This document shows, in pieces, positions 1-64,000 of a DNA stretch of 64,000 nucleotides (the stretch's first letter is position 1; each line of letters opens with the position of its first letter). The stretch spans positions 310,001-374,000 of the forward strand of contig JACAER010000006.1 in the NCBI GenBank assembly GCA_013388745.1, in the 5' to 3' direction. The notes below the pieces were generated by a model that was given only the letters and a program-made list of their open reading frames with translations, was not told where the DNA came from and did not search any database. The DNA is from Chloroflexota bacterium. Lineage in GTDB: Bacteria > Chloroflexota > Anaerolineae > Aggregatilineales > Phototrophicaceae. The position numbers were made by a program, and so were the translations under genes.

Positions 1-181
1 TGGAAAAACCCAGATCCGCGAACACGCGCGTCAGCAGGAACAACTCATCGTCCTGCATCAATTCGTGATTCGGGCGGAAGATCATATCTTCCGGCATACA
101 ATAAACGCAGCGCAAGTTACATTTATCGGTCAGCGAGACCCGCAGGTAGCTGATATTGCGTCCAAAACGGTCTAATGCCAC
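1..181 (-). CDS. moaA: GTP 3',8-cyclase MoaA, N-terminal 60 residues (cut by window edge)
   Basis: Radical-SAM enzyme that converts GTP to 3',8-cyclo-7,8-dihydro-GTP, the first step of molybdenum cofactor synthesis. The visible part reads [19 protein letters not shown] followed by the CxxxCxxC cluster motif (CNLRCVYC) and MPE, which is the hallmark N-terminus of MoaA rather than of other radical-SAM proteins. The start is GTG at 181: the frame is open upstream to a stop at 250-248 but has no other start codon, and an AAGG lies about 8 bases upstream. The gene continues off the left edge, so the C-terminal GTP-binding domain cannot be checked. Confidence 0.9.
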
Positions 182-365
182 GTATGACTGCCTTCGCGAT
201 GCTGATACCCACTCATTCGAGCGCAGCCACCGCCTTTGTCTTACTTCCTACACCCGCGTCATTTCTAACACTATAGCGAAGAAATGAATTTTTATCAATC
301 TCATCTATTTTATTCCGCCTCTGGCGGCGCGCAAGAGCCATCTACGCAAATGGCCTGTCTCTCGC

Positions 366-371
366 TACAAT
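366..371 (+). promoter_or_regulatory. -10 box (TACAAT) suggesting leaderless transcription
   Basis: TACAAT ends 7 bases before the ATG at 379, so transcription would start at or next to the A of the start codon. No Shine-Dalgarno sequence is visible upstream of this ATG. No good -35 box was found. The rest of the 182-365 gap shows nothing recognisable. Confidence 0.4.
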
Positions 372-378
372 TTCGTGC

Positions 379-2796
379 ATGAACAGCTTCCTGTTGTCCC
401 TCCACCGCGTCTGGCGTTACGCCGTCGTCTACTTCTTTTATATGGCGCTGAGCATCCTCATCACCTGGCCGCTGGTCACGGTGTTTTCGACACGCCTCGT
501 GGGAGACAACAACGGCGATGCTTACGAGTATGCCCGCCATGTCTGGTGGTATCGCCACGCGCTGCAAACCGGTCAACCGCTGTTCGAGCAGCCACTCTTG
601 GCCTATCCCGACGGCCTGACGAGCTGGTATCTGTGGGGCAACCCGCTGCGCACCTTCCCGGCCTGGCTGCTGGCCTTTTTCCTGCCGCTGCCCGCCGCCT
701 TTAATCTCATGCTGCTGCTGCGTCTGGCGCTGAACGGCGCAGCCATGTGTTGGACAGCCTACCAATTCACCCGCAGCCGCAGCGCGGCGCTCATCGCCGG
801 CACAATTTATCTGGCGTATCCCGCCATGCAGGGGCAAATGCTGGCCGGCCACGTCGATTTGCTGGCGCTGTGGGCGGTGCCGCTCTATCTGTGGTCGCTG
901 TTCACACTGACCGACAGCGGGGGGCGCCCCGCGTACAAAATTCTGCGCACTGGGTTTTTGTTCATGCTGTGCCTGGTCGGCAATTTTGTGCTGTTGGTCT
1001 ATGTCTTGTTCCCCATCACCGCGTTGTTCCTGCTGGCGCGCCTCTGGCAGCGCGACTGGCCCAGCGCCGGCCGTGTGCTGCTGGCGGCGGCGAGCGGATC
1101 GGCGCTGGCGCTCATTTTTGTTCTGCCCGCAGTGCTGGAACTGCTCAGTATGCCGGCGCTGCGCGAAGGCGGCAGCGTGCGTTTCAGTGCCGATCTACTG
1201 GCGCTCGTGAGTCCTTCTTTTCAACATCCCATCTATCAATTCTTAGGCTACAACCGCGCAGTGCTCGGCCTGAACATGAGCGAAGGCAGCGGCTATATCG
1301 GTCTGTTTGCCGCTGCGCTGGCGCTGGTCGGCGTCGGGCGTGTGCGCGCGGCGCGCTGGCTGCTGCTGCTGGCGTTCACCGCCTGGGTTTTTTCGCTGGG
1401 GCCGCTCCTCAATATCCGTGGCGCGCCCCTCGTGGTCTCTATCGGCTCGGCCTATCAAACCTACATGCCCCTGCCCTGGGCGCTGTTTCAATCGCTGCCG
1501 CTTCTGGATATCAGCCGCACACCGGGGCGCTTCAACTTTGTGGTGGGGCTGTGCGTAGCCCTGCTGGCCGCTTACGGCATCAGCCGCTTTCCCGTGACGC
1601 AGTGGATGCGCGCGCGCAAGGCTTTTCCCGCGCTCAAATCGATGCTCACGGCGCTGTTGATCGCGCTCATTATTTTTGATTATCAGGCGTTCTGGCCGCT
1701 GCCGACGATCCCCGCGCAAGTGCCCGCCGCCATCGCGGCCTTGGCGCAGCGCGACGATGTGCGCGCGGTGTTCAACGTCCCCTGGGATAATTTGCTGGCC
1801 GCTAAAGAAGCGCTGTACCTGCAAACAGCGCACGGGCTGCCCTTGATCGCCGGGCATATCACACGCCAGACGCCGGTGAATCCCGCCCTGCTCACGATTT
1901 TGCAGGAAACGCTCGACCCGGCGCTGCTGCGACAGGCCGGCGCGGATGTGGTGATTGTTCAGCGCGCCGGCTACTACGATGCCGATGGCACATTGTTTGC
2001 GCGCGCGCAGCGCCAGTTGGGCGCGCCATTATACGCTGATGAGACCTTCGCCGTGTTTGACGTGCCTGCCAGCGACACCCTCTCCCCGCTCGTCGTGTCG
2101 CCGCCAGCCAGCACTTTTGAAAACAGCGGCGCCCTTTATGTTTACAACGCGCAGCGGGGTTGGCTGACGCTGCTTACCCGCGTCACTGATGTCGGGCAGA
2201 ATCCGCAGCTTACAATCACGCTGGATAGCATCGTGAATGCCAGCGCGCGCGCTGGGCTGGCGGTAGTTCCCCTGCATACAGCGGGCTATCACACGATTAA
2301 CTTCAGCGTGCAGCCGCACTGCCCGCCGCACTACGCCGCCCCTCTGCTCACCTGCAATGCCCGTATTGAAGCTGTGATCCCGATGCCAGAAGCTTTCGTC
2401 GCCGATGATTTTGCCGCGCCCGTGACCTTTGCCAACGGCGTTACGCTGCGCGGCGCACAACTGGCCCATCAACCTGGGTTTGACGGAACCATGTGGGCCC
2501 TGCTGTGGTGGCGGTTCGCCGCGCCACCGCCTGCCGGGGCGGTACGGTTCGTCAAAGTGCTGGACGTGCAGGGTGAACAGGTCGCGGGAAGCGATGAAAC
2601 ACTGGTCATTACCACAGAGCAGCTTGCCGAAGCCCTGCCGCTCGACACGGTTTTGCCGGCAGGCGAATACCGGGTCTATGTCGGCTGGTACACTTATCCC
2701 GATTTAAATCGTTTCGCGCTGCTTTCCGGCGGGGGCGATGCGCGCGCGCAGGATCAACTCGCCTATATTGGATCGTTTCTCGTGGAAAACCCCTGA
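379..2796 (+). CDS. Large multi-pass membrane protein, probable GT-C-type glycosyltransferase
   Basis: An 805-residue protein with roughly 10-12 hydrophobic segments in residues 15-430 and a mostly hydrophilic C-terminal third. The first outer loop carries a conserved-looking acidic stretch (VGDNNGDAYEYARHVWWY), the position where GT-C enzymes place catalytic acidic residues. GT-C enzymes transfer sugars from polyprenyl-phosphate donors outside the membrane. The C-terminal region (about residues 665-805) looks like a beta-sandwich and resembles the end of the other GT-C-like protein at 4719-6665, including a WALLWWRF segment and a GWYTYPDLNRF ending. The exact family and substrate are not recognised. 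The gene ends 1 base from the convergent CPBP gene. Confidence 0.6.
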   Translation: MNSFLLSLHRVWRYAVVYFFYMALSILITWPLVTVFSTRLVGDNNGDAYEYARHVWWYRHALQTGQPLFEQPLLAYPDGLTSWYLWGNPLRTFPAWLLAFFLPLPAAFNLMLLLRLALNGAAMCWTAYQFTRSRSAALIAGTIYLAYPAMQGQMLAGHVDLLALWAVPLYLWSLFTLTDSGGRPAYKILRTGFLFMLCLVGNFVLLVYVLFPITALFLLARLWQRDWPSAGRVLLAAASGSALALIFVLPAVLELLSMPALREGGSVRFSADLLALVSPSFQHPIYQFLGYNRAVLGLNMSEGSGYIGLFAAALALVGVGRVRAARWLLLLAFTAWVFSLGPLLNIRGAPLVVSIGSAYQTYMPLPWALFQSLPLLDISRTPGRFNFVVGLCVALLAAYGISRFPVTQWMRARKAFPALKSMLTALLIALIIFDYQAFWPLPTIPAQVPAAIAALAQRDDVRAVFNVPWDNLLAAKEALYLQTAHGLPLIAGHITRQTPVNPALLTILQETLDPALLRQAGADVVIVQRAGYYDADGTLFARAQRQLGAPLYADETFAVFDVPASDTLSPLVVSPPASTFENSGALYVYNAQRGWLTLLTRVTDVGQNPQLTITLDSIVNASARAGLAVVPLHTAGYHTINFSVQPHCPPHYAAPLLTCNARIEAVIPMPEAFVADDFAAPVTFANGVTLRGAQLAHQPGFDGTMWALLWWRFAAPPPAGAVRFVKVLDVQGEQVAGSDETLVITTEQLAEALPLDTVLPAGEYRVYVGWYTYPDLNRFALLSGGGDARAQDQLAYIGSFLVENP

Positions 2797-2797
2797 T

Positions 2798-3505
2798 TTA
2801 TCCCAGGGTGATAACCTTCACCATTGCGAACAACCCGAACGCCATATGCCCGACAATCGCCGCCCGTGTCGAGCCGGTATAGGCGCGCACCAGCGTCAGC
2901 ACCAGCGCGTCGATATACGGCAGTGCCAGTGTCAGCCAGATGGCGTCGATATTCATGTCTGCTGAAGAATAGGCCAGAAAATGAAACAGCGCGTGCGCCA
3001 GAATCGTCGCCAAGACGCCTGTCCACGCGCCCAGAGTCACGCGCAGCGCCGGATACATCACCCCTCGAAACACGACTTCTTCGGCAATCGGCTGTACCAT
3101 CAACATAAACAACCCCGCAAACAGCCATTCGCCCGGCGTCCGTGTGAAGTTCATCAGTTCCGGCACGGGTTGGTAACGCCGCAGCACATCCAGCGCCATC
3201 GCGATACCCAAGCACAGCAGCGCCACCAGCAGCAGCGAGGTATTGTTCGTCGGCCCCAGCCGCAGCGCTGCCCGCTCCTGTGGGCTGCGCCGCGTAAACC
3301 ACACAAAAACCAGCGTCAGCGCCCCCGCCAGCGTCCACCCCAGCAGCAGTGAAAAACGCTGCTGGCCGAACACCATCACCGCCAGCACTGTGCCAACGAT
3401 CACGGTCATATAGGACACAATCACCGTTTGCAGCGCAGAAAAGCTTGTCCAGGGCGGGGGGGCTTCGGGCTGGCGGACGCGGGTGAAGAGGGTGCGCAGC
3501 ATCAT
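2798..3505 (-). CDS. CPBP-family intramembrane metalloprotease (CAAX protease-like, Abi)
   Basis: A 235-residue protein with about six hydrophobic helices. It carries the family motifs: EExxFR at 142-147 (EEVVFR) and the paired histidines of motif two at 171 and 175 (HALFH). Bacterial members of this family are membrane-embedded glutamic-type proteases; some act in bacteriocin self-immunity, others have no known substrate. Its 3' end faces the membrane protein at 379-2796 with a 1-base gap and no terminator. A TATAAT on the minus strand at 3561-3556 lies about 50 bases upstream of the start. Confidence 0.85.
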   Translation of the reverse strand: MMLRTLFTRVRQPEAPPPWTSFSALQTVIVSYMTVIVGTVLAVMVFGQQRFSLLLGWTLAGALTLVFVWFTRRSPQERAALRLGPTNNTSLLLVALLCLGIAMALDVLRRYQPVPELMNFTRTPGEWLFAGLFMLMVQPIAEEVVFRGVMYPALRVTLGAWTGVLATILAHALFHFLAYSSADMNIDAIWLTLALPYIDALVLTLVRAYTGSTRAAIVGHMAFGLFAMVKVITLG

Positions 3506-3555
3506 ACGTTAGCCTTTTTTGAAGGGGGCAAAGCACAGCGCCTGCCCCTCACGTT

Positions 3556-3561
3556 ATTATA
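3556..3561 (-). promoter_or_regulatory. -10 box (TATAAT) upstream of CPBP protease gene
   Basis: A perfect TATAAT on the minus strand, about 50 bases before the ATG at 3505 and in the short gap after the aldo/keto reductase stop at 3573. No convincing -35 hexamer at 16-18 bases. The same GCTATAAT form recurs before several other genes here. Confidence 0.35.
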
Positions 3562-3572
3562 GCGCGCCGCCA

Positions 3573-4610
3573 TTATTTGCGATGATTATCGATGCGCTCG
3601 TAATAGCCGCCGAAGGTCACATCGCGCACGCCGCCGCTGCTCAGAAAATCGTGCGGGAACCCCAGCGGAATCTGGCTGATGGCATCCAGCCGCGCCATTT
3701 GCTCCCTCGTCAGCGCAAATTCCAGGCACGCCAGATTGTCCCTGACCTGCTTGACTGAACGCGCGCCAATAATCGGAATCATGGGCACTTTCAACCCCTG
3801 CTGCCGCACCCAATTGGTCGCCACCTGCGAGGCGGGCCGCCCGATCTCCTCGGCGATAGCCACAACTTCCGCCGCGATGCGCAGATTCGCCGCGCTCGTG
3901 CGCGGCTGCGGGCTGTTCATACGTTTCGGTTCGTTTGCGTCGGGCTTGTTGTATTTACCCGTCAGCACACCGCCCCCCAGAATACCCCACGGCGTCACTG
4001 CCAGCTCGAGTTCATTGGCCATCGGCAGCAGATCGCGTTCGGCGTCGCGCATTATCAGGCTGTACTCGATTTGCAGCGCCACAAACGGCGTCCAGCCGCG
4101 CAGTTCCGCCAGCATATTGGCGCGCGAGACCTGCCACGCCGGCGTATCGGAAATCGCCACGTACAGAATTTTGCCCGCGCGCACTAGGTCGTCCAGCGAG
4201 CGCATGATTTCTTCGACAGGCGTCATGCCGTCCCAGGCGTGCAGCCACAGCAGGTCGATATAATCCATACTGAGCCGCTTCAGGCTGCCCTCCACCGACT
4301 GCACCAGATTTTTGCGCTGGTTGCCGCCGTCGTTGGCGCTGTGGCGGCGTGTGAACAGCGAATACTTGCTCGCCACCACAAAAGCCTCGCGATCGCCTTT
4401 CACAAATTCCCCGACAAATTCCTCGCTTGTCCCGTCTGTATAGCGGTTAGCGGTGTCGATAAAATTGCCGCCCGCTTCGGCGAACGCTTCGAACATCGCC
4501 CGGCTCTCGTCTTTCGAAGCCCCCCAGCCCCAATTCTCGCCAAACGTCATCGTCCCCAGCGCCAGTTCCGATACCCGTAGGCCGCTTCTTCCCAGCAGCT
4601 TATAACGCAT
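3573..4610 (-). CDS. Aldo/keto reductase
   Basis: A 345-residue NADPH-dependent aldo/keto reductase, normal length for the YakC/YajO-like group. The tetrad is visible: Asp52 and Tyr57 (FIDTANRY), Lys82 (VASKYS) and His124 (WLHAWD). The NADPH phosphate-binding region near the C-terminus reads PIIGARSVKQVRDNL. The start at 4610 was chosen over an upstream ATG at 4661 because AGAGGA lies at 4624-4619, 8 bases before it, and residues MRYKLLGRSGL match the usual family N-terminus. Transcribed alone from a promoter that overlaps a 16-bp palindrome, so a repressor is likely. The substrate cannot be told from sequence. Confidence 0.9.
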   Translation of the reverse strand: MRYKLLGRSGLRVSELALGTMTFGENWGWGASKDESRAMFEAFAEAGGNFIDTANRYTDGTSEEFVGEFVKGDREAFVVASKYSLFTRRHSANDGGNQRKNLVQSVEGSLKRLSMDYIDLLWLHAWDGMTPVEEIMRSLDDLVRAGKILYVAISDTPAWQVSRANMLAELRGWTPFVALQIEYSLIMRDAERDLLPMANELELAVTPWGILGGGVLTGKYNKPDANEPKRMNSPQPRTSAANLRIAAEVVAIAEEIGRPASQVATNWVRQQGLKVPMIPIIGARSVKQVRDNLACLEFALTREQMARLDAISQIPLGFPHDFLSSGGVRDVTFGGYYERIDNHRK

Positions 4611-4631
4611 ACACACATTCCTCTTTGTTGA

Positions 4632-4661
4632 AATATCTATCGAAATTGCAATGCATTGCAA
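4632..4661 (-). promoter_or_regulatory. Promoter of the aldo/keto reductase gene
   Basis: On the minus strand, -35 TTGCAA (4661-4656), an 18-base spacer and -10 GATATT (4637-4632) place the transcription start near 4625, giving a short leader with the ribosome site AGAGGA before ATG 4610. The -35 box lies inside the palindrome at 4646-4661. Confidence 0.5.
4646..4661. promoter_or_regulatory. Perfect 16-bp palindrome, probable repressor operator
   Basis: TTGCAATGCATTGCAA reads the same on both strands. With the following bases it also forms a tandem 10-bp repeat (TTGCAATGCA twice, 4646-4665). It covers the -35 box of the aldo/keto reductase promoter, a typical place for a TetR- or MarR-type repressor to block transcription. 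No regulator gene of those families lies beside it. Confidence 0.6.
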
Positions 4662-4718
4662 TGCACAGTACGGCGCGCCACGCGGCGGTGCATACCCCGT
4701 ATGGGTCGTCGCCCTTAG

Positions 4719-6665
4719 TTAGGGAACCGCCACCGGCCCCAGGCCGATTTGCCCGTCCTCGCTGCCGTCCGGCAGTTGCACACGCAGCCGCTCGTCTGTC
4801 GTGCCCTCGTCGCCGAACGCCGCCAGACTCAGCCACCAATCGCCCGTTGCGGCATTTTCGGGCAGCGGCAGCACGATACGATTGCCGATGACTGTATTCG
4901 GCAGCCAGCAGGTTGTCGGGAATGCCCCGCGCGCATCCTGCTCGCTGTCCGCCGCGACCAATACCCCACCCGGCTGCCACACCCCTGTCGTATACACCCT
5001 GCCATCCGCCGCGACCAGCAGCACACTGAACCAATAGGCCGCGGTAGGCTGTTGCAGTCCCCACCAGCGCAAATCCAGCGTCACGGCATCATCCTGCGCC
5101 GTCGCCTGCCAGCCCTCTAGCCGGAAGCTGCCGCCTGCGCTGCTGCTGAAGACAGCGTTGACAGGCTGCAAATTCTCCGCTGCAACAGGCGCAGCAGGCG
5201 GCGCGCTAAAATCGTGTGCCATCACATTCAGGCACACGGCCAGCACCAGCAGCAGTAAAGCCTGTGCCCCCGTCAGTGCCAGCCAAACCCGCTTCCACTC
5301 CCCGCCCTGTAGGATATAGCCCAGCGCTTCTGCCGCGCCCAACAGCGCCAACGGCGTAAACGGCAGCCAAACTCGCCCCGCTTCGCCGCGCCCCGTGCCG
5401 CTGACCGCCAGAAAGATCACACACGTCAGCAGGGAAAGGCTGACCAGCGGCGCGCTCTGCGCGCGCTGCCGCCGCCACAGGTACAGTCCCCAATAGCATA
5501 ACAGCAGCAGCACAAAACCGTTGAACAGCGTCCAGTCCCAGTAGTGGATAAACACCCAGGGCAAATACGGGCGATCCAGATCAAGATGCAGCCCCAACGA
5601 CGCGCGCACCACCTCCCACGGCGCATCGCCGCTCCACAACCCATACAGCGCCCACGGCAGCAGCATGCCCAACCCAAACCACACCCCTACCAGCACAGGC
5701 CAATACAGCGGCGGCGGGTTCGGCTGGCGGCGTTCGACCAGCCCATAGTACAGCAGCGTGTACAGGCCGACGACGCCCAACAGCGGCACAAAAGTGTAAT
5801 TCAAAAACAAGGCTGTGCCCATCAGCGCGCCCGCCAGCAGCAGCGGCAGCACAGCGCGGCGTTGCAGCCCGGCCACCAGCGCCCACCACACGCACAACAT
5901 CAGCACGGGATAAAACGTGCTCCACGTCCCGGCAAACATGGCGATAGACGGAATCAGCGGATACCACAGCGTAATCCCGCGCGCGTACATGCGCGTGCCC
6001 GCCAGCCGCCGCGCTACGCCATACAGCGGCAGCACAGCCAGCGCCGCCCACACCGGCATCAAAATACCCAGCCATGCCGACGCCCATTCACCGGGCGTGT
6101 ACCCCAGCAAATTGTAGTTGTGGCACTGATACGGCAGCAGCGCGCGGTACAGCGGTTGGCTGAGCGCCGGGGTGATATCCAACAGTTGATTCAGCACAGC
6201 ATACAGCAGCGGCAGCCCCGGCGGCGCCACACCAATATGGCTGGCCGCCAGTTCCGGGCGCGCCACGTATCCCGGCCAATCGCGCCATTCCGGCGCATCC
6301 CAGCCCAACTGCGCTGCCGTCAAATGCTGCCCTGTCGGCAGCCCCGACGCCGTGCGCGCGAACAACTCAAAAACGACATCATCCGCGCGCACCAAAGTCA
6401 CGCATACCGGAAGCAGCGCCGCCCCCAGCAGCGCCCACAGCAGCAGCGGCCACACAGCCTGACTGCGCCGCAGCAGCATCGACGCGCCGCTCACATAGAT
6501 AACCAGCGCCCCCAGCAGGGGCACAGCGCGCAGCAGCGGCGCCGTTTCATACGGCCAGCGCCAGCCAAAGCCCCCGCGTAAGTACGGCCAGGCATCCAGC
6601 GCCAGCAGCAGCGCCAGCACAGCGGCCAGCGTGATGATAACAAGAATCGAACGCGGGAGTTTCAT
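4719..6665 (-). CDS. Multi-pass membrane protein, probable GT-C-type glycosyltransferase
   Basis: About 648 residues. An N-terminal membrane helix, a periplasmic loop (WRWPYETAP), and about ten further hydrophobic segments to residue ~480 are followed by a soluble C-terminal domain of about 150 residues (from LEGWQATAQDD) that looks like a beta-sandwich. The pattern fits GT-C enzymes, but the family is not recognised by motif. ATG 6665 is used; a GTG two codons upstream is equally possible. It lies 36 bases after the GT2 gene (6702-7442), which is of the type that makes polyprenyl-phosphate sugars, the donors of GT-C enzymes. That supports a shared glycosylation pathway. Confidence 0.6.
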   Translation of the reverse strand: MKLPRSILVIITLAAVLALLLALDAWPYLRGGFGWRWPYETAPLLRAVPLLGALVIYVSGASMLLRRSQAVWPLLLWALLGAALLPVCVTLVRADDVVFELFARTASGLPTGQHLTAAQLGWDAPEWRDWPGYVARPELAASHIGVAPPGLPLLYAVLNQLLDITPALSQPLYRALLPYQCHNYNLLGYTPGEWASAWLGILMPVWAALAVLPLYGVARRLAGTRMYARGITLWYPLIPSIAMFAGTWSTFYPVLMLCVWWALVAGLQRRAVLPLLLAGALMGTALFLNYTFVPLLGVVGLYTLLYYGLVERRQPNPPPLYWPVLVGVWFGLGMLLPWALYGLWSGDAPWEVVRASLGLHLDLDRPYLPWVFIHYWDWTLFNGFVLLLLCYWGLYLWRRQRAQSAPLVSLSLLTCVIFLAVSGTGRGEAGRVWLPFTPLALLGAAEALGYILQGGEWKRVWLALTGAQALLLLVLAVCLNVMAHDFSAPPAAPVAAENLQPVNAVFSSSAGGSFRLEGWQATAQDDAVTLDLRWWGLQQPTAAYWFSVLLVAADGRVYTTGVWQPGGVLVAADSEQDARGAFPTTCWLPNTVIGNRIVLPLPENAATGDWWLSLAAFGDEGTTDERLRVQLPDGSEDGQIGLGPVAVP

Positions 6666-6701
6666 CTGCACACGCCGCAGGAAAAAATATGTCCTGCCGC
6701 G

Positions 6702-7442
6702 CTAATCAACAAAGCGATACTTCACCAGCGCCCACAGCGCTTTGGGCGCGTCATGCCATTTGATCTTTTTGCCCTCGTTCCATTCGCGCCCGTTGTACGA
6801 AATCGGCACTTCGTAAATGCGAATGCCCTGTTTCAGCACTTTGGCCGTGAACTCTGGCTCAAATTCGAAGCCGCGCGCCCGCAACATCATATCTTTCACC
6901 ACCTCTGAACGAAACACCTTGTAGCAGGTTTCCATATCGCTCAGAATGGCGTTATATAGAATATTGGTCGAAAGCGTCAGAATTTTGTTGGCCACCATGT
7001 TCCAGAAGTTCATCGCCTTGCGCGGCCCCCCCAAAAAGCGCGACCCATAGACCACCTTTGCAATGCCTTCTTCCAGCGGCTTGAGCAAAATCGGATAATC
7101 GCGCGGGTCATATTCCAGATCGGCGTCCTGAATCAAAAAAATCTGACTCTTGCCCGCCTTGAAACCTGTGCGCAGCGCCGCCCCCTTGCCCTGGTTGCGC
7201 TCATGATAAATGATGCGCACCTGGCTGCTGCCCTCAGCTTCGATGCTCGCCAGCACGTCCCGCGTGCCGTCCGTAGAACCATCGTCTACGACGATGATCT
7301 CGTTGGCCAGCCCAACCGATTGTACGCGGTGGAGTACCTGGGCAATGGTGTGGACTTCGTTGTAACAGGGGATGACCACCGTGAGCGTCAGTTTTTGGCT
7401 GGCGGCCTCATAGGGCGCAGCCGATGCTTGCATCTGCGGCAT
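6702..7442 (-). CDS. Family 2 glycosyltransferase, dolichyl-phosphate-mannose-synthase type
   Basis: A 246-residue soluble GT-A enzyme without the C-terminal membrane helices seen in some relatives. Motifs in order: VVIPCYNE near residue 23, IIVVDDGSTDGT near 50, NQGKGAALRTGF near 85, the DxD metal and sugar-nucleotide site in QDADLEYD near 103, and VYGSRFLGG. The family transfers a hexose from a nucleotide sugar to polyprenyl phosphate at the inner membrane face. It sits between a methyltransferase gene (upstream) and the GT-C-like gene (downstream), all on the minus strand. A TATAAT lies at 7479-7474. Confidence 0.88.
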   Translation of the reverse strand: MPQMQASAAPYEAASQKLTLTVVIPCYNEVHTIAQVLHRVQSVGLANEIIVVDDGSTDGTRDVLASIEAEGSSQVRIIYHERNQGKGAALRTGFKAGKSQIFLIQDADLEYDPRDYPILLKPLEEGIAKVVYGSRFLGGPRKAMNFWNMVANKILTLSTNILYNAILSDMETCYKVFRSEVVKDMMLRARGFEFEPEFTAKVLKQGIRIYEVPISYNGREWNEGKKIKWHDAPKALWALVKYRFVD

Positions 7443-7473
7443 AATAACCTCGTGTTGATAAAAATTACGCGCG

Positions 7474-7479
7474 ATTATA
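7474..7479 (-). promoter_or_regulatory. -10 box (TATAAT) upstream of the GT2 gene
   Basis: A perfect TATAAT on the minus strand 31 bases before the start codon at 7442 and inside the 56-base gap after the methyltransferase gene. The -35 region (TAGATT at 16 bases) is weak. Confidence 0.35.
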
Positions 7480-7498
7480 GCATAGGGGAACAGTGAAT

Positions 7499-8083
7499 CT
7501 AGCGCGGTTTTTGCGCCACGAGCTGCGAGGTCTTGCCCATTTCATCCTGATACAGAATATCCCAACCGTCGAAATACAGGGCCAGTTCCCCAATTTCCAG
7601 CAAAAACGCCGGGTTAAAGCCCGGCACCTGCTGTAAATAATGCCTGTTGAAGCTCTGGTAGATCACGCGCCCGCCAGGACATACGCTGGCCGCCAGCGGC
7701 TTGAACAGGTCGCGCCGCAAGTAGCGGAACACGCACACCAGGGAATATTTCCCGCGTTCCAGCTCCACCGTATCCAGATCCACTTGCAGCAAATTGACGT
7801 TGCGCAGTTGGCGTTTTTCCATCTCTTTGCGCGCCCGCAGCAGCGCCACACGGCTGATGTCCATCAGATCGACAATATACCCCTGCTGCGCCAGCCATAG
7901 ACCATTCTGCCCTACCCCGCACGCCACATCCAGCGCCCGCACTTCTGCCCTCGGCTCCGGGTGCAGTGCCAGCGGCAGCGTGTACTCAAACAGCAGCGGG
8001 TCAGCCGCCGGATAGCGCCCATTGCTGTTCTGATAGATAGTATCCCAGCGCACACGATCTGCGGCCGACACGCTTTTCCCCAT
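7499..8083 (-). CDS. SAM-dependent methyltransferase, class I (TehB-like)
   Basis: A 194-residue protein with the Rossmann-fold methyltransferase signature: motif I LDVACGVGQNGLWLA near residue 48, an acidic residue ending strand two (VDLMDIS), and motif II/III around LLQVDLDTVEL and GGRVIYQSFN. Length and layout fit the small TehB/UbiE-like methyltransferases. The acceptor is unknown. It precedes the GT2 gene on the same strand, so a role in modifying a sugar or lipid is possible but only suggested by position. Confidence 0.8.
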   Translation of the reverse strand: MGKSVSAADRVRWDTIYQNSNGRYPAADPLLFEYTLPLALHPEPRAEVRALDVACGVGQNGLWLAQQGYIVDLMDISRVALLRARKEMEKRQLRNVNLLQVDLDTVELERGKYSLVCVFRYLRRDLFKPLAASVCPGGRVIYQSFNRHYLQQVPGFNPAFLLEIGELALYFDGWDILYQDEMGKTSQLVAQKPR

Positions 8084-8105
8084 AACTCACCACAAGTCTA
8101 CGTTC

Positions 8106-8111
8106 ATTATA
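8106..8111 (-). promoter_or_regulatory. -10 box (TATAAT) upstream of the methyltransferase gene
   Basis: A perfect TATAAT on the minus strand (in the context GCTATAAT) 22 bases before the start codon at 8083. No clear -35 box. Confidence 0.35.
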
Positions 8112-8182
8112 GCGCGAATCGCCTCTCCTGCTGGTGGGTTACTTTTGGCCTATTGGCCTATTTGCGGCCGTCCGCCGCGCCT

Positions 8183-9514
8183 TCAGCGGCTCGCCGCGCT
8201 GGCCTGCTGCTGCGCCGACCACGCCGGGGCGTTCGCCGGAAGCTCGCGTTCCAGCTTCCACAGATATTTGTGATATTCGACCTCAATGGTGTGCCGCGCC
8301 GCCTTGATGAACTGCTTGTTGATGCTCGCGACATCTTCCTGAATGCGCTGACGCATATCTGCCGGCGGCTGATAGTTGCCGACAATATAATTCGCCGCCA
8401 GCTTGCACTGCGCGTCGGCCAGCGGCCAGATGCATCCCAACGGCTGCACCAGCCCGATAAAAAACAGGCTGGCGTAATCCGGGTGGAACATACGCAGATA
8501 CAGCGGTACATCGCCTTCGGAATAATCGATAAAAGTCTGGTCGAAGAACGGGAAAGTGATGATAAAGCCTGTGCAGGCGATAATCGTATCGTATGCTTCG
8601 GCCTTGCCGTCCACAAAATGCACTGTCTTGCCCTCAAAGCGCGCAATGTCGCGGCGCGGATGAATCTTGCCGTGCCGGATGAAATACAGCAGTTCGGAAT
8701 TCATCGTCAGATGCGCACCCAAAATGCTGTGTTTGGGGCGTTCCAGCCCATAGCTGGCATAATCGCCCACGTTGAGCCACAGCGCCAGTTGCAGCAGCCG
8801 CAGCCGCAGCCAGTCCGGTAAACCTACGATGCGCGAATTCAGCACATCCGCCGGCTCGCCCATCGTAAATTTAGGCACAATATAGTAGCCTCGGCGCATA
8901 CTGATCCCCGTAAACGCCGATACGCGGCTGGTTTCCACCGCCACATCGCACGCCGAATTGCCGCCCCCGATCACCAGCACGCGCTGATCCCGGAACGGCG
9001 CAGCCGTCTTAAAATCGTGTGAATGCAAAAACTGTCCGCTGAACTGTCCGGGATATTCGGGATACCGCGGATTCCAGTGATGGCCGTTGCACACCAGCAG
9101 ATAATCAAACTGCTCGACGCTGCCATCGGCCAGCGTAATTTTCCATGTCTCGTCGGCCTGCCGGGCGGCGTGTTTCACTTCGGTGTTAAAGCGGATATAC
9201 GGCAGAATCCCGAAGTGTTCGGCATACCCCTGAAAATACGCCAAAAGCTGTTGATGCGAGGGGTAGTCAGGATACTCGGCCGGCATCGGATAATCGGCAT
9301 ACTGCGACAGTCGCTTGGAACTGATAATATGCGTGGTTTCAAATACGCTCGAATGGCTCAGACGCGGCGAGTACACCCAGTTGCCGCCGATCTGATCGTT
9401 CTTTTCATAAACGACGACCTTGCGCAGCCCGACTTGCAGCAGATTTTTCGCAGCGGTGATGCCCGATGGCCCCGCCCCGATCACACACACACGCGCCTCT
9501 TTATTGCGAATCAC
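8183..9514 (-). CDS. Flavin-containing monooxygenase (FMO family)
   Basis: A 443-residue two-dinucleotide-binding flavoprotein. The FAD site is GAGPSG at residues 13-18 with EKNDQIGGNW further on; the FMO-type motif FSGQFLHSHDF lies near 170; the NADPH site IGGGNSACD lies near 197; and a conserved ACTGF is near 315. Members oxygenate soft nucleophiles (N or S) using NADPH and O2, which implies an aerobic or microaerophilic host. The 3' end lies 100 bases from the methyltransferase gene; upstream, 75 bases away, ends the FHA-TIR gene on the same strand. Substrate unknown. Confidence 0.88.
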   Translation of the reverse strand: MIRNKEARVCVIGAGPSGITAAKNLLQVGLRKVVVYEKNDQIGGNWVYSPRLSHSSVFETTHIISSKRLSQYADYPMPAEYPDYPSHQQLLAYFQGYAEHFGILPYIRFNTEVKHAARQADETWKITLADGSVEQFDYLLVCNGHHWNPRYPEYPGQFSGQFLHSHDFKTAAPFRDQRVLVIGGGNSACDVAVETSRVSAFTGISMRRGYYIVPKFTMGEPADVLNSRIVGLPDWLRLRLLQLALWLNVGDYASYGLERPKHSILGAHLTMNSELLYFIRHGKIHPRRDIARFEGKTVHFVDGKAEAYDTIIACTGFIITFPFFDQTFIDYSEGDVPLYLRMFHPDYASLFFIGLVQPLGCIWPLADAQCKLAANYIVGNYQPPADMRQRIQEDVASINKQFIKAARHTIEVEYHKYLWKLERELPANAPAWSAQQQASAASR

Positions 9515-9589
9515 AATAAACCTTCCTCGCTAACCAGTCTCCGAATGTTTTGCCAGGGACAAAGCCCACCCTCTCCGCTTCCGCTGCTG

Positions 9590-10765
9590 CTACTCCTGCT
9601 TGCTCTGGTTAATCGTGTCTCTCACTATCGTCAGCACCCCATCGATCTGCGTCTCGTAATTTTCGCGCAAATCCGCCCACTGCGCGCTGATCAGCGTCAG
9701 CGGAATGGCTGTGCGTTCATCGCCGCGCACCAGCAGCGGGATAATCGGCTTGTCCTGGGTCGTGGCATAATCCAATTCCCGCTGCACCCAGGGCGATTGT
9801 TTGGCGTCCGGCGACAAAATCACCATCAGACAGCCGGCATGCTCAATCGCGCTTTCGATAGCCTGCCGCCACAGCGGTGTTCCCGGTGTCAGGTTCTCGT
9901 CTGTCCACACACTCAAATTGTTATCGCGCAGGCTGCCACGTATCCGCATCATGGCATCGCGGTCTTTGCGGATGTAGCTCAGGAAGACATCACACGGCTC
10001 GACCCGCTGCCCCAGTGGCCCCGTGCCCGGACGCAGCATCATCGGCGAAATCGGGCCATGCTGCTGCGGATGATTTTCCTGTGTCGCCGTACCCGGCAGT
10101 TCGTCGGGGTTAATCGGCCCTTCCGCTTCAGGCGGCGTGTCTTGCGGCAGCACCACCCCATGCCGCTGCACTTCTACCGGCGATGTTTCTACCCCCGGCA
10201 CCGGGCCGCCTCCGCGTGCGCGCAGCGCCGGCGCCCCGAAACGCAGCCGTGCCCCCGACTGTTCCACAAAACCCAGTTCGATCACATCGCCATCTTTCAG
10301 CGGATACCGTTGATGGGCGTCGATCATGCGCTCATTGACGCGCGTCCCGGAACGCGACCCCTCGTCATAGATATAAAACGCATTCGTGGGGCGATCAAAC
10401 TCAATGGTGCAGTGGCGGCGGCTGACGGTGCTGTTGGCGTCAATGTCGTATAACTGCAAATCGTTCAAATCCGGGCTGCGGCCCAGCCGCACGCGCCCGC
10501 TGTAAATCTCGATCTTGCGTCCCGCGTTCATGCCATCGACCAGCGCGTCCGGCCCGTCGATAATTTCGAGCACCGCCACCATCCCCGCCGAAGTCGTTTT
10601 GCCGCCGCTCCAATTCGTCTTTTTCGCTGCCGCTGGCCGCACCGGCACCGTGGATTCCTCTGGCGTCACGGTCACAGCGCCGCGCCGCCGCAGAAAAAAC
10701 ACTGCTGCGCCGCCCGCCACCACCGCCAGAATCACCACCATAATAACAATCGTCCCCAAGTCCAT
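9590..10765 (-). CDS. Membrane-anchored FHA-TIR protein
   Basis: 391 residues in three parts. Residues 5-25 form one membrane helix followed by RRR, so the rest should be cytoplasmic. Residues 88-170 are an FHA domain, with GRS at 95-97, SRRH at 115-118 and SGTRVN at 139-144, the residues that bind phosphothreonine. After a proline-rich linker, residues 259-380 are a TIR domain (DVFLSYIRKD, VWTDENL, LSPDAKQSPW). The glutamate that acts in NAD-cleaving TIR domains aligns with Glu330 (WVQRE), so activity is possible. Two Ser/Thr kinases in this window could supply phosphothreonine partners. A 40-residue membrane peptide gene lies 21 bases upstream. Confidence 0.85.
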   Translation of the reverse strand: MDLGTIVIMVVILAVVAGGAAVFFLRRRGAVTVTPEESTVPVRPAAAKKTNWSGGKTTSAGMVAVLEIIDGPDALVDGMNAGRKIEIYSGRVRLGRSPDLNDLQLYDIDANSTVSRRHCTIEFDRPTNAFYIYDEGSRSGTRVNERMIDAHQRYPLKDGDVIELGFVEQSGARLRFGAPALRARGGGPVPGVETSPVEVQRHGVVLPQDTPPEAEGPINPDELPGTATQENHPQQHGPISPMMLRPGTGPLGQRVEPCDVFLSYIRKDRDAMMRIRGSLRDNNLSVWTDENLTPGTPLWRQAIESAIEHAGCLMVILSPDAKQSPWVQRELDYATTQDKPIIPLLVRGDERTAIPLTLISAQWADLRENYETQIDGVLTIVRDTINQSKQE

Positions 10766-10786
10766 GCGTCACGCGCTTTCCGTTGC

Positions 10787-10909
10787 TCAGTTATGCGATT
10801 GTTCAGCTTCTTCGTGATGATCTCTGGTTTCGCGTGTGCCAAAATACAACACCGTCAGCACAACGCCTCCGGCAACGGCGATCAGGATGATACTCACCAA
10901 CTCAAACAT
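10787..10909 (-). CDS. Small membrane peptide, 40 aa
   Basis: A short open frame starting MFELVSIILIAVAGG. Residues 3-23 form one hydrophobic helix and the tail is charged (TRETRDHHEEAEQSHN). The ATG at 10909 has a strong GGAGG about 8 bases upstream, which supports real translation. It ends 21 bases before the FHA-TIR start, so the two are likely cotranscribed. No known family. The gap from 10910 to 11189 holds nothing else recognisable apart from a GC-rich inverted repeat at 11148-11167. Confidence 0.5.
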   Translation of the reverse strand: MFELVSIILIAVAGGVVLTVLYFGTRETRDHHEEAEQSHN

Positions 10910-11189
10910 ACCCGGCCTCCCCTTCCCTACAGCCATCCACAAGCACTGCGATTCTGCCGCAAAAATGTATTCATGTCCAAGATTCTATCCCAAAGCCCAT
11001 GCTGCGCTGCCTCTCACAACATATCGTGTCTGGCTTACGGATAAGTCTATCATTTTAACAAAAATCAGGAGTGTTTTGCGACAAATTGCGCCCATCCGCG
11101 CCCGCTTCATAAGCGGCAAAGGGCCTGCCGAAACGCCTTTTCCCGTAGGGCGCTGCGCCTTGCGCCCACACGCGCTTCTCCCACGACAC

Positions 11190-11582
11190 CTAACCGCGCA
11201 TAATCCGATCCCATTCCGCCAGCGCCGCGCGCGTTTCCGGGGTATCCATCTGCTTAAAAGCTTTTTTCACCGCCTCGTGAATGATATCCGTGCGCGACGT
11301 GCGCTCATACGTCGTCTGGTCATGGGTATGCGGCGACAGCGCCGTCGTGCCGGCGAACAAATAGGTCTTCAGAATATCCATCGCTTCTTTCGACCCAATC
11401 GTGCTCAGCGCCCGCACCACCACCACAATCAGGCGCAAATCCACCGTTGGGCTGTCCAGCAGCGCTTTCAACTGCGGCACGGCGTAAGCATATTTATAAT
11501 GCGCCAGCGCTTCCACCGCCGCAATCTTGATATTAATATCCGTGTAATCTAACGCCGCGAGCGCTTGTTGGGGGGTCATCAT
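11190..11582 (-). CDS. HEAT-repeat protein
   Basis: About 130 residues of paired amphipathic helices typical of HEAT repeats (for example INIKIAAVEALAHYKYAYAV, LRLIVVVVRALSTIGSKEA), usually protein-protein interaction scaffolds. The start at 11582 (MMTPQQALAAL) is preferred over an upstream ATG at 11603 because GGAG lies 8 bases before it. It stands alone, divergent from the secreted nuclease. No function can be assigned. Confidence 0.65.
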   Translation of the reverse strand: MMTPQQALAALDYTDINIKIAAVEALAHYKYAYAVPQLKALLDSPTVDLRLIVVVVRALSTIGSKEAMDILKTYLFAGTTALSPHTHDQTTYERTSRTDIIHEAVKKAFKQMDTPETRAALAEWDRIMRG

Positions 11583-11675
11583 GGCAGCGACTCCGCACTC
11601 CATTCAGGAACAAGTCATTTGAACATAGTTTACCAGCGGTTTAAGGATTTGTTGCAGGGAATTTTCTCCTGCCTG

Positions 11676-11684
11676 TGTTACAAT
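11676..11684 (+). promoter_or_regulatory. Extended -10 (TGTTACAAT) upstream of the nuclease gene
   Basis: TGT followed by TACAAT (679-684) forms an extended -10 element 22-34 bases before the candidate start codons. A possible TTGCAG lies 21 bases upstream, too far for a standard -35, so the extended -10 would have to act alone. Confidence 0.35.
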
Positions 11685-11705
11685 TTTTTCGGCATCGACT
11701 TAAGG

Positions 11706-12227
11706 ATGAACAAAAACATGCGGTCTGCTCTGCTTTTAGTCTTAGTGCTTGCCCTGCTCTCCGGCTGCGAAATCGTCTTCGACGACAGCGCCACAACCCC
11801 GTCCGGCAGCTCACCCCAGGGTGAAACTGCGCTCGTCACCCGCATCATCGACGGCGATACCATTGATGTCCGCATCGGCGATGTCGGCTACCGCGTGCGT
11901 TATGTCGGCGTCAATACCCCCGAAGACGACGAACCCTGTTACGCCGCAGCGCGTGATGCCAACGCCGCCCTTGTCGAAGGCCAGACCGTCACCCTCGTCC
12001 AGGATGTCAGCAACACCGATCGTTTCGGGCGCCTGCTGCGCTTTGTCTACGTCGGCAGCACCTTCGTCAATCAGGAACTTATGCGCCAGGGCTACGCCGA
12101 AGCCGTGCTCTATCAACCCGACGACGCCTTCCACAGTGAATTCGTCCAGCTCGAAGACGAAGCCGCCCGCGCCGGGCGCGGTTGCCACCCCACCGGCATC
12201 TTTGACGACGGCAGCGCTACCCGTTAA
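11706..12227 (+). CDS. Secreted thermonuclease-like lipoprotein (SNase domain)
   Basis: A 173-residue (or 169-residue) protein with a lipoprotein signal: a short basic N-terminus, LLLVLVLALLSGC with the lipobox cysteine, then a Ser/Thr/Pro-rich linker. The SNase domain follows: VTRIIDGDTIDV, the catalytic region VRYVGVNTPEDDEPC (Arg and Glu) and FGRLLRFVYVG (second Arg). The family cuts DNA and RNA in a Ca-dependent way; here it would act at the outer face of the cell. ATG 11706 has AAGG directly adjacent, whereas ATG 11718 has it 12 bases upstream, so the second start is possible. Confidence 0.88.
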   Translation: MNKNMRSALLLVLVLALLSGCEIVFDDSATTPSGSSPQGETALVTRIIDGDTIDVRIGDVGYRVRYVGVNTPEDDEPCYAAARDANAALVEGQTVTLVQDVSNTDRFGRLLRFVYVGSTFVNQELMRQGYAEAVLYQPDDAFHSEFVQLEDEAARAGRGCHPTGIFDDGSATR

Positions 12228-12244
12228 CTTTCCCACAGCGCACA

Positions 12245-12274
12245 TTGCCAGCGGTGACTGGAATATGGTAGACT
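12245..12274 (+). promoter_or_regulatory. Promoter upstream of the CNNM-cdd-recO operon
   Basis: -35 TTGCCA (12245-12250), 18-base spacer, -10 TAGACT (12269-12274). Transcription would start near 12281 and give a leader of about 160 bases before the TTG start at 12442, ending in a terminator-like hairpin at 12371-12403. Confidence 0.5.
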
Positions 12275-12280
12275 CGTGCT

Positions 12281-12403
12281 TAGATATTTCGTCAGATCGT
12301 AATGTTCAGCGCGTCAATCACGGTGTGGGGCAACATCTCAGCGTTTGCAAGTCTGACACCACACACCAATCGGGGCTGACCTCTCACCCCGCTTTTTGCT
12401 TTT
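12281..12403 (+). promoter_or_regulatory. Structured leader with terminator-like hairpin, candidate attenuator or riboswitch
   Basis: Pairings visible by eye: GTCAGA (12291-12296) with TCTGAC (12352-12357), and GGTGTG (12322-12327) with CACACC (12362-12367); these cross each other, so they could form a pseudoknot or exclude one another. The 3' end has CGGGG (12371-12375) pairing with CCCCG (12387-12391) followed by TTTTT at 12393-12397. GTCAG at 12291 can also pair with CTGAC at 12376-12380 in the hairpin loop. No match to a riboswitch class known to me. Confidence 0.45.
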
Positions 12404-12441
12404 AGGCGGATTGATCGGCTGAGGAGAAAAAGGACACCACT

Positions 12442-13821
12442 TTGGAAGAAGGCAGTAGTTTGTCGGGCATTATCAGTCTTCTCTGGCTGATTGCGCTCCA
12501 TGCGACCATTGCCCTCGCCTATGCCGCATTGACCAACGCACGGCGCACCACCCTGCGTGAACAGGCCGAAACCGGCAATCGCCGCGCGCGCCTCGCTGCC
12601 GACCTCGTCGAATCCGATTCATCCCGCCTGCACATCACCTACCAGATCAGCACCTTTCTGCTCAATTTCAGCATCGCCGTCGTAGCAACCATCTACGTCG
12701 CCCAGCCCTGGATCACAGGCGCCAACACGCCCGGACTGGTCTACGCGGCGGTCCTGCTGCCTGCCGCCTGTCTGGGCTTCATTCTCGGCGAACTCGTGCC
12801 TGCCGCCGTTGGCCAGGCTCATGCCGAGCGGCTCGCCCTGCTGGCCGTCTACCCCATGCGTTTGCTCATTTTCGTGCTCGGCCCGGTTGTCGTCCTCCTG
12901 ATCGCCATGAGCCGCATCATCTCTGCCGTCTTCCAGAGCGAACAGGCTGTCAATTCCATCACCGAAGAAGAAATTCTGACAATGGTCGATGCCGGCCAAA
13001 AAGGCGGCACCATCGAGAGCGAAGAAAAAGAGATGATCTACTCGGTCTTGCAGCTCGATCAGACCGTCGTGCGCGAAGTCATGGTGCCGCGCATCGACAT
13101 CATCGCCCTGGAAGTCAACACCCCCGTTAAAGAAGCGCTCGGCACCTTCATCAAAAGCGGTTTCTCGCGCATCCCCGTTTTTGAAGACAGTATCGACAAT
13201 ATCAAAGGCCTGCTCTACGCCAAAGACCTGCTTTCCGTCTGGCGGCGCGGCGATTCGTCGGAAAACACGCGCATCCAGGATTTGCTGCGCCCTGCCTATT
13301 TCGTCCCCGAAACCAAAAAAGCGGGCGTCCTGCTCAAAGAATTGCAAAACCAGAACATCCACATGGCGATGGTCGTTGATGAATACGGCGGCACGGCTGG
13401 CCTGGTCACCATCGAAAACCTGATCGAAGAAATCATCGGCGACATCCGCGACGAGTACGACATCAACGAAGAAGCCGAATATGTCCAGCACGGCCCCGAC
13501 GAATTCACCGCCGACGCCAGCATGGACATCGACGATTTCAACGAACTGCTCGATTCCGAACTCCCGACCGAAGAAAACGACACGCTCGGCGGCTTCATTT
13601 ATTCGCATCTCGGCCGTGTGCCGCGCGCCGGCGATACCATCGAACACAGCAACCTGTTACTGCGCGTCGAACTTGTCGAAGGCCGCCGCATCCGCAAGGT
13701 GCGTGTCAAACGCCGTCTCGAACAGCAGACGCCGTCTGTGCCCGCCGCGCCCGAACATGCCGAAGCAGACAGCAAATTGATTCCCGCAGAAACGCCCGCG
13801 CCCACACCCAACGAAGGCTGA
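12442..13821 (+). CDS. CNNM/CorC-family membrane protein with CBS pair (hemolysin-like)
   Basis: 459 residues in the classic order: DUF21/CNNM membrane domain with four hydrophobic segments (about 5-165), a linker helix with [14 protein letters not shown], a CBS pair (about 205-325; [22 protein letters not shown]), and a CorC_HlyC domain (about 345-430; [29 protein letters not shown]). Family members transport or regulate Mg2+ or related cations; older names are hemolysin C and TlyC. The start is TTG 12442, with GAGGAG and AAGGA 8-20 bases upstream. It leads an operon with cdd and recO, a conserved neighbourhood in many bacteria. The structured leader upstream would allow ion-responsive control, but this is inference. 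Confidence 0.88.
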
Positions 13822-13825
13822 CCCT

Positions 13826-14224
13826 ATGTCCGCGCAAGAACGCCTCTTGATCGAGGCTGCCATCACTGCCAGCCAGCACGCCTATATTCGCTACTCCAAC
13901 TATCGCGTTGGCGCGGCGCTGCGCGCCGTCAATGGCCTCATCTATCACGGCTGCAATATCGAAAACGCCTCCTATCCGGTCACGATTTGCGCCGAACGAG
14001 TCGCGCTCGCTAAAGCTGTCAGCGATGGCGTCCGCGAGTTCGACGCCATCGCCGTTGTCACCGCCAATGGCGCCTCGCCCTGCGGCATGTGCCGCCAGAT
14101 GTTATTTGAATTCGCGCCGCAGCTACAGGTGCTCATCGCCGATTTTTACGGCACCCTGCATCACAAACTGCCGCTTTCCGATCTGCTGTTTCTAGGTTTT
14201 GGGCCGACGCATCTGGAGAAGTAA
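13826..14224 (+). CDS. cdd: Cytidine deaminase
   Basis: A 132-residue homotetramer-type cytidine deaminase of pyrimidine salvage, converting cytidine or deoxycytidine to uridine or deoxyuridine. The zinc site is complete: Cys55 and the proton-shuttle Glu57 in TICAERVAL, with Cys86 and Cys89 in PCGMCRQ. The substrate loop NIENASYP is present. Its ATG is 4 bases after the CNNM stop and its stop is 2 bases before the recO start, so translation is probably coupled. Confidence 0.95.
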   Translation: MSAQERLLIEAAITASQHAYIRYSNYRVGAALRAVNGLIYHGCNIENASYPVTICAERVALAKAVSDGVREFDAIAVVTANGASPCGMCRQMLFEFAPQLQVLIADFYGTLHHKLPLSDLLFLGFGPTHLEK

Positions 14225-14226
14225 CC

Positions 14227-14988
14227 GTGTCACGTCCAGAGCGGGCTTTTCGCACGCCCGCCATCATCCTCAAACGCCGCGACTTTAACGAAGCCGATCG
14301 CCTCTTGACCGTGCTTACCCCCGCCCACGGCAAAATCGACGTTATCGCCAAAGGCGCGCGCAAACTCACCAGCCACAAAACCGGCCATGTCGAACTCTAT
14401 ACACGCGCCGATTTACTGGTGCATACAGGGCGCGAACTGGGCATCGCCGTCCAGGCCCAAATGGTCGAACCCTATTTGCGCCTGCGCCAAGATTTGCAGC
14501 GCGGCGCTTACGCCGGTTACGCCGTCGAACTCCTCGATCGTTTCAGCGCCGAAAGCGATGATGACGGCGGTCAATTATTCAGACTCTTGGATGACACCCT
14601 CGCGCGCCTGTGCAGCGAAAAAGACGTGCGCCTCGTCATCCGCTACTACGAGATTCGTTTACTCGATCTGGTCGGTTTTCGCCCGGAATTGTTTCACTGC
14701 GTCGAAGCCCATGAAGAATTGCAGCCCGAAGAACAATATTTCAGCTACACAGGGGGCGGCGTCGTCTGCCCGCGCCATCGCGCCACCAGCAGCAGTCTTG
14801 TGACACTCCCCCTCACCATCCTCAAACTGCTGCGTCATATGCAGCGCAGCCCTTTTGCGCAGGTCAAAGCGCTGCAAATCACCACCGCCCTGCACGACCA
14901 AGCCGAACGCTTGCTGCTGGGCTACATCACCTTCCTGCTGGAACGCAAACTGCAAAGCGTTGAGTTCATTCAACGTATTCGCCGCTAA
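14227..14988 (+). CDS. recO: DNA repair protein RecO
   Basis: A 253-residue RecO, the RecF-pathway mediator that anneals strands and helps load RecA. The N-terminal OB fold is recognisable from AIILKRRDFNEADRLLTVLT and GKIDVIAKGARKLTS; the helical domain has YAGYAVELLDRF and RYYEIRLLDLVGFRPEL. A zinc-binding region normally follows; here it reads HCVEA and VVCPRHR, with only two obvious cysteines, so the usual four-Cys site is reduced. Start GTG 14227. The next gene starts 4 bases after the stop. Confidence 0.9.
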   Translation: MSRPERAFRTPAIILKRRDFNEADRLLTVLTPAHGKIDVIAKGARKLTSHKTGHVELYTRADLLVHTGRELGIAVQAQMVEPYLRLRQDLQRGAYAGYAVELLDRFSAESDDDGGQLFRLLDDTLARLCSEKDVRLVIRYYEIRLLDLVGFRPELFHCVEAHEELQPEEQYFSYTGGGVVCPRHRATSSSLVTLPLTILKLLRHMQRSPFAQVKALQITTALHDQAERLLLGYITFLLERKLQSVEFIQRIRR

Positions 14989-14992
14989 TCTC

Positions 14993-17734
14993 ATGACCAC
15001 TTATACCCTGAAGCGCATCATTTACGGTAAGCCCGCGGTGGGCAATCAGCGCCTAACACATTTTGATGTGCTGGCGCTCAGCGAAGACGTTTACGCCGCC
15101 GATATGCCCGCCTGGCGCGCCCTGGCCCCGCTCGAACCCATGCCCGATGGGTCGCAGGCCATCGGCGTCTTTTCCGGGCCCGGCGATAACGTAATCTTCG
15201 CGCGCGCCCACGCCCAGCATGGCACCCCCATTTACGGCTATACACTCGTGCCGCGCCCCGCCATGCTCGAACTGCAAGGCAATCTGGCCCCACTGCTGGC
15301 GCTGTTCGTCGCGCCCATTCCTGGCTTTGCTGCCGCCAATACACTCATTCCCCCACTCGAATTGCAGCCGCGCCCCTGGTCCCCTGCCGAACGCCGTGCT
15401 ACCTTCGAGACATTTTTGCAGCGTTATGCCGGTGGCGACATCGGCTTCGCGCTGGCGCTGCTGGGCGCCGTGATCGATGACCGCGCCCTCATGGTCGAAG
15501 GTTTCACCGCCGATCTCACGCAACGTCTGCTCTTTGTGCAGGGATTGCTGGCGCTGCTCCCGGCCTTTATGCGCGGCCATATCACCTTTTCCACCAGTGT
15601 CGGCCCCCCCTCCATCGCCTATCCCCATATCGTTTTTATCGAAACGCCCCAGGAAACGCCGCGTTATATCGCCCGCTACCATCCTAACCAGCACCCCCAA
15701 TTGATCGGCAAATTTCCCGGCGGCAAGCTTCCCGCTTACTCTGATTATCTGCTGCGCCTATGGCAAGACGATGTCGCGCAGTTTTTAGAAGCCATCGACA
15801 GCCTGCGCTACGCTGCCCCCGACTCCTGGAAAGGGCAGCATTTGAGCCAAACACTGGAAACTATGATCGCGCGCGAAATCCTCGATCAACAAGTTCTGGC
15901 AGGCGAAGCCGTCTTGCCGCAGCAGCTTGAGGCCGTGCTGTCCGATGGCATGGTCACGGGCGAAACGCGCCGCGCCTATGTCCGCGCGCTTTTTGCCCAC
16001 AGCCTCCAAGCCCGCGACGACGAAGCCGCCGTGATTGTCGCCCGCGCTATGGACAGCGATCCCCAATTGGATCAGTTGTTGGGTATCGCCCTCGAAGACA
16101 CCTTAGCCACACAGCCCGACTCCGTCTATGCCTTTGTGCGCGCCCGCCTGGCAGCCCTGGGGGTCGAAACCCGCTGGCAGCAGCGTCTCAAGTGGGCGGC
16201 ACTCTCTTCGCTGCAAGTCGCCATCACCGACGGCGACAACGAAACCCTGCTCAACTGGCTCAAACTCGTCGCCCGTGAACCCGCCGCCTATGGCCTCACC
16301 GAAGTGCTGCGTCAGGCCATTCTCGCCGCCCGCTTACGCGCGCATCAGGATGGCGAGCTTGGCAAAGGACTCGTCATGCTGGCCGTCAAACGCGACCCTG
16401 TGCTGCTCGATGTCCTGCTCGAAGATCAGGCTTTGCTGGCACCCCTGCCCGACGCCCTGGCGTGGGCGCTGCGCGATTACCGCCCTGACGCCATCGAAGA
16501 ATGTCTCAATGTCAAAGGCCGCGAACTCTATCTCGCGGCGATGGCGCGCGCGGCTCATGCCGGTATCAGCGATGTCTTTGATGCCGCCGCCGTCGATCGC
16601 ATCTGGGCGATGTATACCAACGAACAGGCCATCAACCTGCCCCCCGTCTATCAGCCCGAAGCCATCGTACAGGAATGGCTTAATCGTGGTCTCGGCTGGC
16701 TGGAGGCCGACGCGCGCGAAACCCTCCTCACCGCCGCCCTCGCCAGCAGCCGGGACGCTCTCTTCTATCGTCTCGTCCACAGCCTGACCGCCGACCCCGA
16801 ACTTTTGCCGCCACCGCTCGCTACGCTCATCCTCGCCTTGAACCGCAGCAAACGCAGCGCCACCGATATTGTCGAAATCGTCGGCCATCTCGTCAGCGAC
16901 GGCCACCTCACGCTGCAAGACGCCGTCAATGTCTATGTTGCGCTGCTCAACGGCTGGGAATGGCGCAAAACCGCCTCGCCGCTGGTCGAACAGCTCGCCC
17001 GCACCCTGGCGCAGGCCTCCGCCCTCGTCCTGCCCACCGACGCCCTCTGGCATCTGTTAGAACAAAGCCAGGAATCGCACAATGATATGCTCGCCCGTGT
17101 CGCCGCGCGTCGGCTCTCGCAAAGCCTCGAAGCGCTCGAAGACGAAAATGAACTGACCAGCGGCCTGCTCAAAATGTACGACCTGCTGCTGTGGAATCCC
17201 ATCGCCCGCCAGTTGTTGATGCACTGGTGGCGCGATTTCGTGCGCGGCCAGGGCCTGGGCCGGTTGCAGCGCCTCGAAAAAGCGCTCGATGGCAAACGCT
17301 CACTGGAAGAAGCGCGCGCGGTCGTGCAAACCGCAATCGCCCTGCGCAAACTCCTCGGCAAACGTTCCCTGCGCGATTTCGCCGAAGATGTCGCCCGCGC
17401 CTTTGCCGTCCTCCAGGCGCTGGCCGAAGCCTTCGAGCCATCCTCCCGCCACGAACTGCATTTCGATCAGGCCACCATCCGCGCCGAACTCGACGCGCGC
17501 CAGCCCGAACTCGCCCCCCAGGATCGCACCGTGTTAGCCAACAACTTCAAAGAATTGGCCCAGCTTATTTCCGGTATGGGGGACAGCCGCAGCAAAGCCA
17601 GCCTCGTCCGCCGCGATCTCGACCGTCAGTTGATGATCGGTGAACAAACCCCGCAAAGCGCTGTCGATGTGCTCAAATGGCTCGCCGGCTATCTCAGCGG
17701 CGCCCAGGAACGCGAAGACGAAGAAGAATCCTGA
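14993..17734 (+). CDS. Unrecognised 913-aa protein in the recO operon
   Basis: Not recognised. The ATG at 14993 lies 4 bases after recO. The first 280 residues look like an alpha/beta domain (YTLKRIIYGKPAVGNQRLTHFD at the start; TPIYGYTLVPRP; GHITFSTSVGPPS), distantly reminiscent of the N-terminal domain of GTPase-associated proteins (GAP1-N), but I cannot confirm this. Residues from about 280 to 913 are almost entirely helical with leucine-rich amphipathic repeats, like an alpha-solenoid. There is no signal peptide or membrane helix, so it should be cytoplasmic. It is the last gene of the CNNM-cdd-recO operon and ends 6 bases from the convergent epimerase gene. Confidence 0.6.
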   Translation: MTTYTLKRIIYGKPAVGNQRLTHFDVLALSEDVYAADMPAWRALAPLEPMPDGSQAIGVFSGPGDNVIFARAHAQHGTPIYGYTLVPRPAMLELQGNLAPLLALFVAPIPGFAAANTLIPPLELQPRPWSPAERRATFETFLQRYAGGDIGFALALLGAVIDDRALMVEGFTADLTQRLLFVQGLLALLPAFMRGHITFSTSVGPPSIAYPHIVFIETPQETPRYIARYHPNQHPQLIGKFPGGKLPAYSDYLLRLWQDDVAQFLEAIDSLRYAAPDSWKGQHLSQTLETMIAREILDQQVLAGEAVLPQQLEAVLSDGMVTGETRRAYVRALFAHSLQARDDEAAVIVARAMDSDPQLDQLLGIALEDTLATQPDSVYAFVRARLAALGVETRWQQRLKWAALSSLQVAITDGDNETLLNWLKLVAREPAAYGLTEVLRQAILAARLRAHQDGELGKGLVMLAVKRDPVLLDVLLEDQALLAPLPDALAWALRDYRPDAIEECLNVKGRELYLAAMARAAHAGISDVFDAAAVDRIWAMYTNEQAINLPPVYQPEAIVQEWLNRGLGWLEADARETLLTAALASSRDALFYRLVHSLTADPELLPPPLATLILALNRSKRSATDIVEIVGHLVSDGHLTLQDAVNVYVALLNGWEWRKTASPLVEQLARTLAQASALVLPTDALWHLLEQSQESHNDMLARVAARRLSQSLEALEDENELTSGLLKMYDLLLWNPIARQLLMHWWRDFVRGQGLGRLQRLEKALDGKRSLEEARAVVQTAIALRKLLGKRSLRDFAEDVARAFAVLQALAEAFEPSSRHELHFDQATIRAELDARQPELAPQDRTVLANNFKELAQLISGMGDSRSKASLVRRDLDRQLMIGEQTPQSAVDVLKWLAGYLSGAQEREDEEES

Positions 17735-17740
17735 ACCCGC

Positions 17741-18292
17741 CTATCTCGGCAGTTCTTCCGCCGGAATCGCCCTCAAAAGGCGATTCTGCGCGTCGCGTGC
17801 CGAAACCACCGGCGCCTCCACCCCCCACCCAATCCCCAGTTGTGGGTCGTTCCACGCCACACCCAGTTCATCGCTGCCGTCGTAATAATTGTTCACCAGA
17901 TAGGTCAGCGTGCACTCTGTCAGCGCCACAAAGCCATGCGCCACCCCGCTGGGGATAAACAGACCGAAGGCGTTTTCTGTGCCCATTTCCAGCGTCACTG
18001 TTGCCATGTACGTCGGCGACGAACGCCGCAAATCCGCCATCCCCACACGAATTTGCCCGCTCTGCAAGTACCAGTAGTCGATCTGTTTGTGATGATAATG
18101 CAGCCCGCGCAGCACCCCCGCCGCGCTGTCAGAGCGATTCATTTGCAGTCGATCCCAGCGAATCCAGGGAAACCATTCCCCACGAAAGGTCTCTGTAAAG
18201 CGGCCGCGCGCGTCCCCAAAACTCTTGAGCGGCATCATATAAACGCCTGCGATCGTGTCCAGCGGCCGGGCGGGGGTTTGCTCTACACTCAT
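17741..18292 (-). CDS. dTDP-4-dehydrorhamnose 3,5-epimerase-family protein (RfbC-like)
   Basis: About 183 residues, the usual length for RfbC cupin epimerases. Motifs: DARGRFTETFRGEWF near residue 25, the catalytic-His strand VLRGLHYHH near 60, QSGQIRVGMADLRRSSPTY, and FIPSGVAHGFVAL near 118. RfbC produces the rhamnose precursor; other family members epimerise related nucleotide sugars. The GLHY(H/Q) motif has His where many have Gln. ATG 18292 (MSVEQTPARP) is preferred over an upstream ATG at 18349 that lies inside dnaA. It starts 8 bases after the dnaA stop on the same strand, an unusual partner for dnaA; no rmlA, rmlB or rmlD is nearby. Confidence 0.82.
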   Translation of the reverse strand: MSVEQTPARPLDTIAGVYMMPLKSFGDARGRFTETFRGEWFPWIRWDRLQMNRSDSAAGVLRGLHYHHKQIDYWYLQSGQIRVGMADLRRSSPTYMATVTLEMGTENAFGLFIPSGVAHGFVALTECTLTYLVNNYYDGSDELGVAWNDPQLGIGWGVEAPVVSARDAQNRLLRAIPAEELPR

Positions 18293-18300
18293 TAAGACCT

Positions 18301-19707
18301 CTACCAATGCTTGAATAACTGCCGGCGAATCGTATCCACCGCCGTGCACAGTTCATCATCCTTTTGCATATCCGCTGCCACTTTGTTGCACCCGTGCAGC
18401 ACGGTCGTGTGTGTCCGCCCGCCGATCGCTTCCCCGATCTGCGGCAGCGAGGCATCGGTGATCTCGCGCGCCAGGTACATAGCGATCTGCCGCGCCTGAT
18501 TAATCGGCCCGCTGCGGCTCTGCCCCATCAAATCTTCCAGACTCAGATTATGATACCGCGCCGTCGCATCCAGCACACGCGCCAATGTCACTCGCTGGCG
18601 CGGCCGCTCATAGCGTTCCACCGTCAGCGCCGCCTGATTCATCGTGATTGGCTGCTGTGTCAGTTTCGACTTGGCGATAATCTGATTAAACACACCCTCC
18701 AGCTCGCGGATATTCTTCGGCGCGCGCTGCGCCACCATATACACCGTCTCTTCGTCCAGTTCGAACTGTTTTTCCTGCGCCCACATCCGCAGAATCGCCA
18801 TGCGCGTCTCCAGATCCGCCGCTGGCACGTCCACCACCAGCCCCCCCGCGAAACGCGAACGCAGCCGGTCTTCCAACGCCATCAGCTGCTGCGGATGCCG
18901 GTCAGACGCCAGCACAATCTGCTTGTTAAACGTCACCAGGGCATTAAAGGTGTGGAAAAATTCTTCCTGCGTACTTTCCTTGCTTGCCATGAACTGAATG
19001 TCGTCCACCAGCAGCACATCCGCCGAGCGGTACTTCTCGCGGAACATCGCCGTCGTGCGCTGCCGAATCGCGTCTACCAGATCGTTAGTAAATGCTTCCG
19101 AGGGGATATAAATTACCCGCTGGCCGCGCTGCTGGCAGGCATGCCCCACTGCTTGCAGCAGATGCGTCTTACCCATGCCCACGCCGCCATAAATCAGCAG
19201 CGGGTTATAGGCCGCCCCCGGCATTTCCGCCACCGCGCGCGCCGCCTCATACGAGATGCGATTCTGGTCGCTCATAATGAAGCGCTCAAACGTAAAGCGC
19301 GGATTGAGTTCGCTCTCCACCGGTGTCGGGCGCTGCGGGCGTGTCATCTGCTGGTGCAGCGGCAGCGGCGGGGCATCGCTTGCGGCCTGCTGCTGTGCCA
19401 GCAGTTTAAACAGCGGCATCTCTTCGCTTTCTTCGCCGCTGGCCGCCCGCAGCCGATGCACTTCGAAGCGCACTTCCACCGGCGCGCCCACAACATCCGA
19501 TACTACCCGCCGCACCGTGCGGTACAGGCGGTGCGCCAGCATATCGCGCGCATAAGTGTTGCGCACGCCTACCACCAGCACCTGCTTCGTTTCATCCTGT
19601 TGGTGATCCAGTAGCACCGCATCGCGCAGCCAGGTATCAAAACTGGCACGATCCAGTTGGATTTCTAATTGGCTGTACGCCATTTTCCAAACCGTCTGCG
19701 CGTCCAT
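18301..19707 (-). CDS. dnaA: Chromosomal replication initiator DnaA
   Basis: 468 residues. Domain I (1-85) has the WxxxxxQLE and FDTWL residues; domain II (86-130) is short; domain III is the AAA+ motor, with Walker A GGVGMGKT at 174-181, Walker B VLLVDD at 231-236, and sensor and arginine-finger regions (DRLRSRF at 280-286); domain IV (370-468) binds DnaA boxes. The signature reads SLPQIGEAIGGRTHTTVLHGC. The residue at 432 is Thr where E. coli has Asp433, a base-contacting residue; Arg398, Pro422, His433 and Thr434 match the other E. coli contacts (Arg399, Pro423, His434, Thr435). Expressed on the minus strand away from the AT-rich gap at 19708-20380. Confidence 0.95.
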   Translation of the reverse strand: MDAQTVWKMAYSQLEIQLDRASFDTWLRDAVLLDHQQDETKQVLVVGVRNTYARDMLAHRLYRTVRRVVSDVVGAPVEVRFEVHRLRAASGEESEEMPLFKLLAQQQAASDAPPLPLHQQMTRPQRPTPVESELNPRFTFERFIMSDQNRISYEAARAVAEMPGAAYNPLLIYGGVGMGKTHLLQAVGHACQQRGQRVIYIPSEAFTNDLVDAIRQRTTAMFREKYRSADVLLVDDIQFMASKESTQEEFFHTFNALVTFNKQIVLASDRHPQQLMALEDRLRSRFAGGLVVDVPAADLETRMAILRMWAQEKQFELDEETVYMVAQRAPKNIRELEGVFNQIIAKSKLTQQPITMNQAALTVERYERPRQRVTLARVLDATARYHNLSLEDLMGQSRSGPINQARQIAMYLAREITDASLPQIGEAIGGRTHTTVLHGCNKVAADMQKDDELCTAVDTIRRQLFKHW

Positions 19708-19824
19708 TCCTCACATCGTCCTTAGTTGAGCTGCGGGCGGGCACAAGCGACACAAAGAGAACAGCCTGTGTCAGCCCCCGTTTTGTCTATTTCGAGCTCG
19801 ATGTTCGCTTGTTTCTTTCCTGCG

Positions 19825-19844
19825 CGGGGAGGTCAATCTCCCCG
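19825..19844. promoter_or_regulatory. Hairpin in the dnaA 5' leader
   Basis: CGGGGAG (19825-19831) pairs with CTCCCCG (19838-19844), a 7-bp stem with a 6-base loop. It lies between the predicted dnaA promoter and the start codon. No T-run follows in the direction of dnaA transcription, so it is not a standard terminator. Confidence 0.35.
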
Positions 19845-19890
19845 TTTGGCGCGGGGTGAAGCGCCATTTACTCTATCGGGTGTACTCTTT

Positions 19891-19919
19891 AGTATAGCTA
19901 ATCCTGCCACCAGACTCAA
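19891..19919 (-). promoter_or_regulatory. Probable dnaA promoter
   Basis: On the minus strand, -35 TTGAGT (19919-19914), a 17-base spacer and -10 TATACT (19896-19891). The leader to the ATG at 19707 would be about 175 bases. Confidence 0.55.
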
Positions 19920-19951
19920 CTAAAACACCCCGCAAACAATAAATTTTAAGG

Positions 19952-19974
19952 TTGGGATAAGTTCTACACAGTTG
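19952..19974 (+). repeat. 23-bp origin repeat, copy 1
   Basis: TTGGGATA, two variable bases, then TTCTACAC, A, G, T, TG. It matches copy 2 at 19 of 23 positions. Confidence 0.7.
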
Positions 19975-20037
19975 CTTAAAGGTAATAACATTTTAAAGCC
20001 CAAAAAAGCGCGCGAGTCACAGCGCAATTATAAGGAA

Positions 20038-20068
20038 TTTGGGTTAATTTAACCCACATTAACCCAAA
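20038..20068. repeat. Nested inverted repeat in the candidate origin
   Basis: TTTGGGTTAAT (20038-20048) is the exact reverse complement of ATTAACCCAAA (20058-20068). Between them TTAACCCA (20049-20056) also pairs with TGGGTTAA (20040-20047), giving two overlapping palindromes that share one arm. Confidence 0.7.
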
Positions 20069-20135
20069 AATATCCCAAAAATGCCCTAACATGCAGACTT
20101 AAGACCCATCCATAAAAACGTCAACTTTTTTAACA

Positions 20136-20158
20136 TTGGGATATTTTCTACACCGCTG
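20136..20158 (+). repeat. 23-bp origin repeat, copy 2
   Basis: TTGGGATA, TT, TTCTACAC, C, G, C, TG. Direct repeat of 19952-19974 at a distance of 184 bases. Confidence 0.7.
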
Positions 20159-20296
20159 GCCTTTTGCGCTTTGCCCATTTGGGATACTCTCATTTTTCAA
20201 GTATTGCAACTTCTCTCTTATTAATCCCCCAAAGCGATTGCTAAAATCAGGACGAATATCACTATTATTTAACGTATTTCATGTGACCTTAGCAAA

Positions 20297-20325
20297 TAGA
20301 CGCCCTTTGTGATTGGCGGTACAAT
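20297..20325 (+). promoter_or_regulatory. Promoter of the SpoVS-PHP-lipoprotein operon
   Basis: -35 TAGACG (20297-20302), 17-base spacer, -10 TACAAT (20320-20325), about 55 bases before the ATG at 20381. It points away from dnaA. Confidence 0.5.
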
Positions 20326-20380
20326 GAAAACGAAGCCTTGTTATCGCAGGCTGTGCATTTAAGAATAGGCTGGTGGAACC

Positions 20381-20734
20381 ATGTCTGAATTCTACGAAGA
20401 AGCGACTTCCTTCAGCTCTGACTCAACCGTTACGTCGCCCCCTCGGGGCGAGGATGGGACAAAGCCCGAAGTCATCAAAGTCTCCGCCCATTCGCGTTCG
20501 ACTGCTGTCGCTGGGGCCATCGCCGGCGTCATTCGCGAACATCATTATGCCGAAGTACAAGCGATCGGCGCTGGCGCCGTCAATCAGGCGGTCAAAGCGC
20601 TTGCCATCGCCCGTGGCTATCTCAGTCGTGATGAGATAGACATCGTTTTTGTCCCGTACTTTACCGAGGTGGATATCGATGGCCAGGAGCGGACAGCCGT
20701 TCGTTTCTCGGTCGAGCCTCGTCCACAAGGGTAA
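20381..20734 (+). CDS. Stage V sporulation protein S family protein (SpoVS)
   Basis: 117 residues. After a variable N-terminus of about 30 residues comes the full SpoVS domain: VIKVSAHSRSTAVAGAIAGVI, AEVQAIGAGAVNQAVKALAIARGYL and ERTAVRFSVEPR. The fold is Alba-like and suggests nucleic-acid binding. SpoVS is needed for normal sporulation and division timing in Bacillus but is widespread in non-sporulating phyla, including Chloroflexota, Deinococcus and Thermus, where its role is unclear. No other sporulation gene is present. It is the first gene on the right side of the candidate origin; GGTGGA precedes the ATG. Confidence 0.9.
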   Translation: MSEFYEEATSFSSDSTVTSPPRGEDGTKPEVIKVSAHSRSTAVAGAIAGVIREHHYAEVQAIGAGAVNQAVKALAIARGYLSRDEIDIVFVPYFTEVDIDGQERTAVRFSVEPRPQG

Positions 20735-20741
20735 ACTGCGC

Positions 20742-21578
20742 GTGACCATAGATCTGCATATACATACAACGGCGTCAGATGGTGATATGACGCCGCAGCA
20801 GTTATTGAACCTGGCGCTCAAACGCCGCTTGCGCGTGATTGCCGTTACCGATCACGACAACACGCACGGCAGCCGCGAAGTCCAGCGCCTCGCGCACGAC
20901 CAGCTCACTGTCATCCCTGCTATCGAACTCGGCGCAGAAGATCATGGCCTGATCGACATTCTGGGTTATTTTATTCGTCCCGCCGCCCTTGCAGACCAAA
21001 CCCCTTTTCAACACTGGCTCAGCGAACTGCGCCAGGATCGCCAGCAGCGCGCCCGCCGCATGGTGCAACGCCTCGCCGAAATCGGTATCCCCATCTCTTT
21101 CGAGCGTGTGCAAGAACTCGCCAACGGCGCCCCCATCACCCGCCCGCACATTGCTCGTGCCCTGGTCGAAGCGGGCCACGCCGAGTCCATAAAAGACGCC
21201 TTTAACCGCTATATCGACGAACACGCCCCCGCCTATGTGCCCCGTAAACGCCTTGCGCCCGAAGACGCCATCGCCAAACTCCATCAGGTCGGCGCCTGCG
21301 CTGTCCTCGCCCATCCCGCCCGCGTCAAAAACTACCCCGCCCTTATCGAGCGTCTTGTCCTGCACGGCCTCGACGGCGTCGAAGTTGTGCATCCTGACAA
21401 CAGCGCAGACGTGCGCCTGAACTTGCGTGGCCTGGCAAAACAGTATAACCTCGTCATGACCGGCGGCTCCGACTTTCATCGTCCCGATAGGGACGGCAAG
21501 ATCACACTCGGCCTGTTTAACCCGCCGGACGGTGCTGTCGAGGCGCTGCGTGCGCGCGCCCAGCGTTATAACGTCTAG
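20742..21578 (+). CDS. PHP-domain phosphoesterase (RNase AM / YciV-TrpH type)
   Basis: 278 residues. Metal-binding motifs of the PHP fold: DLHIHTTASDG at the N-terminus, VTDHDNTHG near 36, AIELGAED near 62, AVLAHPARV near 190 and GGSDFHRPD near 247. Characterised relatives are trinuclear-metal 5'-3' exonucleases or 3',5'-nucleotide bisphosphate phosphatases. The start GTG 20742 places DLHIHT directly at the N-terminus as in relatives, with AAGGG about 10 bases upstream; an upstream in-frame ATG at 20649 lies inside the SpoVS gene. Only 7 bases separate it from SpoVS. Confidence 0.88.
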   Translation: MTIDLHIHTTASDGDMTPQQLLNLALKRRLRVIAVTDHDNTHGSREVQRLAHDQLTVIPAIELGAEDHGLIDILGYFIRPAALADQTPFQHWLSELRQDRQQRARRMVQRLAEIGIPISFERVQELANGAPITRPHIARALVEAGHAESIKDAFNRYIDEHAPAYVPRKRLAPEDAIAKLHQVGACAVLAHPARVKNYPALIERLVLHGLDGVEVVHPDNSADVRLNLRGLAKQYNLVMTGGSDFHRPDRDGKITLGLFNPPDGAVEALRARAQRYNV

Positions 21579-21587
21579 GGAAACTGC

Positions 21588-22187
21588 ATGGCCGCTCATA
21601 AATTCATCCTCGCCGCTTTACTGCTGCTCACGGCTTGCAATCTTGTCGGCGCCCCTGCTGCCCCCTCTCAGCCGCTCGACACCAACAGCAGCGCCGAAAT
21701 CATCGAGCTGGCCACCAGCACCTCAGATGCGCCCCCGACCGTGACCGCGCTGCCCCGCCCCATCCCCACCACACCCACCATTGCCGGCCTCGTCTGGCAC
21801 GATCGCTGCGCTGTCCCCGACGAAGCCACCCACACCGCCCCCACAGGCTGTCTGGCCGCCGCCGCTGGTTTGGTCGCCAACGGCATCCTGGACGTGGGCG
21901 AAACCGGTATTGCTGGCGTTTATGTCACCCTCGGCACAGGCGCATGCCCTTCCGACGGATTATCTGAGGCCATCACCGACGCTGACGGCGCTTACACTTT
22001 TGACGCCCTGGAGAGCGGCACCTACTGTGTCGCCGTCAACGCGCTCCGCCCCGAAAATCTTGCTCTGCTCGTGCCCGGCCTCTGGACAGCCCCCGCCCTC
22101 GATAACGCTGCCCTCACCGTCATCCTCACCCCCGGCGAAAGCAAATTAGACGCCAATTTCGGCTGGGATTTTGAGTTCGCTCCCTAG
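21588..22187 (+). CDS. Lipoprotein with an SdrD B-like domain
   Basis: 199 residues. A lipoprotein signal (AALLLLTAC) is followed by a Thr/Pro-rich linker to about residue 63 and one SdrD-B/CnaB-like beta-sandwich (IAGLVWHDRC, GIAGVYVTLGTGAC, TDADGAYTFDALESGTYCVAV, ending in DANFGWDF). Such domains are surface stalk modules. It contains several cysteines (DRC, TGC, GAC, TYC) that may form disulfides. It begins 9 bases after the PHP gene. The following gap (22188-22550) shows no gene remnant. Confidence 0.78.
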   Translation: MAAHKFILAALLLLTACNLVGAPAAPSQPLDTNSSAEIIELATSTSDAPPTVTALPRPIPTTPTIAGLVWHDRCAVPDEATHTAPTGCLAAAAGLVANGILDVGETGIAGVYVTLGTGACPSDGLSEAITDADGAYTFDALESGTYCVAVNALRPENLALLVPGLWTAPALDNAALTVILTPGESKLDANFGWDFEFAP

Positions 22188-22500
22188 ATTTGCATAAATA
22201 GAACAAAAAACCGTCATCGCCTGATGCACAACTGACGTCTGTGAACAGTCAACTTCTGCCAGGACCTCTTTTGTCCGTCTCCTTGCGAACAGCGCGTGAT
22301 TTTGTCTATAGCTCCCTGCCCGAATCATCGATCCATCGGTCGCGCGTGCCATGCCGCAGCTCCTCCAGCGACGAACACAACCTCCCCCACTGGCAGCCCT
22401 GTATAAGCATGGTGGTGCGCGCCCCGCTCCGCCACTACAACAAATGAGAGCCTGTTTAACGTTCGCCGCCGCGCGTAAGGTAGTGTTTGTTGACCGTCTC

Positions 22501-22506
22501 TATACT
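22501..22506 (+). promoter_or_regulatory. -10 box (TATACT) upstream of the DUF427 gene
   Basis: TATACT 44 bases before the ATG at 22551. No good -35 hexamer at the standard distance. The rest of the 22188-22500 gap shows nothing recognisable. Confidence 0.35.
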
Positions 22507-22550
22507 AATGAGCAAACATCATCCCCATCTAAGTTCGGGAGACTTACACA

Positions 22551-22835
22551 ATGCCGAAAGCAGTTTGGAACAACGTCGTTATCGCCGAAAGCGATCAAAC
22601 CATCATGGTCGAAGGCAATCACTACTTCCCGCCCTCAGCCGTGAAGAAAGAATTCCTGAAAGACAGCACCACCCACACCACCTGCCACTGGAAGGGTGTC
22701 GCCAGCTACTATAACGTCGAAATCAACGGGCAGACCAATCGCGATGCCGCCTGGTACTATCCCCAACCCTCCGAAGCCGCCAAAGAAATCGAAGGCTACA
22801 TCGCGTTCTGGCGCGGAGTCAAAGTCGAAGCCTGA
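22551..22835 (+). CDS. DUF427 domain protein
   Basis: A 94-residue stand-alone DUF427 protein, recognised from MPKAVWNNVVIAESDQTI, VEGNHYFPPSAV, TTCHWKGVASYYNVEING, DAAWYYPQPSEAA and YIAFWRGVKVE. The family is widespread and has a small beta-barrel fold; its biochemical role is unknown. GGGAG lies 9 bases before the ATG and a strong terminator follows, so it is a single-gene unit. Confidence 0.9.
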   Translation: MPKAVWNNVVIAESDQTIMVEGNHYFPPSAVKKEFLKDSTTHTTCHWKGVASYYNVEINGQTNRDAAWYYPQPSEAAKEIEGYIAFWRGVKVEA

Positions 22836-22841
22836 TAGACC

Positions 22842-22871
22842 AACACCGGAGGTTTCCTCCGGTGTTTTTTT
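22842..22871 (+). terminator. Intrinsic terminator after the DUF427 gene
   Basis: AACACCGGAGG (22842-22852) pairs with CCTCCGGTGTT (22856-22866) around a 3-base loop, followed by a run of T to 22871. An 11-bp perfect stem, 6 bases after the stop codon. Confidence 0.9.
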
Positions 22872-22919
22872 GCCGCGCCCACGTGTTTTGTCCGTGCTGC
22901 GCTTCAACAGCCGTCTCAA

Positions 22920-23771
22920 TCACCCCTCAATTTCCCGCAGCCAATCCAGCATCGCTCTCCGCGTGGCATCCGGCGCTGACTGCGGGAACAAATGCCCATG
23001 TCCGGGGATTTCCACGTGTCGCGCTTCCGGCAGCAGCCGCCGCAGCTTGGCCGCCGATTCTTCCACAAACGTATCGGTCACCCCCCCGCGAAGCACCAGC
23101 GTCGGCAGCAGGCCGCGCAGTTTGGGTAGCACGCGCCACACGCCCGTATACACCGTGCGAAAATAATGCGCCTCCCAGGCCGGCGGCCACGCCAGTTCGA
23201 AGCCTTCCCCCTCCACCGCGCGCCGCAGCATCCCCTCGGCATACAGCCGCACGCTGGCGTCCGGCCAATCGCCAAATAAACGTTTGCCGCGAAAATAGCC
23301 ATACGCCTCGTCCACGCTGGCGAAGCGCGCCCGCCGCCGCAGTGCTCCCGCCACCAGGCCGCTGCGCCCGTCCAGCCCGATTAAGCGCGATATCCGAATG
23401 GCCCATATGATGCGCGGTGGCAAAAACGTCGGATCCAGCAGAATCAGCGCGCGGAAACGCTTTGGTTGGCGCATTATGGCCAGCGCCGACGCCACCCCGC
23501 CGAACGAATGCCCTACCGCCACTACCCGATCGAGTCCGTATTGCTCCATACCCGCCAGCATATCGCCGGCCAGGTCATGCCACGAGCCTGTCTCTCCCGG
23601 CTTGTGCTCGCCCGGCCACAGCGCGCGCGGCGGCAGACATACCGCCCGGAACTGTGTTGTCAGCGGTTGCAGCAGCGGGATATACGTTTGCGGCGGAAAA
23701 CCGTTCGCCACCGCCAGATGCAGCACTGGCAGATGCGCCGCGCCGCCAAATTCATACAAAGGTTGGGCCAT
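22920..23771 (-). CDS. Alpha/beta hydrolase
   Basis: 283 residues of the alpha/beta-hydrolase fold. The nucleophile elbow is GHSFGG near residue 87, the acid is probably Asp in GGVTDTF near 232, and the base is His in PGHGHLFPQ near 259. The oxyanion strand reads HLAVANGFPPQTY. It is a single minus-strand gene; the substrate (ester, lactone or similar) is unknown. Its 3' end faces the DUF427 terminator. Confidence 0.87.
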   Translation of the reverse strand: MAQPLYEFGGAAHLPVLHLAVANGFPPQTYIPLLQPLTTQFRAVCLPPRALWPGEHKPGETGSWHDLAGDMLAGMEQYGLDRVVAVGHSFGGVASALAIMRQPKRFRALILLDPTFLPPRIIWAIRISRLIGLDGRSGLVAGALRRRARFASVDEAYGYFRGKRLFGDWPDASVRLYAEGMLRRAVEGEGFELAWPPAWEAHYFRTVYTGVWRVLPKLRGLLPTLVLRGGVTDTFVEESAAKLRRLLPEARHVEIPGHGHLFPQSAPDATRRAMLDWLREIEG

Positions 23772-23861
23772 AACTCGCCATCTTCATCATTTGTCTTCTG
23801 GGATACGAGGGATTATGGCATTTTCCTGCCCATCTTTGTAGGAAAATCTTTGCCTTGCCCT

Positions 23862-23972
23862 TCACGCTATATCCAGCACCAACCGCATCGCGTTCGTCCC
23901 CACCAACCCCAGCGACTCATACACGGGGCGGCCTTTGTCACTCGCGTGCATGCCGCTTTTCACTATAACCAT
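23862..23972 (-). pseudogene. GNAT acetyltransferase remnant (C-terminal end only)
   Basis: A 36-codon minus-strand frame reads SGMHASDKGRPVYESLGL and then GTNAMRL before a stop. This is the conserved tail of GNAT acetyltransferases (LHASxxGRPLYExLGF..TNEM). The N-terminal acetyl-CoA-binding part is absent: upstream the sequence runs into a tandem 11-bp repeat (ATAACCATCTA, 23965-23975 and 23976-23986). It is best read as a decayed gene. Confidence 0.6.
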
Positions 23973-24066
23973 CTAATAACCATCTATCGCCGCGCTTCAA
24001 TCGTGACAATTCGCGCCGCCAGGCGTAAAATAACACTAGCTTCCAAAGTCTAAACTGTAGTTCCCT

Positions 24067-24603
24067 ATGACCACTGATGCAATTCTATTAGCGGCAGCCA
24101 TCTTCGGCCTGCGCGTCGTCAATAACATGATTAGCACCCTGCGCGTCGTGTTCATCACCCGCCAGATGAAATTGGTTGCCGCCGTTATGGCCTTTCTCGA
24201 AGCCTGGATCTTCGCCGTCGTCATCTCCAGCGTCGTCCAGGACCTCGGCAATACCTGGAACCTTCTGGCTTACTGCGGCGGTTTTGCCGTCGGCAGTTAT
24301 GTCGGCATGTGGATCGAATCCCGTTTCATTACCAGCTACATGATCGTCAATGTCTTCGTGCGCGAACGCGGCCACGAAATCGCCCAGGCCTTGCGCGCCC
24401 AGGGTTTCGGCGTCACCGAAACGTCCGGCGAAGGCCGCGAAGGCGCGGTCATGATTCTGCGCAGCGTTATCACCAGTCGCGATGTCCCACGCTTCAGCGC
24501 CAGCGTGCGTGAACTTTTGCCGGACGCCTTCATCGCCATCGAGGAAGCGCGCGCTGTCCAGCAGGGCTGGATCACCCGCCACAGCAACGGCCACCAGCGC
24601 TAA
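24067..24603 (+). CDS. DUF5698/DUF2179 membrane protein (UPF0316 family)
   Basis: 178 residues. Three hydrophobic helices in residues 5-85 (with RVVNNMISTLRVVFITR and AFLEAWIFAVVIS, the DUF5698 pattern) are followed by a small cytoplasmic DUF2179 domain (GHEIAQALRAQGFGVTETSGEGREG, VPRFSASVRELLPDAF). Function is unknown in the family. The stop codon overlaps the convergent YeiH-type gene by 3 bases. Confidence 0.87.
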   Translation: MTTDAILLAAAIFGLRVVNNMISTLRVVFITRQMKLVAAVMAFLEAWIFAVVISSVVQDLGNTWNLLAYCGGFAVGSYVGMWIESRFITSYMIVNVFVRERGHEIAQALRAQGFGVTETSGEGREGAVMILRSVITSRDVPRFSASVRELLPDAFIAIEEARAVQQGWITRHSNGHQR

Positions 24604-25685
24604 AACAACACGCCGAAAATCACATACGCCACCCCCAGCGCCAGCAGCGTATTAAACACCGTTGCCCCCAGATACACCGCCAGCGGACGCCAGCCCGCGC
24701 TGCGCAAATCGTGCAGCGAAAAATCAATGCCGATACACACAAACGCCAGCGCAAAAATCCACTGGTAAGCGCTGCTCATCTCGCGCACCAGTTCCGGTGT
24801 AAAAGCGCCTACAGACGCCAGCAGCGATACCAGCACAAAACCCAGCACAAACTTCGGGAAACGCTGCCAGATAATTTTCGCGCTCGGACGTTCGCCTTCC
24901 CCGCGCTTCACCACCGTCACGAAGTACAGCGCCAGCCCGAACGCTACAAAGCCGATCAGCACATTCTGCGACAGTTTGACCACCGCCGCCGTCTGCTGTG
25001 CCTGCGCGCCGTACAGCGTGCCCGCGCCTACCACCGCCGCCGTCGTGTCGATATTGCCGCCGAACCACGCCCCTGCCACGTCCTGCGGCAGATTCAAGGC
25101 GGTTGCCATCGGTGGCGCCAGCACCATCAGCGGCAGCGCCACCAGAATCACCAGTGTCGTGATGTAGGTGACTTCTTCTTTGCGCGCCTGCACGGCCCCC
25201 GCCGCCGCAATCGCCGCCGAGACCCCACAGATCGACACGGCTGACGCCAGCACCGCCCGCAGCGTTTCCGGTAGCTTCAGCCTGCCGCCCAGCCACCACG
25301 TAAAAAAGAACACCACCCCCACCATAATCAGCGCTTGCACCAGCCCGCCCACGCCCGTCGCCAGCAAATCCCCCAGACTGATGCGCGCCCCCAGAATCAC
25401 CAGCCCGATCTTCAAATACAGTTCCGTGCGCACAGCAGGACGAACATAGGTGTACGTCCGCGTCAGACGCAGCACGCCGTTCGCGACCAGCCCGACCACT
25501 ACTGCCGTCAGGGGATATTCCAGCGGATTTTGTGCCACCCCCTGTCCGCGAAAGAAGTTGGCGATGCCGCGGTCAATCTCTGCCACCATAATGGTCAAGC
25601 CGATCAGCAGCAGCGTGCCGATCAGCATACGCAGCCAATCTCTGCTCTGTGTTTCTTCGGGAAGCCTTGTCGAAACGGTCATCAT
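24600..25685 (-). CDS. YeiH/UPF0324-family membrane protein (putative sulfate or anion exporter)
   Basis: 361 residues with about 10 membrane helices. Family motifs include LYLKIGLVILGARISLGD, AVSICGVSAAIAAAGAV and FGGNIDTTAAVVGAGTLYG. Relatives are annotated as putative sulfate exporters, largely by homology. An upstream gene (25717-26154) on the same strand encodes a one-helix protein, and the two may form a unit. The 3' end overlaps the DUF2179 gene. Confidence 0.87.
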   Translation of the reverse strand: MMTVSTRLPEETQSRDWLRMLIGTLLLIGLTIMVAEIDRGIANFFRGQGVAQNPLEYPLTAVVVGLVANGVLRLTRTYTYVRPAVRTELYLKIGLVILGARISLGDLLATGVGGLVQALIMVGVVFFFTWWLGGRLKLPETLRAVLASAVSICGVSAAIAAAGAVQARKEEVTYITTLVILVALPLMVLAPPMATALNLPQDVAGAWFGGNIDTTAAVVGAGTLYGAQAQQTAAVVKLSQNVLIGFVAFGLALYFVTVVKRGEGERPSAKIIWQRFPKFVLGFVLVSLLASVGAFTPELVREMSSAYQWIFALAFVCIGIDFSLHDLRSAGWRPLAVYLGATVFNTLLALGVAYVIFGVLF

Positions 25686-25716
25686 ATTGCTCGCTTATGA
25701 AAAGGCTGCTTTTTGG

Positions 25717-26154
25717 CTAACGCCCGAACAGGTTGAACAGCGGCCACACAATCGCCCCGCTCGTCCGGTAGGTCACGCTCACCGCCGCGTCGCAGCCGTT
25801 CACCACCACAATCTGCCCGCGGTCTTCCGGTGCATCGTTCACCCCTGCCGGCAGCGCCCGCACAGCATAATGGCTGCGCAGCCTTCCCGCTGCGCACTCT
25901 ATGATAAGGTTCGTGCCGCCGGATAACGCCGTCAGCGTGCCTTCCACCGTCGCCCGTTGGCCGTCTATCGTCGCGCTTACTGTCCAGCCGCTCAGCGGCA
26001 GCGCCAGCTTGCTCTGTATTTCGCCTGCTGCGGCGTTAATTGTCACCGTCTGCGGGCCGGGGCCAAGCACGCCCAGCCCGATAACTGCCACAATGATCAG
26101 ACCTGCGATCGTCGCCAGCCAATCTTCAGACAAACTGAATTTTGTCCTGCTCAT
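25717..26154 (-). CDS. One-helix membrane protein of unknown function
   Basis: 145 residues. Residues 12-32 form a membrane helix; the remaining 110 residues are predicted outside and look beta-rich (LPLSGWTVSATIDGQRATVEGT), with two cysteines (IIECAAG, VVNGCDAA) that could pair. No family is recognised. It lies 31 bases upstream of the YeiH-type exporter on the same strand, so an accessory role is possible. Confidence 0.55.
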   Translation of the reverse strand: MSRTKFSLSEDWLATIAGLIIVAVIGLGVLGPGPQTVTINAAAGEIQSKLALPLSGWTVSATIDGQRATVEGTLTALSGGTNLIIECAAGRLRSHYAVRALPAGVNDAPEDRGQIVVVNGCDAAVSVTYRTSGAIVWPLFNLFGR

Positions 26155-26304
26155 GCCGGTTTTGACTCCTTTCCATCCATAAGTTTAAACACCTTGCCCT
26201 CAAAACGTTACTTGAGCTTTATTCTTCAGCCTATGTCACAATGTCATAATAACTTGCCGTTTTCAACGCGCACCTTGTGGCCGCAATCTCTGCTCGCGCC
26301 CCCT

Positions 26305-26318
26305 TCGATACGTATCGA
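26305..26318. promoter_or_regulatory. 14-bp perfect palindrome in an intergenic region
   Basis: TCGATACGTATCGA in the divergent gap 26155-26489. It lies 118 bases upstream of the predicted promoter of the propeller protein gene and 150 bases upstream of the minus-strand gene. It may be an operator. A short direct repeat (ATGTCA twice, near 26232) lies nearby. No gene is seen in the gap. Confidence 0.35.
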
Positions 26319-26432
26319 GAGTACCTCGCTTCCCCTAGTTCTCCCCCTTAATCATGCCACTGTGGCGGCTGTTCCTGCTCGCTTTCCCCTTCACATTTTT
26401 CGCGCCTTCTAACTATTTTCTACCCCTACTGG

Positions 26433-26441
26433 TGCTATACT
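26433..26441 (+). promoter_or_regulatory. Extended -10 promoter (TGCTATACT)
   Basis: TGC followed by TATACT (26436-26441), 48 bases before the ATG at 26490. The extended -10 compensates for a poor -35 region. Confidence 0.45.
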
Positions 26442-26489
26442 GTGAGACGTTATCTGGGCGTTAGTGCCCTAGACACGTGAGGAAAATGA

Positions 26490-27806
26490 ATGCTGCGCTT
26501 GATGATTGTGTGCCTGTCCTGCCTGCTGATCTTCGCCGGCGCGGCGCTGGCCCAGGATGATTTGTTACCCGAAGACACTACGCTGGTCGAAAGCGTCGAC
26601 GCCTTCGGCCTGCCCGCGCTGCTGGCTGTCGGCCGCCTCAGCAACCAGAATTCCGATCTTGCTTATACCAACATTACCCTCTTCGCCGAAGTTCTCGATG
26701 ACGCCGGCACGCTCATCGGCGAAGGCTTTGGTTACCTCGTCAACGCCTGCGGCGCGGCGCTGGCCGATTTCGTCTTGCAGCCCGGCACGGCTCAGCCTTT
26801 CGCCGTCACGCTCGAACTGTATGAAGAAGGCACAACGCCCGCTAGCGTAGAGGTGATCGCGGAGGGCAGCCCCATCGCCCCCACAGACAGCGAAGCGCTC
26901 CTCTCAGAGAGCGTTTCCCAGATCACGACGGGCGAAGTCGTCACGCTTGAATGGATAGACGCGGGCACCCTGCGCTACGGTATCGGCTGCGCCAACCGCG
27001 TGTTTACCATGCTCGATTGGTACAGCTATGATCTGTCTACGACACACACTCAGCCGATTGCGCATCCTAATGCCCAGAATATTACCGATGCCCTGCTGCG
27101 CCAGCTTCAACTCACCGACCCCGCAGACTACGCCCATTCATTTTTGACCTATTCGCCCACCGCCCGCCGCCTCGTCTACCAGACCGATCTCAACGTCGTT
27201 TTTAGCGCCGAGCCGGATGGTTCGTTCCGCCGCCTGATCGCCGAAGACATCTCGCGCTACAGCTTGCAGGGCTTCATCTGGCAGCCCAACGGCGTGTTTC
27301 TGGCCTACTATTTCGGCTCCTACGGCGAACCCGTCCTGTACTTTACCGCCAACGTCGATGGTCAGCGCCTCAGCGATACCCTGTTCGAGGTGCTGCCTTC
27401 GCTCATTGTGCCGGGCGTGCGCCCCGATGGCCGCGAAGTGGTGATTGCGGTTACGGTGGACGGCACTACCAGTTACTACCTGAAAGATGCCCTTTTCGAC
27501 AGCAGCGAACTGTTGTTTGAAGGCGCGGCGCCCGGTAATAATTGGCCCGCCCCGGTCTATGCCGAGCGTGAAAACGGCAGTTTCATCTACCTCGTGCGCC
27601 CGCTCGACGACCAACCGACTCTACAATGCTTCGATCTCCAGACACGCACATTGCACGACTTGACGCCGCTCCCGCTCAACCTGACGAGCGAGTCGCGCGC
27701 GTGGTCGTGGCTCGCGCCCGACACGTTCACGCTGGCGTTGGGCGCGAACGGCCCGCAGGGTGGCCTATGGTTAGTCGATTTACGCGCATTTGACGTATGT
27801 CAGTAG
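26490..27806 (+). CDS. Secreted protein with a propeller-like C-terminal domain
   Basis: 438 residues. A cleavable signal peptide (residues 1-21, ending AALAQ) is followed by an FxLYD-like immunoglobulin domain (about 35-130; GRLSNQNSDLAYTNITLFAEV and a pair of adjacent strands) and a C-terminal region (about 150-435) with repeats resembling WD40/TolB blades (YSPTARRLVYQTDLN, WQPNGVFLAYYFGS, VRPDGREVVIAV, WLAPDTFTLAL). It should be exported; such propellers usually bind proteins or glycans. No exact family is assigned. Confidence 0.65.
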   Translation: MLRLMIVCLSCLLIFAGAALAQDDLLPEDTTLVESVDAFGLPALLAVGRLSNQNSDLAYTNITLFAEVLDDAGTLIGEGFGYLVNACGAALADFVLQPGTAQPFAVTLELYEEGTTPASVEVIAEGSPIAPTDSEALLSESVSQITTGEVVTLEWIDAGTLRYGIGCANRVFTMLDWYSYDLSTTHTQPIAHPNAQNITDALLRQLQLTDPADYAHSFLTYSPTARRLVYQTDLNVVFSAEPDGSFRRLIAEDISRYSLQGFIWQPNGVFLAYYFGSYGEPVLYFTANVDGQRLSDTLFEVLPSLIVPGVRPDGREVVIAVTVDGTTSYYLKDALFDSSELLFEGAAPGNNWPAPVYAERENGSFIYLVRPLDDQPTLQCFDLQTRTLHDLTPLPLNLTSESRAWSWLAPDTFTLALGANGPQGGLWLVDLRAFDVCQ

Positions 27807-27889
27807 CCGCGGAGTGGGCCGCTGCGATAGACCTGTGGGCGTTTAGTGGTTAAAATACGCGCAGTGTTGTTCTAAGGAAAGTGCATTTT

Positions 27890-28735
27890 ATGCCAAACAC
27901 GATTGCACTTCTGACCGATTTTGGCACGCGAGACATTTACGTCGGCGCGATGAAAGGCGTTATCCAGCGCACCGCGCCGCAAACGACCGTGATCGACATC
28001 AGCCACCATATTGAGGCGCAAAATGTGCGTCAGGCGGCCTTCGCCCTCCTGAATGCCTATCGTTATTTTGTCGAGGGCACCGTGTTTCTCATCGTTGTCG
28101 ATCCCGGCGTGGGCAGCACGCGCAAGCCGATTGCTGTGCAGGCCGGCGCCTATATCTTCGTCGCGCCCGATAACGGCGTGCTGTCGTATGCGCTGGCCGA
28201 TCTTCCAGAAATGCGCGCCTACGAACTGACCAACCCCAGCTTGTGGCTGCCCGAAACCAGCGCCACCTTTCACGGACGCGATGTTTTCGCGCCGGTGGCC
28301 GCCTACTTGTCGGCGGGCATGGCGTTGGAAAACGTCGGTGACGCGCTGGAAAGCATCTTTACACTCCCGCCCCCGCAGCTCAGCGTCAGCGGCAAACGTG
28401 TACGCGGCGAAATCATGCATATTGACCGTTTCGGCAACATTATCAGCAGCATCGGCCAACTGCGCTGGCTTGCCCCAGATAAACTCACGCTCGACCCGCG
28501 CTTTGGCGATTCGCGCGTTCCCGTGCCTGTGCGCGCAACTGAAGCCCGCATCAAAATCGACACCACCGAAATCGAAGGCCTCAGCCGTGCCTACGCCGAT
28601 GCCCCGCGCGGCACACTGCTGGCACTGGCGGGCAGCAACGGCTATCTGGAAATCGCCGTCAATCAAGGCAATGCGGCAGCGACCTTAGATGTCGTTGTCG
28701 GCGATCATATCGACTTTACAGTAGGTGGCGCGTAA
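27890..28735 (+). CDS. SAM hydrolase (SAM hydroxide adenosyltransferase, DUF62)
   Basis: 281 residues of the chlorinase/fluorinase superfamily: IALLTDFGTRDIYVGAMKG at the start, VIDISHHIEAQNVRQAAF, VFLIVVDPGVGSTR, VAPDNGVLSYAL, and IMHIDRFGNIISSI. Housekeeping members cleave SAM to adenosine and methionine with water; there is no halogenation cluster here. ATG 27890 is chosen because AAGGAAA ends 9 bases upstream; the in-frame GTG at 27881 abuts that site. The next gene, murA, starts directly at the stop. Confidence 0.88.
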   Translation: MPNTIALLTDFGTRDIYVGAMKGVIQRTAPQTTVIDISHHIEAQNVRQAAFALLNAYRYFVEGTVFLIVVDPGVGSTRKPIAVQAGAYIFVAPDNGVLSYALADLPEMRAYELTNPSLWLPETSATFHGRDVFAPVAAYLSAGMALENVGDALESIFTLPPPQLSVSGKRVRGEIMHIDRFGNIISSIGQLRWLAPDKLTLDPRFGDSRVPVPVRATEARIKIDTTEIEGLSRAYADAPRGTLLALAGSNGYLEIAVNQGNAAATLDVVVGDHIDFTVGGA

Positions 28736-30076
28736 ATGCAGCAGTTTGTTATTCACGGCGGGCAGGCCCTTAACGGCGAAATGATCCCCAGCGGCAACAA
28801 AAACGCCGCGCTCAAAATGTTAGCCGCCTGCTTGCTCACCGATGAAGCGGTAATCCTGCGCAATGTCCCGGATATCGGCGATGTGCGTGTGATTATCAAG
28901 ATCATGCAGGGGCTTGGCGCGCAGGTCAACTGGCTGGACGAACGCACGGTGCGTGTCCATGCCCACAACATAACGACGACCACGGTCGATCCCCTGCTGG
29001 CGCAAAAAATTCGCGCCAGCATCGTGCTGGCCGGGCCGATGCTGGGGCGCTGTGGGCGCTTGATTCTGCCCGCGCCGGGCGGCGATACAATCGTCCAGCG
29101 CCGGCTCGATACACACGTTATCGCTCTCAAAAAGCTCGGCGCAGAGATCGCATTTCGCGATGGCGTTTTTGATATGCGCGCCGAAAAGTTGATCGGCACG
29201 GATATTCTGCTCGACGAAGCCAGCGTGACCGCCACCGAAAACGCGCTGATGGCGGCGGTGCTGGCGCGCGGCACGACGGTGATTCGCAACGCTGCCAGCG
29301 AGCCGCATGTGCAAGACCTGTGCCATATGCTCAATCAGCTTGGCGCGCAGATCGACGGCATCGGTTCGAATCGCCTGCTGATTCAAGGGGTAGAACGTTT
29401 GCACGGCGGTGAGGCGCGTGTCGGCGCGGATTATATCGAAGTCGGCAGTTTTATCGGCGCGGCGGCCATCACCAACGGCACGCTGCGCATCAAAGACGCC
29501 GATCCGCAGCATCTGGACATGATCGCGCTGGTCTTCGCCAGGTTGGGCGTGACCTGGCAAACCGAAGGGCAGGACATCATCGTCCCTGCCGGCCAGGATT
29601 TGACAGTCGCGCCGGATCTCGGCAACCGCATTCCGGTGGTGCGCGCGCAGCCCTGGCCGGCGTTTCCTTCGGACTTGATGAGCATCGCCATTGTTGTCGC
29701 TACCCAGAGCGCCGGCGCGCTGCTTTTCCACGAGTGGATGTACGAAAGCCGCTTCTTTTTTACCGATAAACTGGCATTGATGGGCGCGCGCATTACGCTG
29801 TGTGACCCGCATCGCATCCTCGTGCAGGGGCCAACACGCCTGGTCGCCGTGCCCAACATCAGCAGCCCGGACATCCGCGCGGGTATGGCGCTGCTGCTGG
29901 CGGCGCTGGCCGCCAAGGGCGAAACACGCATTTCCAATATCCAACAGATTGATCGCGGTTACGAACGGGTAGACGCCAAACTCGCGGCGCTCGGCGCGCA
30001 TATCGAGCGCATCGAGGACAAAAGCGGCGCCTCTCTGACCGAAACGCAGGAAACTCGGTTTTTCGGCAACGCCTGA
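28736..30076 (+). CDS. murA: UDP-N-acetylglucosamine 1-carboxyvinyltransferase with Asp in place of catalytic Cys
   Basis: A 446-residue EPT/RTPC-fold enzyme that transfers enolpyruvate from PEP to UDP-GlcNAc, the first committed step of peptidoglycan synthesis. K22 N23 (SGNKNAAL) are present. The active-site loop reads PAPGGDTIVQRRLDTH, so the Cys115 of E. coli is Asp117 here. Cys-to-Asp variants stay active and resist fosfomycin, as in Mycobacterium and Chlamydia. Further family motifs are TATENALMAA-like (TATENALMAAVLARG) and the C-terminal RGYERVDAKLAALGA. Its ATG abuts the SAM hydrolase stop. Confidence 0.9.
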   Translation: MQQFVIHGGQALNGEMIPSGNKNAALKMLAACLLTDEAVILRNVPDIGDVRVIIKIMQGLGAQVNWLDERTVRVHAHNITTTTVDPLLAQKIRASIVLAGPMLGRCGRLILPAPGGDTIVQRRLDTHVIALKKLGAEIAFRDGVFDMRAEKLIGTDILLDEASVTATENALMAAVLARGTTVIRNAASEPHVQDLCHMLNQLGAQIDGIGSNRLLIQGVERLHGGEARVGADYIEVGSFIGAAAITNGTLRIKDADPQHLDMIALVFARLGVTWQTEGQDIIVPAGQDLTVAPDLGNRIPVVRAQPWPAFPSDLMSIAIVVATQSAGALLFHEWMYESRFFFTDKLALMGARITLCDPHRILVQGPTRLVAVPNISSPDIRAGMALLLAALAAKGETRISNIQQIDRGYERVDAKLAALGAHIERIEDKSGASLTETQETRFFGNA

Positions 30077-30086
30077 GCGCATTTTT

Positions 30087-30641
30087 ATGCCCCAATTGGC
30101 GCGCCTCTCCAAATTCCTGGCGCTGCTGCTGCGCCACAAAGCCGCAGATTTTGGGCTGGCGCTGGATGAAAACGGCTTTGCTGACGTGACTCTGGTCTGG
30201 CAGCAAATCGAAAAACGCTATCGTGGGCAGTTCAGCTACGAGGATTTGCTGCGCGTGGTCGCGGGCGACGAAAGCGGCAAAAAACGCTACGAAATCGTCG
30301 ATAGCCGTATCCGCGCCCTCTTCGGGCACAGCAGCGGTGTTACACCAGTCCGTTACCCGCCTGTCGCGCCGCCAGAAATACTGTATCATGGCACAACACA
30401 AGCAGCATTGAACATCATTCGCCAGCAGGGACTTAAGGCGCAGCGCCGCCAGTATGTGCATTTCGCCACCAGCGTTGAACGCGCGCAAATTGTCGCCGCG
30501 CGCCACCGTGACGCCATCGTTGTTTTGCGCATTCGCGCTTTAGAAGCGCAGCAGGCGGGCATCGTCTTTTTCCACCCGGAAAGCGAACATTATCTGGCGC
30601 GCAGCCTACCGCCGCAGTTCATCGATTTCCCCGCCGTCTGA
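30087..30641 (+). CDS. kptA: RNA 2'-phosphotransferase (Tpt1/KptA)
   Basis: 184 residues. KptA removes an internal 2'-phosphate from RNA and passes it to NAD+, giving ADP-ribose 1'',2''-cyclic phosphate. Family motifs are LSKFLALLLRHKA with ALDENGFADV at the N-terminus, RYEIVDSRIRALFGHS, then LYHGTTQAALNIIRQQGLK and the His of YVHFATS in the ADP-ribosyl-transferase-like half. In bacteria, which lack the eukaryotic tRNA splicing path, its natural substrate is unsettled. It lies 10 bases after murA, and its last 23 bases overlap the convergent glycosyltransferase gene. Confidence 0.9.
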   Translation: MPQLARLSKFLALLLRHKAADFGLALDENGFADVTLVWQQIEKRYRGQFSYEDLLRVVAGDESGKKRYEIVDSRIRALFGHSSGVTPVRYPPVAPPEILYHGTTQAALNIIRQQGLKAQRRQYVHFATSVERAQIVAARHRDAIVVLRIRALEAQQAGIVFFHPESEHYLARSLPPQFIDFPAV

Positions 30642-31818
30642 CACGGCGGCGAAACAAACGCTTGCGCGGCGGATTTTGCACCAGGGGGCGCTGTGCATAG
30701 TCCCAGATTTCGCCTGCGATGTCCCATACGGCCTCCGGGCGTGCCAGATGCCGCGCGCGTTCCGCCAGGCGCTGCAATTCGCCGGGGCCTTTCGCCAGCC
30801 ACGAAGAAACGGCTTCGGCCACCTGTTCGGGCGTCGGCGCGAAAACGCCCGCGTCGTTATCGGTGACGTAAGTGACGTTGCCTTCTTCCTGTCCCGGAAT
30901 CGCGTCGCTGATTATCAGCGGCAGACCGGCGATACAGGCCTCGCTGATTGTCGCCGGGCCGGCTTTCGTCACCAGCACGTCGGCGGCAGCCATTAAGCGC
31001 GGCATATTCGTGACAAATGGATAGGCAATTACAGGCGTATTCCAGGCAGTGGTATCCAGTTTTTCTTTCAGCGCTTTGTTGCGTCCGGCCACCACGATCA
31101 ATTGACACTGCGCCGTGCGCGCATTGATGGCCTGCACTGTCTGATAGACCGGCCCCATGCCATCGCCGCCGTAGACCATCAGCACCGCAGGTCTATCGAT
31201 GGCCCAGCCCAATTCTTTACGCGCAGAAGCTTTGTCGGTCAGCGCTTCGGCAAAATGAGGATGCACGGGCAGCCCTGTAACACGCATCTGTTCCGCGCGC
31301 ATCCCGTTTTGCAGTCCGGCATCGAAGGCCGGCTGTGTCGGCACGAGGCAGCGGTCTACGCGCGCATCCCACCACGCCACATGGCCGGATACCAGATCGG
31401 TGACGACTGTCATGAAGGCCGGCCTCTGCTCCAATTTATACAGCATATCCAGCATGGGACGATTGACGAGCGGATGCACCGAGACAATCAGATCGGCGGG
31501 ATGCTCGCGCAGCAGCCGCTTAAAGCCGCGTTCAATGCCCAGCGCGAAATACACGCCGCGCGTCAGGGCGCGCGCGCGCCCGCCTTTGTTCGACATCTTA
31601 AAGATTAGCGCATACGAACGTTTGCTGTTGTTCACCAGCCAGGGATAGATTTCGGGAAATTTGTTGATCGGGTAGGGCGAATAATGCCGGAAGACATCGA
31701 CAATATCGACGAATACCTGTTCTCTGCCGTACAGTCGATAGAGGGCTTCCTCAATGGCTTCGGCGGCGGCGCGATGCCCCCCCCCGGTATCTGACATCAA
31801 AATCAGTATGCGTTTCAT
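30619..31818 (-). CDS. Glycolipid glycosyltransferase, MGDG-synthase/UgtP type (GT28)
   Basis: 399 residues. The N-terminal MGDG-synthase domain starts ILILMSDTGGGHRAAAEAIEEAL and has FKMSNKGG, VSVHPLVNRPML and FMTVVTDLVSGHVAWW; the C-terminal GT-B domain has VMVYGGDGMGPV, GRNKALKEKL, ADVLVTKAGPATISEA and a GQEEGN loop for the nucleotide sugar. The family adds galactose or glucose to diacylglycerol at the cytoplasmic membrane face, making membrane glycolipids. Single minus-strand gene; the 3' end overlaps kptA. Confidence 0.9.
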   Translation of the reverse strand: MKRILILMSDTGGGHRAAAEAIEEALYRLYGREQVFVDIVDVFRHYSPYPINKFPEIYPWLVNNSKRSYALIFKMSNKGGRARALTRGVYFALGIERGFKRLLREHPADLIVSVHPLVNRPMLDMLYKLEQRPAFMTVVTDLVSGHVAWWDARVDRCLVPTQPAFDAGLQNGMRAEQMRVTGLPVHPHFAEALTDKASARKELGWAIDRPAVLMVYGGDGMGPVYQTVQAINARTAQCQLIVVAGRNKALKEKLDTTAWNTPVIAYPFVTNMPRLMAAADVLVTKAGPATISEACIAGLPLIISDAIPGQEEGNVTYVTDNDAGVFAPTPEQVAEAVSSWLAKGPGELQRLAERARHLARPEAVWDIAGEIWDYAQRPLVQNPPRKRLFRRRVRRRGNR

Positions 31819-31918
31819 GCAAAATCCTTAGCAACCTGCGCCGCGCTCAGCTTGTTCACCCTTAATAACACCAAGCGCGCCAAAATGAGGTGAAGTTGCC
31901 TTATACTACCACGCGATA

Positions 31919-31927
31919 TGTTATACT
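31919..31927 (+). promoter_or_regulatory. Extended -10 promoter (TGTTATACT)
   Basis: TGT followed by TATACT at 31922-31927, 35 bases before the TTG start of the M50 protease gene. Confidence 0.45.
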
Positions 31928-31961
31928 GAACACGTCACCAACTAGACCTGAGGAGCAGGCG

Positions 31962-32627
31962 TTGCTTACCCAGTTATTGACCGGCAGACTCTCGATTGAA
32001 TACTTTATCTCGTTCATTATCGCCCTGACTCTGGCGATGACCATCCACGAATTTGCCCACAATTATATCGGCTACCGCATGGGCGATCCCAACCCGCAGC
32101 GCACGGGACGTTTGACGCTCAACCCGCTGGTGCATATCTACTGGCCGGGCTGGCTGATGTTCATTATTCTGGGCTTCGGTATTCTGGGCTTCGCGCCGAT
32201 TGACTGGCGGCGGATGCCGATCGAAAATCGGCGCTGGCGCTGGCTGGCTGCGGTGGCTGCCGGCCCGCTTTCGAACCTGCTGCTGGCGCTCATTATCGCG
32301 CTCATTCTGCGCATCATTGGTGTAGGAAATCTGGTTGAAATCTCGCGGTTCGTCGTTACCTTGTTGATTGTCATTGTCAGCGTAAATGTGCTGCTGTTTG
32401 TCTTTAATCTGCTGCCGCTGTTCCCTATCGACGGCTGGCAGATCGTCTGGACGCTGCTGCCGCCCGACCTGGCCTATACGTGGGATCGTTACAAGGAATA
32501 TACGCAGTACGCCTTTTTCGGGCTGCTGCTGCTCAGCTTTTTGCCCGGCGGCGTGATTCCCAACGTGTTCGGTTTGCTGATCGGCCAACCGGTCGATTTT
32601 CTGACAAACCTGCTGCTCGGCTTTTAA
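31962..32627 (+). CDS. Site-2-type membrane metalloprotease (M50 family)
   Basis: About 221 residues with six hydrophobic segments. The zinc site is HEFAHN (HExxH) in the second helix and the third ligand lies in NLLPLFPIDGWQ (the NPDG-like motif, here IDG). This resembles the small SREBP/S2P group without PDZ domain. The start is taken as TTG 31962, because GAGGAG lies about 7 bases upstream; an in-frame upstream ATG at 31890 lies before the predicted promoter. Substrate unknown; relatives cleave anti-sigma factors or signal peptides. An HD-hydrolase gene follows after 18 bases. Confidence 0.87.
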   Translation: MLTQLLTGRLSIEYFISFIIALTLAMTIHEFAHNYIGYRMGDPNPQRTGRLTLNPLVHIYWPGWLMFIILGFGILGFAPIDWRRMPIENRRWRWLAAVAAGPLSNLLLALIIALILRIIGVGNLVEISRFVVTLLIVIVSVNVLLFVFNLLPLFPIDGWQIVWTLLPPDLAYTWDRYKEYTQYAFFGLLLLSFLPGGVIPNVFGLLIGQPVDFLTNLLLGF

Positions 32628-32645
32628 GTCGCCCACTCAACGGCT

Positions 32646-33173
32646 ATGTTCAACGCCGCAGTGTATCGTTTCCGGCAGGGTATTCTCTCGCTTTTTGCGC
32701 CGCTACGCCCGCTCGATCTCAGCCTGGCCGCGCGCTATCTGAACTCTGAGCAGATGGCATTATTCGAGCGTTTTCGGCGCGGGGAACAGTTGCACAGCCT
32801 GAATGTGCTGCGCAGCGTGCTGGCACAAGGCGAGACGCCGCCTGAGCTGGCTGTTGCGGCGCTGCTGCACGACATCGGCAAAGTGCGCTTTCCGCTGCGC
32901 ACGTGGCAGAAGACGCTGGCGGTGCTGGTGCGGGCGTTTGCGCCGCCGCTGTTCCAGCGTTGGAGCGCGGGGGAATATACCGATTTGTGGCGGCGGCCTT
33001 TCGTCGTGCGCGTGTATCATCCGATTTGGGGGGCGGAACTAGCGGCGAAGACGGGCGCAGCGCCCACGACGCTGTGGCTGATCGCGCATCATCAGGATAA
33101 AGCGGTAGACTGGGCGCGGCATCCTGCGGTGGAGCTGCTGCGGCGCTTGCAGGCGGCGGATAATCGCAATTAG
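32646..33173 (+). CDS. HD-domain phosphohydrolase
   Basis: 175 residues. The HD motif is in VAALLHDIGKV near residue 78, with an upstream His in LHSLNVL near 50 and further metal-ligand candidates in YHPIWGAEL and LIAHHQDK. A hydrophobic region (TLAVLVRAFAPPLFQRW) sits in the middle. The HD superfamily hydrolyses phosphate esters, including nucleotides and ppGpp-like or cyclic compounds; the specific substrate is not evident. Likely cotranscribed with the M50 protease. Confidence 0.82.
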   Translation: MFNAAVYRFRQGILSLFAPLRPLDLSLAARYLNSEQMALFERFRRGEQLHSLNVLRSVLAQGETPPELAVAALLHDIGKVRFPLRTWQKTLAVLVRAFAPPLFQRWSAGEYTDLWRRPFVVRVYHPIWGAELAAKTGAAPTTLWLIAHHQDKAVDWARHPAVELLRRLQAADNRN

Positions 33174-33319
33174 CGGCGGGTTGACCTATGCTGATTGTGC
33201 CCTATTCGAGCCAGTCATATTTCGCGCAAGAAGCCGGCTTTCGTTAGAATGGTTTTAAGGAAGTGCAAAAAGTGTTATTCCTTTTCTTTTGGAACATGAT
33301 GAGTTGAAAGCAAAACACG

Positions 33320-34348
33320 ATGGCAACGATTACAGTGGGCATTCTGGGATTGGGGCGCATGGGCGCGTCGCTGGGGCTGGCGCTGCGGCGCTACAATGCC
33401 AGCAAAGGCGCGCAGCACCAGTTCAAAATCACGGCTTACGAGCGGCGCGGCGCTGTCCAGCAGGAAGCGCGCAAGTTTAACCCGGCAGATGAATATATCA
33501 ACAGTCCGTTTAACGCCGTGCGCGAAAAAGATATCGTGGTGCTGGCGCTGCCATACAGCGATGTGCAATCGATGTACGAAGTGTTAGGACGCGAACTGCG
33601 TCCCGGCGGCGTGGTTTTTGATACCTCGTCAATCAAAAGCCCGTCGCTGGGCTGGGCGCAAAAATATCTGCCGTCTGAAGTCTACATGGTGGGCATCACG
33701 CCAGTGCTGAACCCGCGCCTGCTCTACACGAGCGTAGACGAAACCGCCGCCGCGCGCGAAGACCTGTTCGATAACGGGTTGATGCTGCTGATGCCCGGCA
33801 TTGGCTGCGCGAAAGAAGCGGTGGAATTGGCGACGGATTTCGGCCAATTGTTGGGCGCCAAATCGCACTTTATCGATCCGGCGGAGCACGATGGGCTGAT
33901 GGCGGCCACCGATGGCCTGCCTGCGCTGCTGGGCGTGTTGTTCTACCATATGCTGCGCAGCAGTCCCGGATGGAACGATGGGCAGCGGCTCACGAACCCG
34001 GCGTTCGCCTATCTCACACATCATCTCTACGACACGCATCCCGACGATCTGCGCGACGTGTTCATGCACAACCGCGACAATATGCTGCGCTATCTCGATG
34101 CGATGCTGAGCACGCTGCGCAATTTCCGGCAGGCGCTGGCGCAAAATGACCGGAACGCGGTCGAAGCGGCAGTGGTAGACAGCGCGCTGGATTATGAAAA
34201 GTGGCTGAACCGCCGCACAAAAAATGAGTGGGACGAAAAAGATGCTCTGGGCAAAGCCGCGTCAGCCGCCGGTGATATTGTCACCGGCTTGTTCGGCACG
34301 TATTTGGGCAACCGGCTGCGCGGCAAAAAAGACGACGAGAAAAAATGA
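33320..34348 (+). CDS. Prephenate dehydrogenase-like NAD(P)-binding protein
   Basis: 342 residues. The N-terminal Rossmann domain begins VGILGLGRMGASLGLAL, with VVLALPYSDVQSMYEVL and GGVVFDTSSIKSP; the C-terminal helical dimerisation domain contains HDGLMAATDGLPALLGVLF, where prephenate dehydrogenases carry a conserved His-containing helix. Such enzymes convert prephenate to 4-hydroxyphenylpyruvate for tyrosine, but length and loops leave room for a related dehydrogenase, and no aro genes are nearby. The ATG has only a weak ribosome site. A hairpin at 34353-34371 follows. Confidence 0.75.
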   Translation: MATITVGILGLGRMGASLGLALRRYNASKGAQHQFKITAYERRGAVQQEARKFNPADEYINSPFNAVREKDIVVLALPYSDVQSMYEVLGRELRPGGVVFDTSSIKSPSLGWAQKYLPSEVYMVGITPVLNPRLLYTSVDETAAAREDLFDNGLMLLMPGIGCAKEAVELATDFGQLLGAKSHFIDPAEHDGLMAATDGLPALLGVLFYHMLRSSPGWNDGQRLTNPAFAYLTHHLYDTHPDDLRDVFMHNRDNMLRYLDAMLSTLRNFRQALAQNDRNAVEAAVVDSALDYEKWLNRRTKNEWDEKDALGKAASAAGDIVTGLFGTYLGNRLRGKKDDEKK

Positions 34349-34352
34349 GACA

Positions 34353-34371
34353 GAGGGGCGCACGGCCCCTC
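34353..34371. terminator. Hairpin between convergent genes
   Basis: GAGGGGC (34353-34359) pairs with GCCCCTC (34365-34371), a 7-bp stem with a 5-base loop, between the stops at 34348 (+) and 34376 (-). No T-run on the + side, so it may terminate weakly in both directions. Confidence 0.45.
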
Positions 34372-34375
34372 ATGG

Positions 34376-35008
34376 CTATTGATTGAGCGCCTGGATCATC
34401 TGACGGAAGGTTATTTTGTAATCGCCGCTGGAAAAATCGAAACGCTGGCTGCGCCGTAATTCGTCGGGCGGCGGCGCCTGATCGACAAGCGCGATCACCA
34501 CAGGTTTGCGCTTTTCGCGGAAGAAGCGCCAGGCCGCAGTGATCGTATCTTCGGCGGCGCTCTGCGGGGAAAGCACGAAGACCATGCGCGCGCATTCTTT
34601 GAGCGCGGGATGGACACCACCCGCCCAATTAACGTCTTCACCCTCGCTGCCGTGTATCCAGTTAGCGATTCCCGCTTTTTGCAGGTCATCGGCCAACTGT
34701 TCGGCAAAAGGCAGATCAGCGCCCGCGCAGGCGATATAAACCGTATCCTGCGACAATTTGGCGCGCGTATTATTGGCGACCTTGACTGCCGCCGGACGGT
34801 TGTTGGGATCATGGGCGCTGGTTTTGCCCATGCGGAAGACCGTCCCCCCGCACGAAGGACACTCGCCGCGCATGGCCGGCATCCCCTTGCGCGTCCAGAC
34901 CGGCATTGGGTTTTCCATGATGACTGTCTCGCGGCAGCGCACGCAATAGGCTTCTATGTGCTCGTCGTCGTCTTCGATTGCGAACAGATCGTCGTCTTCA
35001 TAATTCAC
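34376..35008 (-). CDS. Zinc-ribbon (DUF5679)-TIR-like fusion protein
   Basis: About 210 residues. An acidic N-terminus is followed by a DUF5679-type zinc ribbon (AYCVRCRETV ... GECPSCGGTVFRMGK, four cysteines) and a C-terminal TIR-like domain (VYIACAGADLPFAEQLADDLQKAG, NWIHGSEGEDVNWAGG, MVFVLSPQS, KPVVIAL). In the stretch after LSPQS, the WxxxE segment that supplies the catalytic glutamate in active TIRs is not conserved (SAAEDTITAAW), so NADase activity is doubtful. GTG 35008 is chosen because GGAGG lies 7 bases upstream. Divergent from the Ser/Thr kinase at 35166. Confidence 0.75.
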   Translation of the reverse strand: MNYEDDDLFAIEDDDEHIEAYCVRCRETVIMENPMPVWTRKGMPAMRGECPSCGGTVFRMGKTSAHDPNNRPAAVKVANNTRAKLSQDTVYIACAGADLPFAEQLADDLQKAGIANWIHGSEGEDVNWAGGVHPALKECARMVFVLSPQSAAEDTITAAWRFFREKRKPVVIALVDQAPPPDELRRSQRFDFSSGDYKITFRQMIQALNQ

Positions 35009-35037
35009 GCGCGTTCCTCCTTCGCACATTTGTTTGC

Positions 35038-35043
35038 ATTATA
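35038..35043 (-). promoter_or_regulatory. -10 box (TATAAT) for the zinc-ribbon/TIR gene
   Basis: A perfect TATAAT on the minus strand 29 bases before the GTG at 35008, in the 157-base divergent region shared with the kinase gene. Confidence 0.45.
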
Positions 35044-35117
35044 GCGTGTTTAGGCTGCAAATTGCTATAAGGTCTGCACGTTGGCCGCGCCATCTGTCCC
35101 CGTCATGATTATGCGGT

Positions 35118-35123
35118 TATAAT
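35118..35123 (+). promoter_or_regulatory. -10 box (TATAAT) for the Ser/Thr kinase gene
   Basis: A perfect TATAAT on the + strand 42 bases before ATG 35166, pointing away from the TIR gene promoter. No strong -35. Confidence 0.45.
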
Positions 35124-35165
35124 CGTGGGAAGATCGTATTCGCCATCTTCTCGCAAGGCAGGCGC

Positions 35166-37367
35166 ATGACAACTGATGATCTGATCGGTAAGCGCGTAGG
35201 CGGTTATGAGATTCTGGACAAAGTCGGGCAGGGCGGCATGGCGACCGTCTACCGCGCCCAACAGATTTCGATGAACCGCACCGTCGCTATCAAAATTCTG
35301 CCGCGCCAATTCCTGAGCGACGACTCGTACATGGCACGCTTCAACCGCGAGGTAAAAATCGTCTCGCAGCTCGAACACCGTAACATTGTGCCTGTGTACG
35401 ACTACGGCGAATACGACGGGTTGCCGTATATCATCATGCGCTATATGCCCGCCGGCTCGATTGACGATGTGCTGCGCAAAAACGGGCCGTTAGAGGCCGA
35501 AAAAATTCTGCATATTGTCGAGCAGATCGCGCCGGCACTCGATTACGCACACAGCAAAGGGGTGCTGCACCGCGACCTGAAACCCAGCAATGTGTTGATG
35601 GACGACGACGGCGGCGCCTATATCACTGATTTCGGTATCGCCCGCATTCTGGGTGAAACCGGGCCGGGCATCACCACGCAGGGCGTTGTCGGCACGCCGA
35701 GTTACATGAGTCCCGAACAGGCGCAAGGGCACGAACTGGATGGGCGCAGCGATGTCTATTCGCTGGGGGTGATGATCTTCGAAATGGCGACAGGCCGCCG
35801 CCCGTTCCAGAGCGACACACCCTACAGCATCGCGGTGATGCAGGTCACGACCCCGCCGCCGTCGCCGCGCGTGTATAACCCCAGAATATCGGTACATTTT
35901 GAGAATGTAATCTACCGAGCGCTGGAGAAAAAACCGGAACGCCGTTACCTGAACAGCGCCGCGCTGGTGGACGGCATGCGCAGCGCGCTCACCAAAGCCA
36001 AAACGCACGACACGCAGCCGGGGGGCGTGCCGCGCATGGAAATGACACAGCCCACGCCAGCACAAAATATGGCCCCCGCGCAAAGCCCGCCCCCGGCGCA
36101 GATTGCGCCGTCAGCCGCGCCGTCAAACACGCCCGCGCCGTTAACGGGGCAGCCGATTTATCAGGAACCGTTCGCGCCATCGGGTACGCTGAATCCGCCG
36201 GGAATCAGTTATCGCCCGCAGCGCAAAAAACGCGGCAGCGGCGTTTTAACCAGTTTCGCGATCGGCGGTCTGTTGGGCTGCGGCCTGCTGGTAGTGCTGG
36301 CGGCTATTGCCGTGCTGGTGATTTCGCTGCTGATGGGCAGCGCCAATTCGGCCTCGCAAACATCAGAAGGCACACAGTCGGGCGTGCTGCCGACTCTGGA
36401 CGCCGACAGCCTGACAGCACGCGCCAACCTGCTGACTGGCGATGGGGTCGTGGTCACCGAAGAAGCTGCGCCGACGCCCAGCGAGTTTTCGCCGGTGGGC
36501 GCGCGCCCGACACGCGCAGCAGCGACAGAACCCGGCGACGCGCTGTTGTTCTTCAGCGAGCGCAGTGGCAATTATGACATCTATACCATCGATCTGGATA
36601 CGCGCGTCGAAACGCAACTGACAGTAGACGAAAACACCGATTCGTATCCTGCCGTGTCTCCCGATGGCAGTATGGTCGTTTTTCAGTCCAACCGCGAAGG
36701 TGATTTTGAGCTGTATCTGATGACGATTTACGGCGGCAGTGTGCGCCGCCTGACGACCAATGACGTGATCGACCGCATTCCGTCGTGGAGTCCTGATGGC
36801 GCGTGGATTGTTTACTCAGCCGACACCAACAATAACGGCAACCATGATCTGTACATCATTCGGCCTGACGGTAGCCAACAAACGCTGCTCTTTAGCAATG
36901 GACAGCGCAACAGCCACCCGCGCTGGAGTCCCGACGGGCGCTACATTGTGTTTACTACCGGGCAGTCCAACGACGCGGCAACCTGGGAAATTGGGCGTCT
37001 GGAACTCAATTATGACGCGCAGCAGATACCAAGCGCGGGCGACTTTGTGCAGCTTACCAACAACAGCCAAAGCGATTCCTCTCCAAACTTCAACGCGGAC
37101 GGCAGCAGCATTATCTATATCAGCGACGGCATTGGCGGCGCCGCCGTCGCCCGCATGGACATTGACGGCAATAATCAGGCAGTCGTTTACGATGGGCCCG
37201 GCGAAGAATGGGGGGCGCATTACAGCCTCGACGGCACGCTGATCGCTTTCAACAGCAATATGGAGCGCGCGGCGGGCGATGACCAGTTGTATATTATGAA
37301 CGCAGACGGCACAGACATCCTGCAAATCACCAACGATGGCGGCTACTATCCGTCGTTCGTGCCGTGA
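35166..37367 (+). CDS. Transmembrane Ser/Thr protein kinase with TolB-like propeller sensor
   Basis: 733 residues. The PknB-type kinase domain is at 14-275: glycine loop GQGGMATVY at 21-29, Lys43 in VAIKIL, LHRDLKPSN (catalytic loop), TDFGIAR, and GTPSYMSPEQ. A proline-rich juxtamembrane linker leads to a membrane helix at about 360-388, and an outer domain at about 455-733 with at least five PD40/TolB-like blades (VSPDGSMVVFQSN, WSPDGAWIVYSAD, WSPDGRYIVFTT). The kinase is inside and the propeller outside, so the latter probably senses a ligand. The stop overlaps the start of the next gene (GTGA). Confidence 0.92.
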   Translation: MTTDDLIGKRVGGYEILDKVGQGGMATVYRAQQISMNRTVAIKILPRQFLSDDSYMARFNREVKIVSQLEHRNIVPVYDYGEYDGLPYIIMRYMPAGSIDDVLRKNGPLEAEKILHIVEQIAPALDYAHSKGVLHRDLKPSNVLMDDDGGAYITDFGIARILGETGPGITTQGVVGTPSYMSPEQAQGHELDGRSDVYSLGVMIFEMATGRRPFQSDTPYSIAVMQVTTPPPSPRVYNPRISVHFENVIYRALEKKPERRYLNSAALVDGMRSALTKAKTHDTQPGGVPRMEMTQPTPAQNMAPAQSPPPAQIAPSAAPSNTPAPLTGQPIYQEPFAPSGTLNPPGISYRPQRKKRGSGVLTSFAIGGLLGCGLLVVLAAIAVLVISLLMGSANSASQTSEGTQSGVLPTLDADSLTARANLLTGDGVVVTEEAAPTPSEFSPVGARPTRAAATEPGDALLFFSERSGNYDIYTIDLDTRVETQLTVDENTDSYPAVSPDGSMVVFQSNREGDFELYLMTIYGGSVRRLTTNDVIDRIPSWSPDGAWIVYSADTNNNGNHDLYIIRPDGSQQTLLFSNGQRNSHPRWSPDGRYIVFTTGQSNDAATWEIGRLELNYDAQQIPSAGDFVQLTNNSQSDSSPNFNADGSSIIYISDGIGGAAVARMDIDGNNQAVVYDGPGEEWGAHYSLDGTLIAFNSNMERAAGDDQLYIMNADGTDILQITNDGGYYPSFVP

Positions 37368-38071
37368 TAGTCAAATTCTCCGTGAACAAGGCGATGACAC
37401 ATTCGACCAGCGATACCCTAGCCCAATCGGTAGCGAGCGCCTTACGGCAGGCGATTCAGGATGGTGTGTACACCTGTGGCGATCGCCTGGTCGAATTGGC
37501 GATCTCGCAGGAAATGAGCGTCAGCCAGAACACAGCGCGCGACGCGATTTATATCCTCGAACGCGAAGGCTGGGCGCAAAAACGCGCGCGGCACGGCAGT
37601 TTTGTGCGCACCTTCACGCGCGACGAAGCCGAAGAAGTCTACGCCTTATGGGCGGCGGTTTCGGCGCTGGCGCTCAGTTGGGCGCTGGAAAACATCCACC
37701 GCGCGCGGCTGATGCAAAATCTGCAACCGGTGGTCACGCAGGCGCACAGCGTGGCGGACGCGGGGCACGGTCACAGCGTGCTGGCGGCGATATTCAATTT
37801 TCATCAAGTGCTGGCCTCGGTGATTGATCGTATCGGGGGCAGGCCGCAGACCGCCGAACTGCTGATGCGGCTGCGCAACCAGGCACGGCTGCTGGAACTA
37901 CTGCGCGAAAAACAGGCGCCGCGCACGCTGGAACAGTGGCAGGCGCTGGTGGCAGCGTATGAAACGCTTTTAGGCATCATCAAATTTGGCGATAGTTACG
38001 CCGCCAAAAGCGCGATCCGGCAGCGGATCGAAGCCGACGGGGCGGCGCTGCTGGCGGTGTGTTACCGTTAG
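37364..38071 (+). CDS. GntR-family transcription regulator (FadR/FCD-like)
   Basis: 235 residues. The N-terminal winged helix reads ASALRQAIQDGVYTCGDRLVELAISQEMSVSQNTARDAIYILEREGW, broadly matching the GntR helix-turn-helix (R-I-x-G...G-x-x-L-x-E-x-x-L-A). The C-terminal part (from residue 85) is all-helical, like FCD effector domains, though the metal-binding His/Asp pattern is not obvious. GTG 37364 overlaps the kinase stop by 4 bases; ATG 37394 is an alternative that also fits the N-terminus. The 3' end overlaps the convergent Nudix gene by 4 bases. Confidence 0.8.
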   Translation: MIVKFSVNKAMTHSTSDTLAQSVASALRQAIQDGVYTCGDRLVELAISQEMSVSQNTARDAIYILEREGWAQKRARHGSFVRTFTRDEAEEVYALWAAVSALALSWALENIHRARLMQNLQPVVTQAHSVADAGHGHSVLAAIFNFHQVLASVIDRIGGRPQTAELLMRLRNQARLLELLREKQAPRTLEQWQALVAAYETLLGIIKFGDSYAAKSAIRQRIEADGAALLAVCYR

Positions 38072-38592
38072 CCGTAGTGCCATTCGCCCACCAGCGTGGC
38101 GGGCGTGTCGTAGACGAATTTGCTCTGGAACAGCGGGGTATCATCGAGCACGCGCGGGAAATACTGCGCGTCGGCATAGGGGCGCGGGTACTGCGCCAGG
38201 TCACGCAGCGGTATCCAGCGCAGTTCGCCTTCGTGGCAATCCAGCAGAGGCGGATAAAGCGCTTCGACAGCAGCGCGGTAGATGAACAACAGCCAGTGAA
38301 TGGGCCAGGCGCGATCATAGACAGTGATGATGCCGCGCAGCGTCAGTCCGAGCACGGTTAATCCTGTTTCCTCGCGGATTTCGCGCGTGGCGCATTCCTC
38401 CGGCGCTTCGCCCATTTCCAGTTTGCCACCGGGCGGTGACCATAACCCCTGATGCGGCATTTTATTGCGCTTGAGCAGCAGCACGGCACGCTCTGCGCCG
38501 CTGCCGGATAAGGTGTAAACCAGCGAACCGGTGACAATGCGGTCACTGGGAAAGGCGTTGGGATTGTTCATAGCACTTCGCGCTGTCCTCAT
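38068..38592 (-). CDS. Nudix hydrolase (MutT-like)
   Basis: 174 residues with a complete Nudix box GGKLEMGEAPEECATREIREETGLTV-like pattern: Gly, Glu, and REIREETG fit GX5EX7REUXEEXGU. It hydrolyses a nucleoside diphosphate linked to another group; relatives clean 8-oxo-dGTP or act on NADH or ADP-ribose. ATG 38592 overlaps the sixA stop (ATGA), which supports translational coupling; ATG 38571 is an alternative. Confidence 0.9.
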   Translation of the reverse strand: MRTARSAMNNPNAFPSDRIVTGSLVYTLSGSGAERAVLLLKRNKMPHQGLWSPPGGKLEMGEAPEECATREIREETGLTVLGLTLRGIITVYDRAWPIHWLLFIYRAAVEALYPPLLDCHEGELRWIPLRDLAQYPRPYADAQYFPRVLDDTPLFQSKFVYDTPATLVGEWHYG

Positions 38593-39053
38593 TCTCCAAG
38601 AGCGTCAAAAATCTTGGGGGCGATCAGCCAGATCAGAACAGCCGGGTGATCGTCTACGAGGTCTACGCGCGCACAGCCACCCTTTTTCATTTCGATGGTG
38701 GCGCCGGTCAGGGCTTGCACAGTACTGCTAAGGCTCGGCTCGTGGCCGACAAGAATCACTTCATCGGCGCCTTTGACAGCGGCCAACAGTTGGCGCAGAC
38801 GCACTTCGTCGAAGCCAAAATTGAGTTCTTCGCGCTCCTCGACAGACAGACCCAAAGCCTGCGCCAGGATGTCGGCAGTCTGGCGGGCGCGCACACGCGG
38901 ACTGCTGTAGATATGCGCCGGCGCCAGCCCTAGTTTCGATAGGGCACGGGCGGCGGCCTGCGTGCGTTTGCTGCCGCGCGCCGTTAACTGCCGCGAGAAA
39001 TCGTTGGCGGCGCTGTCCTCAGCCTCCGCATGCCGGAAGAAAAATATCCGCAT
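38589..39053 (-). CDS. sixA: Phosphohistidine phosphatase SixA-like
   Basis: About 154 residues of the histidine-phosphatase fold. The N-terminal RHG-type motif reads FFRHAEAED (RHAE as in SixA), followed by LTARGSKRTQAAA, IYSSPRVRARQTA, and the second histidine in VGHEPSLSS. SixA removes phosphate from phosphohistidine, for example on HPt domains or the nitrogen PTS. ATG 39053 is preferred over 39080 because GGCGGA precedes it and RHAE then sits at residue 6. It overlaps the Nudix gene and follows galE by 60 bases. Confidence 0.87.
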   Translation of the reverse strand: MRIFFFRHAEAEDSAANDFSRQLTARGSKRTQAAARALSKLGLAPAHIYSSPRVRARQTADILAQALGLSVEEREELNFGFDEVRLRQLLAAVKGADEVILVGHEPSLSSTVQALTGATIEMKKGGCARVDLVDDHPAVLIWLIAPKIFDALGE

Positions 39054-39113
39054 CTGAATCCGCCTTTCGTTAGTGAACACGCGCTAGGCCGGCCAGCCCA
39101 TCGCGCGCAGCGA

Positions 39114-40109
39114 TTATTTTTTACGATCGCCGAAGCCGTAGGGGTGGTTTTTGTGCCAGTTCCAGGCAGTTTCGACAATACGCTGCAAATGATCGTATTT
39201 CGGCGACCAGCCGAGTTCCTGCTTGATGCGCGAACTATCTGCGACCAGCACATCGACATCGCCGGAACGCCGTTGACCGTACTGCAGGGGGATGGGGTGA
39301 CCCGTGACGGCACGCGCGGTTTCGACGACTTCTAACACCGAATAACCGCTGCCGCTGCCGAGGTTATAGACGCGGCTGCGGCCATCTGCCAGCGCCTCCA
39401 GCGCCATAATATGCGCTTCGCCCAGATCAAGCACATGAATGTAGTCACGGATACATGTGCCGTCGGGGGTGTTGTAGTCGCTGCCATAAATCGTCAGGTG
39501 GTCGCGTTGACCGAGCGCGACTTGCAGCACAATGGGGATGAGATGCGTTTCCGGGTAATGGTCTTCGCCGATATGCCCTTTGGGGTGCGCGCCGCTGGCA
39601 TTAAAGTAGCGCAGGCAGCAGTATTTCAACTCGTAGAGTTTATCCATCCACATCAACATGCGTTCGGCGATGAACTTGGTTTCGCCGTACACGCTGCCGG
39701 GTATCAACGGCTCGTCCTCGTTAATCGGGATATGCTGCGGTTTGTCGAAGAGGTTAGCGGTAGAAGAAAGAATGAAGCGTCTGACGTGAGCGCTGGCGAC
39801 GGCTTCGAGCAAATTGGTTGTGCCCGCGACGTTGTCGCGCAGATATTTCCACGGATTTTGCATACTTTCGCCGACAAGGATGTGCGAGGCGAAGTGCATC
39901 ACACCGTCGAAGGTGTGCGAGGCGAACAGGTCGGTCAACTGTTCCTGATCGAGCAGATCGCCATGCACAAAGGTGGCGTGCGGATGAACAGCCGCACGAT
40001 GGCCGGCGACGAGATTGTCGTAAACCACAACTTGATGACCGCGCTCAATCAACAATTCAGTGACATGGCTGCCAATATAGCCCGCGCCACCCGTAACCAA
40101 AACCTTCAT
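39114..40109 (-). CDS. galE: UDP-glucose 4-epimerase
   Basis: A 331-residue extended short-chain dehydrogenase that interconverts UDP-glucose and UDP-galactose using bound NAD+. GGAGYIGSH lies at residues 7-15, catalytic Ser is in LSSTANL near 115, and the YxxxK pair is in [11 protein letters not shown] near 139. FNASGAHP and [14 protein letters not shown] match GalE. The ribosome site AAGGAG lies 7 bases before the ATG. It can supply UDP-galactose for glycolipid or surface glycan synthesis in this region. Likely promoter in 40110-40204, where no other gene is seen. Confidence 0.93.
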
Positions 40110-40204
40110 GAGAACTCCTTAAAATCGCTGCCGGTCTAAAAACATCGATTGCCAGCGAACGTTGTACACGGAAAAGAGGCGAAATCCGCAGACAACCCGG
40201 CAGA

Positions 40205-40996
40205 TTAGGGCGCCGGGGGCGCGTCGCGCGTCACACCGGGCACTTCCAGCGCGACAAAGTACTGGGCGTCGCCTTCGTCAAAACGCAAGTTGGCGGGTGC
40301 GGTCAGCAGGACGTTCCAGATCTGGCGCGCCAGCGTCCCCTGGACCCAGCGGCGTTCGTTGTTGGGCGCTAATTCGCCGAAACTAATGCCTGCCGCGCTG
40401 GGAGTCCACACTACTAAGGGCGCATCGGAAGCATAGGGCACCGCCTGCGCCGAGAGCCACCCGGCGTCGGGTTCGAACAGCACCGGCGCGATACTGATCA
40501 GTCCGCAGGCGGTGATGATGCGCTGATAGTATTCAATATTCCAGCCGCCAAAAATGTCGCTGTAAAAATCGCGGCCATTGACATTCAGCCGCAGGGTTTC
40601 GGCTACCGGGTTGGTCGAACTGGGCAGAGCACTATCGAGGCCAGAAGTGTATTCGTAAATCCGCTCCTCGATCGCCAGATAATTCACGAAACTCTGAATC
40701 TGTTCGTCGGACACAATGTCATAAAGCACCTGGCGGGTGGCGCCGGCGGTTTCAATCGTCCAGACGACGCGATTATCGCCATAGATGGTACAGGGAGGCA
40801 CCTCATTGCGTGCCTGGAAGGTGTTTTCATATTGGCCGCCGCGAATTTCGGCGCGAAAGACCACTGTGGTGGGGCTGCGATCCCATTGTATCGGGCTGGT
40901 GTTGGGCGTCGCGACACTGTTATCGCCCCCGCCGCCTGTGCAGCCGGCCAGCAGCCAGACCAATCCCCCGATGAGCATTGCTATACGTCGCAACAT
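40205..40996 (-). CDS. Lipoprotein of unknown function
   Basis: 263 residues. Lipoprotein signal with lipobox LLAGC (Cys19) followed by TGGGGDN and a Thr/Pro linker. The remaining region is alpha/beta and includes FRAEIRGGQYENTFQ, CTIYGDNRVVWTIET and ALEVPGVTRDAPPAP. Family not recognised. GGGGGA precedes the ATG. Confidence 0.7.
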   Translation of the reverse strand: MLRRIAMLIGGLVWLLAGCTGGGGDNSVATPNTSPIQWDRSPTTVVFRAEIRGGQYENTFQARNEVPPCTIYGDNRVVWTIETAGATRQVLYDIVSDEQIQSFVNYLAIEERIYEYTSGLDSALPSSTNPVAETLRLNVNGRDFYSDIFGGWNIEYYQRIITACGLISIAPVLFEPDAGWLSAQAVPYASDAPLVVWTPSAAGISFGELAPNNERRWVQGTLARQIWNVLLTAPANLRFDEGDAQYFVALEVPGVTRDAPPAP

Positions 40997-41039
40997 GTTT
41001 CCCCCTGCATCGACATAAAGGCCACATCACTCCCCCTTA

Positions 41040-41045
41040 AGTATA
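41040..41045 (-). promoter_or_regulatory. -10 box (TATACT) upstream of the minus-strand lipoprotein
   Basis: TATACT on the minus strand 43 bases before ATG 40996, in the divergent gap to the + strand lipoprotein at 41173. Confidence 0.35.
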
Positions 41046-41172
41046 GCGAGAAGTTGAGGGCAGGGGCATAGCAGTTTATGCATGAGAAAGTGCTAAAGAT
41101 TTGTACCCACAGGCACAAGGACATGATAGGATAAAACAAATGAAGATCGATAATATTTCATGATGTAAAGCC

Positions 41173-41820
41173 ATGTGGATCACACTGCTGGTCTTGTTCA
41201 TGCTGCTGGCTGCGTGCAAGCCGATCGCACCGGTGGGCGCACCCGCAGAACCGTCTGCAACACCTGTCGCCCCCGCTTCTTCCGTTGATAGCGCGCTTTC
41301 CTACAGCCTCAGCGGAATACAAATCACCCTTCGTCGTCCTGGAGGCTGGCAGTCGTATGCGGATGAAGCGGGCATTGCCCTGGCGGAAAACCCCGGTTCG
41401 ATGATCGAAGGGGACGTCTTGCAGGGGATACTGCTGTATTTCTGGCTGCCGCCGCTGGATCAATTTGTGCTGCCGGTGACGGATGGCGCGAATGTCGCGC
41501 TGATGGTGCTGAATCAGGTGATAGCGCGCCCGGAGCATGTGGGCAGCGGAAGTATCAGCGCGCCGCAGCCTTTTAATTGGGGACAGCAGTCCGCGGCCTA
41601 TTACATGCTGGCGGACGCTGAAGATGTCACCCTGGTGATCGCGGTGGTCGTGCCCGGCGGCAGCCGGCTGCTGGCGATGAACCTAAGCGCGCCCCTGTCC
41701 GAAGCGCAGCGTATCCGCACGGAACTGGCGGCACTGCTGGCGGGATTGACGGTCAACGGCAGCGTTATGGACGCCGCCGCGCTGCAAAGGCTGTCACAAA
41801 CGCTGGAATTTCCGCACTAG
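41173..41820 (+). CDS. Lipoprotein of unknown function
   Basis: 215 residues. The lipobox is MLLAAC at residues 10-15, followed by a Pro/Ala/Thr-rich linker and a globular region of about 165 residues (ITLRRPGGWQSYADEAGIAL, then ALLAGLTVNGSV near the end). The family is not recognised. The core could be a PsbP-like fold, but this rests only on pattern. It ends 12 bases from the convergent kinase gene. Confidence 0.65.
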   Translation: MWITLLVLFMLLAACKPIAPVGAPAEPSATPVAPASSVDSALSYSLSGIQITLRRPGGWQSYADEAGIALAENPGSMIEGDVLQGILLYFWLPPLDQFVLPVTDGANVALMVLNQVIARPEHVGSGSISAPQPFNWGQQSAAYYMLADAEDVTLVIAVVVPGGSRLLAMNLSAPLSEAQRIRTELAALLAGLTVNGSVMDAAALQRLSQTLEFPH

Positions 41821-41832
41821 CACGCGAGCCAG

Positions 41833-43764
41833 CTACAAGCGGTTTTTCTTCTGCTGCTCATCGAGTTCTTCGACAAAGCTTTCGGTTAATTCCCCTTCGC
41901 TGTTCAGGCGCACCGGCGGCGGACTGATGTTTTCGTTCTTGCGTTTTTGCGCCTGCGTGCCCTGCAAGCGCTGGCGTTCGCGCTCAATTTCGCGCGCGAT
42001 ATGTTCTTCCTGTGCCGCTGCTTGTTTGGCCGACTGGGTATAGACCGAAACACCGTGAAAGAACAGGCCGATGCCCCAGCCGCCGGTCACAAACAACGGC
42101 CAGGGGAAATCCGCCCCCGAAAAAGCGAAAAGCATCCACAGCAGCGCGTTGATGCAGGCGTAAATGCTGGCGTGAATGTTGAAATTGTTGCGTTTGCGGT
42201 GCTGCTTGTAGACCATTTCGCGCACCTGCCGCCATTCGCTTTCGCCGGCGCTGCCACGCCAATCGCTGCCGTGCCGCGCCAACATCATGTTCTCAACATC
42301 GTGATCGCGTTTGTCACGGTTGCGGTCATTGGTGAAGCGTATGTTGAGCATGTGCGCCACCAGCCCCGACCCCCAACCAAAACTGACAAACATCGGCCAG
42401 GGGAAGTCCGCCCCTGTCAGGGCAAAAATTATCCAGAGGAAAGCGTTGAACAGCGTAAAGGACAGCAGATGGCTGCGAAAATCGCGGCGGTCTTTGATGC
42501 GCTGCTCGACACGGCGGCGGATGCCTTCTTCATCAGTTGCCAGCTCCAGTTCCATCGCCTTCTGGTCGTCTTCGTCCCAGCTATCATCATTAGTGTTAAT
42601 TTCAAAGGTGAAGCGTCCGCTGTCGTCGGTCGTGCCCAGCCGGTTGGCGCGGCGCTCCATCTGGTTGGCCCAACGTTCGACTTCTTCCTCGGCGCGTTTG
42701 GCCCAACGTTCCGCGCCCTGCTCGATGCGATCGGCCATCTGTTCAAGATTGTCTTCAACACTGGGCACACGCAGCGGTGGACGCGGGGCAGGCGGGACGG
42801 GCATATTCAGCGGCGGCATTCCCATTTTAGGTTTTTCCGGCTTAGGGCTGGGAATAATATCGGCGGGCGCGGCGTCTTTGCGCGCTTCATGCACGGCGCC
42901 AGCGCTGGCACGATCGGGGCGAAAGGCGCCCATGCTGGCGGCGGCGACTGCTTCGCGGAACGCAGCCATGAGTTCGGTAGGGGTGTTATAGCGATCCTGC
43001 GGGTCTTTCGCCAGCGCTTTGAGCAGCACGGTTTCGACAGCAGGGGCAATATCGGGGTTAATTTTGCTGGGGAGCGGCAGCGGGCTGTAGATGTGGTCAT
43101 GCACGGTTGCGTAGGGGGTATCGGCATTAAAGGGCACGCGCCCGCACACCATTTCGTAGAGCACAACACCAAAGGAATAAACATCGGTGCGCGCATCAAG
43201 TTCCTTTACCCCTTTGGCCTGTTCCGGCGAGATATACTGCGGCGTGCCCAACATGACATCGGCGCTCATGGTGGAGGCGCCAGCCTGGGCGATGCGCGCC
43301 AGACCAAAATCGGTCAGGTAGGGTGTGCCATCGGGCGCTATGATGATATTGCTGGGCTTGATGTCGCGGTGCAGCACTCCCTGCTTATGGGCATAGGTGA
43401 GGGCGTCGGCGATGGCGGTCATGATGCGTGTGATTTCGCCCATGGGCAGCGCGCCGGCGGACATCAGGGTTTTGAGTGTGCGGCCCTCGACATATTTCAT
43501 CACCAGATAGGGCTGGCGCTCATGTTCGCTGAAATCGAAGATCGGCACGATATTGGGATGCTCCAGGCGCGCCACGATCTGCGCCTCGCGTTCAAAGCGC
43601 GCGTGGAAGGTGGGGTCTTCCATAAACGACTGGTGCATGACTTTGATCGCCACATAGCGGTCAAGCCGGGCGTGATAGGCTTTAAAAACGCTGGCCATCC
43701 CGCCCGCGCCGAGTTGTTCCAGGATACGATAAGGCCCAAGATTCTGACCGATTTGCAGTGCCAT
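41833..43764 (-). CDS. Ser/Thr protein kinase with two 2TM domains
   Basis: 643 residues. PknB-type kinase domain at 9-270: GAGGMASVF, Lys41 in VAIKVM, VLHRDIKPSN, TDFGLAR, and GTPQYISPEQ. A proline-rich linker and a charged helical segment (about 335-380; ERWAKRAEEEVERWANQMERR) lead to two copies of the 2TM domain, near 428-470 and 530-575, each ending in a near-identical GADFPWPxFVxxGWGxGL. Both pairs should leave kinase and tail in the cytoplasm. Tandem 2TM domains on a kinase are unusual. TATAAT at 43805-43800 lies 35 bases upstream of the ATG. Confidence 0.9.
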   Translation of the reverse strand: MALQIGQNLGPYRILEQLGAGGMASVFKAYHARLDRYVAIKVMHQSFMEDPTFHARFEREAQIVARLEHPNIVPIFDFSEHERQPYLVMKYVEGRTLKTLMSAGALPMGEITRIMTAIADALTYAHKQGVLHRDIKPSNIIIAPDGTPYLTDFGLARIAQAGASTMSADVMLGTPQYISPEQAKGVKELDARTDVYSFGVVLYEMVCGRVPFNADTPYATVHDHIYSPLPLPSKINPDIAPAVETVLLKALAKDPQDRYNTPTELMAAFREAVAAASMGAFRPDRASAGAVHEARKDAAPADIIPSPKPEKPKMGMPPLNMPVPPAPRPPLRVPSVEDNLEQMADRIEQGAERWAKRAEEEVERWANQMERRANRLGTTDDSGRFTFEINTNDDSWDEDDQKAMELELATDEEGIRRRVEQRIKDRRDFRSHLLSFTLFNAFLWIIFALTGADFPWPMFVSFGWGSGLVAHMLNIRFTNDRNRDKRDHDVENMMLARHGSDWRGSAGESEWRQVREMVYKQHRKRNNFNIHASIYACINALLWMLFAFSGADFPWPLFVTGGWGIGLFFHGVSVYTQSAKQAAAQEEHIAREIERERQRLQGTQAQKRKNENISPPPVRLNSEGELTESFVEELDEQQKKNRL

Positions 43765-43799
43765 AGGCGATATTCCGCACCAATAAACGATTTATGACG

Positions 43800-43805
43800 A
43801 TTATA
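43800..43805 (-). promoter_or_regulatory. -10 box (TATAAT) upstream of the 2TM kinase gene
   Basis: A perfect TATAAT on the minus strand 35 bases before ATG 43764. -35 region weak. Confidence 0.4.
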
Positions 43806-43881
43806 CTTAACTACGGGGGAAAGAGCTAAAGGTTGCGCGGGGCGCAGCCGCTGCCGGCCCCAGCGCATCGCAGAAGTCGAA

Positions 43882-44376
43882 TCAGCTTTCGAGAATGGTG
43901 ATGGCGTTGATGCGATCGCCCTGGCGAATGGCGTTGACGACGGTCATACCATTACCGGTCACTTTGCCGAAAACGGCATGTTTGCCGTCGAGCCAGGGGG
44001 TGGCGACATGGGTCACAAAGAACTGTGAGCCGTTGCTGTTGGGGCCGGCGTTAGCCATGCTCAGCACGCCGGGACCATCGTGTTTGAGGCGCAGCGCCGA
44101 GGCTTCATCATTGAACTTGTAGCCGGGGCCGCCGCGTCCATCACCGCGCGGGCAGCCGCCCTGAACCATAAACGGCGGGTCAATAATCACGCGGTGAAAA
44201 TTGAGACCGTCGTAATAGCCGTCGCGCGCTAGAAACACAAAATTGTTGACAGTCACAGGGGCCTGCGCCGCGAACAGTTCGATGTCAAAGGTGCCTTTGC
44301 TGGTATCGAAGCGTGCGGTGTATTTTTTCTTAGTGTCAATGCTCATCGCCGGCGGGGCATTGTACGATTTTGTCAC
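43882..44376 (-). CDS. Peptidyl-prolyl cis-trans isomerase, cyclophilin type
   Basis: A 164-residue cytoplasmic cyclophilin. Active-site residues are present: the Arg and Phe of [15 protein letters not shown], the Gln of [21 protein letters not shown] and [11 protein letters not shown]. It speeds proline isomerisation in protein folding. The start GTG 44376 is supported by AAGGAG 6 bases upstream; an internal ATG at 44346 is possible. Confidence 0.93.
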
Positions 44377-44452
44377 GATTTACTCCTTAAGGGTTTGCGT
44401 CACACAATTGTGCTACCTTGATTTAAGGATAACAGAAAAACCGAATGCTGCC

Positions 44453-44483
44453 ATTGGCGTTTCGCGCCAATTCGTTGTATGCT
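44453..44483 (+). promoter_or_regulatory. Promoter of the response-regulator pair, with an overlapping inverted repeat
   Basis: -35 TTGGCG (44454-44459), 18-base spacer, -10 TATGCT (44478-44483). ATTGGCG (44453-44459) pairs perfectly with CGCCAAT (44465-44471), so a 7-bp inverted repeat covers the -35 box and may be an operator. A second short palindrome, CACAATTGTG, lies at 44403-44412. Confidence 0.45.
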
Positions 44484-44545
44484 TAACGCCTAGAGCTTCG
44501 GTTGTTCTTCATCCTCACCACACGGGTGATATGAGGATGTGAGTA

Positions 44546-44920
44546 ATGATGCCGCGTATATTGTATATTGACGACGACAAATTCAACCGGCTGTTAATTT
44601 ATCGGATTCTCGTAGCCGCCGGTTATGAGGTTGATTTGGCAGAGGGTGCGATCACAGGCATCGACATGGCACGCCACAATCCACCCGATTTGATCTTAAT
44701 GGACATGAGTATGCCGGAAATGGATGGTCTGACGGCGACCCGCCACATCCGCGCGCTGCCCGAACTCCAGAATGTACCGATTGTGGTGGTGACAGCCAAC
44801 GTGATGGAGGGCGACCGCGAACGATCGCTGCAAGCCGGGAGCAACGGCTTCATCGGCAAGCCGATCGATGTGGATAGATTTCCTGAGCAGATCAGCCAGT
44901 TTATGAGGAGCAATTCTTAA
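44546..44920 (+). CDS. Single-domain response regulator
   Basis: A 124-residue stand-alone receiver (REC, CheY-like). Acidic pocket Asp9-Asp11, phospho-acceptor Asp53 (LILMDMSMPEMDG), Thr83 (VVTAN) and Lys105 (FIGKPID) are all present, so it should be phosphorylated. No output domain. The stop overlaps the ATG of the second receiver by 1 base. Partner histidine kinase not seen in the window. Confidence 0.92.
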   Translation: MMPRILYIDDDKFNRLLIYRILVAAGYEVDLAEGAITGIDMARHNPPDLILMDMSMPEMDGLTATRHIRALPELQNVPIVVVTANVMEGDRERSLQAGSNGFIGKPIDVDRFPEQISQFMRSNS

Positions 44921-45348
44921 TGATGGATGCAACCCGCCGTCCCATCGAACCCAGCGAAGCTCATGTGCTCGTGGTCGAAGACAACGTGCCGAACTTCGTG
45001 TTGATCGCGCGGATGTTGGCTTTTATGGGGGTGCAGCGCTGCGAATGGAAAACCTCCGGCTGGCAGGTCGTCCAGTTCGCCGAAACCCTGCCGCGCATTG
45101 ACCTGATTCTGATGGACATTCGTCTGCCCTATGAAGATGGCTATCAGGCGCTGCAAAAAGTGCGCGCCAACCCGCGCTTGAAGGACACGATTGTCTGCGC
45201 GGTGACCGCCGAAGCCAGCGAGGAACAGATGCGCCGCGCGCAAAAAGCGGGCTTCGACGGTTTCATGGGCAAGCCGCTCGACCCGGATCGCTTCCCCAAC
45301 CAGATTCGCCGTTTGCTGAGCGGTGAGCCAGTCTGGGAATGGAAATAG
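44920..45348 (+). CDS. Single-domain response regulator
   Basis: 142 residues, the second receiver. Glu20-Asp21 in LVVEDN, phospho-acceptor Asp66 (DLILMDIRLP), Thr96 (VTAEAS) and Lys118 (GFMGKPLDPD) are conserved. Start ATG 44920 overlaps the previous stop; ATG 44923 is an alternative. A terminator follows, so the two receivers form their own unit upstream of the GAF proteins. Confidence 0.9.
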   Translation: MMDATRRPIEPSEAHVLVVEDNVPNFVLIARMLAFMGVQRCEWKTSGWQVVQFAETLPRIDLILMDIRLPYEDGYQALQKVRANPRLKDTIVCAVTAEASEEQMRRAQKAGFDGFMGKPLDPDRFPNQIRRLLSGEPVWEWK

Positions 45349-45356
45349 GCACAATG

Positions 45357-45381
45357 AGGGCTGGCGACGGCTGGCCCTTTT
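45357..45381 (+). terminator. Terminator after the response-regulator pair
   Basis: AGGGCTGGC (45357-45365) pairs with GCTGGCCCT (45370-45378), including two G-T wobbles, closed by a GACG loop and followed by TTTT. It starts 9 bases after the stop at 45348. Confidence 0.55.
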
Positions 45382-45569
45382 CCCCCCCGCTCCTCCTCAA
45401 TGCTGGGTTCAGGAATTCAAACCCACACCAGATCAATTTGCGTGTAATGTACAGTTTGGGGGTAGGATATCCCTACGTTGTTCTACACATTGGGCTACAA
45501 TACAAACAACTGCTCGTAGCGGGGCGCCGCGCCCCAGAATAAGACACTACTGTGTAAGCGAGGGACTCC

Positions 45570-48500
45570 GTGAGTGCTGCCACTGACCTCGACAATCTGC
45601 TCCAAATGGTTTCGACTCTGGAGAAGGGGATCAAGGCCAACTTACGGCCAGAGGAGCTGTTCCAACAAGCGCTGCCATTTGTGCAGGCTTGTTTGCCCGA
45701 CGCGCGCGGAATCCAACTGTATCGCGTATCGTCGAATGGCATGCTGCTGCCGGTGAACAATATCACGGATGCGACGCCGGTAGCGATCAGTTCGCTGCCC
45801 AGGCGCCAGCTCACGTATTTTGACGGCCTGTGGACAGTGCCGCTGTACCGCGACGATGAGCTTTTGGGCATCATGGAAATCGCTATGTCGCGCGAGACGC
45901 CAGAGACCTCTGAGAACGAACTGCGCTCGCGTGTGCAGCTTGTGTCGTGGCATATGTCGCAGGCCTTCCACACGCTGCGCTTCAGCGAGATCATGCGCCA
46001 GCAAAGTATGCTCTCGTCCGAACTCAACCGCTGTAAGACGTTTCGCGAAATCGGCGCGACGATTGGCCGCTATATGCTGCGCAGCGGGCAGTTTGTGTCG
46101 ATCAACACCTTTATCTACAATGGCGTGGGGGAGTTCGCCGGATTCGCCACGATTGCGACAGCCAACCGCCGCGAGTCGTTCGATACCCATGAAGTCGTGC
46201 AGTTGCAAGCAGAAGATTTTCAGGCGGCCTTCGGCCAACTGGTGAATCTGGAAAAAACACAGGTACTCATCAGCGATGATGTCAGCAATGATACCCGCTT
46301 ATCGTCGCTGCTGCGGCGCTGGTTGGCGGGTTTCGGCGTGGTTTCGGTGGGCATCGTCCCTCTATATTACGCCGAGCGTATGGTGGGCTTCATTGGTATC
46401 AGCGACACGAGAAATGCGCTGAACCTGGGCCAGGAAGACACGATGACCTTCGAACGCCTGGCCGATCAGGTGAGCGCGTTGGTGCAGACCTACAGTCTGA
46501 TGGAACAAACAGCCTACACGCGCGATATCAGCGAACGGCAGAAGCAGGCGTTTAAGGATTTGATCGCCGGGCAGGATTTTACCGAAATGGCGCTGACAGT
46601 GGCGCGGCATATGCTGCCGCAGCATGGGCGCTTCCTGAGTATCAGCCGCATTGATTACGACCCGCTGGGCAACCCGCTCAGCCTGCAAACGCTGGCGACG
46701 GCCAACCGCGAACGCAGTTTTGGCCTGGATGAGATTTTCCCGCTGCGGCTGAGCGATTTTCATCCCGCGATGCGCGAGATTCTGTTGGGCGGCGACCCGC
46801 ATGTGATCCACGACGCGCTGATGTTTTCGCCGCTGGAAATCGGCGCGGGCTTTCATCAGTGGCTCAAGCAAAACGATGTGCGCGCGATTCTGAATCTGCC
46901 GATGATGGTGGATGTGCGTCCGCTGGCCATTCTGTCCGTGATGAATCGCGTTGAACCGGGCTTCACGCGCGAAGAAATCAACGCTTTTATCAATATCGCT
47001 GACCAGATGGCGGCGCTGGTGTATGTCCATGATCTGCTGGACAAGGCCGAAAACACGCGCGCGGTGGTCGATAACCTGATTCTGGCTAACCGCCTGATTA
47101 CGATTTCTGAAAACTATGACGATATGGCGCAGGCCGCGCTGCGCACAGTGGCGCGGCAGATGGTGGGTGTTGCGCTGACGCTCTTTGAACGGGTGGTGGA
47201 TGTGCAAACCCCGCCACAGGCACGGGCGATGGTCGCTTTTTGCACGCAGGACACGCTGATCGCTTGTGACGCGCAGATGTTGAGCGACGATCTGCCTGCA
47301 CCCGAACAACTTGAGGCGCTGCGCGGCGGCAACCCGGTGCTCATCAGCGATTTACAGGCGGACAGCGCCTTCCCGGCCAAAACACGGCGGCAGCAGTATC
47401 TCAATCAGGGCGCGACCTGGACTGCGTCGTTCGGGCTGCGCGCGGGCGATCAACTGCTGGGCACGCTCGATGTGCTGGCAAGCGGCAGCACGCCGCTGAC
47501 AGCCCAGGAAATCGACGCTTATGTCACCCTGGCCGACCAGATCGGTGTTGCCATACGCAGCCGGCAACTGCTGAACGAATCGCGCGAGGCGCAGGCCTTC
47601 GCGGCGCAGTTGGTGACAACTAATCGCCTGATTTCAGAGGCAGAGGGTTACGGCCAGATGATGATGGCGGTCATTCGGGCGATGCCGCGCGACATCAAAT
47701 GTGTGGCGCTGGCGCTGTTTGATCGTCCGGTGACGATGTACGGCATTCCAATGAAGCTGCTGACCGAAGTGGTCGCCAACCGCAACAACTTTGTCGAACC
47801 GAACGCGATCGACGAATTCACGATGTTCAACGCGCGCGAAGACCCACGCCTGACGCTGACTATGCGCCAGCTATTGGAAGGTCAGGAGTGGAAAATCAAA
47901 GACCTGGCCAATCGGCAGCCGTTTATCGCCGCCAACTTGCTGCGCACAGTACACGAACAGGGCATGTCGTCGGTGGTGATTCTGGGGCTGACGGTCAGCA
48001 CGCGCCTGCTGGGGATGTTGGCCTTCGGTGGCGACAAGCGCATGGAATTGAACCACTCGCAGATGGACGCGGTGCGCGCGATTGTCGATCAGGTCGCGAT
48101 CACGCTGGAAAACCGCGACCTGCTGCGGCAAACCGCCGACGCGCTGGGTTTCGTGCAGGCGCAGTACGAGACGACCAGCCGGATTTACCGCACCGATAAC
48201 GCGGTAGAAATGCTGGACGCGATCTATACCTTCTGTGGACGGATCTACGATACGGCGCATCTGGCGGTGTTGGATAGGCAGTTCGACCCGCCGCTCGTAC
48301 ACATAATCGCCGAAAACAATGGCAGCGCCATTCGCGCCACCGATACGCGCGCGCCGCTGTATGAATACCCGGCGCACGAGAGCCTGGCGGCCATCGAAGC
48401 GCTGGATGTGCCCGATGTTCTGAAAAATCGGTTCCTCAAGCCGCAAGAAAAGGCAACCCTGACGCAGCGAGGGATCAGCAGCCTGCTCATTCTGCCGCTG

Positions 48501-50915
48501 CTCGTTAACCAGCGTTTGACAGGGTTGATCTACTTCAGCAACCGCGCGCCGGTGCAAATTCCTACCAACCGCCTGCGCGCGCTGCGCAGCATGACTGACC
48601 AGTTGGCGGTTAAGTTCGAGAATCAAGAGCTTTTGCGCAGCACGGGCGATAGTTTGCAAGAAGTGCGCACGCTGTACGAGGCCAACAGCGCGATGCTGGC
48701 GGCCCAGGACACGCTGGATATGCTGTGGGCGCTGCGCAATCATGTGGCGCACGAAGCCGTCGCGATCAACCATCTGATTGTCGGGCGCGATGCCACCGGT
48801 CACATCAGCACGCTGACCATGCGCCACGCCATCATCGGCGAAGGCGAGCAGATTATGCATCGCCCGATGGAAGATGTTTTCGGCAGCAAGCGTCTGGCAG
48901 TCTTTAATGCCTTCTGGGACAGCGGCACTACGCGCGTGGTTTTTGTCGAAAACGCCGTGTCTGTGCATCAAGACGAATCGCTGCGCGCGCTGATTACTTA
49001 TCCCGATGTCGGCAGTTACGCCGTAATTGTTATTCGTGAACCGGGCGCGTTTGAAGAAATGATCCTGGTGGCTTACGACGCGCCCAACAATTTCACGGCG
49101 CGCATGCGGCGCTTGTTCGAGGCGATCAGCGAACAGATTGTGGTTGTGCTGCAAAGACAACAACTGCTGCGCAATACACAAATCAGCGCGGCGCAGTTGG
49201 AAGCGCAGGTGCGCGTGCTGGAAACGCTCAACCGCCTGACGACCAATATCGCCGCGACACGCGAGGAACGCGCGCTGCTGGATTTGGCCTGTCAAGCGCT
49301 GGTGAACGCGCTCAATATCGATCATGCGGGCGTGGTGCTGCTGGACGCCAATGGGCAGCAGGGGACGGTGGTCAGCGAATACCCGCTCAGCGGCAGTCTG
49401 GGTATGAAACTCGATATGGCCAACGACCCGCTGCAAAGTTATACGCGCGAGCATCTGGAGCCGCTGCTGGTGAGCGATGTGATGAACGATGCGCGTATCA
49501 GCGAAAGCAACCGGCGCGTGATGGAAGCCAGCAACGTCAAGAGTATGCTGCTGCTGCCGCTGCTGGACATCAGCGGCCAATATGTCGGGTCGGTCGGGTT
49601 AGATATGTATAACCTCGTCCAGACGTTTTCGCCGGCAATGATCGACATCGCGCAGACGATTACGTCACAGATCGGCGTCGGTCTGCAAAATATCCGGTTG
49701 CTGCGCGACGCCGAACGCCGCGCAGTACAGTTGCAGGATCAGGTGCGGGCGCTGCAAGCGCTGAACGATCTGGCCACCATCATCGCCAGCACCCGCGACG
49801 AGAAAGCGCTGTTCGACGACAGTGCCGAAGCCTTCGTCAACGCCCTGGGCGTCGATCACTGCGGCATGGTGATTTTTGATCCCGGCGGGACAACGGCGCG
49901 CGTAGTGGGGGAATATCCCCGCAACAACTTCGTCGGCATGGTGATTGATACCGCTGTAGACGCGGTGAATATCCAACTGCGCCGCACCAGACTGCCGGTG
50001 TTGGTCAGCCTGCGCGATTTTGATCTTGACGCGCGTGTGCTGCAACTGCTCAAAGACATTAATGCGCGTTCGCTGCTGGTGCTGCCGCTGATTGATGTGG
50101 GCGGGGTGATGATCGGCTCGGTAGGCGTCGAAATCTGCAATGATGACCGAACGTTCACGCCGGAAATGATTGATATCGCCCAAACGATGACATCGCAGTT
50201 GGCGATCGGTCTGCAAAACATTCGCCTGCTGCAAGATACACGCCACCGCGCCGAACAGCTTCAGCGTATCGCGGTGTTCAGCCAATCGGTACAAGCCACG
50301 CTGGATATGGTGTCGATTTACGAGATCGCGCTGGCCGAAAGCGCTAAAATGCTGGCACTCGACCATATCAACATCGTGCAGTACGACGCCGAACGCGACC
50401 AACTGCGTGTCGTGGCGCAGCATTATCGCGGGCGCACGCACGTTGATTTGCAGAATGGGCCGCTGGTGTCGATTGAAGATACCCCCATTGGGCATGTGTG
50501 GATCGAGCGGCGGATGCGCTATTTCCCCGATATGCAGGAAGAACGCGAACTGCACCATGCCTATGTCGAGACGCGCTCGCTGCTGGTCGCGCCGATCTTT
50601 TCGCGCGGGCTGGTGCGTGGCGCAGTAGAAGTTGGCAGCCAGCGCCCCAATGCCTACAACGAGGCCGACGGCGCTGTGTTCCAACAGATGGTGAATCAGC
50701 TAACAGTAGCGATCGAAAATGCGGAAGTCTTCGCCCAGAGCCAAAAACTGGCGCAGAACAAAGCGCTCGCCAACGAGATTTCGACCCAGTTGCAGCGGCA
50801 GGTGGAAATGCAGCGCATGTTGGACATCACAGCGCGCGAATTGGGGAAAGCGCTGGGGGCCAAGCGCGCGCGTATTCGTCTGGGAACATCATATAATGAC
50901 GACAATGGTTCGTAA
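45570..50915 (+). CDS. Soluble tandem-GAF protein, 1781 aa (about ten GAF modules)
   Basis: No signal peptide or membrane helix. Reading along the chain, modules of 160-185 residues repeat about ten times (approx. 1-150, 150-325, 325-495, 495-670, 672-855, 857-1030, 1032-1205, 1210-1385, 1390-1560, 1562-1730). Each ends in a helix such as QIGVGLQNIRLLRD or QLTVAIENAEVFAQ, the typical GAF exit helix. The last 50 residues begin another GAF (LGKALGAKRARIRLG) that stops early. No kinase, cyclase or DNA-binding domain is recognisable. GAF domains bind cyclic nucleotides, haem or other small molecules; ligands cannot be named. Start GTG 45570 with GAGGGA upstream. A GGGGC/GCCCC hairpin lies in the leader near 45520. 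Confidence 0.82.
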   Translation: MSAATDLDNLLQMVSTLEKGIKANLRPEELFQQALPFVQACLPDARGIQLYRVSSNGMLLPVNNITDATPVAISSLPRRQLTYFDGLWTVPLYRDDELLGIMEIAMSRETPETSENELRSRVQLVSWHMSQAFHTLRFSEIMRQQSMLSSELNRCKTFREIGATIGRYMLRSGQFVSINTFIYNGVGEFAGFATIATANRRESFDTHEVVQLQAEDFQAAFGQLVNLEKTQVLISDDVSNDTRLSSLLRRWLAGFGVVSVGIVPLYYAERMVGFIGISDTRNALNLGQEDTMTFERLADQVSALVQTYSLMEQTAYTRDISERQKQAFKDLIAGQDFTEMALTVARHMLPQHGRFLSISRIDYDPLGNPLSLQTLATANRERSFGLDEIFPLRLSDFHPAMREILLGGDPHVIHDALMFSPLEIGAGFHQWLKQNDVRAILNLPMMVDVRPLAILSVMNRVEPGFTREEINAFINIADQMAALVYVHDLLDKAENTRAVVDNLILANRLITISENYDDMAQAALRTVARQMVGVALTLFERVVDVQTPPQARAMVAFCTQDTLIACDAQMLSDDLPAPEQLEALRGGNPVLISDLQADSAFPAKTRRQQYLNQGATWTASFGLRAGDQLLGTLDVLASGSTPLTAQEIDAYVTLADQIGVAIRSRQLLNESREAQAFAAQLVTTNRLISEAEGYGQMMMAVIRAMPRDIKCVALALFDRPVTMYGIPMKLLTEVVANRNNFVEPNAIDEFTMFNAREDPRLTLTMRQLLEGQEWKIKDLANRQPFIAANLLRTVHEQGMSSVVILGLTVSTRLLGMLAFGGDKRMELNHSQMDAVRAIVDQVAITLENRDLLRQTADALGFVQAQYETTSRIYRTDNAVEMLDAIYTFCGRIYDTAHLAVLDRQFDPPLVHIIAENNGSAIRATDTRAPLYEYPAHESLAAIEALDVPDVLKNRFLKPQEKATLTQRGISSLLILPLLVNQRLTGLIYFSNRAPVQIPTNRLRALRSMTDQLAVKFENQELLRSTGDSLQEVRTLYEANSAMLAAQDTLDMLWALRNHVAHEAVAINHLIVGRDATGHISTLTMRHAIIGEGEQIMHRPMEDVFGSKRLAVFNAFWDSGTTRVVFVENAVSVHQDESLRALITYPDVGSYAVIVIREPGAFEEMILVAYDAPNNFTARMRRLFEAISEQIVVVLQRQQLLRNTQISAAQLEAQVRVLETLNRLTTNIAATREERALLDLACQALVNALNIDHAGVVLLDANGQQGTVVSEYPLSGSLGMKLDMANDPLQSYTREHLEPLLVSDVMNDARISESNRRVMEASNVKSMLLLPLLDISGQYVGSVGLDMYNLVQTFSPAMIDIAQTITSQIGVGLQNIRLLRDAERRAVQLQDQVRALQALNDLATIIASTRDEKALFDDSAEAFVNALGVDHCGMVIFDPGGTTARVVGEYPRNNFVGMVIDTAVDAVNIQLRRTRLPVLVSLRDFDLDARVLQLLKDINARSLLVLPLIDVGGVMIGSVGVEICNDDRTFTPEMIDIAQTMTSQLAIGLQNIRLLQDTRHRAEQLQRIAVFSQSVQATLDMVSIYEIALAESAKMLALDHINIVQYDAERDQLRVVAQHYRGRTHVDLQNGPLVSIEDTPIGHVWIERRMRYFPDMQEERELHHAYVETRSLLVAPIFSRGLVRGAVEVGSQRPNAYNEADGAVFQQMVNQLTVAIENAEVFAQSQKLAQNKALANEISTQLQRQVEMQRMLDITARELGKALGAKRARIRLGTSYNDDNGS

Positions 50916-50928
50916 CAGGGGGGGCGAG

Positions 50929-52650
50929 ATGCGCACGTTCATCCAACGCCTGTTTGATGTATCGTCCTACAAAACAGGGATCGAACGCAGCCGGGCCAGA
51001 ATCGCGCAGGTGTTTACGTGGATTGGGTTGGTTGCCTTCAGCCTGTATGCGCTGCGTGTCAGCCCGGATACCCAGCTCAATCTCTTTCAAGAGATGGGCA
51101 CGTCGCTGCTGTGGGCATTAGTCATTCCGGCGTTTTACGGCTCTAGCCTGGCTACCCTGATCGCCGTACAACGCGGCTATCTCAGGTTTGCGACTTTTGG
51201 TCCCGTCGTGGCATTCTTCCTGCTGGGGGTGGTGCAAGCGATTACAGCGGGCTTTACTTCCGCGCGCGATGGCATGATGATCGTAGCCTTTGTGTTGATC
51301 GCCGGTCTCTTGAACGAAACACGCGGGATTGTCGTCAGTCTTGTGGCAGCGCTCATCAGCGTCACGGTGGGCATTGCCCTGCGTCCCACCCTTCCCGACC
51401 CGCCGCCAGCTAACCTGGCGTTCATCAACTGGCTGCTCTACAGCTTTATTCTGATCTCGGTCAGTTTACTGGTCTATGCATTTATTGGTGTGTCAAAACT
51501 GGCGCGCGCTGAAGGCGCGACATCGGCTACCCAGGAACGTTTGAAGTTGGCCGACATCACGACGCAGCTTTCGCAGCGCATCTCGCGGCGCGAGGCGCTG
51601 TTGGTGGTGCTGGAAGATGTGGTTGAGCAAATCATCCAAGCGTATCCCGCGATTTATCACGCGCAGGTGTTTTTGATCGACGAAAGCGGGCAAGAAGCTA
51701 AACTCGAAGCCAGCACAGGCGAAGCGGGACGCCAGCTTCTGGCGCGCGCGCACGCGCTGGCCGTCGGCAGCCTGAGCGTGATCGGCCAGGTGACTGTGCG
51801 CAAGCAGCCGATCATCGCACGGGCTGACGATGAACAAAACGTTCACCGGCGCAACGAACTGCTGCCAGAGACGGCAGTAGAAGCGGCTTTTCCGCTGATG
51901 ATCGGCGACACGGTGATCGGCGCGCTCGATCTGCAAAGCAAAAATGCGGCGACTTTCGCGCTGGAAGAGACTGTCAGCCTGTTCCGCTCGCTGGCCGACA
52001 GCATCGCCATCGCGATTGACAACGCGCGCCTGTTTGAACAGGCAGAAGCGCGTGTGCGCGAAAACCAGCGCCTGGTCGAGCAAACGCGCGCGGCGCTGCG
52101 CGAAGTGGAGCAGTTGAACGAACGCCTCACAGGGCGCGCCTGGTCGGATTACCTGCGCGACTTTGCCGAGGAATTGGCACTCAAGGTTGACTTTGATAGT
52201 GATGATACGCAGCCCACACGTCTGGGGCGCGAACATGAACGCGGCTGGACACCCACGCTGGCAGAGGCCGCACGCCTGAATTACCTCGTACAGGACTCCG
52301 AAAACGGCCGGCGCGTGGTGGCCATGCCTCTGCGCGTGCGCGGGCAGGTGATCGGCGCGATGGAATTTGAGCTGGACGACGACATGAAGTTTTCCAGCGA
52401 AGAACTGACGCTGCTACAGGATGTGAGCGAGCGTTTTGGTCTGGCCGCCGAAAACACCCGCCTGCTGGAAGAAAGCCAGCGGTTGGCGCAGCGCGAAGCA
52501 TTGGTCAACGAAATCAGCACGCGCTTGCAGGCCAGCAACAATGTAGAAACGACATTGGCCGAAGCCGCGCGCAGCTTGAAGGACTCGTTGAAAGCGACGC
52601 GGGTGTCGATTCGGCTTGGCACTATCGATACTCAGGCGAAAGGGTCATAG
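50929..52650 (+). CDS. Six-helix membrane GAF protein, 573 aa
   Basis: ATG 50929 with an AGGGGGGG-type ribosome site, 13 bases after the previous stop; an upstream in-frame ATG at 50896 is less likely. Residues 24-190 hold six membrane helices (about 24-43, 55-79, 87-109, 114-128, 133-151, 164-189). A GAF domain follows (about 205-370; YHAQVFLIDESG, STGEAGRQLL, AAFPLMIGDTVIGALDLQS), then a coiled coil, a half-GAF module (about 395-510) with RAWSDYL and MPLRVRGQVIGAMEFE, and a truncated GAF tail ending RVSIRLGTID. No kinase or other output domain. Confidence 0.82.
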   Translation: MRTFIQRLFDVSSYKTGIERSRARIAQVFTWIGLVAFSLYALRVSPDTQLNLFQEMGTSLLWALVIPAFYGSSLATLIAVQRGYLRFATFGPVVAFFLLGVVQAITAGFTSARDGMMIVAFVLIAGLLNETRGIVVSLVAALISVTVGIALRPTLPDPPPANLAFINWLLYSFILISVSLLVYAFIGVSKLARAEGATSATQERLKLADITTQLSQRISRREALLVVLEDVVEQIIQAYPAIYHAQVFLIDESGQEAKLEASTGEAGRQLLARAHALAVGSLSVIGQVTVRKQPIIARADDEQNVHRRNELLPETAVEAAFPLMIGDTVIGALDLQSKNAATFALEETVSLFRSLADSIAIAIDNARLFEQAEARVRENQRLVEQTRAALREVEQLNERLTGRAWSDYLRDFAEELALKVDFDSDDTQPTRLGREHERGWTPTLAEAARLNYLVQDSENGRRVVAMPLRVRGQVIGAMEFELDDDMKFSSEELTLLQDVSERFGLAAENTRLLEESQRLAQREALVNEISTRLQASNNVETTLAEAARSLKDSLKATRVSIRLGTIDTQAKGS

Positions 52651-52653
52651 CCT

Positions 52654-54306
52654 ATGTTTTCTGCACAAAGCGCCAGCGATGCGCTGGAACGCCTGCGTAT
52701 TCGCTACATCCGTGTGATCGCGTTCATCGGCCTGTTTGGGACGGCGCTGGGTATGTTCTTCCAAGCCCTGCAGGACATGCAACAGCTTGAGGGCGTGAAT
52801 CTGTCAATTTTTGTGGGTTCGCTGTTGTTTATCGGCTTATGCATCACCGCGCTGGTGCTGGTCAACGCGGGGTATACGCGGCTGGCGTTTATCCTGATGT
52901 CACTTGGTTTAGTAATAACGGCGGCAGGCGTTTCTGGCCCTGCGCTGCCGCTGGTTGCCGTGCTGGCGCTGATCCTTTCGGCGGTAGTCGGCAGCACGTT
53001 AACTTATGTGACCGTCAATATTCTGATACTACTGATCGGGGTGCACGACATTTACCAGATCGCGCAAAGCGAAGGCCTACCGCTGGATTCGCTGTTCGCC
53101 CAAATAATGATTTCGCCGCGTTTGTTCACGGTGTTTATCAGTTTGATTGTACTGGCACTGGTCAGCCTGACCGTGCGCTATTTCGTGCTCAGCGCCGAAC
53201 GCACCGCCGACAATGCCCGGCGCAGCGCCGAACTGCTGCGCACGACGGCGGAAGTCGGGCGCGTTACTGCCGGACTGCTTAACGTGACGGAATTGTTGGC
53301 GCGCGCCAGCGAATTGATCCGCGATGGTTTCGCTTATTACCACGTACAGGTTTTCCTCATTCCAGAAGGCAGCAGTACGGAAGCGATTTTGCGCGCTTCG
53401 ACAGGGGAAATCGGCCAACAACTGCTGACGGAAAATTACAAGCTCGAAATCAACACCCATACGGTTGTGGGACGCACGCTGCTGACTGGCGAGCCTATTC
53501 TGACACGCGACACCGACCCGGAAACGTATGCCCGCCATGCGCTGCTGGCGAACACCCGTTCAGAGCTTGCTATTCCGATCCTGGACGCCAACCGCATCGT
53601 TGGTGCGCTCGATGTCCACAGTCTACGCCGCGAAGCCTTCAGCCCCAACGATATGCAGGCGCTGCAAATCATGGCGAACCAGTTGGGCACCGCCATTCGC
53701 AATGCGCGCCTGTTTGAAGCCCAGAACCGTTCGCTGCAAGAGAATAAACGCCTGTTCGTGGAATCGGAAGCGCGTCTGCGCGAAATGCAGCGCCTGAATC
53801 AGCAGTTAACGAAGCGCACCTGGACAGATTATCTGGAAGAACGGCGCCGGCTGACAGGGGTCACGCTGGAACAAAATCTGCTGCTGCCGGAAAGCCAATG
53901 GACGGACAGCATGATCGAAGCGACACAGCGCCGCCAACCGCTGGCGCGCCGTGATGCTAATCGGCAGGTCATCACCGTACCGATTGTGCTGCGCGGCGAA
54001 GTGTTGGGGGCGATTGAGGTTGAACCCGACGAGCCACTGCGCGAAGGGGACACCGTGGAAATGCTGAAAGCGGTCGCCGAACGTTTGGCGACGAGCCTGG
54101 AAAACACACGCCTGCTGGAAGAAACACAGGCCGAAAACGCGCAAAAACAACGCATCAACGAAATCGCCGAAAAATTCCAGTCAATCACTACGGTGGATGA
54201 ACTGCTGCGAGTGACTGTCACCGAGCTGCGACAATCGCTGGGGGCAGAGCGGGGTTCAATCCGGTTGGGGACAATTGCCTTTGAGACGAAAGGTGCCAGC
54301 CTATGA
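52654..54306 (+). CDS. Six-helix membrane GAF protein, 550 aa
   Basis: Same plan as the preceding protein. Six hydrophobic segments occupy about residues 17-175, a GAF domain is at 190-345 (YYHVQVFLIPEG, ASTGEIGQQLL, TRSELAIPILDANRIVGALDVHS), then helical linker, half-GAF (about 380-480; RTWTDYLEE, VPIVLRGEVLGAIEVE), and the truncated tail ending RGSIRLGTIAF. Starts 3 bases after the previous stop; its stop overlaps the next ATG (ATGA). Strong paralogue of both neighbours. Confidence 0.82.
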   Translation: MFSAQSASDALERLRIRYIRVIAFIGLFGTALGMFFQALQDMQQLEGVNLSIFVGSLLFIGLCITALVLVNAGYTRLAFILMSLGLVITAAGVSGPALPLVAVLALILSAVVGSTLTYVTVNILILLIGVHDIYQIAQSEGLPLDSLFAQIMISPRLFTVFISLIVLALVSLTVRYFVLSAERTADNARRSAELLRTTAEVGRVTAGLLNVTELLARASELIRDGFAYYHVQVFLIPEGSSTEAILRASTGEIGQQLLTENYKLEINTHTVVGRTLLTGEPILTRDTDPETYARHALLANTRSELAIPILDANRIVGALDVHSLRREAFSPNDMQALQIMANQLGTAIRNARLFEAQNRSLQENKRLFVESEARLREMQRLNQQLTKRTWTDYLEERRRLTGVTLEQNLLLPESQWTDSMIEATQRRQPLARRDANRQVITVPIVLRGEVLGAIEVEPDEPLREGDTVEMLKAVAERLATSLENTRLLEETQAENAQKQRINEIAEKFQSITTVDELLRVTVTELRQSLGAERGSIRLGTIAFETKGASL

Positions 54307-56021
54307 TGGACATTCGCGCACTCTATCGCGTAACGCATGTGTATATTAACCCGCTCGACTTACAGCGCGCGCGTGGCCTGCTGTTGATGGCGTGGGTGTT
54401 TATCATCGGTTCAGCGCTGACACTGCTGCTCTTAACACTGCCCACTGTGCTGAGCGGCGAGGAACTGCTGGCGCTGGAAATTTTGTATTTTGTGATCGTG
54501 CCCCCCGTAACGATCATTACATCGATTGTCGTGCTGTTTCTGGTGCAAAGCGGGCGTTTGCGCCTGGCCGCGCGCCTGTTTGTGGTGTATCACCTCGTCA
54601 ATATTGCTCCTCATCTCTTTAATGGGCTGTATACGTCGCTGGTCGCTGCCATGCTGGTGCCGGTGGTCGCTGCTGGCACGCTGCTCAGCCGGCGCGGCAT
54701 TCTGGCGACATTTTTGATTGTCGTGGGCATCCTCAGCGCGGCGGCTGTACGCCAGGGACAGCTTGTGCAGGTCGTGACGGTGTTTCCTGCCGCACAGTTG
54801 ATCCAGGATGTCGCCATTGCTTTCGGCGTCATGCTTATCAGCCTACTGTATCTTTATCTGTTTACGGGGAATATTAACCTCACCATCCGTGAACTGCTGG
54901 ACGGCACAACGCAGGTCGCGTGGTTAACTGAAATCGGTGGGAGTCTGGGCAGCGTTCAGGACGAAGAAGAACTCTTGCAGCGCGCGCTCAGTCTGGTGCG
55001 CGACCGCTTTGATTACGATTACGCACGCCTGTATTTGATAAACGAGCAAGAGGTGCTTGTGCCGCGCGCCAGCACCGCGCTGGGCGGCCAGAACGCAGAG
55101 GAGACCTACAGCCTGACGGATGCCTGCGCGGTGAGTGTGGCCGCGCGCACGCAGCAGCCCACACTGGTCTCTAACCAGGATTACCCGGCGCGGCGCACGC
55201 ACTTTCAGCCCAGCACTCGTTCAGGCGTTACTCTGCCGCTGATCGTGGAACACAGGGTCATTGGCGTGCTGGACATCCAGAACGATGAGAACACTGCTTT
55301 TTATCGCAGCACGCTGACCATTCTGATGCTGTTGGCCGCCGAAGTCGCCAATGCGCTGCATTATTTGCGCAACACGGCCATCCTCAAGCGCAAGCTGCAA
55401 GAACAGGAAGAGGTCACGACAACGCTGCGCCTGCAACTGCTCAAACGCGAAGGCGGCGGCGTCAACAGTATCAGCACCGTCTGGGATCGTTATTTAGGAC
55501 AGCGCGGCCAGGAAGCCTTTGGCTTCGACGTACACCGCGACCTGCCGCTGCCGATGCCCGCCAGCGACTTGCCGGAAACCATGCGCCCGACGCTGGCTTT
55601 CGGGGAACTGAGTGTGAACACTGAGGGCGAGGAACAGATCATCAGTCTGCCGATCAAAATCGGCGAACAGGTTTTGGGCGCGATGTCGTTTGCTGTTGCG
55701 CAGCAGCAGGCGCTCACACAGCGGCAAATCGATATGGCGCAAAGCGTTGCCGATCGTCTGGCGCTGGCGCTGGATAACACGCGCCTGCTGGAACAAACCC
55801 AGGCGCAGGCCTTGCGTGAGCGCAAAGCCAACGAAGCCGGCAGCCTGCTGATCAGCGCTAACGATGTGAACACGCTGCTGGATATGGCGGCAGAAACATT
55901 TAACGCCGCGCTGGGAGCGATCTTCACTCGCATCTATATCCAACCCGATGTGCTGACCGAGTCCGCAAACACCTTGCCGAGCAACGGCGCCTCAGCCCAT
56001 CCGCCCAATGACAAAGGTTAA
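54303..56021 (+). CDS. Six-helix membrane GAF protein, 572 aa
   Basis: The third paralogue: N-terminal hydrophobic region about 25-190 with six helices, GAF domain about 205-360 (YDYARLYLINEQ, TLPLIVEHRVIGVLDIQN), helical linker, half-GAF about 390-490 (WDRYLGQRGQ, LPIKIGEQVLGAMSFA), and the tail, here with a divergent ending (IFTRIYIQP) and a Ser/Pro-rich extension. Overlaps the previous stop by 4 bases (ATGA), so the genes at 45570-56021 read as one operon. No output domain. Confidence 0.82.
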   Translation: MMDIRALYRVTHVYINPLDLQRARGLLLMAWVFIIGSALTLLLLTLPTVLSGEELLALEILYFVIVPPVTIITSIVVLFLVQSGRLRLAARLFVVYHLVNIAPHLFNGLYTSLVAAMLVPVVAAGTLLSRRGILATFLIVVGILSAAAVRQGQLVQVVTVFPAAQLIQDVAIAFGVMLISLLYLYLFTGNINLTIRELLDGTTQVAWLTEIGGSLGSVQDEEELLQRALSLVRDRFDYDYARLYLINEQEVLVPRASTALGGQNAEETYSLTDACAVSVAARTQQPTLVSNQDYPARRTHFQPSTRSGVTLPLIVEHRVIGVLDIQNDENTAFYRSTLTILMLLAAEVANALHYLRNTAILKRKLQEQEEVTTTLRLQLLKREGGGVNSISTVWDRYLGQRGQEAFGFDVHRDLPLPMPASDLPETMRPTLAFGELSVNTEGEEQIISLPIKIGEQVLGAMSFAVAQQQALTQRQIDMAQSVADRLALALDNTRLLEQTQAQALRERKANEAGSLLISANDVNTLLDMAAETFNAALGAIFTRIYIQPDVLTESANTLPSNGASAHPPNDKG

Positions 56022-56035
56022 ACAGCGGTGTATAA

Positions 56036-56083
56036 AGCGTTAAGTTTATCCAACGCAAGATTTTTTCCCGTCACGAGTATAAT
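56036..56083 (+). promoter_or_regulatory. Weak hairpin with T-run and a perfect -10 box between GAF genes
   Basis: GCGTT and AACGC form a 5-bp stem around a 10-base loop (56037-56056), followed by TTTTTT near 56061-56066; then TATAAT at 56078-56083, 42 bases before ATG 56126. This could end the upstream operon and start a second one. No clear -35. Confidence 0.4.
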
Positions 56084-56125
56084 AGATAGAGTCCGTCCGA
56101 CAACGGTTGGTTCGGGGGCAGCGCC

Positions 56126-58480
56126 ATGAGTCGCTTCTTGCGTATTCTTAATCCTATTTCGTGGCCGATCTGGCTTAAATTGACTGCCCTAGTGACCACG
56201 GTCATGGTGTTGGTCACGCTTATCCTTGTATTGGTCGCGCTCAATTTGCGTACCGTAGATAACCAAAATCTGCGCAGTTTTCTGGAAGGCGAAGCCGCTG
56301 ACCAGCGCGAGGCGATCATTGAAGCGCTGAATATCGCCCGCACGACACTCAACAATTTCGCGACCGATGCTGCGCGGCGCGATTCGCTGGTTTCGGCGCT
56401 GCGCGACAGCGGTGAAAACAGCGCTGCATTGCAAGCTCTAACGCAAACGCTGCAAGCCGCGCTGGTGGATGTCAACTACTATTCGAGCGTGCGTCTGTTG
56501 GATCTCGATGGGCTGCTGATTGCCGGCGCCGGGCGTGGTATTCCACTGCGTCTGGGCGACGATCGTCTCCAGAATGAATCGCGCTCAGAGGCATTCCAGG
56601 CCGCCGAAACCACGCGCGTGCGCAACCGCACTCAGGATTTGATCGTTTCCGAGTTGGGTGTGCCGCAAATTTATGTGGTGCAGGTCATTCTGGATGAAAA
56701 CAATCTAGCCGCCGGTTATTTGATCGCCACGATTAACAGTGCCGACGTTATTATCCCCCTGCTGCGCGGGCACGGCACTTTCGTGCCGACCTTTAGCTAC
56801 CTGATTCGCCGCAGCAGCAGCGATACCATCATCTTCGCCGCAGCCAACGAACGCCCGCGTGCCCAAGATTCTGCCCAGAGCGATCCGGTGCGCCGTGCGC
56901 TGGATGGTCTGCGTGAACGCGGCAGCGTCGAAGACTACAGCTACGAGAGCGAAATCGAAGAGATGGACGAAAATGGCAGGCTAGTCAGCCAACTGCGCAC
57001 CCGCAGCGTCATCGGCTACTACATCGACATCAGCGCCGAATCGCGGCTGGCCCTGATCGTCGAAATCCCGGCAGACAGCACCTATTTCCCCACACTCACG
57101 ACCTTGTTCACTGGTAACTACGTTTTTGTGTTGGCGATCGCCATGCCTGTGCTGGCGTTGCTGCTGGTGCTGCTCTTTAACCAGTTTTTTGTCACGCCGC
57201 TGCAAAATGTGCGTCAGGCGCTGCGTGCTATGAGCAAGGGTAATTTTAACGAGCCGGTAGAAGCCGTCGCCCGCAGCGATGAATTTGGACAGTTAGCGAT
57301 CGCTTTTGTGGAAATGCGCGAACAGGTGCAGGCGCTCATCGCCCGGCTGGAGCAGCGTATCGCCGCGCGCAGCCGCGATATTCAGGCGACGCAGGAGATC
57401 AGCCGTTTTGCCGCCACGCAGCGCGATATCCAAATCCTCATGAACCGCGTGGTGGAACTCATCGTGCAGTACTTCCCCAATATTTACCACGCGCAAATCT
57501 TCCTGCTCGACCCCGACAACCGCTATGCTGTGCTGCGTTCCAGCACGGGCGAACCGGGACGCAAGCTGCTGGAACGCGGGCACCGCTTGCAGGTTGGCAG
57601 CTTGAGCGTGATCGGACGCGTTACCGAACAGGGACAGTATATCGTCGCGCGCGATACGGCTACCAGCGACGTGCATCGTCGCAACGAATTTTTGCCGGAC
57701 ACCCGTTCAGAACTCGCCATTCCCCTGCGCATTGGTGAAAAAATCATCGGGGCGTTGGACGTGCAAAGCAAGAAACCCGACGCCTTCCCTGAGGACGAAA
57801 TCAACGTCTTGCAGACCATGGCCGACCAGATCGCGGTTGCGATCGAAAACGCGACTCTGTATCAGGAAAGTCTGCGCAGTCTGGCAGAAATCGAACGCAG
57901 CAAACGCCAGCAGACTCAACGCGACTGGGAAGAATATATGCAGATGGAGCGCGTGCGCGAGATGTCCAGCGAATACGGCACCAAGACGCCGCTGGACATC
58001 TCGGAATTACGGCGGCAGGCTATCCTGCACCAGCGCACGATGATCGGCAGACCCACCGAACGCGGCACAATCGCGATCGCTGTGCCCGTCACTTTGCGCG
58101 GGCAGGTGCTGGGGGCGGCGGAATGGGAACTGCCGCTGGCCGATTTTGGCGAAGACAAAGTGCTGCTGGCGCAAGAATTGGTCAATCGCCTTGCAGTGAG
58201 TATGGAAAATGCCCGTCTGTTCCAACAAAGCCAGTTGGCAACTGAACGCGAGCGTCTGGTCAATACGATCAGCGCCAAACTGACCTCCAAACAGGACATC
58301 AACGACATTTTGCAGACAGCGCTGCGCGAAGTGGGGCAAGCGCTGCGCGCGCCCGAAGTCAGTATTCGCATGAACTGGTCGGAAACCAAACGGCCCACAG
58401 CGCCTGCACCCGAAGATACATCGTATGTCGAAGTGCGTGCGCATCCCAACGGCGTGCCTGATAAACCCACCGAAGAATAA
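56126..58480 (+). CDS. Membrane sensor with dCache-like domain, HAMP and GAF modules, 784 aa
   Basis: TM1 at about 17-40, an outer dCache-like domain at 41-330 (RLLDLDGLLIAGAGRGIP; YVVQVILDENNLAAGYLIATI), TM2 at about 331-356, a HAMP at 357-412 (TPLQNVRQALRAMSKGN), then a GAF (about 430-585; YHAQIFLLDPD, ELAIPLRIGEKIIGALDVQS), half-GAF (about 595-705; RDWEEYMQ, VPVTLRGQVLGAAEWE) and truncated tail ending EVSIRMNWSE plus a Pro-rich extension. This is the architecture of a chemoreceptor or sensor kinase without any methyl-accepting or kinase domain. The next gene starts 18 bases after the stop. Confidence 0.83.
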   Translation: MSRFLRILNPISWPIWLKLTALVTTVMVLVTLILVLVALNLRTVDNQNLRSFLEGEAADQREAIIEALNIARTTLNNFATDAARRDSLVSALRDSGENSAALQALTQTLQAALVDVNYYSSVRLLDLDGLLIAGAGRGIPLRLGDDRLQNESRSEAFQAAETTRVRNRTQDLIVSELGVPQIYVVQVILDENNLAAGYLIATINSADVIIPLLRGHGTFVPTFSYLIRRSSSDTIIFAAANERPRAQDSAQSDPVRRALDGLRERGSVEDYSYESEIEEMDENGRLVSQLRTRSVIGYYIDISAESRLALIVEIPADSTYFPTLTTLFTGNYVFVLAIAMPVLALLLVLLFNQFFVTPLQNVRQALRAMSKGNFNEPVEAVARSDEFGQLAIAFVEMREQVQALIARLEQRIAARSRDIQATQEISRFAATQRDIQILMNRVVELIVQYFPNIYHAQIFLLDPDNRYAVLRSSTGEPGRKLLERGHRLQVGSLSVIGRVTEQGQYIVARDTATSDVHRRNEFLPDTRSELAIPLRIGEKIIGALDVQSKKPDAFPEDEINVLQTMADQIAVAIENATLYQESLRSLAEIERSKRQQTQRDWEEYMQMERVREMSSEYGTKTPLDISELRRQAILHQRTMIGRPTERGTIAIAVPVTLRGQVLGAAEWELPLADFGEDKVLLAQELVNRLAVSMENARLFQQSQLATERERLVNTISAKLTSKQDINDILQTALREVGQALRAPEVSIRMNWSETKRPTAPAPEDTSYVEVRAHPNGVPDKPTEE

Positions 58481-58498
58481 AAGAGGTAAGCTTGCGGA

Positions 58499-61400
58499 AT
58501 GGCAGTCCAAACTACTAACCCCAACCTCTTTCAAGCCAAAGTGCTGGCCTATGTGCGCCCGCGCATTATTGTGTTTTTCGCCATCTTAGGGCTGCTGCTG
58601 CTGCTGGGTGTCGAACTCAACGGTATCGAAACACTGCGGCAGGCTAACAGTGTACGCCTGCTGCAATTATCCCAACAGATCAGAGACACGCTGAACGCGC
58701 CCATTCAGGATGTGCAAGCGCTGGCCAACAGCAGCGCAGTGCGCGAATTCGCGGCGCGAAACACATTAATGAACAACCTGTCTTCCGAAGAATCGGCGGC
58801 TCTGCAAGGGCCGATGCTGCTGGCGTTCGCCGATCTGCTGGCCAACAACAGCAGTGATGGCTATCTGGCGGTGCGTTACCTGACAAGCAACGGCTTCGTC
58901 TTCGGCGAAGTCAACGCCTATCAGGACGCCTTTATCGCCACTCAAGGCGCAGACGTGTTGAGCAAATGGTCGCGCGATCTGGGATTCGAACGCGCACTGA
59001 ACGCGACGCCGGGGCAAGTTGTGGCCGGGCCGCCTTCGCTGCTCAGCGATGATAATCTGCAACCGCTGACGCCTGAGCAGTCAATTGTCCAGTTTTACGC
59101 GCCGGTTTTCGACGAACTGCGCGGAAACGAACGTCTGGGCATTGTGCAGTTGGAAGTGCGGCTGGATCGCGTTTTTAGCGCCATCCAGACCGCTACCATA
59201 CCGCGCGGCGCCCGCCTGCTGTTGATCGAAAACCGTAACCGTGCGCTGGTGGACACGGAATACGGCAGCAGCAGTTACGCGCTGCCCGCCAACGGCGCAC
59301 CCCCCGAAGCCGACTCGCCGGCCAACAACCCCGAAATCGCCGGGCGTATCAGCTCCAGCCTGGCAGATTTCCTGCGCGCTAACCCCGCCAACGTCAGCCT
59401 ATCGCTGGAAGGCGGGAATCTGGTTTCGATCCGGCGTATTGATGTGAGCGCGCTCAACATGACGTGGCGTATCGTGCTCAGCGACGACTTCGTGTCGATC
59501 ATGCCCGGCACACACATCGGCGCTCTCCTTGTATTTTTTGTCACCCTGGTCACCGGGTTCATCACCGTGCGTTTTATCGACGGTTTGCTAGATCAAGCGC
59601 TGCTGCCGCTCCAGAACGCGAACAAGGTGGCGCAGCAGATGATTTTGGTCACCGGCGCGCGCCAGCGCACAGGCGGCGCGATCGTCTCTGGCAGCGACGA
59701 CGACGAAATCGGCCAACTGCTGGAAGCTTTCCAGCGCATGTCGTCCTATGTGCGCGAGGTGTCGAACAGCACGCGCGCGCAAATGGCGCGCCGGATGCGC
59801 AATCTCGAAATCGCCGCGCGCATCAGCCGGGAGACAGCCAAAGCCCAGGACTTGCCGGCTCTGATGAACAGCAGTCTAAGCCTGATGTGTGATTATCTGG
59901 ATTTCTATCACGCGCAGGTGTTTTTGGTCGATGATGCCGGCGTTAACGTGATCTTGGCCTACAGTCACGGTGAAGTCGGGCAAAAGCTGATGGCGGTCAA
60001 ACATCATTTTGCTGTCGGGCAGCAAAGCATCGTGGGCAATGTAGCCGCCAGCGGCAAAAGCATCTTTGTCAACGATACGCAAAGCGGGGAACGCGGCCCA
60101 CACGCCTTTAACCCGCTGCTGCCGCGCACACGCGCCGAAATGGGCGTGCCGCTGCTGGTGGGCCACCGTGTTATCGGTGTGCTGGATATTCAAAGCACAC
60201 AGGTGGGCGTGTTTAATCCCGAAGATTTGCCCTCCTATGAATTGATCGCCGACCAATTGGCGATCGCCATTCACCGCGCCGACTTGCAGCGCAACCGCGC
60301 CCAAAGCCAGGCGCAGGTTGATGCGCTGACGCGCCGCCTGACGCGCGAGGCTTGGCAAGAAGCCGAAAAGAAAATCATGCTCGGTGATTATTTTCGCTAT
60401 GACCTGATGGAGGTGCGCGACACGCCGCTGCTCAAAGACAACAACGACACCACGACTGATGTGCGTATGAACGCCGAAATCGCTATTCGTGGGCAGACAA
60501 TCGGTAAACTGGAAGTGGCAGTGCCGGAAGGCCAAACCTTCACCGAAGGCGATAAAGTCGTTCTTAACGCTGTGGCCGAACGTGTGGCGCTGGCGATCGA
60601 AAACGCGCGTTTGTTCCAGGAAACGCAAAGCACGCTGCTGCAAACCTCCACCCTGTACCAGATGGGGCGGCGGCTGAACGAAGCCAACACGCTCGAAGCC
60701 ATTCTGGACGCGGTGATCGAAACCATCGTGCCGGATGCTGTCGGCGGCCAAATCTGGATGTTCGACAGCGCCGATAGTTATAAAGCCGACAGTGGGCAGT
60801 GGTTGGAAATCATAACCGATTACCCCACGCACCCGCGTGAGTTGGGCGACGAAAACCTGACCGGGCTGCGGTTGCGTGCCGATGACCATCTGCTGCTGCG
60901 CGAGATTCAAAATCAGCGCGTGACGGTGGTCGCAGATACCCTGACCGATCAGCGTCTGGACGAGGCGCTGCGCGGCATTTTCCATCGCATGGAAGCGCGT
61001 TCGGTCATCCTGATGCCCCTCACCAAACGCGGCGAGTGGAGCGGGATGCTCACGTTTGGCTTTTTGCAGCCGCGCCGTTTCCTCGAACAGGATATCCGCA
61101 CTTTTGCCAGCATCGCCGACCAGGCAGGCACGGCGATTGATAACCGTATCCTGAACCAGGAAACCGAAGAAGCGCTGGAACGCAACGAAGACCTGTACGC
61201 CGCCAGCCGCATCATCAACACGGCGCAAAATCTGCCGGAACTGGTGTATGCGGCGGTGCGCACCAGCGGCGACCCGAACTATGACTTCGCGCTGGTGGTG
61301 CTGGAAGGCGAACCCGACAGCAGCGGTTGGCCGACGCGCGCGCGCATTCTGGCGGAAGCCCGCGTCGGCAAAGTACAGTCGGTCAATCTGCCGCATACCA

Positions 61401-64000
61401 TCTTTATCGCCGAAAATTCGCCGCTGCGTGACCGCGAGCCAATGATAGTGATCGACTACGACCCGGAATCGCTCGATGTCCCGCCGGCAGTGCAGTTTTT
61501 GCGCGATCGCGGCCAACGCTTTATGACGGTCTTCCCGCTCTTCAGCGGCAACCAACCCATCGCGCTGTTTTACGTGATGAGCCGCGAAGAACGCGAACTC
61601 ACGCAAAACGAATATGAAGTGTACCGCGCGCTCACCGGCCAGATGAGCACGGTGCTGTGGAATCGCCGTTTGTTGAATCAGACGGCGGAAGCGCTGGACC
61701 AGACGCAGCGTTTGTACGAAGCGACGCGCGCTATCACCCGCGCGCAGGAATTCGAGCAGGTGTACAGCGCTGCCGCCGATAACCTTGGTAATCCGCTGGT
61801 GAGCGGTGACGTAGGCGGCGGCACCGCCGTCATTTCGACGCATGTCAGTCATATTGTCATCTTACTGGCCGAGCCACAGCCTTCGCCAGACGCGCCTTAT
61901 CTGCGGCGGGTGTATGTCTGGGGACGCAGCCCCGGCGAACAGGCCATGATTACGGTTAACACGCGCATCGAGCATGAGCAGGCGCCGCTGGGCCGCATGA
62001 CCACGATGTCCAAAGGTGCGGCTTATTACGCCGACCTCAGTCGTGATCCCTCTGCGCGGCGCTGGCTGCGCGCCGCGCTTGATAATTATGAGCCATCCAG
62101 CGCTCTGATTGTGCCGCTGCAATCGCGGCAGAAGTGGCTGGGCGCGTTAATTTGTGTAAGCGATCAGGCTCATTCGTTTGACGAGCAGTATAAGCGTTTC
62201 GCGCAGGCGGTAGGCGACCAGGTTGCTATCGCTGTCGAAAACAAGCTGCTGTTCGAAGAAGCGCAGATGGAAGCCCGCCGCGCGCAAGTTGAAGCGCAGC
62301 GCGCGCTGGCGCTGGCAGAGGTCGGCCAGTTGGCGACACGTATCGGCAGCGAGTTCGAACGCAATATCAGCGACGTGGTCGCGCGTGTCAGCGAACAGGC
62401 CGGCTATGACCGCTGGCTGCTGATGCTGGAAGGTGAAGATGGGCTGCTGCATCGCCTGACATGGCGTGTGCCGGGCTCTAAAAAAGGCACGCCCACGGGC
62501 TTTCCCGAAACACTCGATATCCACTCCAGCGAACATTCACTGGTGGACGCCGTGCGTCTGGAGCGCTCCGTTGTCGTCAATGACCCACTGCGTTACGCGG
62601 CCTTCCAGCACTATGATAGGCAGGGTATCCAGGCGCATATCGGTAAGCACATCGCGCAGCCGATTATCGCCAGCGGCGCGCCGATCGGCGCGCTGCTTAT
62701 TGGCCGCGCTATTTATTCGCCCGACATGGACGAACGCGATGAGCAGTTTGTCAACACCCTGGCGGCACAGATCACTATCGCGGTCGAGAACCGCAACCTG
62801 TTCCGCGCGGTCGAAGGCGAGCGCCAGCAGTTGCGCGCGATCCTGCAAACCATGCCTGCCGGCGTGCTGGTGCTGGATCCCAAGACGTATAAGCCGGTGA
62901 TGTTCAATGACCGGGTGGAAGCGCTGTTAGGCCGTCCGATCAATGTCCATGAGTCCTTTACCGCCCTGGAATATGACCTGTTCCGCACGGGCACGGAACT
63001 GCACTATCCCAACGAAGAACTGCCGATTTATCAGGCGATGGCGCAGGACAGCCAGATTAACGCTGACGATGTGGCGGTGATCCGCGACGACAGCAAGACC
63101 GACCTGCTGATGAACGCCGCGCCGATCCGCGACGCCCAGGGCGAACTGCTGGGCATTGTCGCCGCCTTCCAGGACATCAGCGCGCTGCGCGGGCTGGAAA
63201 ATACCTTGCAGGAAAACCTGCGCGAAACGGTCTCGCTCTACGAAACCACGCGCGCGCTTTCTGAAGCGGGCGGGTTGGAAGATGTGTTGAATGTTGTCCT
63301 GGAACAGATGTCGCTGCAAGCTTCCGACGACGCCTATATCGTGCTGATGGAAGACGACCTCGATACACTGACGATGGCACGCTACATGGTACAGCCGATC
63401 GAGCAGCTTTATCTACTCGAAAGCGCGCTGGATGCCCGCGAAACCGTGTGTATCGACAATGTGCAGACCGATGCGCGTTTAAGCGACGAAGCGCGCGTCA
63501 TGCTGCGCAGCATGGGACTGAACGCGCTGGCAACCACCCCGCTGCGCACCAGCCTGCGCGCTGAAGTGCCGCTGGGTTGGCTGATTATCGCTTACCATGA
63601 TGCGCGCACGATTTCTGACGACGTGCAGCGCAGCCTCGAATCGCTGCGTGACCAGGCCTCGACAGCAGTCGATAACCGCTACTTGATCGAGCAAACACGT
63701 AACACGCTGGACGAAACCACCGTGCTGTACCGTGCCACGCGCGCCCTGGCCGTGAAAGAAGTGACCACCGCGCAGGATATTCTCGACATCGTGATCGAAA
63801 ACCTGTTAGCCGACCATATCGATCAGGTGTTTGTTGCCATGCTGGAAGGCGCGGATAATTGGGACGCATCCAACGCGCGTGTAGAAATCATGGCGAGCTG
63901 GCAGGCCAGCAGCAGCGGCGTTGACCTGACGGGTATCAGCCTGAGCGCTGGCGAATTCCCGGCGTGGTCGCTGCTGGGCAGCAGCAGCATCTGCACGATT
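58499..64000 (+). CDS. Giant membrane GAF/PAS sensor protein (runs off the window)
   Basis: From ATG 58499 the frame stays open for 1834 codons to the right edge, so the C-terminus is missing. TM1 about 24-42, outer dCache-like domain about 45-335, TM2 about 338-360, HAMP about 362-415 with inserted residues, then GAF (about 440-600; FYHAQVFLVDD), half-GAF (610-700; REAWQEAEKK), further GAF modules (about 715-880, 895-1060, 1060-1245, 1255-1440), a PAS domain (about 1450-1570; AGVLVLDP...MFNDRVEALLG, VAAFQDISALRG), and two more GAF modules, the last cut. If a histidine kinase exists in this cluster, it would most likely be in the missing part. Probable operon with 56126-58480. Confidence 0.82.
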   Translation, partial: MAVQTTNPNLFQAKVLAYVRPRIIVFFAILGLLLLLGVELNGIETLRQANSVRLLQLSQQIRDTLNAPIQDVQALANSSAVREFAARNTLMNNLSSEESAALQGPMLLAFADLLANNSSDGYLAVRYLTSNGFVFGEVNAYQDAFIATQGADVLSKWSRDLGFERALNATPGQVVAGPPSLLSDDNLQPLTPEQSIVQFYAPVFDELRGNERLGIVQLEVRLDRVFSAIQTATIPRGARLLLIENRNRALVDTEYGSSSYALPANGAPPEADSPANNPEIAGRISSSLADFLRANPANVSLSLEGGNLVSIRRIDVSALNMTWRIVLSDDFVSIMPGTHIGALLVFFVTLVTGFITVRFIDGLLDQALLPLQNANKVAQQMILVTGARQRTGGAIVSGSDDDEIGQLLEAFQRMSSYVREVSNSTRAQMARRMRNLEIAARISRETAKAQDLPALMNSSLSLMCDYLDFYHAQVFLVDDAGVNVILAYSHGEVGQKLMAVKHHFAVGQQSIVGNVAASGKSIFVNDTQSGERGPHAFNPLLPRTRAEMGVPLLVGHRVIGVLDIQSTQVGVFNPEDLPSYELIADQLAIAIHRADLQRNRAQSQAQVDALTRRLTREAWQEAEKKIMLGDYFRYDLMEVRDTPLLKDNNDTTTDVRMNAEIAIRGQTIGKLEVAVPEGQTFTEGDKVVLNAVAERVALAIENARLFQETQSTLLQTSTLYQMGRRLNEANTLEAILDAVIETIVPDAVGGQIWMFDSADSYKADSGQWLEIITDYPTHPRELGDENLTGLRLRADDHLLLREIQNQRVTVVADTLTDQRLDEALRGIFHRMEARSVILMPLTKRGEWSGMLTFGFLQPRRFLEQDIRTFASIADQAGTAIDNRILNQETEEALERNEDLYAASRIINTAQNLPELVYAAVRTSGDPNYDFALVVLEGEPDSSGWPTRARILAEARVGKVQSVNLPHTIFIAENSPLRDREPMIVIDYDPESLDVPPAVQFLRDRGQRFMTVFPLFSGNQPIALFYVMSREERELTQNEYEVYRALTGQMSTVLWNRRLLNQTAEALDQTQRLYEATRAITRAQEFEQVYSAAADNLGNPLVSGDVGGGTAVISTHVSHIVILLAEPQPSPDAPYLRRVYVWGRSPGEQAMITVNTRIEHEQAPLGRMTTMSKGAAYYADLSRDPSARRWLRAALDNYEPSSALIVPLQSRQKWLGALICVSDQAHSFDEQYKRFAQAVGDQVAIAVENKLLFEEAQMEARRAQVEAQRALALAEVGQLATRIGSEFERNISDVVARVSEQAGYDRWLLMLEGEDGLLHRLTWRVPGSKKGTPTGFPETLDIHSSEHSLVDAVRLERSVVVNDPLRYAAFQHYDRQGIQAHIGKHIAQPIIASGAPIGALLIGRAIYSPDMDERDEQFVNTLAAQITIAVENRNLFRAVEGERQQLRAILQTMPAGVLVLDPKTYKPVMFNDRVEALLGRPINVHESFTALEYDLFRTGTELHYPNEELPIYQAMAQDSQINADDVAVIRDDSKTDLLMNAAPIRDAQGELLGIVAAFQDISALRGLENTLQENLRETVSLYETTRALSEAGGLEDVLNVVLEQMSLQASDDAYIVLMEDDLDTLTMARYMVQPIEQLYLLESALDARETVCIDNVQTDARLSDEARVMLRSMGLNALATTPLRTSLRAEVPLGWLIIAYHDARTISDDVQRSLESLRDQASTAVDNRYLIEQTRNTLDETTVLYRATRALAVKEVTTAQDILDIVIENLLADHIDQVFVAMLEGADNWDASNARVEIMASWQASSSGVDLTGISLSAGEFPAWSLLGSSSICTI

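Follow-up and report, generated by a model that had tools for sequence, protein, structure and literature searches.

A repeat array beside dnaA in the Phototrophicaceae: probable dnaA regulatory region, with the predicted chromosomal origin at another locus

Repeats that lie next to dnaA are easily taken for a replication origin. This question was raised by a 64,000-nucleotide stretch (the window) of contig C67 in a draft genome of a Chloroflexota bacterium from the family Phototrophicaceae, in which the gap between dnaA and spoVS had been proposed, in a sequence-only reading, to be an oriC at 19921-20280 with non-canonical repeats instead of standard DnaA boxes. Here, the gap was compared with the rest of its own genome and with a sample of 61 Phototrophicaceae genomes (family f1) spanning 24 genera; these include draft genomes and the single 5,631,885-bp contig of Phototrophicus methaneseepsis ZRK33 (CP051151; PMC8941918). 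The repeats proved to be correctly observed and for the most part wrongly interpreted: the sequence comparisons as a whole are best explained, with high confidence, by a gap that serves as a dnaA regulatory region and not as the chromosomal origin.

The repeat array between dnaA and spoVS

A motif search of the window recovered six exact copies of TTGGGWTA and one near copy at 19952-20186, in both orientations (Table 1), in agreement with the seven copies or near-copies read previously; the remainder of the 64-kb window holds four exact copies only. The motif is concentrated in the gap, with 6 copies in 236 bp (Poisson P = 3.6e-16) versus 155 in the 4.57-Mb genome, where the reversed control occurs 121 times, and the 9-mer TTATCCCAA, the reverse of TTGGGWTA, is found 31 versus 7 times. 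Two 23-bp direct repeats starting at 19952 and 20136 are identical at 19 of 23 positions and form a composite, TTGGGATA-N2-TTCTACAC, that was found again upstream of dnaA in other genera; a nested palindrome, TTGGGTTAA...TTAACCCAA, with the inner part GGGTTAA-T-TTAACCC, occupies 20039-20067. Both structures can be read in the sequence as they had been described. The canonical E. coli box TTATCCACA is likewise absent from the whole window, leaving no match to the R-type DnaA box TTWTNCACA, and the two comparisons that had given repeats 7 of 9 positions in common with the E. coli box were accurate. An Rfam search gave no matches, and the genes at other TTGGGWTA pairs (a Ser/Thr kinase with a PP2C phosphatase, a lipoprotein, and a small winged-helix-like protein) form no clear regulon.

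Table 1. Positions of features in the gap beside dnaA (contig C67, numbered within the window) and at the predicted oriC (contig C29)
Contig	Feature	Position	Strand	Remarks
C67	dnaA	18301-19707	-	468 aa; Pfam Bac_DnaA 1.4e-65, Bac_DnaA_C 1.2e-25; divergent from spoVS
C67	Predicted dnaA promoter, TTGAGT-N17-TATACT	19891-19919	-	Consensus scan; conserved in family
C67	TTGGGWTA box	19952-19959	+	Promoter-nearest copy; 32 bp from -35, conserved helical register
C67	Composite repeat, copy 1	19952-19974	+	Read from sequence
C67	TTGGGWTA box (TTGGGTTA)	20039-20046	+	Left arm of nested palindrome
C67	Near copy, GTGGGTTA	20050-20057	-	Motif search
C67	TTGGGWTA box (TTGGGTTA)	20060-20067	-	Right arm of nested palindrome
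C67	TTGGGWTA box (TTGGGATA)	20071-20078	-	11 bp from neighbouring box
C67	TTGGGWTA box (TTGGGATA)	20136-20143	+	Motif search
C67	Composite repeat, copy 2	20136-20158	+	Read from sequence
C67	TTGGGWTA box (TTGGGATA)	20179-20186	+	Motif search
C67	spoVS	20381-20734	+	Divergent from dnaA
C29	GAF-histidine-kinase gene	7407-8663		Beside predicted oriC
C29	Predicted oriC	8799-9101		Four DnaA-trios, GC spacer, ten TTWTGAACAG boxes

Phasing of the boxes to the predicted dnaA promoter

Relatives carry the motif upstream of dnaA too: at about 50 loci, TTGGGWTA was observed 146 times versus 2.9 expected, with boxes in about 45 of 50 genomes, and TTWTNNACAG, the motif of the origins described below, was observed 3 times versus 2.9 expected. 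A predicted promoter matching the consensus, TTGAGN-N17-TATACT, is conserved in the family approximately 200 bp before dnaA, and nearly all family members scanned have a match to TTGNNN-N16-18-TATA[CG]T upstream of the gene. In all 30 genomes (16 of 16 genera) in which the nearest box, in the TATCCCAA orientation, lies within 60 bp of this promoter, the gap between box and -35 element measures 23, 32-34, or 43-44 bp (32 bp in the window, 19920-19951); the phasing resultant is 0.94, versus a maximum of 0.57 among 10,000 random draws. The promoter-proximal box thus has a constant orientation and stays on the same helical face relative to the -35 element, a phased upstream position as at class-I-type activator sites and the behaviour expected of an activator. 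Spacing between boxes also tends to multiples of ~10.5 bp. Three genomes of one genus (g19) are without boxes and have a -35 element nearer to consensus (TTGACC), which fits the loss of an activator. A factor binding TTGGGWTA would thus activate or modulate dnaA transcription from class-I-like positions.

That the boxes serve spoVS instead is extremely improbable: most relatives do have the gene divergent from dnaA, but the boxes take their phasing from the dnaA promoter, they stay before dnaA in several genomes whose upstream sequence exceeds 1 kb and in which spoVS is not adjacent, and they are gone from g19, where spoVS is adjacent. As a separate observation, a TTGGGWTA cluster is shared by two genera within a syntenic stretch that carries gyrA and guaB-like genes (L157/L158: G041 C8, G028 4195 kb).

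A predicted oriC at another locus

In the basal unwinding system (BUS) of the B. subtilis oriC, tandem DnaA boxes are followed by a GC-rich spacer and DnaA-trios (PMC8287927). A strict DnaA-trio/box pattern matches exactly once per genome in 26 of 57 family genomes, as it does in one genome of family f8, and has no matches in the reversed control. The loci were also traced by following a histidine kinase into other genomes, that of the window included. Their shared architecture comprises TAG repeats (DnaA-trios, 3'-GAT-5'), a GGG/CCC spacer, two tandem TGTNNAAA boxes, and then 4-12 copies of TTWTNNACAG. The tandem boxes, spacer, and trios stand in the same order as in the BUS; the differences are that the Phototrophicaceae boxes are TTWTNNACAG with genome-particular positions 5-6 (GA, GC, CT, CG, AG, or CA) rather than TTATCCACA, and that this oriC is not beside dnaA. 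Both motifs are enriched at these loci, TTWTNNACAG with 200 copies versus 1.9 expected and TTGGGWTA with 103 versus 1.5.

Skew supports the assignment sharply in two relatives. In P. methaneseepsis, the GC-skew changes sign near 0.84 Mb and at ~3.5-3.8 Mb, half a genome apart, and a distance of 1.2 kb separates the element (844,499) from the GC-skew minimum (843,285), with the TA-skew minimum at 842,950. The element is located in a gap that precedes a GAF-HisKA-HATPase histidine kinase gene, 0.84 Mb from dnaA; at dnaA itself (0 Mb), there is no change of sign, both sides being negative. In G008, the GC minimum (675,682) and the element (675,136) are ~0.5 kb apart. The minimum at the element is sharp in G028 and G008 and broad or ~20 kb away in G022 and G041.

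In the genome of the window, the pattern matches once, at C29:8799-8823, and 10 of the 31 genomic copies of TTWTGAACAG fall within the 288 bp of C29:8814-9101 (P ~2e-34), with none on contig C67. The locus C29:8799-9101 therefore has the DnaA boxes, GC spacer, and DnaA-trios of an oriC, in single copy. TTGGGWTA is nearly absent from it, two TTGCGATA variants only being present. C29 and C67 are not joined in the draft assembly; the predicted oriC and dnaA are at least ~72 kb apart. The contig ends 8.8 kb from the predicted oriC and local skew there is noisy, as is that of the window contig. DnaA would start replication at a locus of this type via its TTWTNNACAG boxes.

These results leave the gap beside dnaA as a very improbable origin, whether the only one or a second, despite being AT-rich, adjoining dnaA, carrying dense repeats, and being conserved in relatives. 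The own-genome scan placed no DnaA-trio/box match at 19921-20280 and the sequence before dnaA has no TTWTNNACAG; the skew minimum of the complete relative falls at the other locus, and the boxes of the gap are phased to a promoter. Within the window, no GC-skew inflection was detected at dnaA. Separately, within 28000-34000 a strong negative skew ends at a local GC-skew minimum at 32746, ~12.5 kb from dnaA and free of TTGGGWTA, which is probably a local compositional change.

A GAF-histidine kinase marks oriC in several Phototrophicaceae genomes. In G096 (family f8, L258), oriC lies directly downstream of dnaA, and a GAF-histidine-kinase-like gene begins after it. This arrangement suggests an ancestral order dnaA-oriC-kinase, from which dnaA was later separated in the Phototrophicaceae. 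In G041, the neighbours of the P. methaneseepsis element flank a gap directly beside dnaN. As an origin marker, dnaN was rejected: it adjoins oriC in some genomes only, the distance in P. methaneseepsis being ~1 Mb, and the assembly that contains the window lacks it. For this family, which has a cultured member in P. methaneseepsis, the analysis thus offers a concrete predicted oriC.

Loss of Asp433 and the probable shifted DnaA box

High conservation across bacteria has been described for Asp433 of DnaA (E. coli numbering; PMC8235120). Alignment of domain IV places Thr at this position in the DnaA of the window (GGRTHTTVLHG), with Arg399 retained. Asp433 is absent from 50 of 50 family DnaAs, which carry S, T, K, R, A, Q, or N instead and keep Arg399, His434, and Ser/Thr435. 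It is also replaced in families f2, f3, and f8 and kept in f4, f5, f6, and f7. In the oriC boxes, positions 7-9 (ACA) are constant and positions 5-6 are GA, GC, CG, CT, CA, or AG, usually of one or two kinds per genome; C occupies position 6 in 15% only, and the canonical TTATCCACA is absent from the 26 family oriCs. The boxes on the dnaA side include TTATCCACA in f6, where Asp433 is kept, and are a mixture of TTATCGACA, TTATCAACA, and TTATCCACA in f3, which has mostly Asn433.

The association between loss of Asp433 and a changed box is clear; a causal tie to residue 433 would account for it, and relaxed positions 5-6 of TTWTNNACAG would go with the loss. The earlier proposal of a shifted DnaA box in this lineage therefore survives in substance, but TTWTNNACAG, at the other locus, is most likely to be that box, together with loss of the near-universal Asp433. 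As a candidate for a box shifted through the Asp433 change, TTGGGWTA was weakened by its absence before dnaA in f2 and f3, which are also without Asp433, and by the separate box array beside the DnaA-trios at oriC loci. A tree-based comparison of residue 433 with TTGGGWTA offered too few independent pairs.

Divergent DnaA boxes are known in Thermotoga (PMC10316083) and the Epsilonproteobacteria (PMC5043019), where, as here, the box has changed across a whole lineage; in the Phototrophicaceae, unlike in those groups, the change accompanies replacement of Asp433. With this residue replaced in four families (f1, f2, f3, and f8) and kept in four others, and with box positions 5-6 varying, the group constitutes a natural experiment on DnaA specificity.

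Which factor reads TTGGGWTA

Since the same TTGGGWTA boxes occur at origins and before dnaA, one factor probably serves both. It would thereby also bind oriC, coupling initiator supply to the state of the origin. The regulators CtrA, MtrA, and IciA/ArgP bind a dnaA promoter as well as oriC. The Phototrophicaceae resemble these systems in having one motif common to oriC and the dnaA promoter and in their helically phased arrays; the difference is that TTGGGWTA is another motif, to be read by a putative protein. We lean slightly towards a regulator other than DnaA. In the form tentatively favoured, though short of probable, an undescribed counterpart of CtrA or MtrA would read TTGGGWTA at oriC and the dnaA promoter, while DnaA lacking Asp433 would read a box whose middle drifts from genus to genus.

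It is also possible, if doubtful, that two classes of DnaA box exist: TTWTNNACAG as the strong class, and TTGGGWTA (in reverse, TTATCCCAA) as a second one of the ATP-DnaA type, in which position 7 is C. ATP-DnaA would then regulate its own promoter and help at oriC, which agrees equally with a gap that is the dnaA promoter. Boxes of this type are found in E. coli, Caulobacter, and H. pylori, where C7 marks them and Asp433 reads position 7 (PMC8235120). TTATCCCAA, a DnaA-box-like 9-mer, does have C7 and is found in dnaA promoters and origins, both typical DnaA targets; the 7-of-9 match to the E. coli box, the spacing near multiples of ~10.5 bp, and the loss of Asp433 in every family member read also point this way, as does the presence of the motif in part of f8 (G096, with Thr433, has two copies before dnaA and two in the oriC between dnaA and the kinase). 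Against it, f2 and f3 lost Asp433 yet gained no motif before dnaA, and g19 has Ser433 and no motif there, with genome-wide counts of 6 versus 5 in its member G035. Unlike a typical ATP-DnaA box, TTGGGWTA, a putative DnaA target, is constant over ~20 genera while residue 433 varies, and its phasing to the promoter resembles that of an activator site. The conserved His434 and Ser/Thr435 fit retention of ACA, as in TTWTNNACA, better. Whether a separate regulator, as slightly favoured, or DnaA itself, the factor common to oriC and the dnaA promoter could be fished out with the known DNA sequence.

DnaA gene content in relatives

Loss of dnaA in G045 was considered and judged an assembly gap, because the oriC of this genome keeps ten TTTTGAACAG boxes. 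In genus g17, a PF08299 search found DnaA in G039 and G055 and none in the other seven of nine genomes (G017, G033, G043, G046, G049, G052, and G058), which are 93-96% complete, some in ~20 contigs; this reflects either true loss or a systematic assembly gap. In G028 (C1), frames at 4861299-4861529 and 1215645-1215956, outside dnaA, match the DnaA N-terminal domain only (43-52% identity), and G090 and G095 have two DnaA-like genes each.
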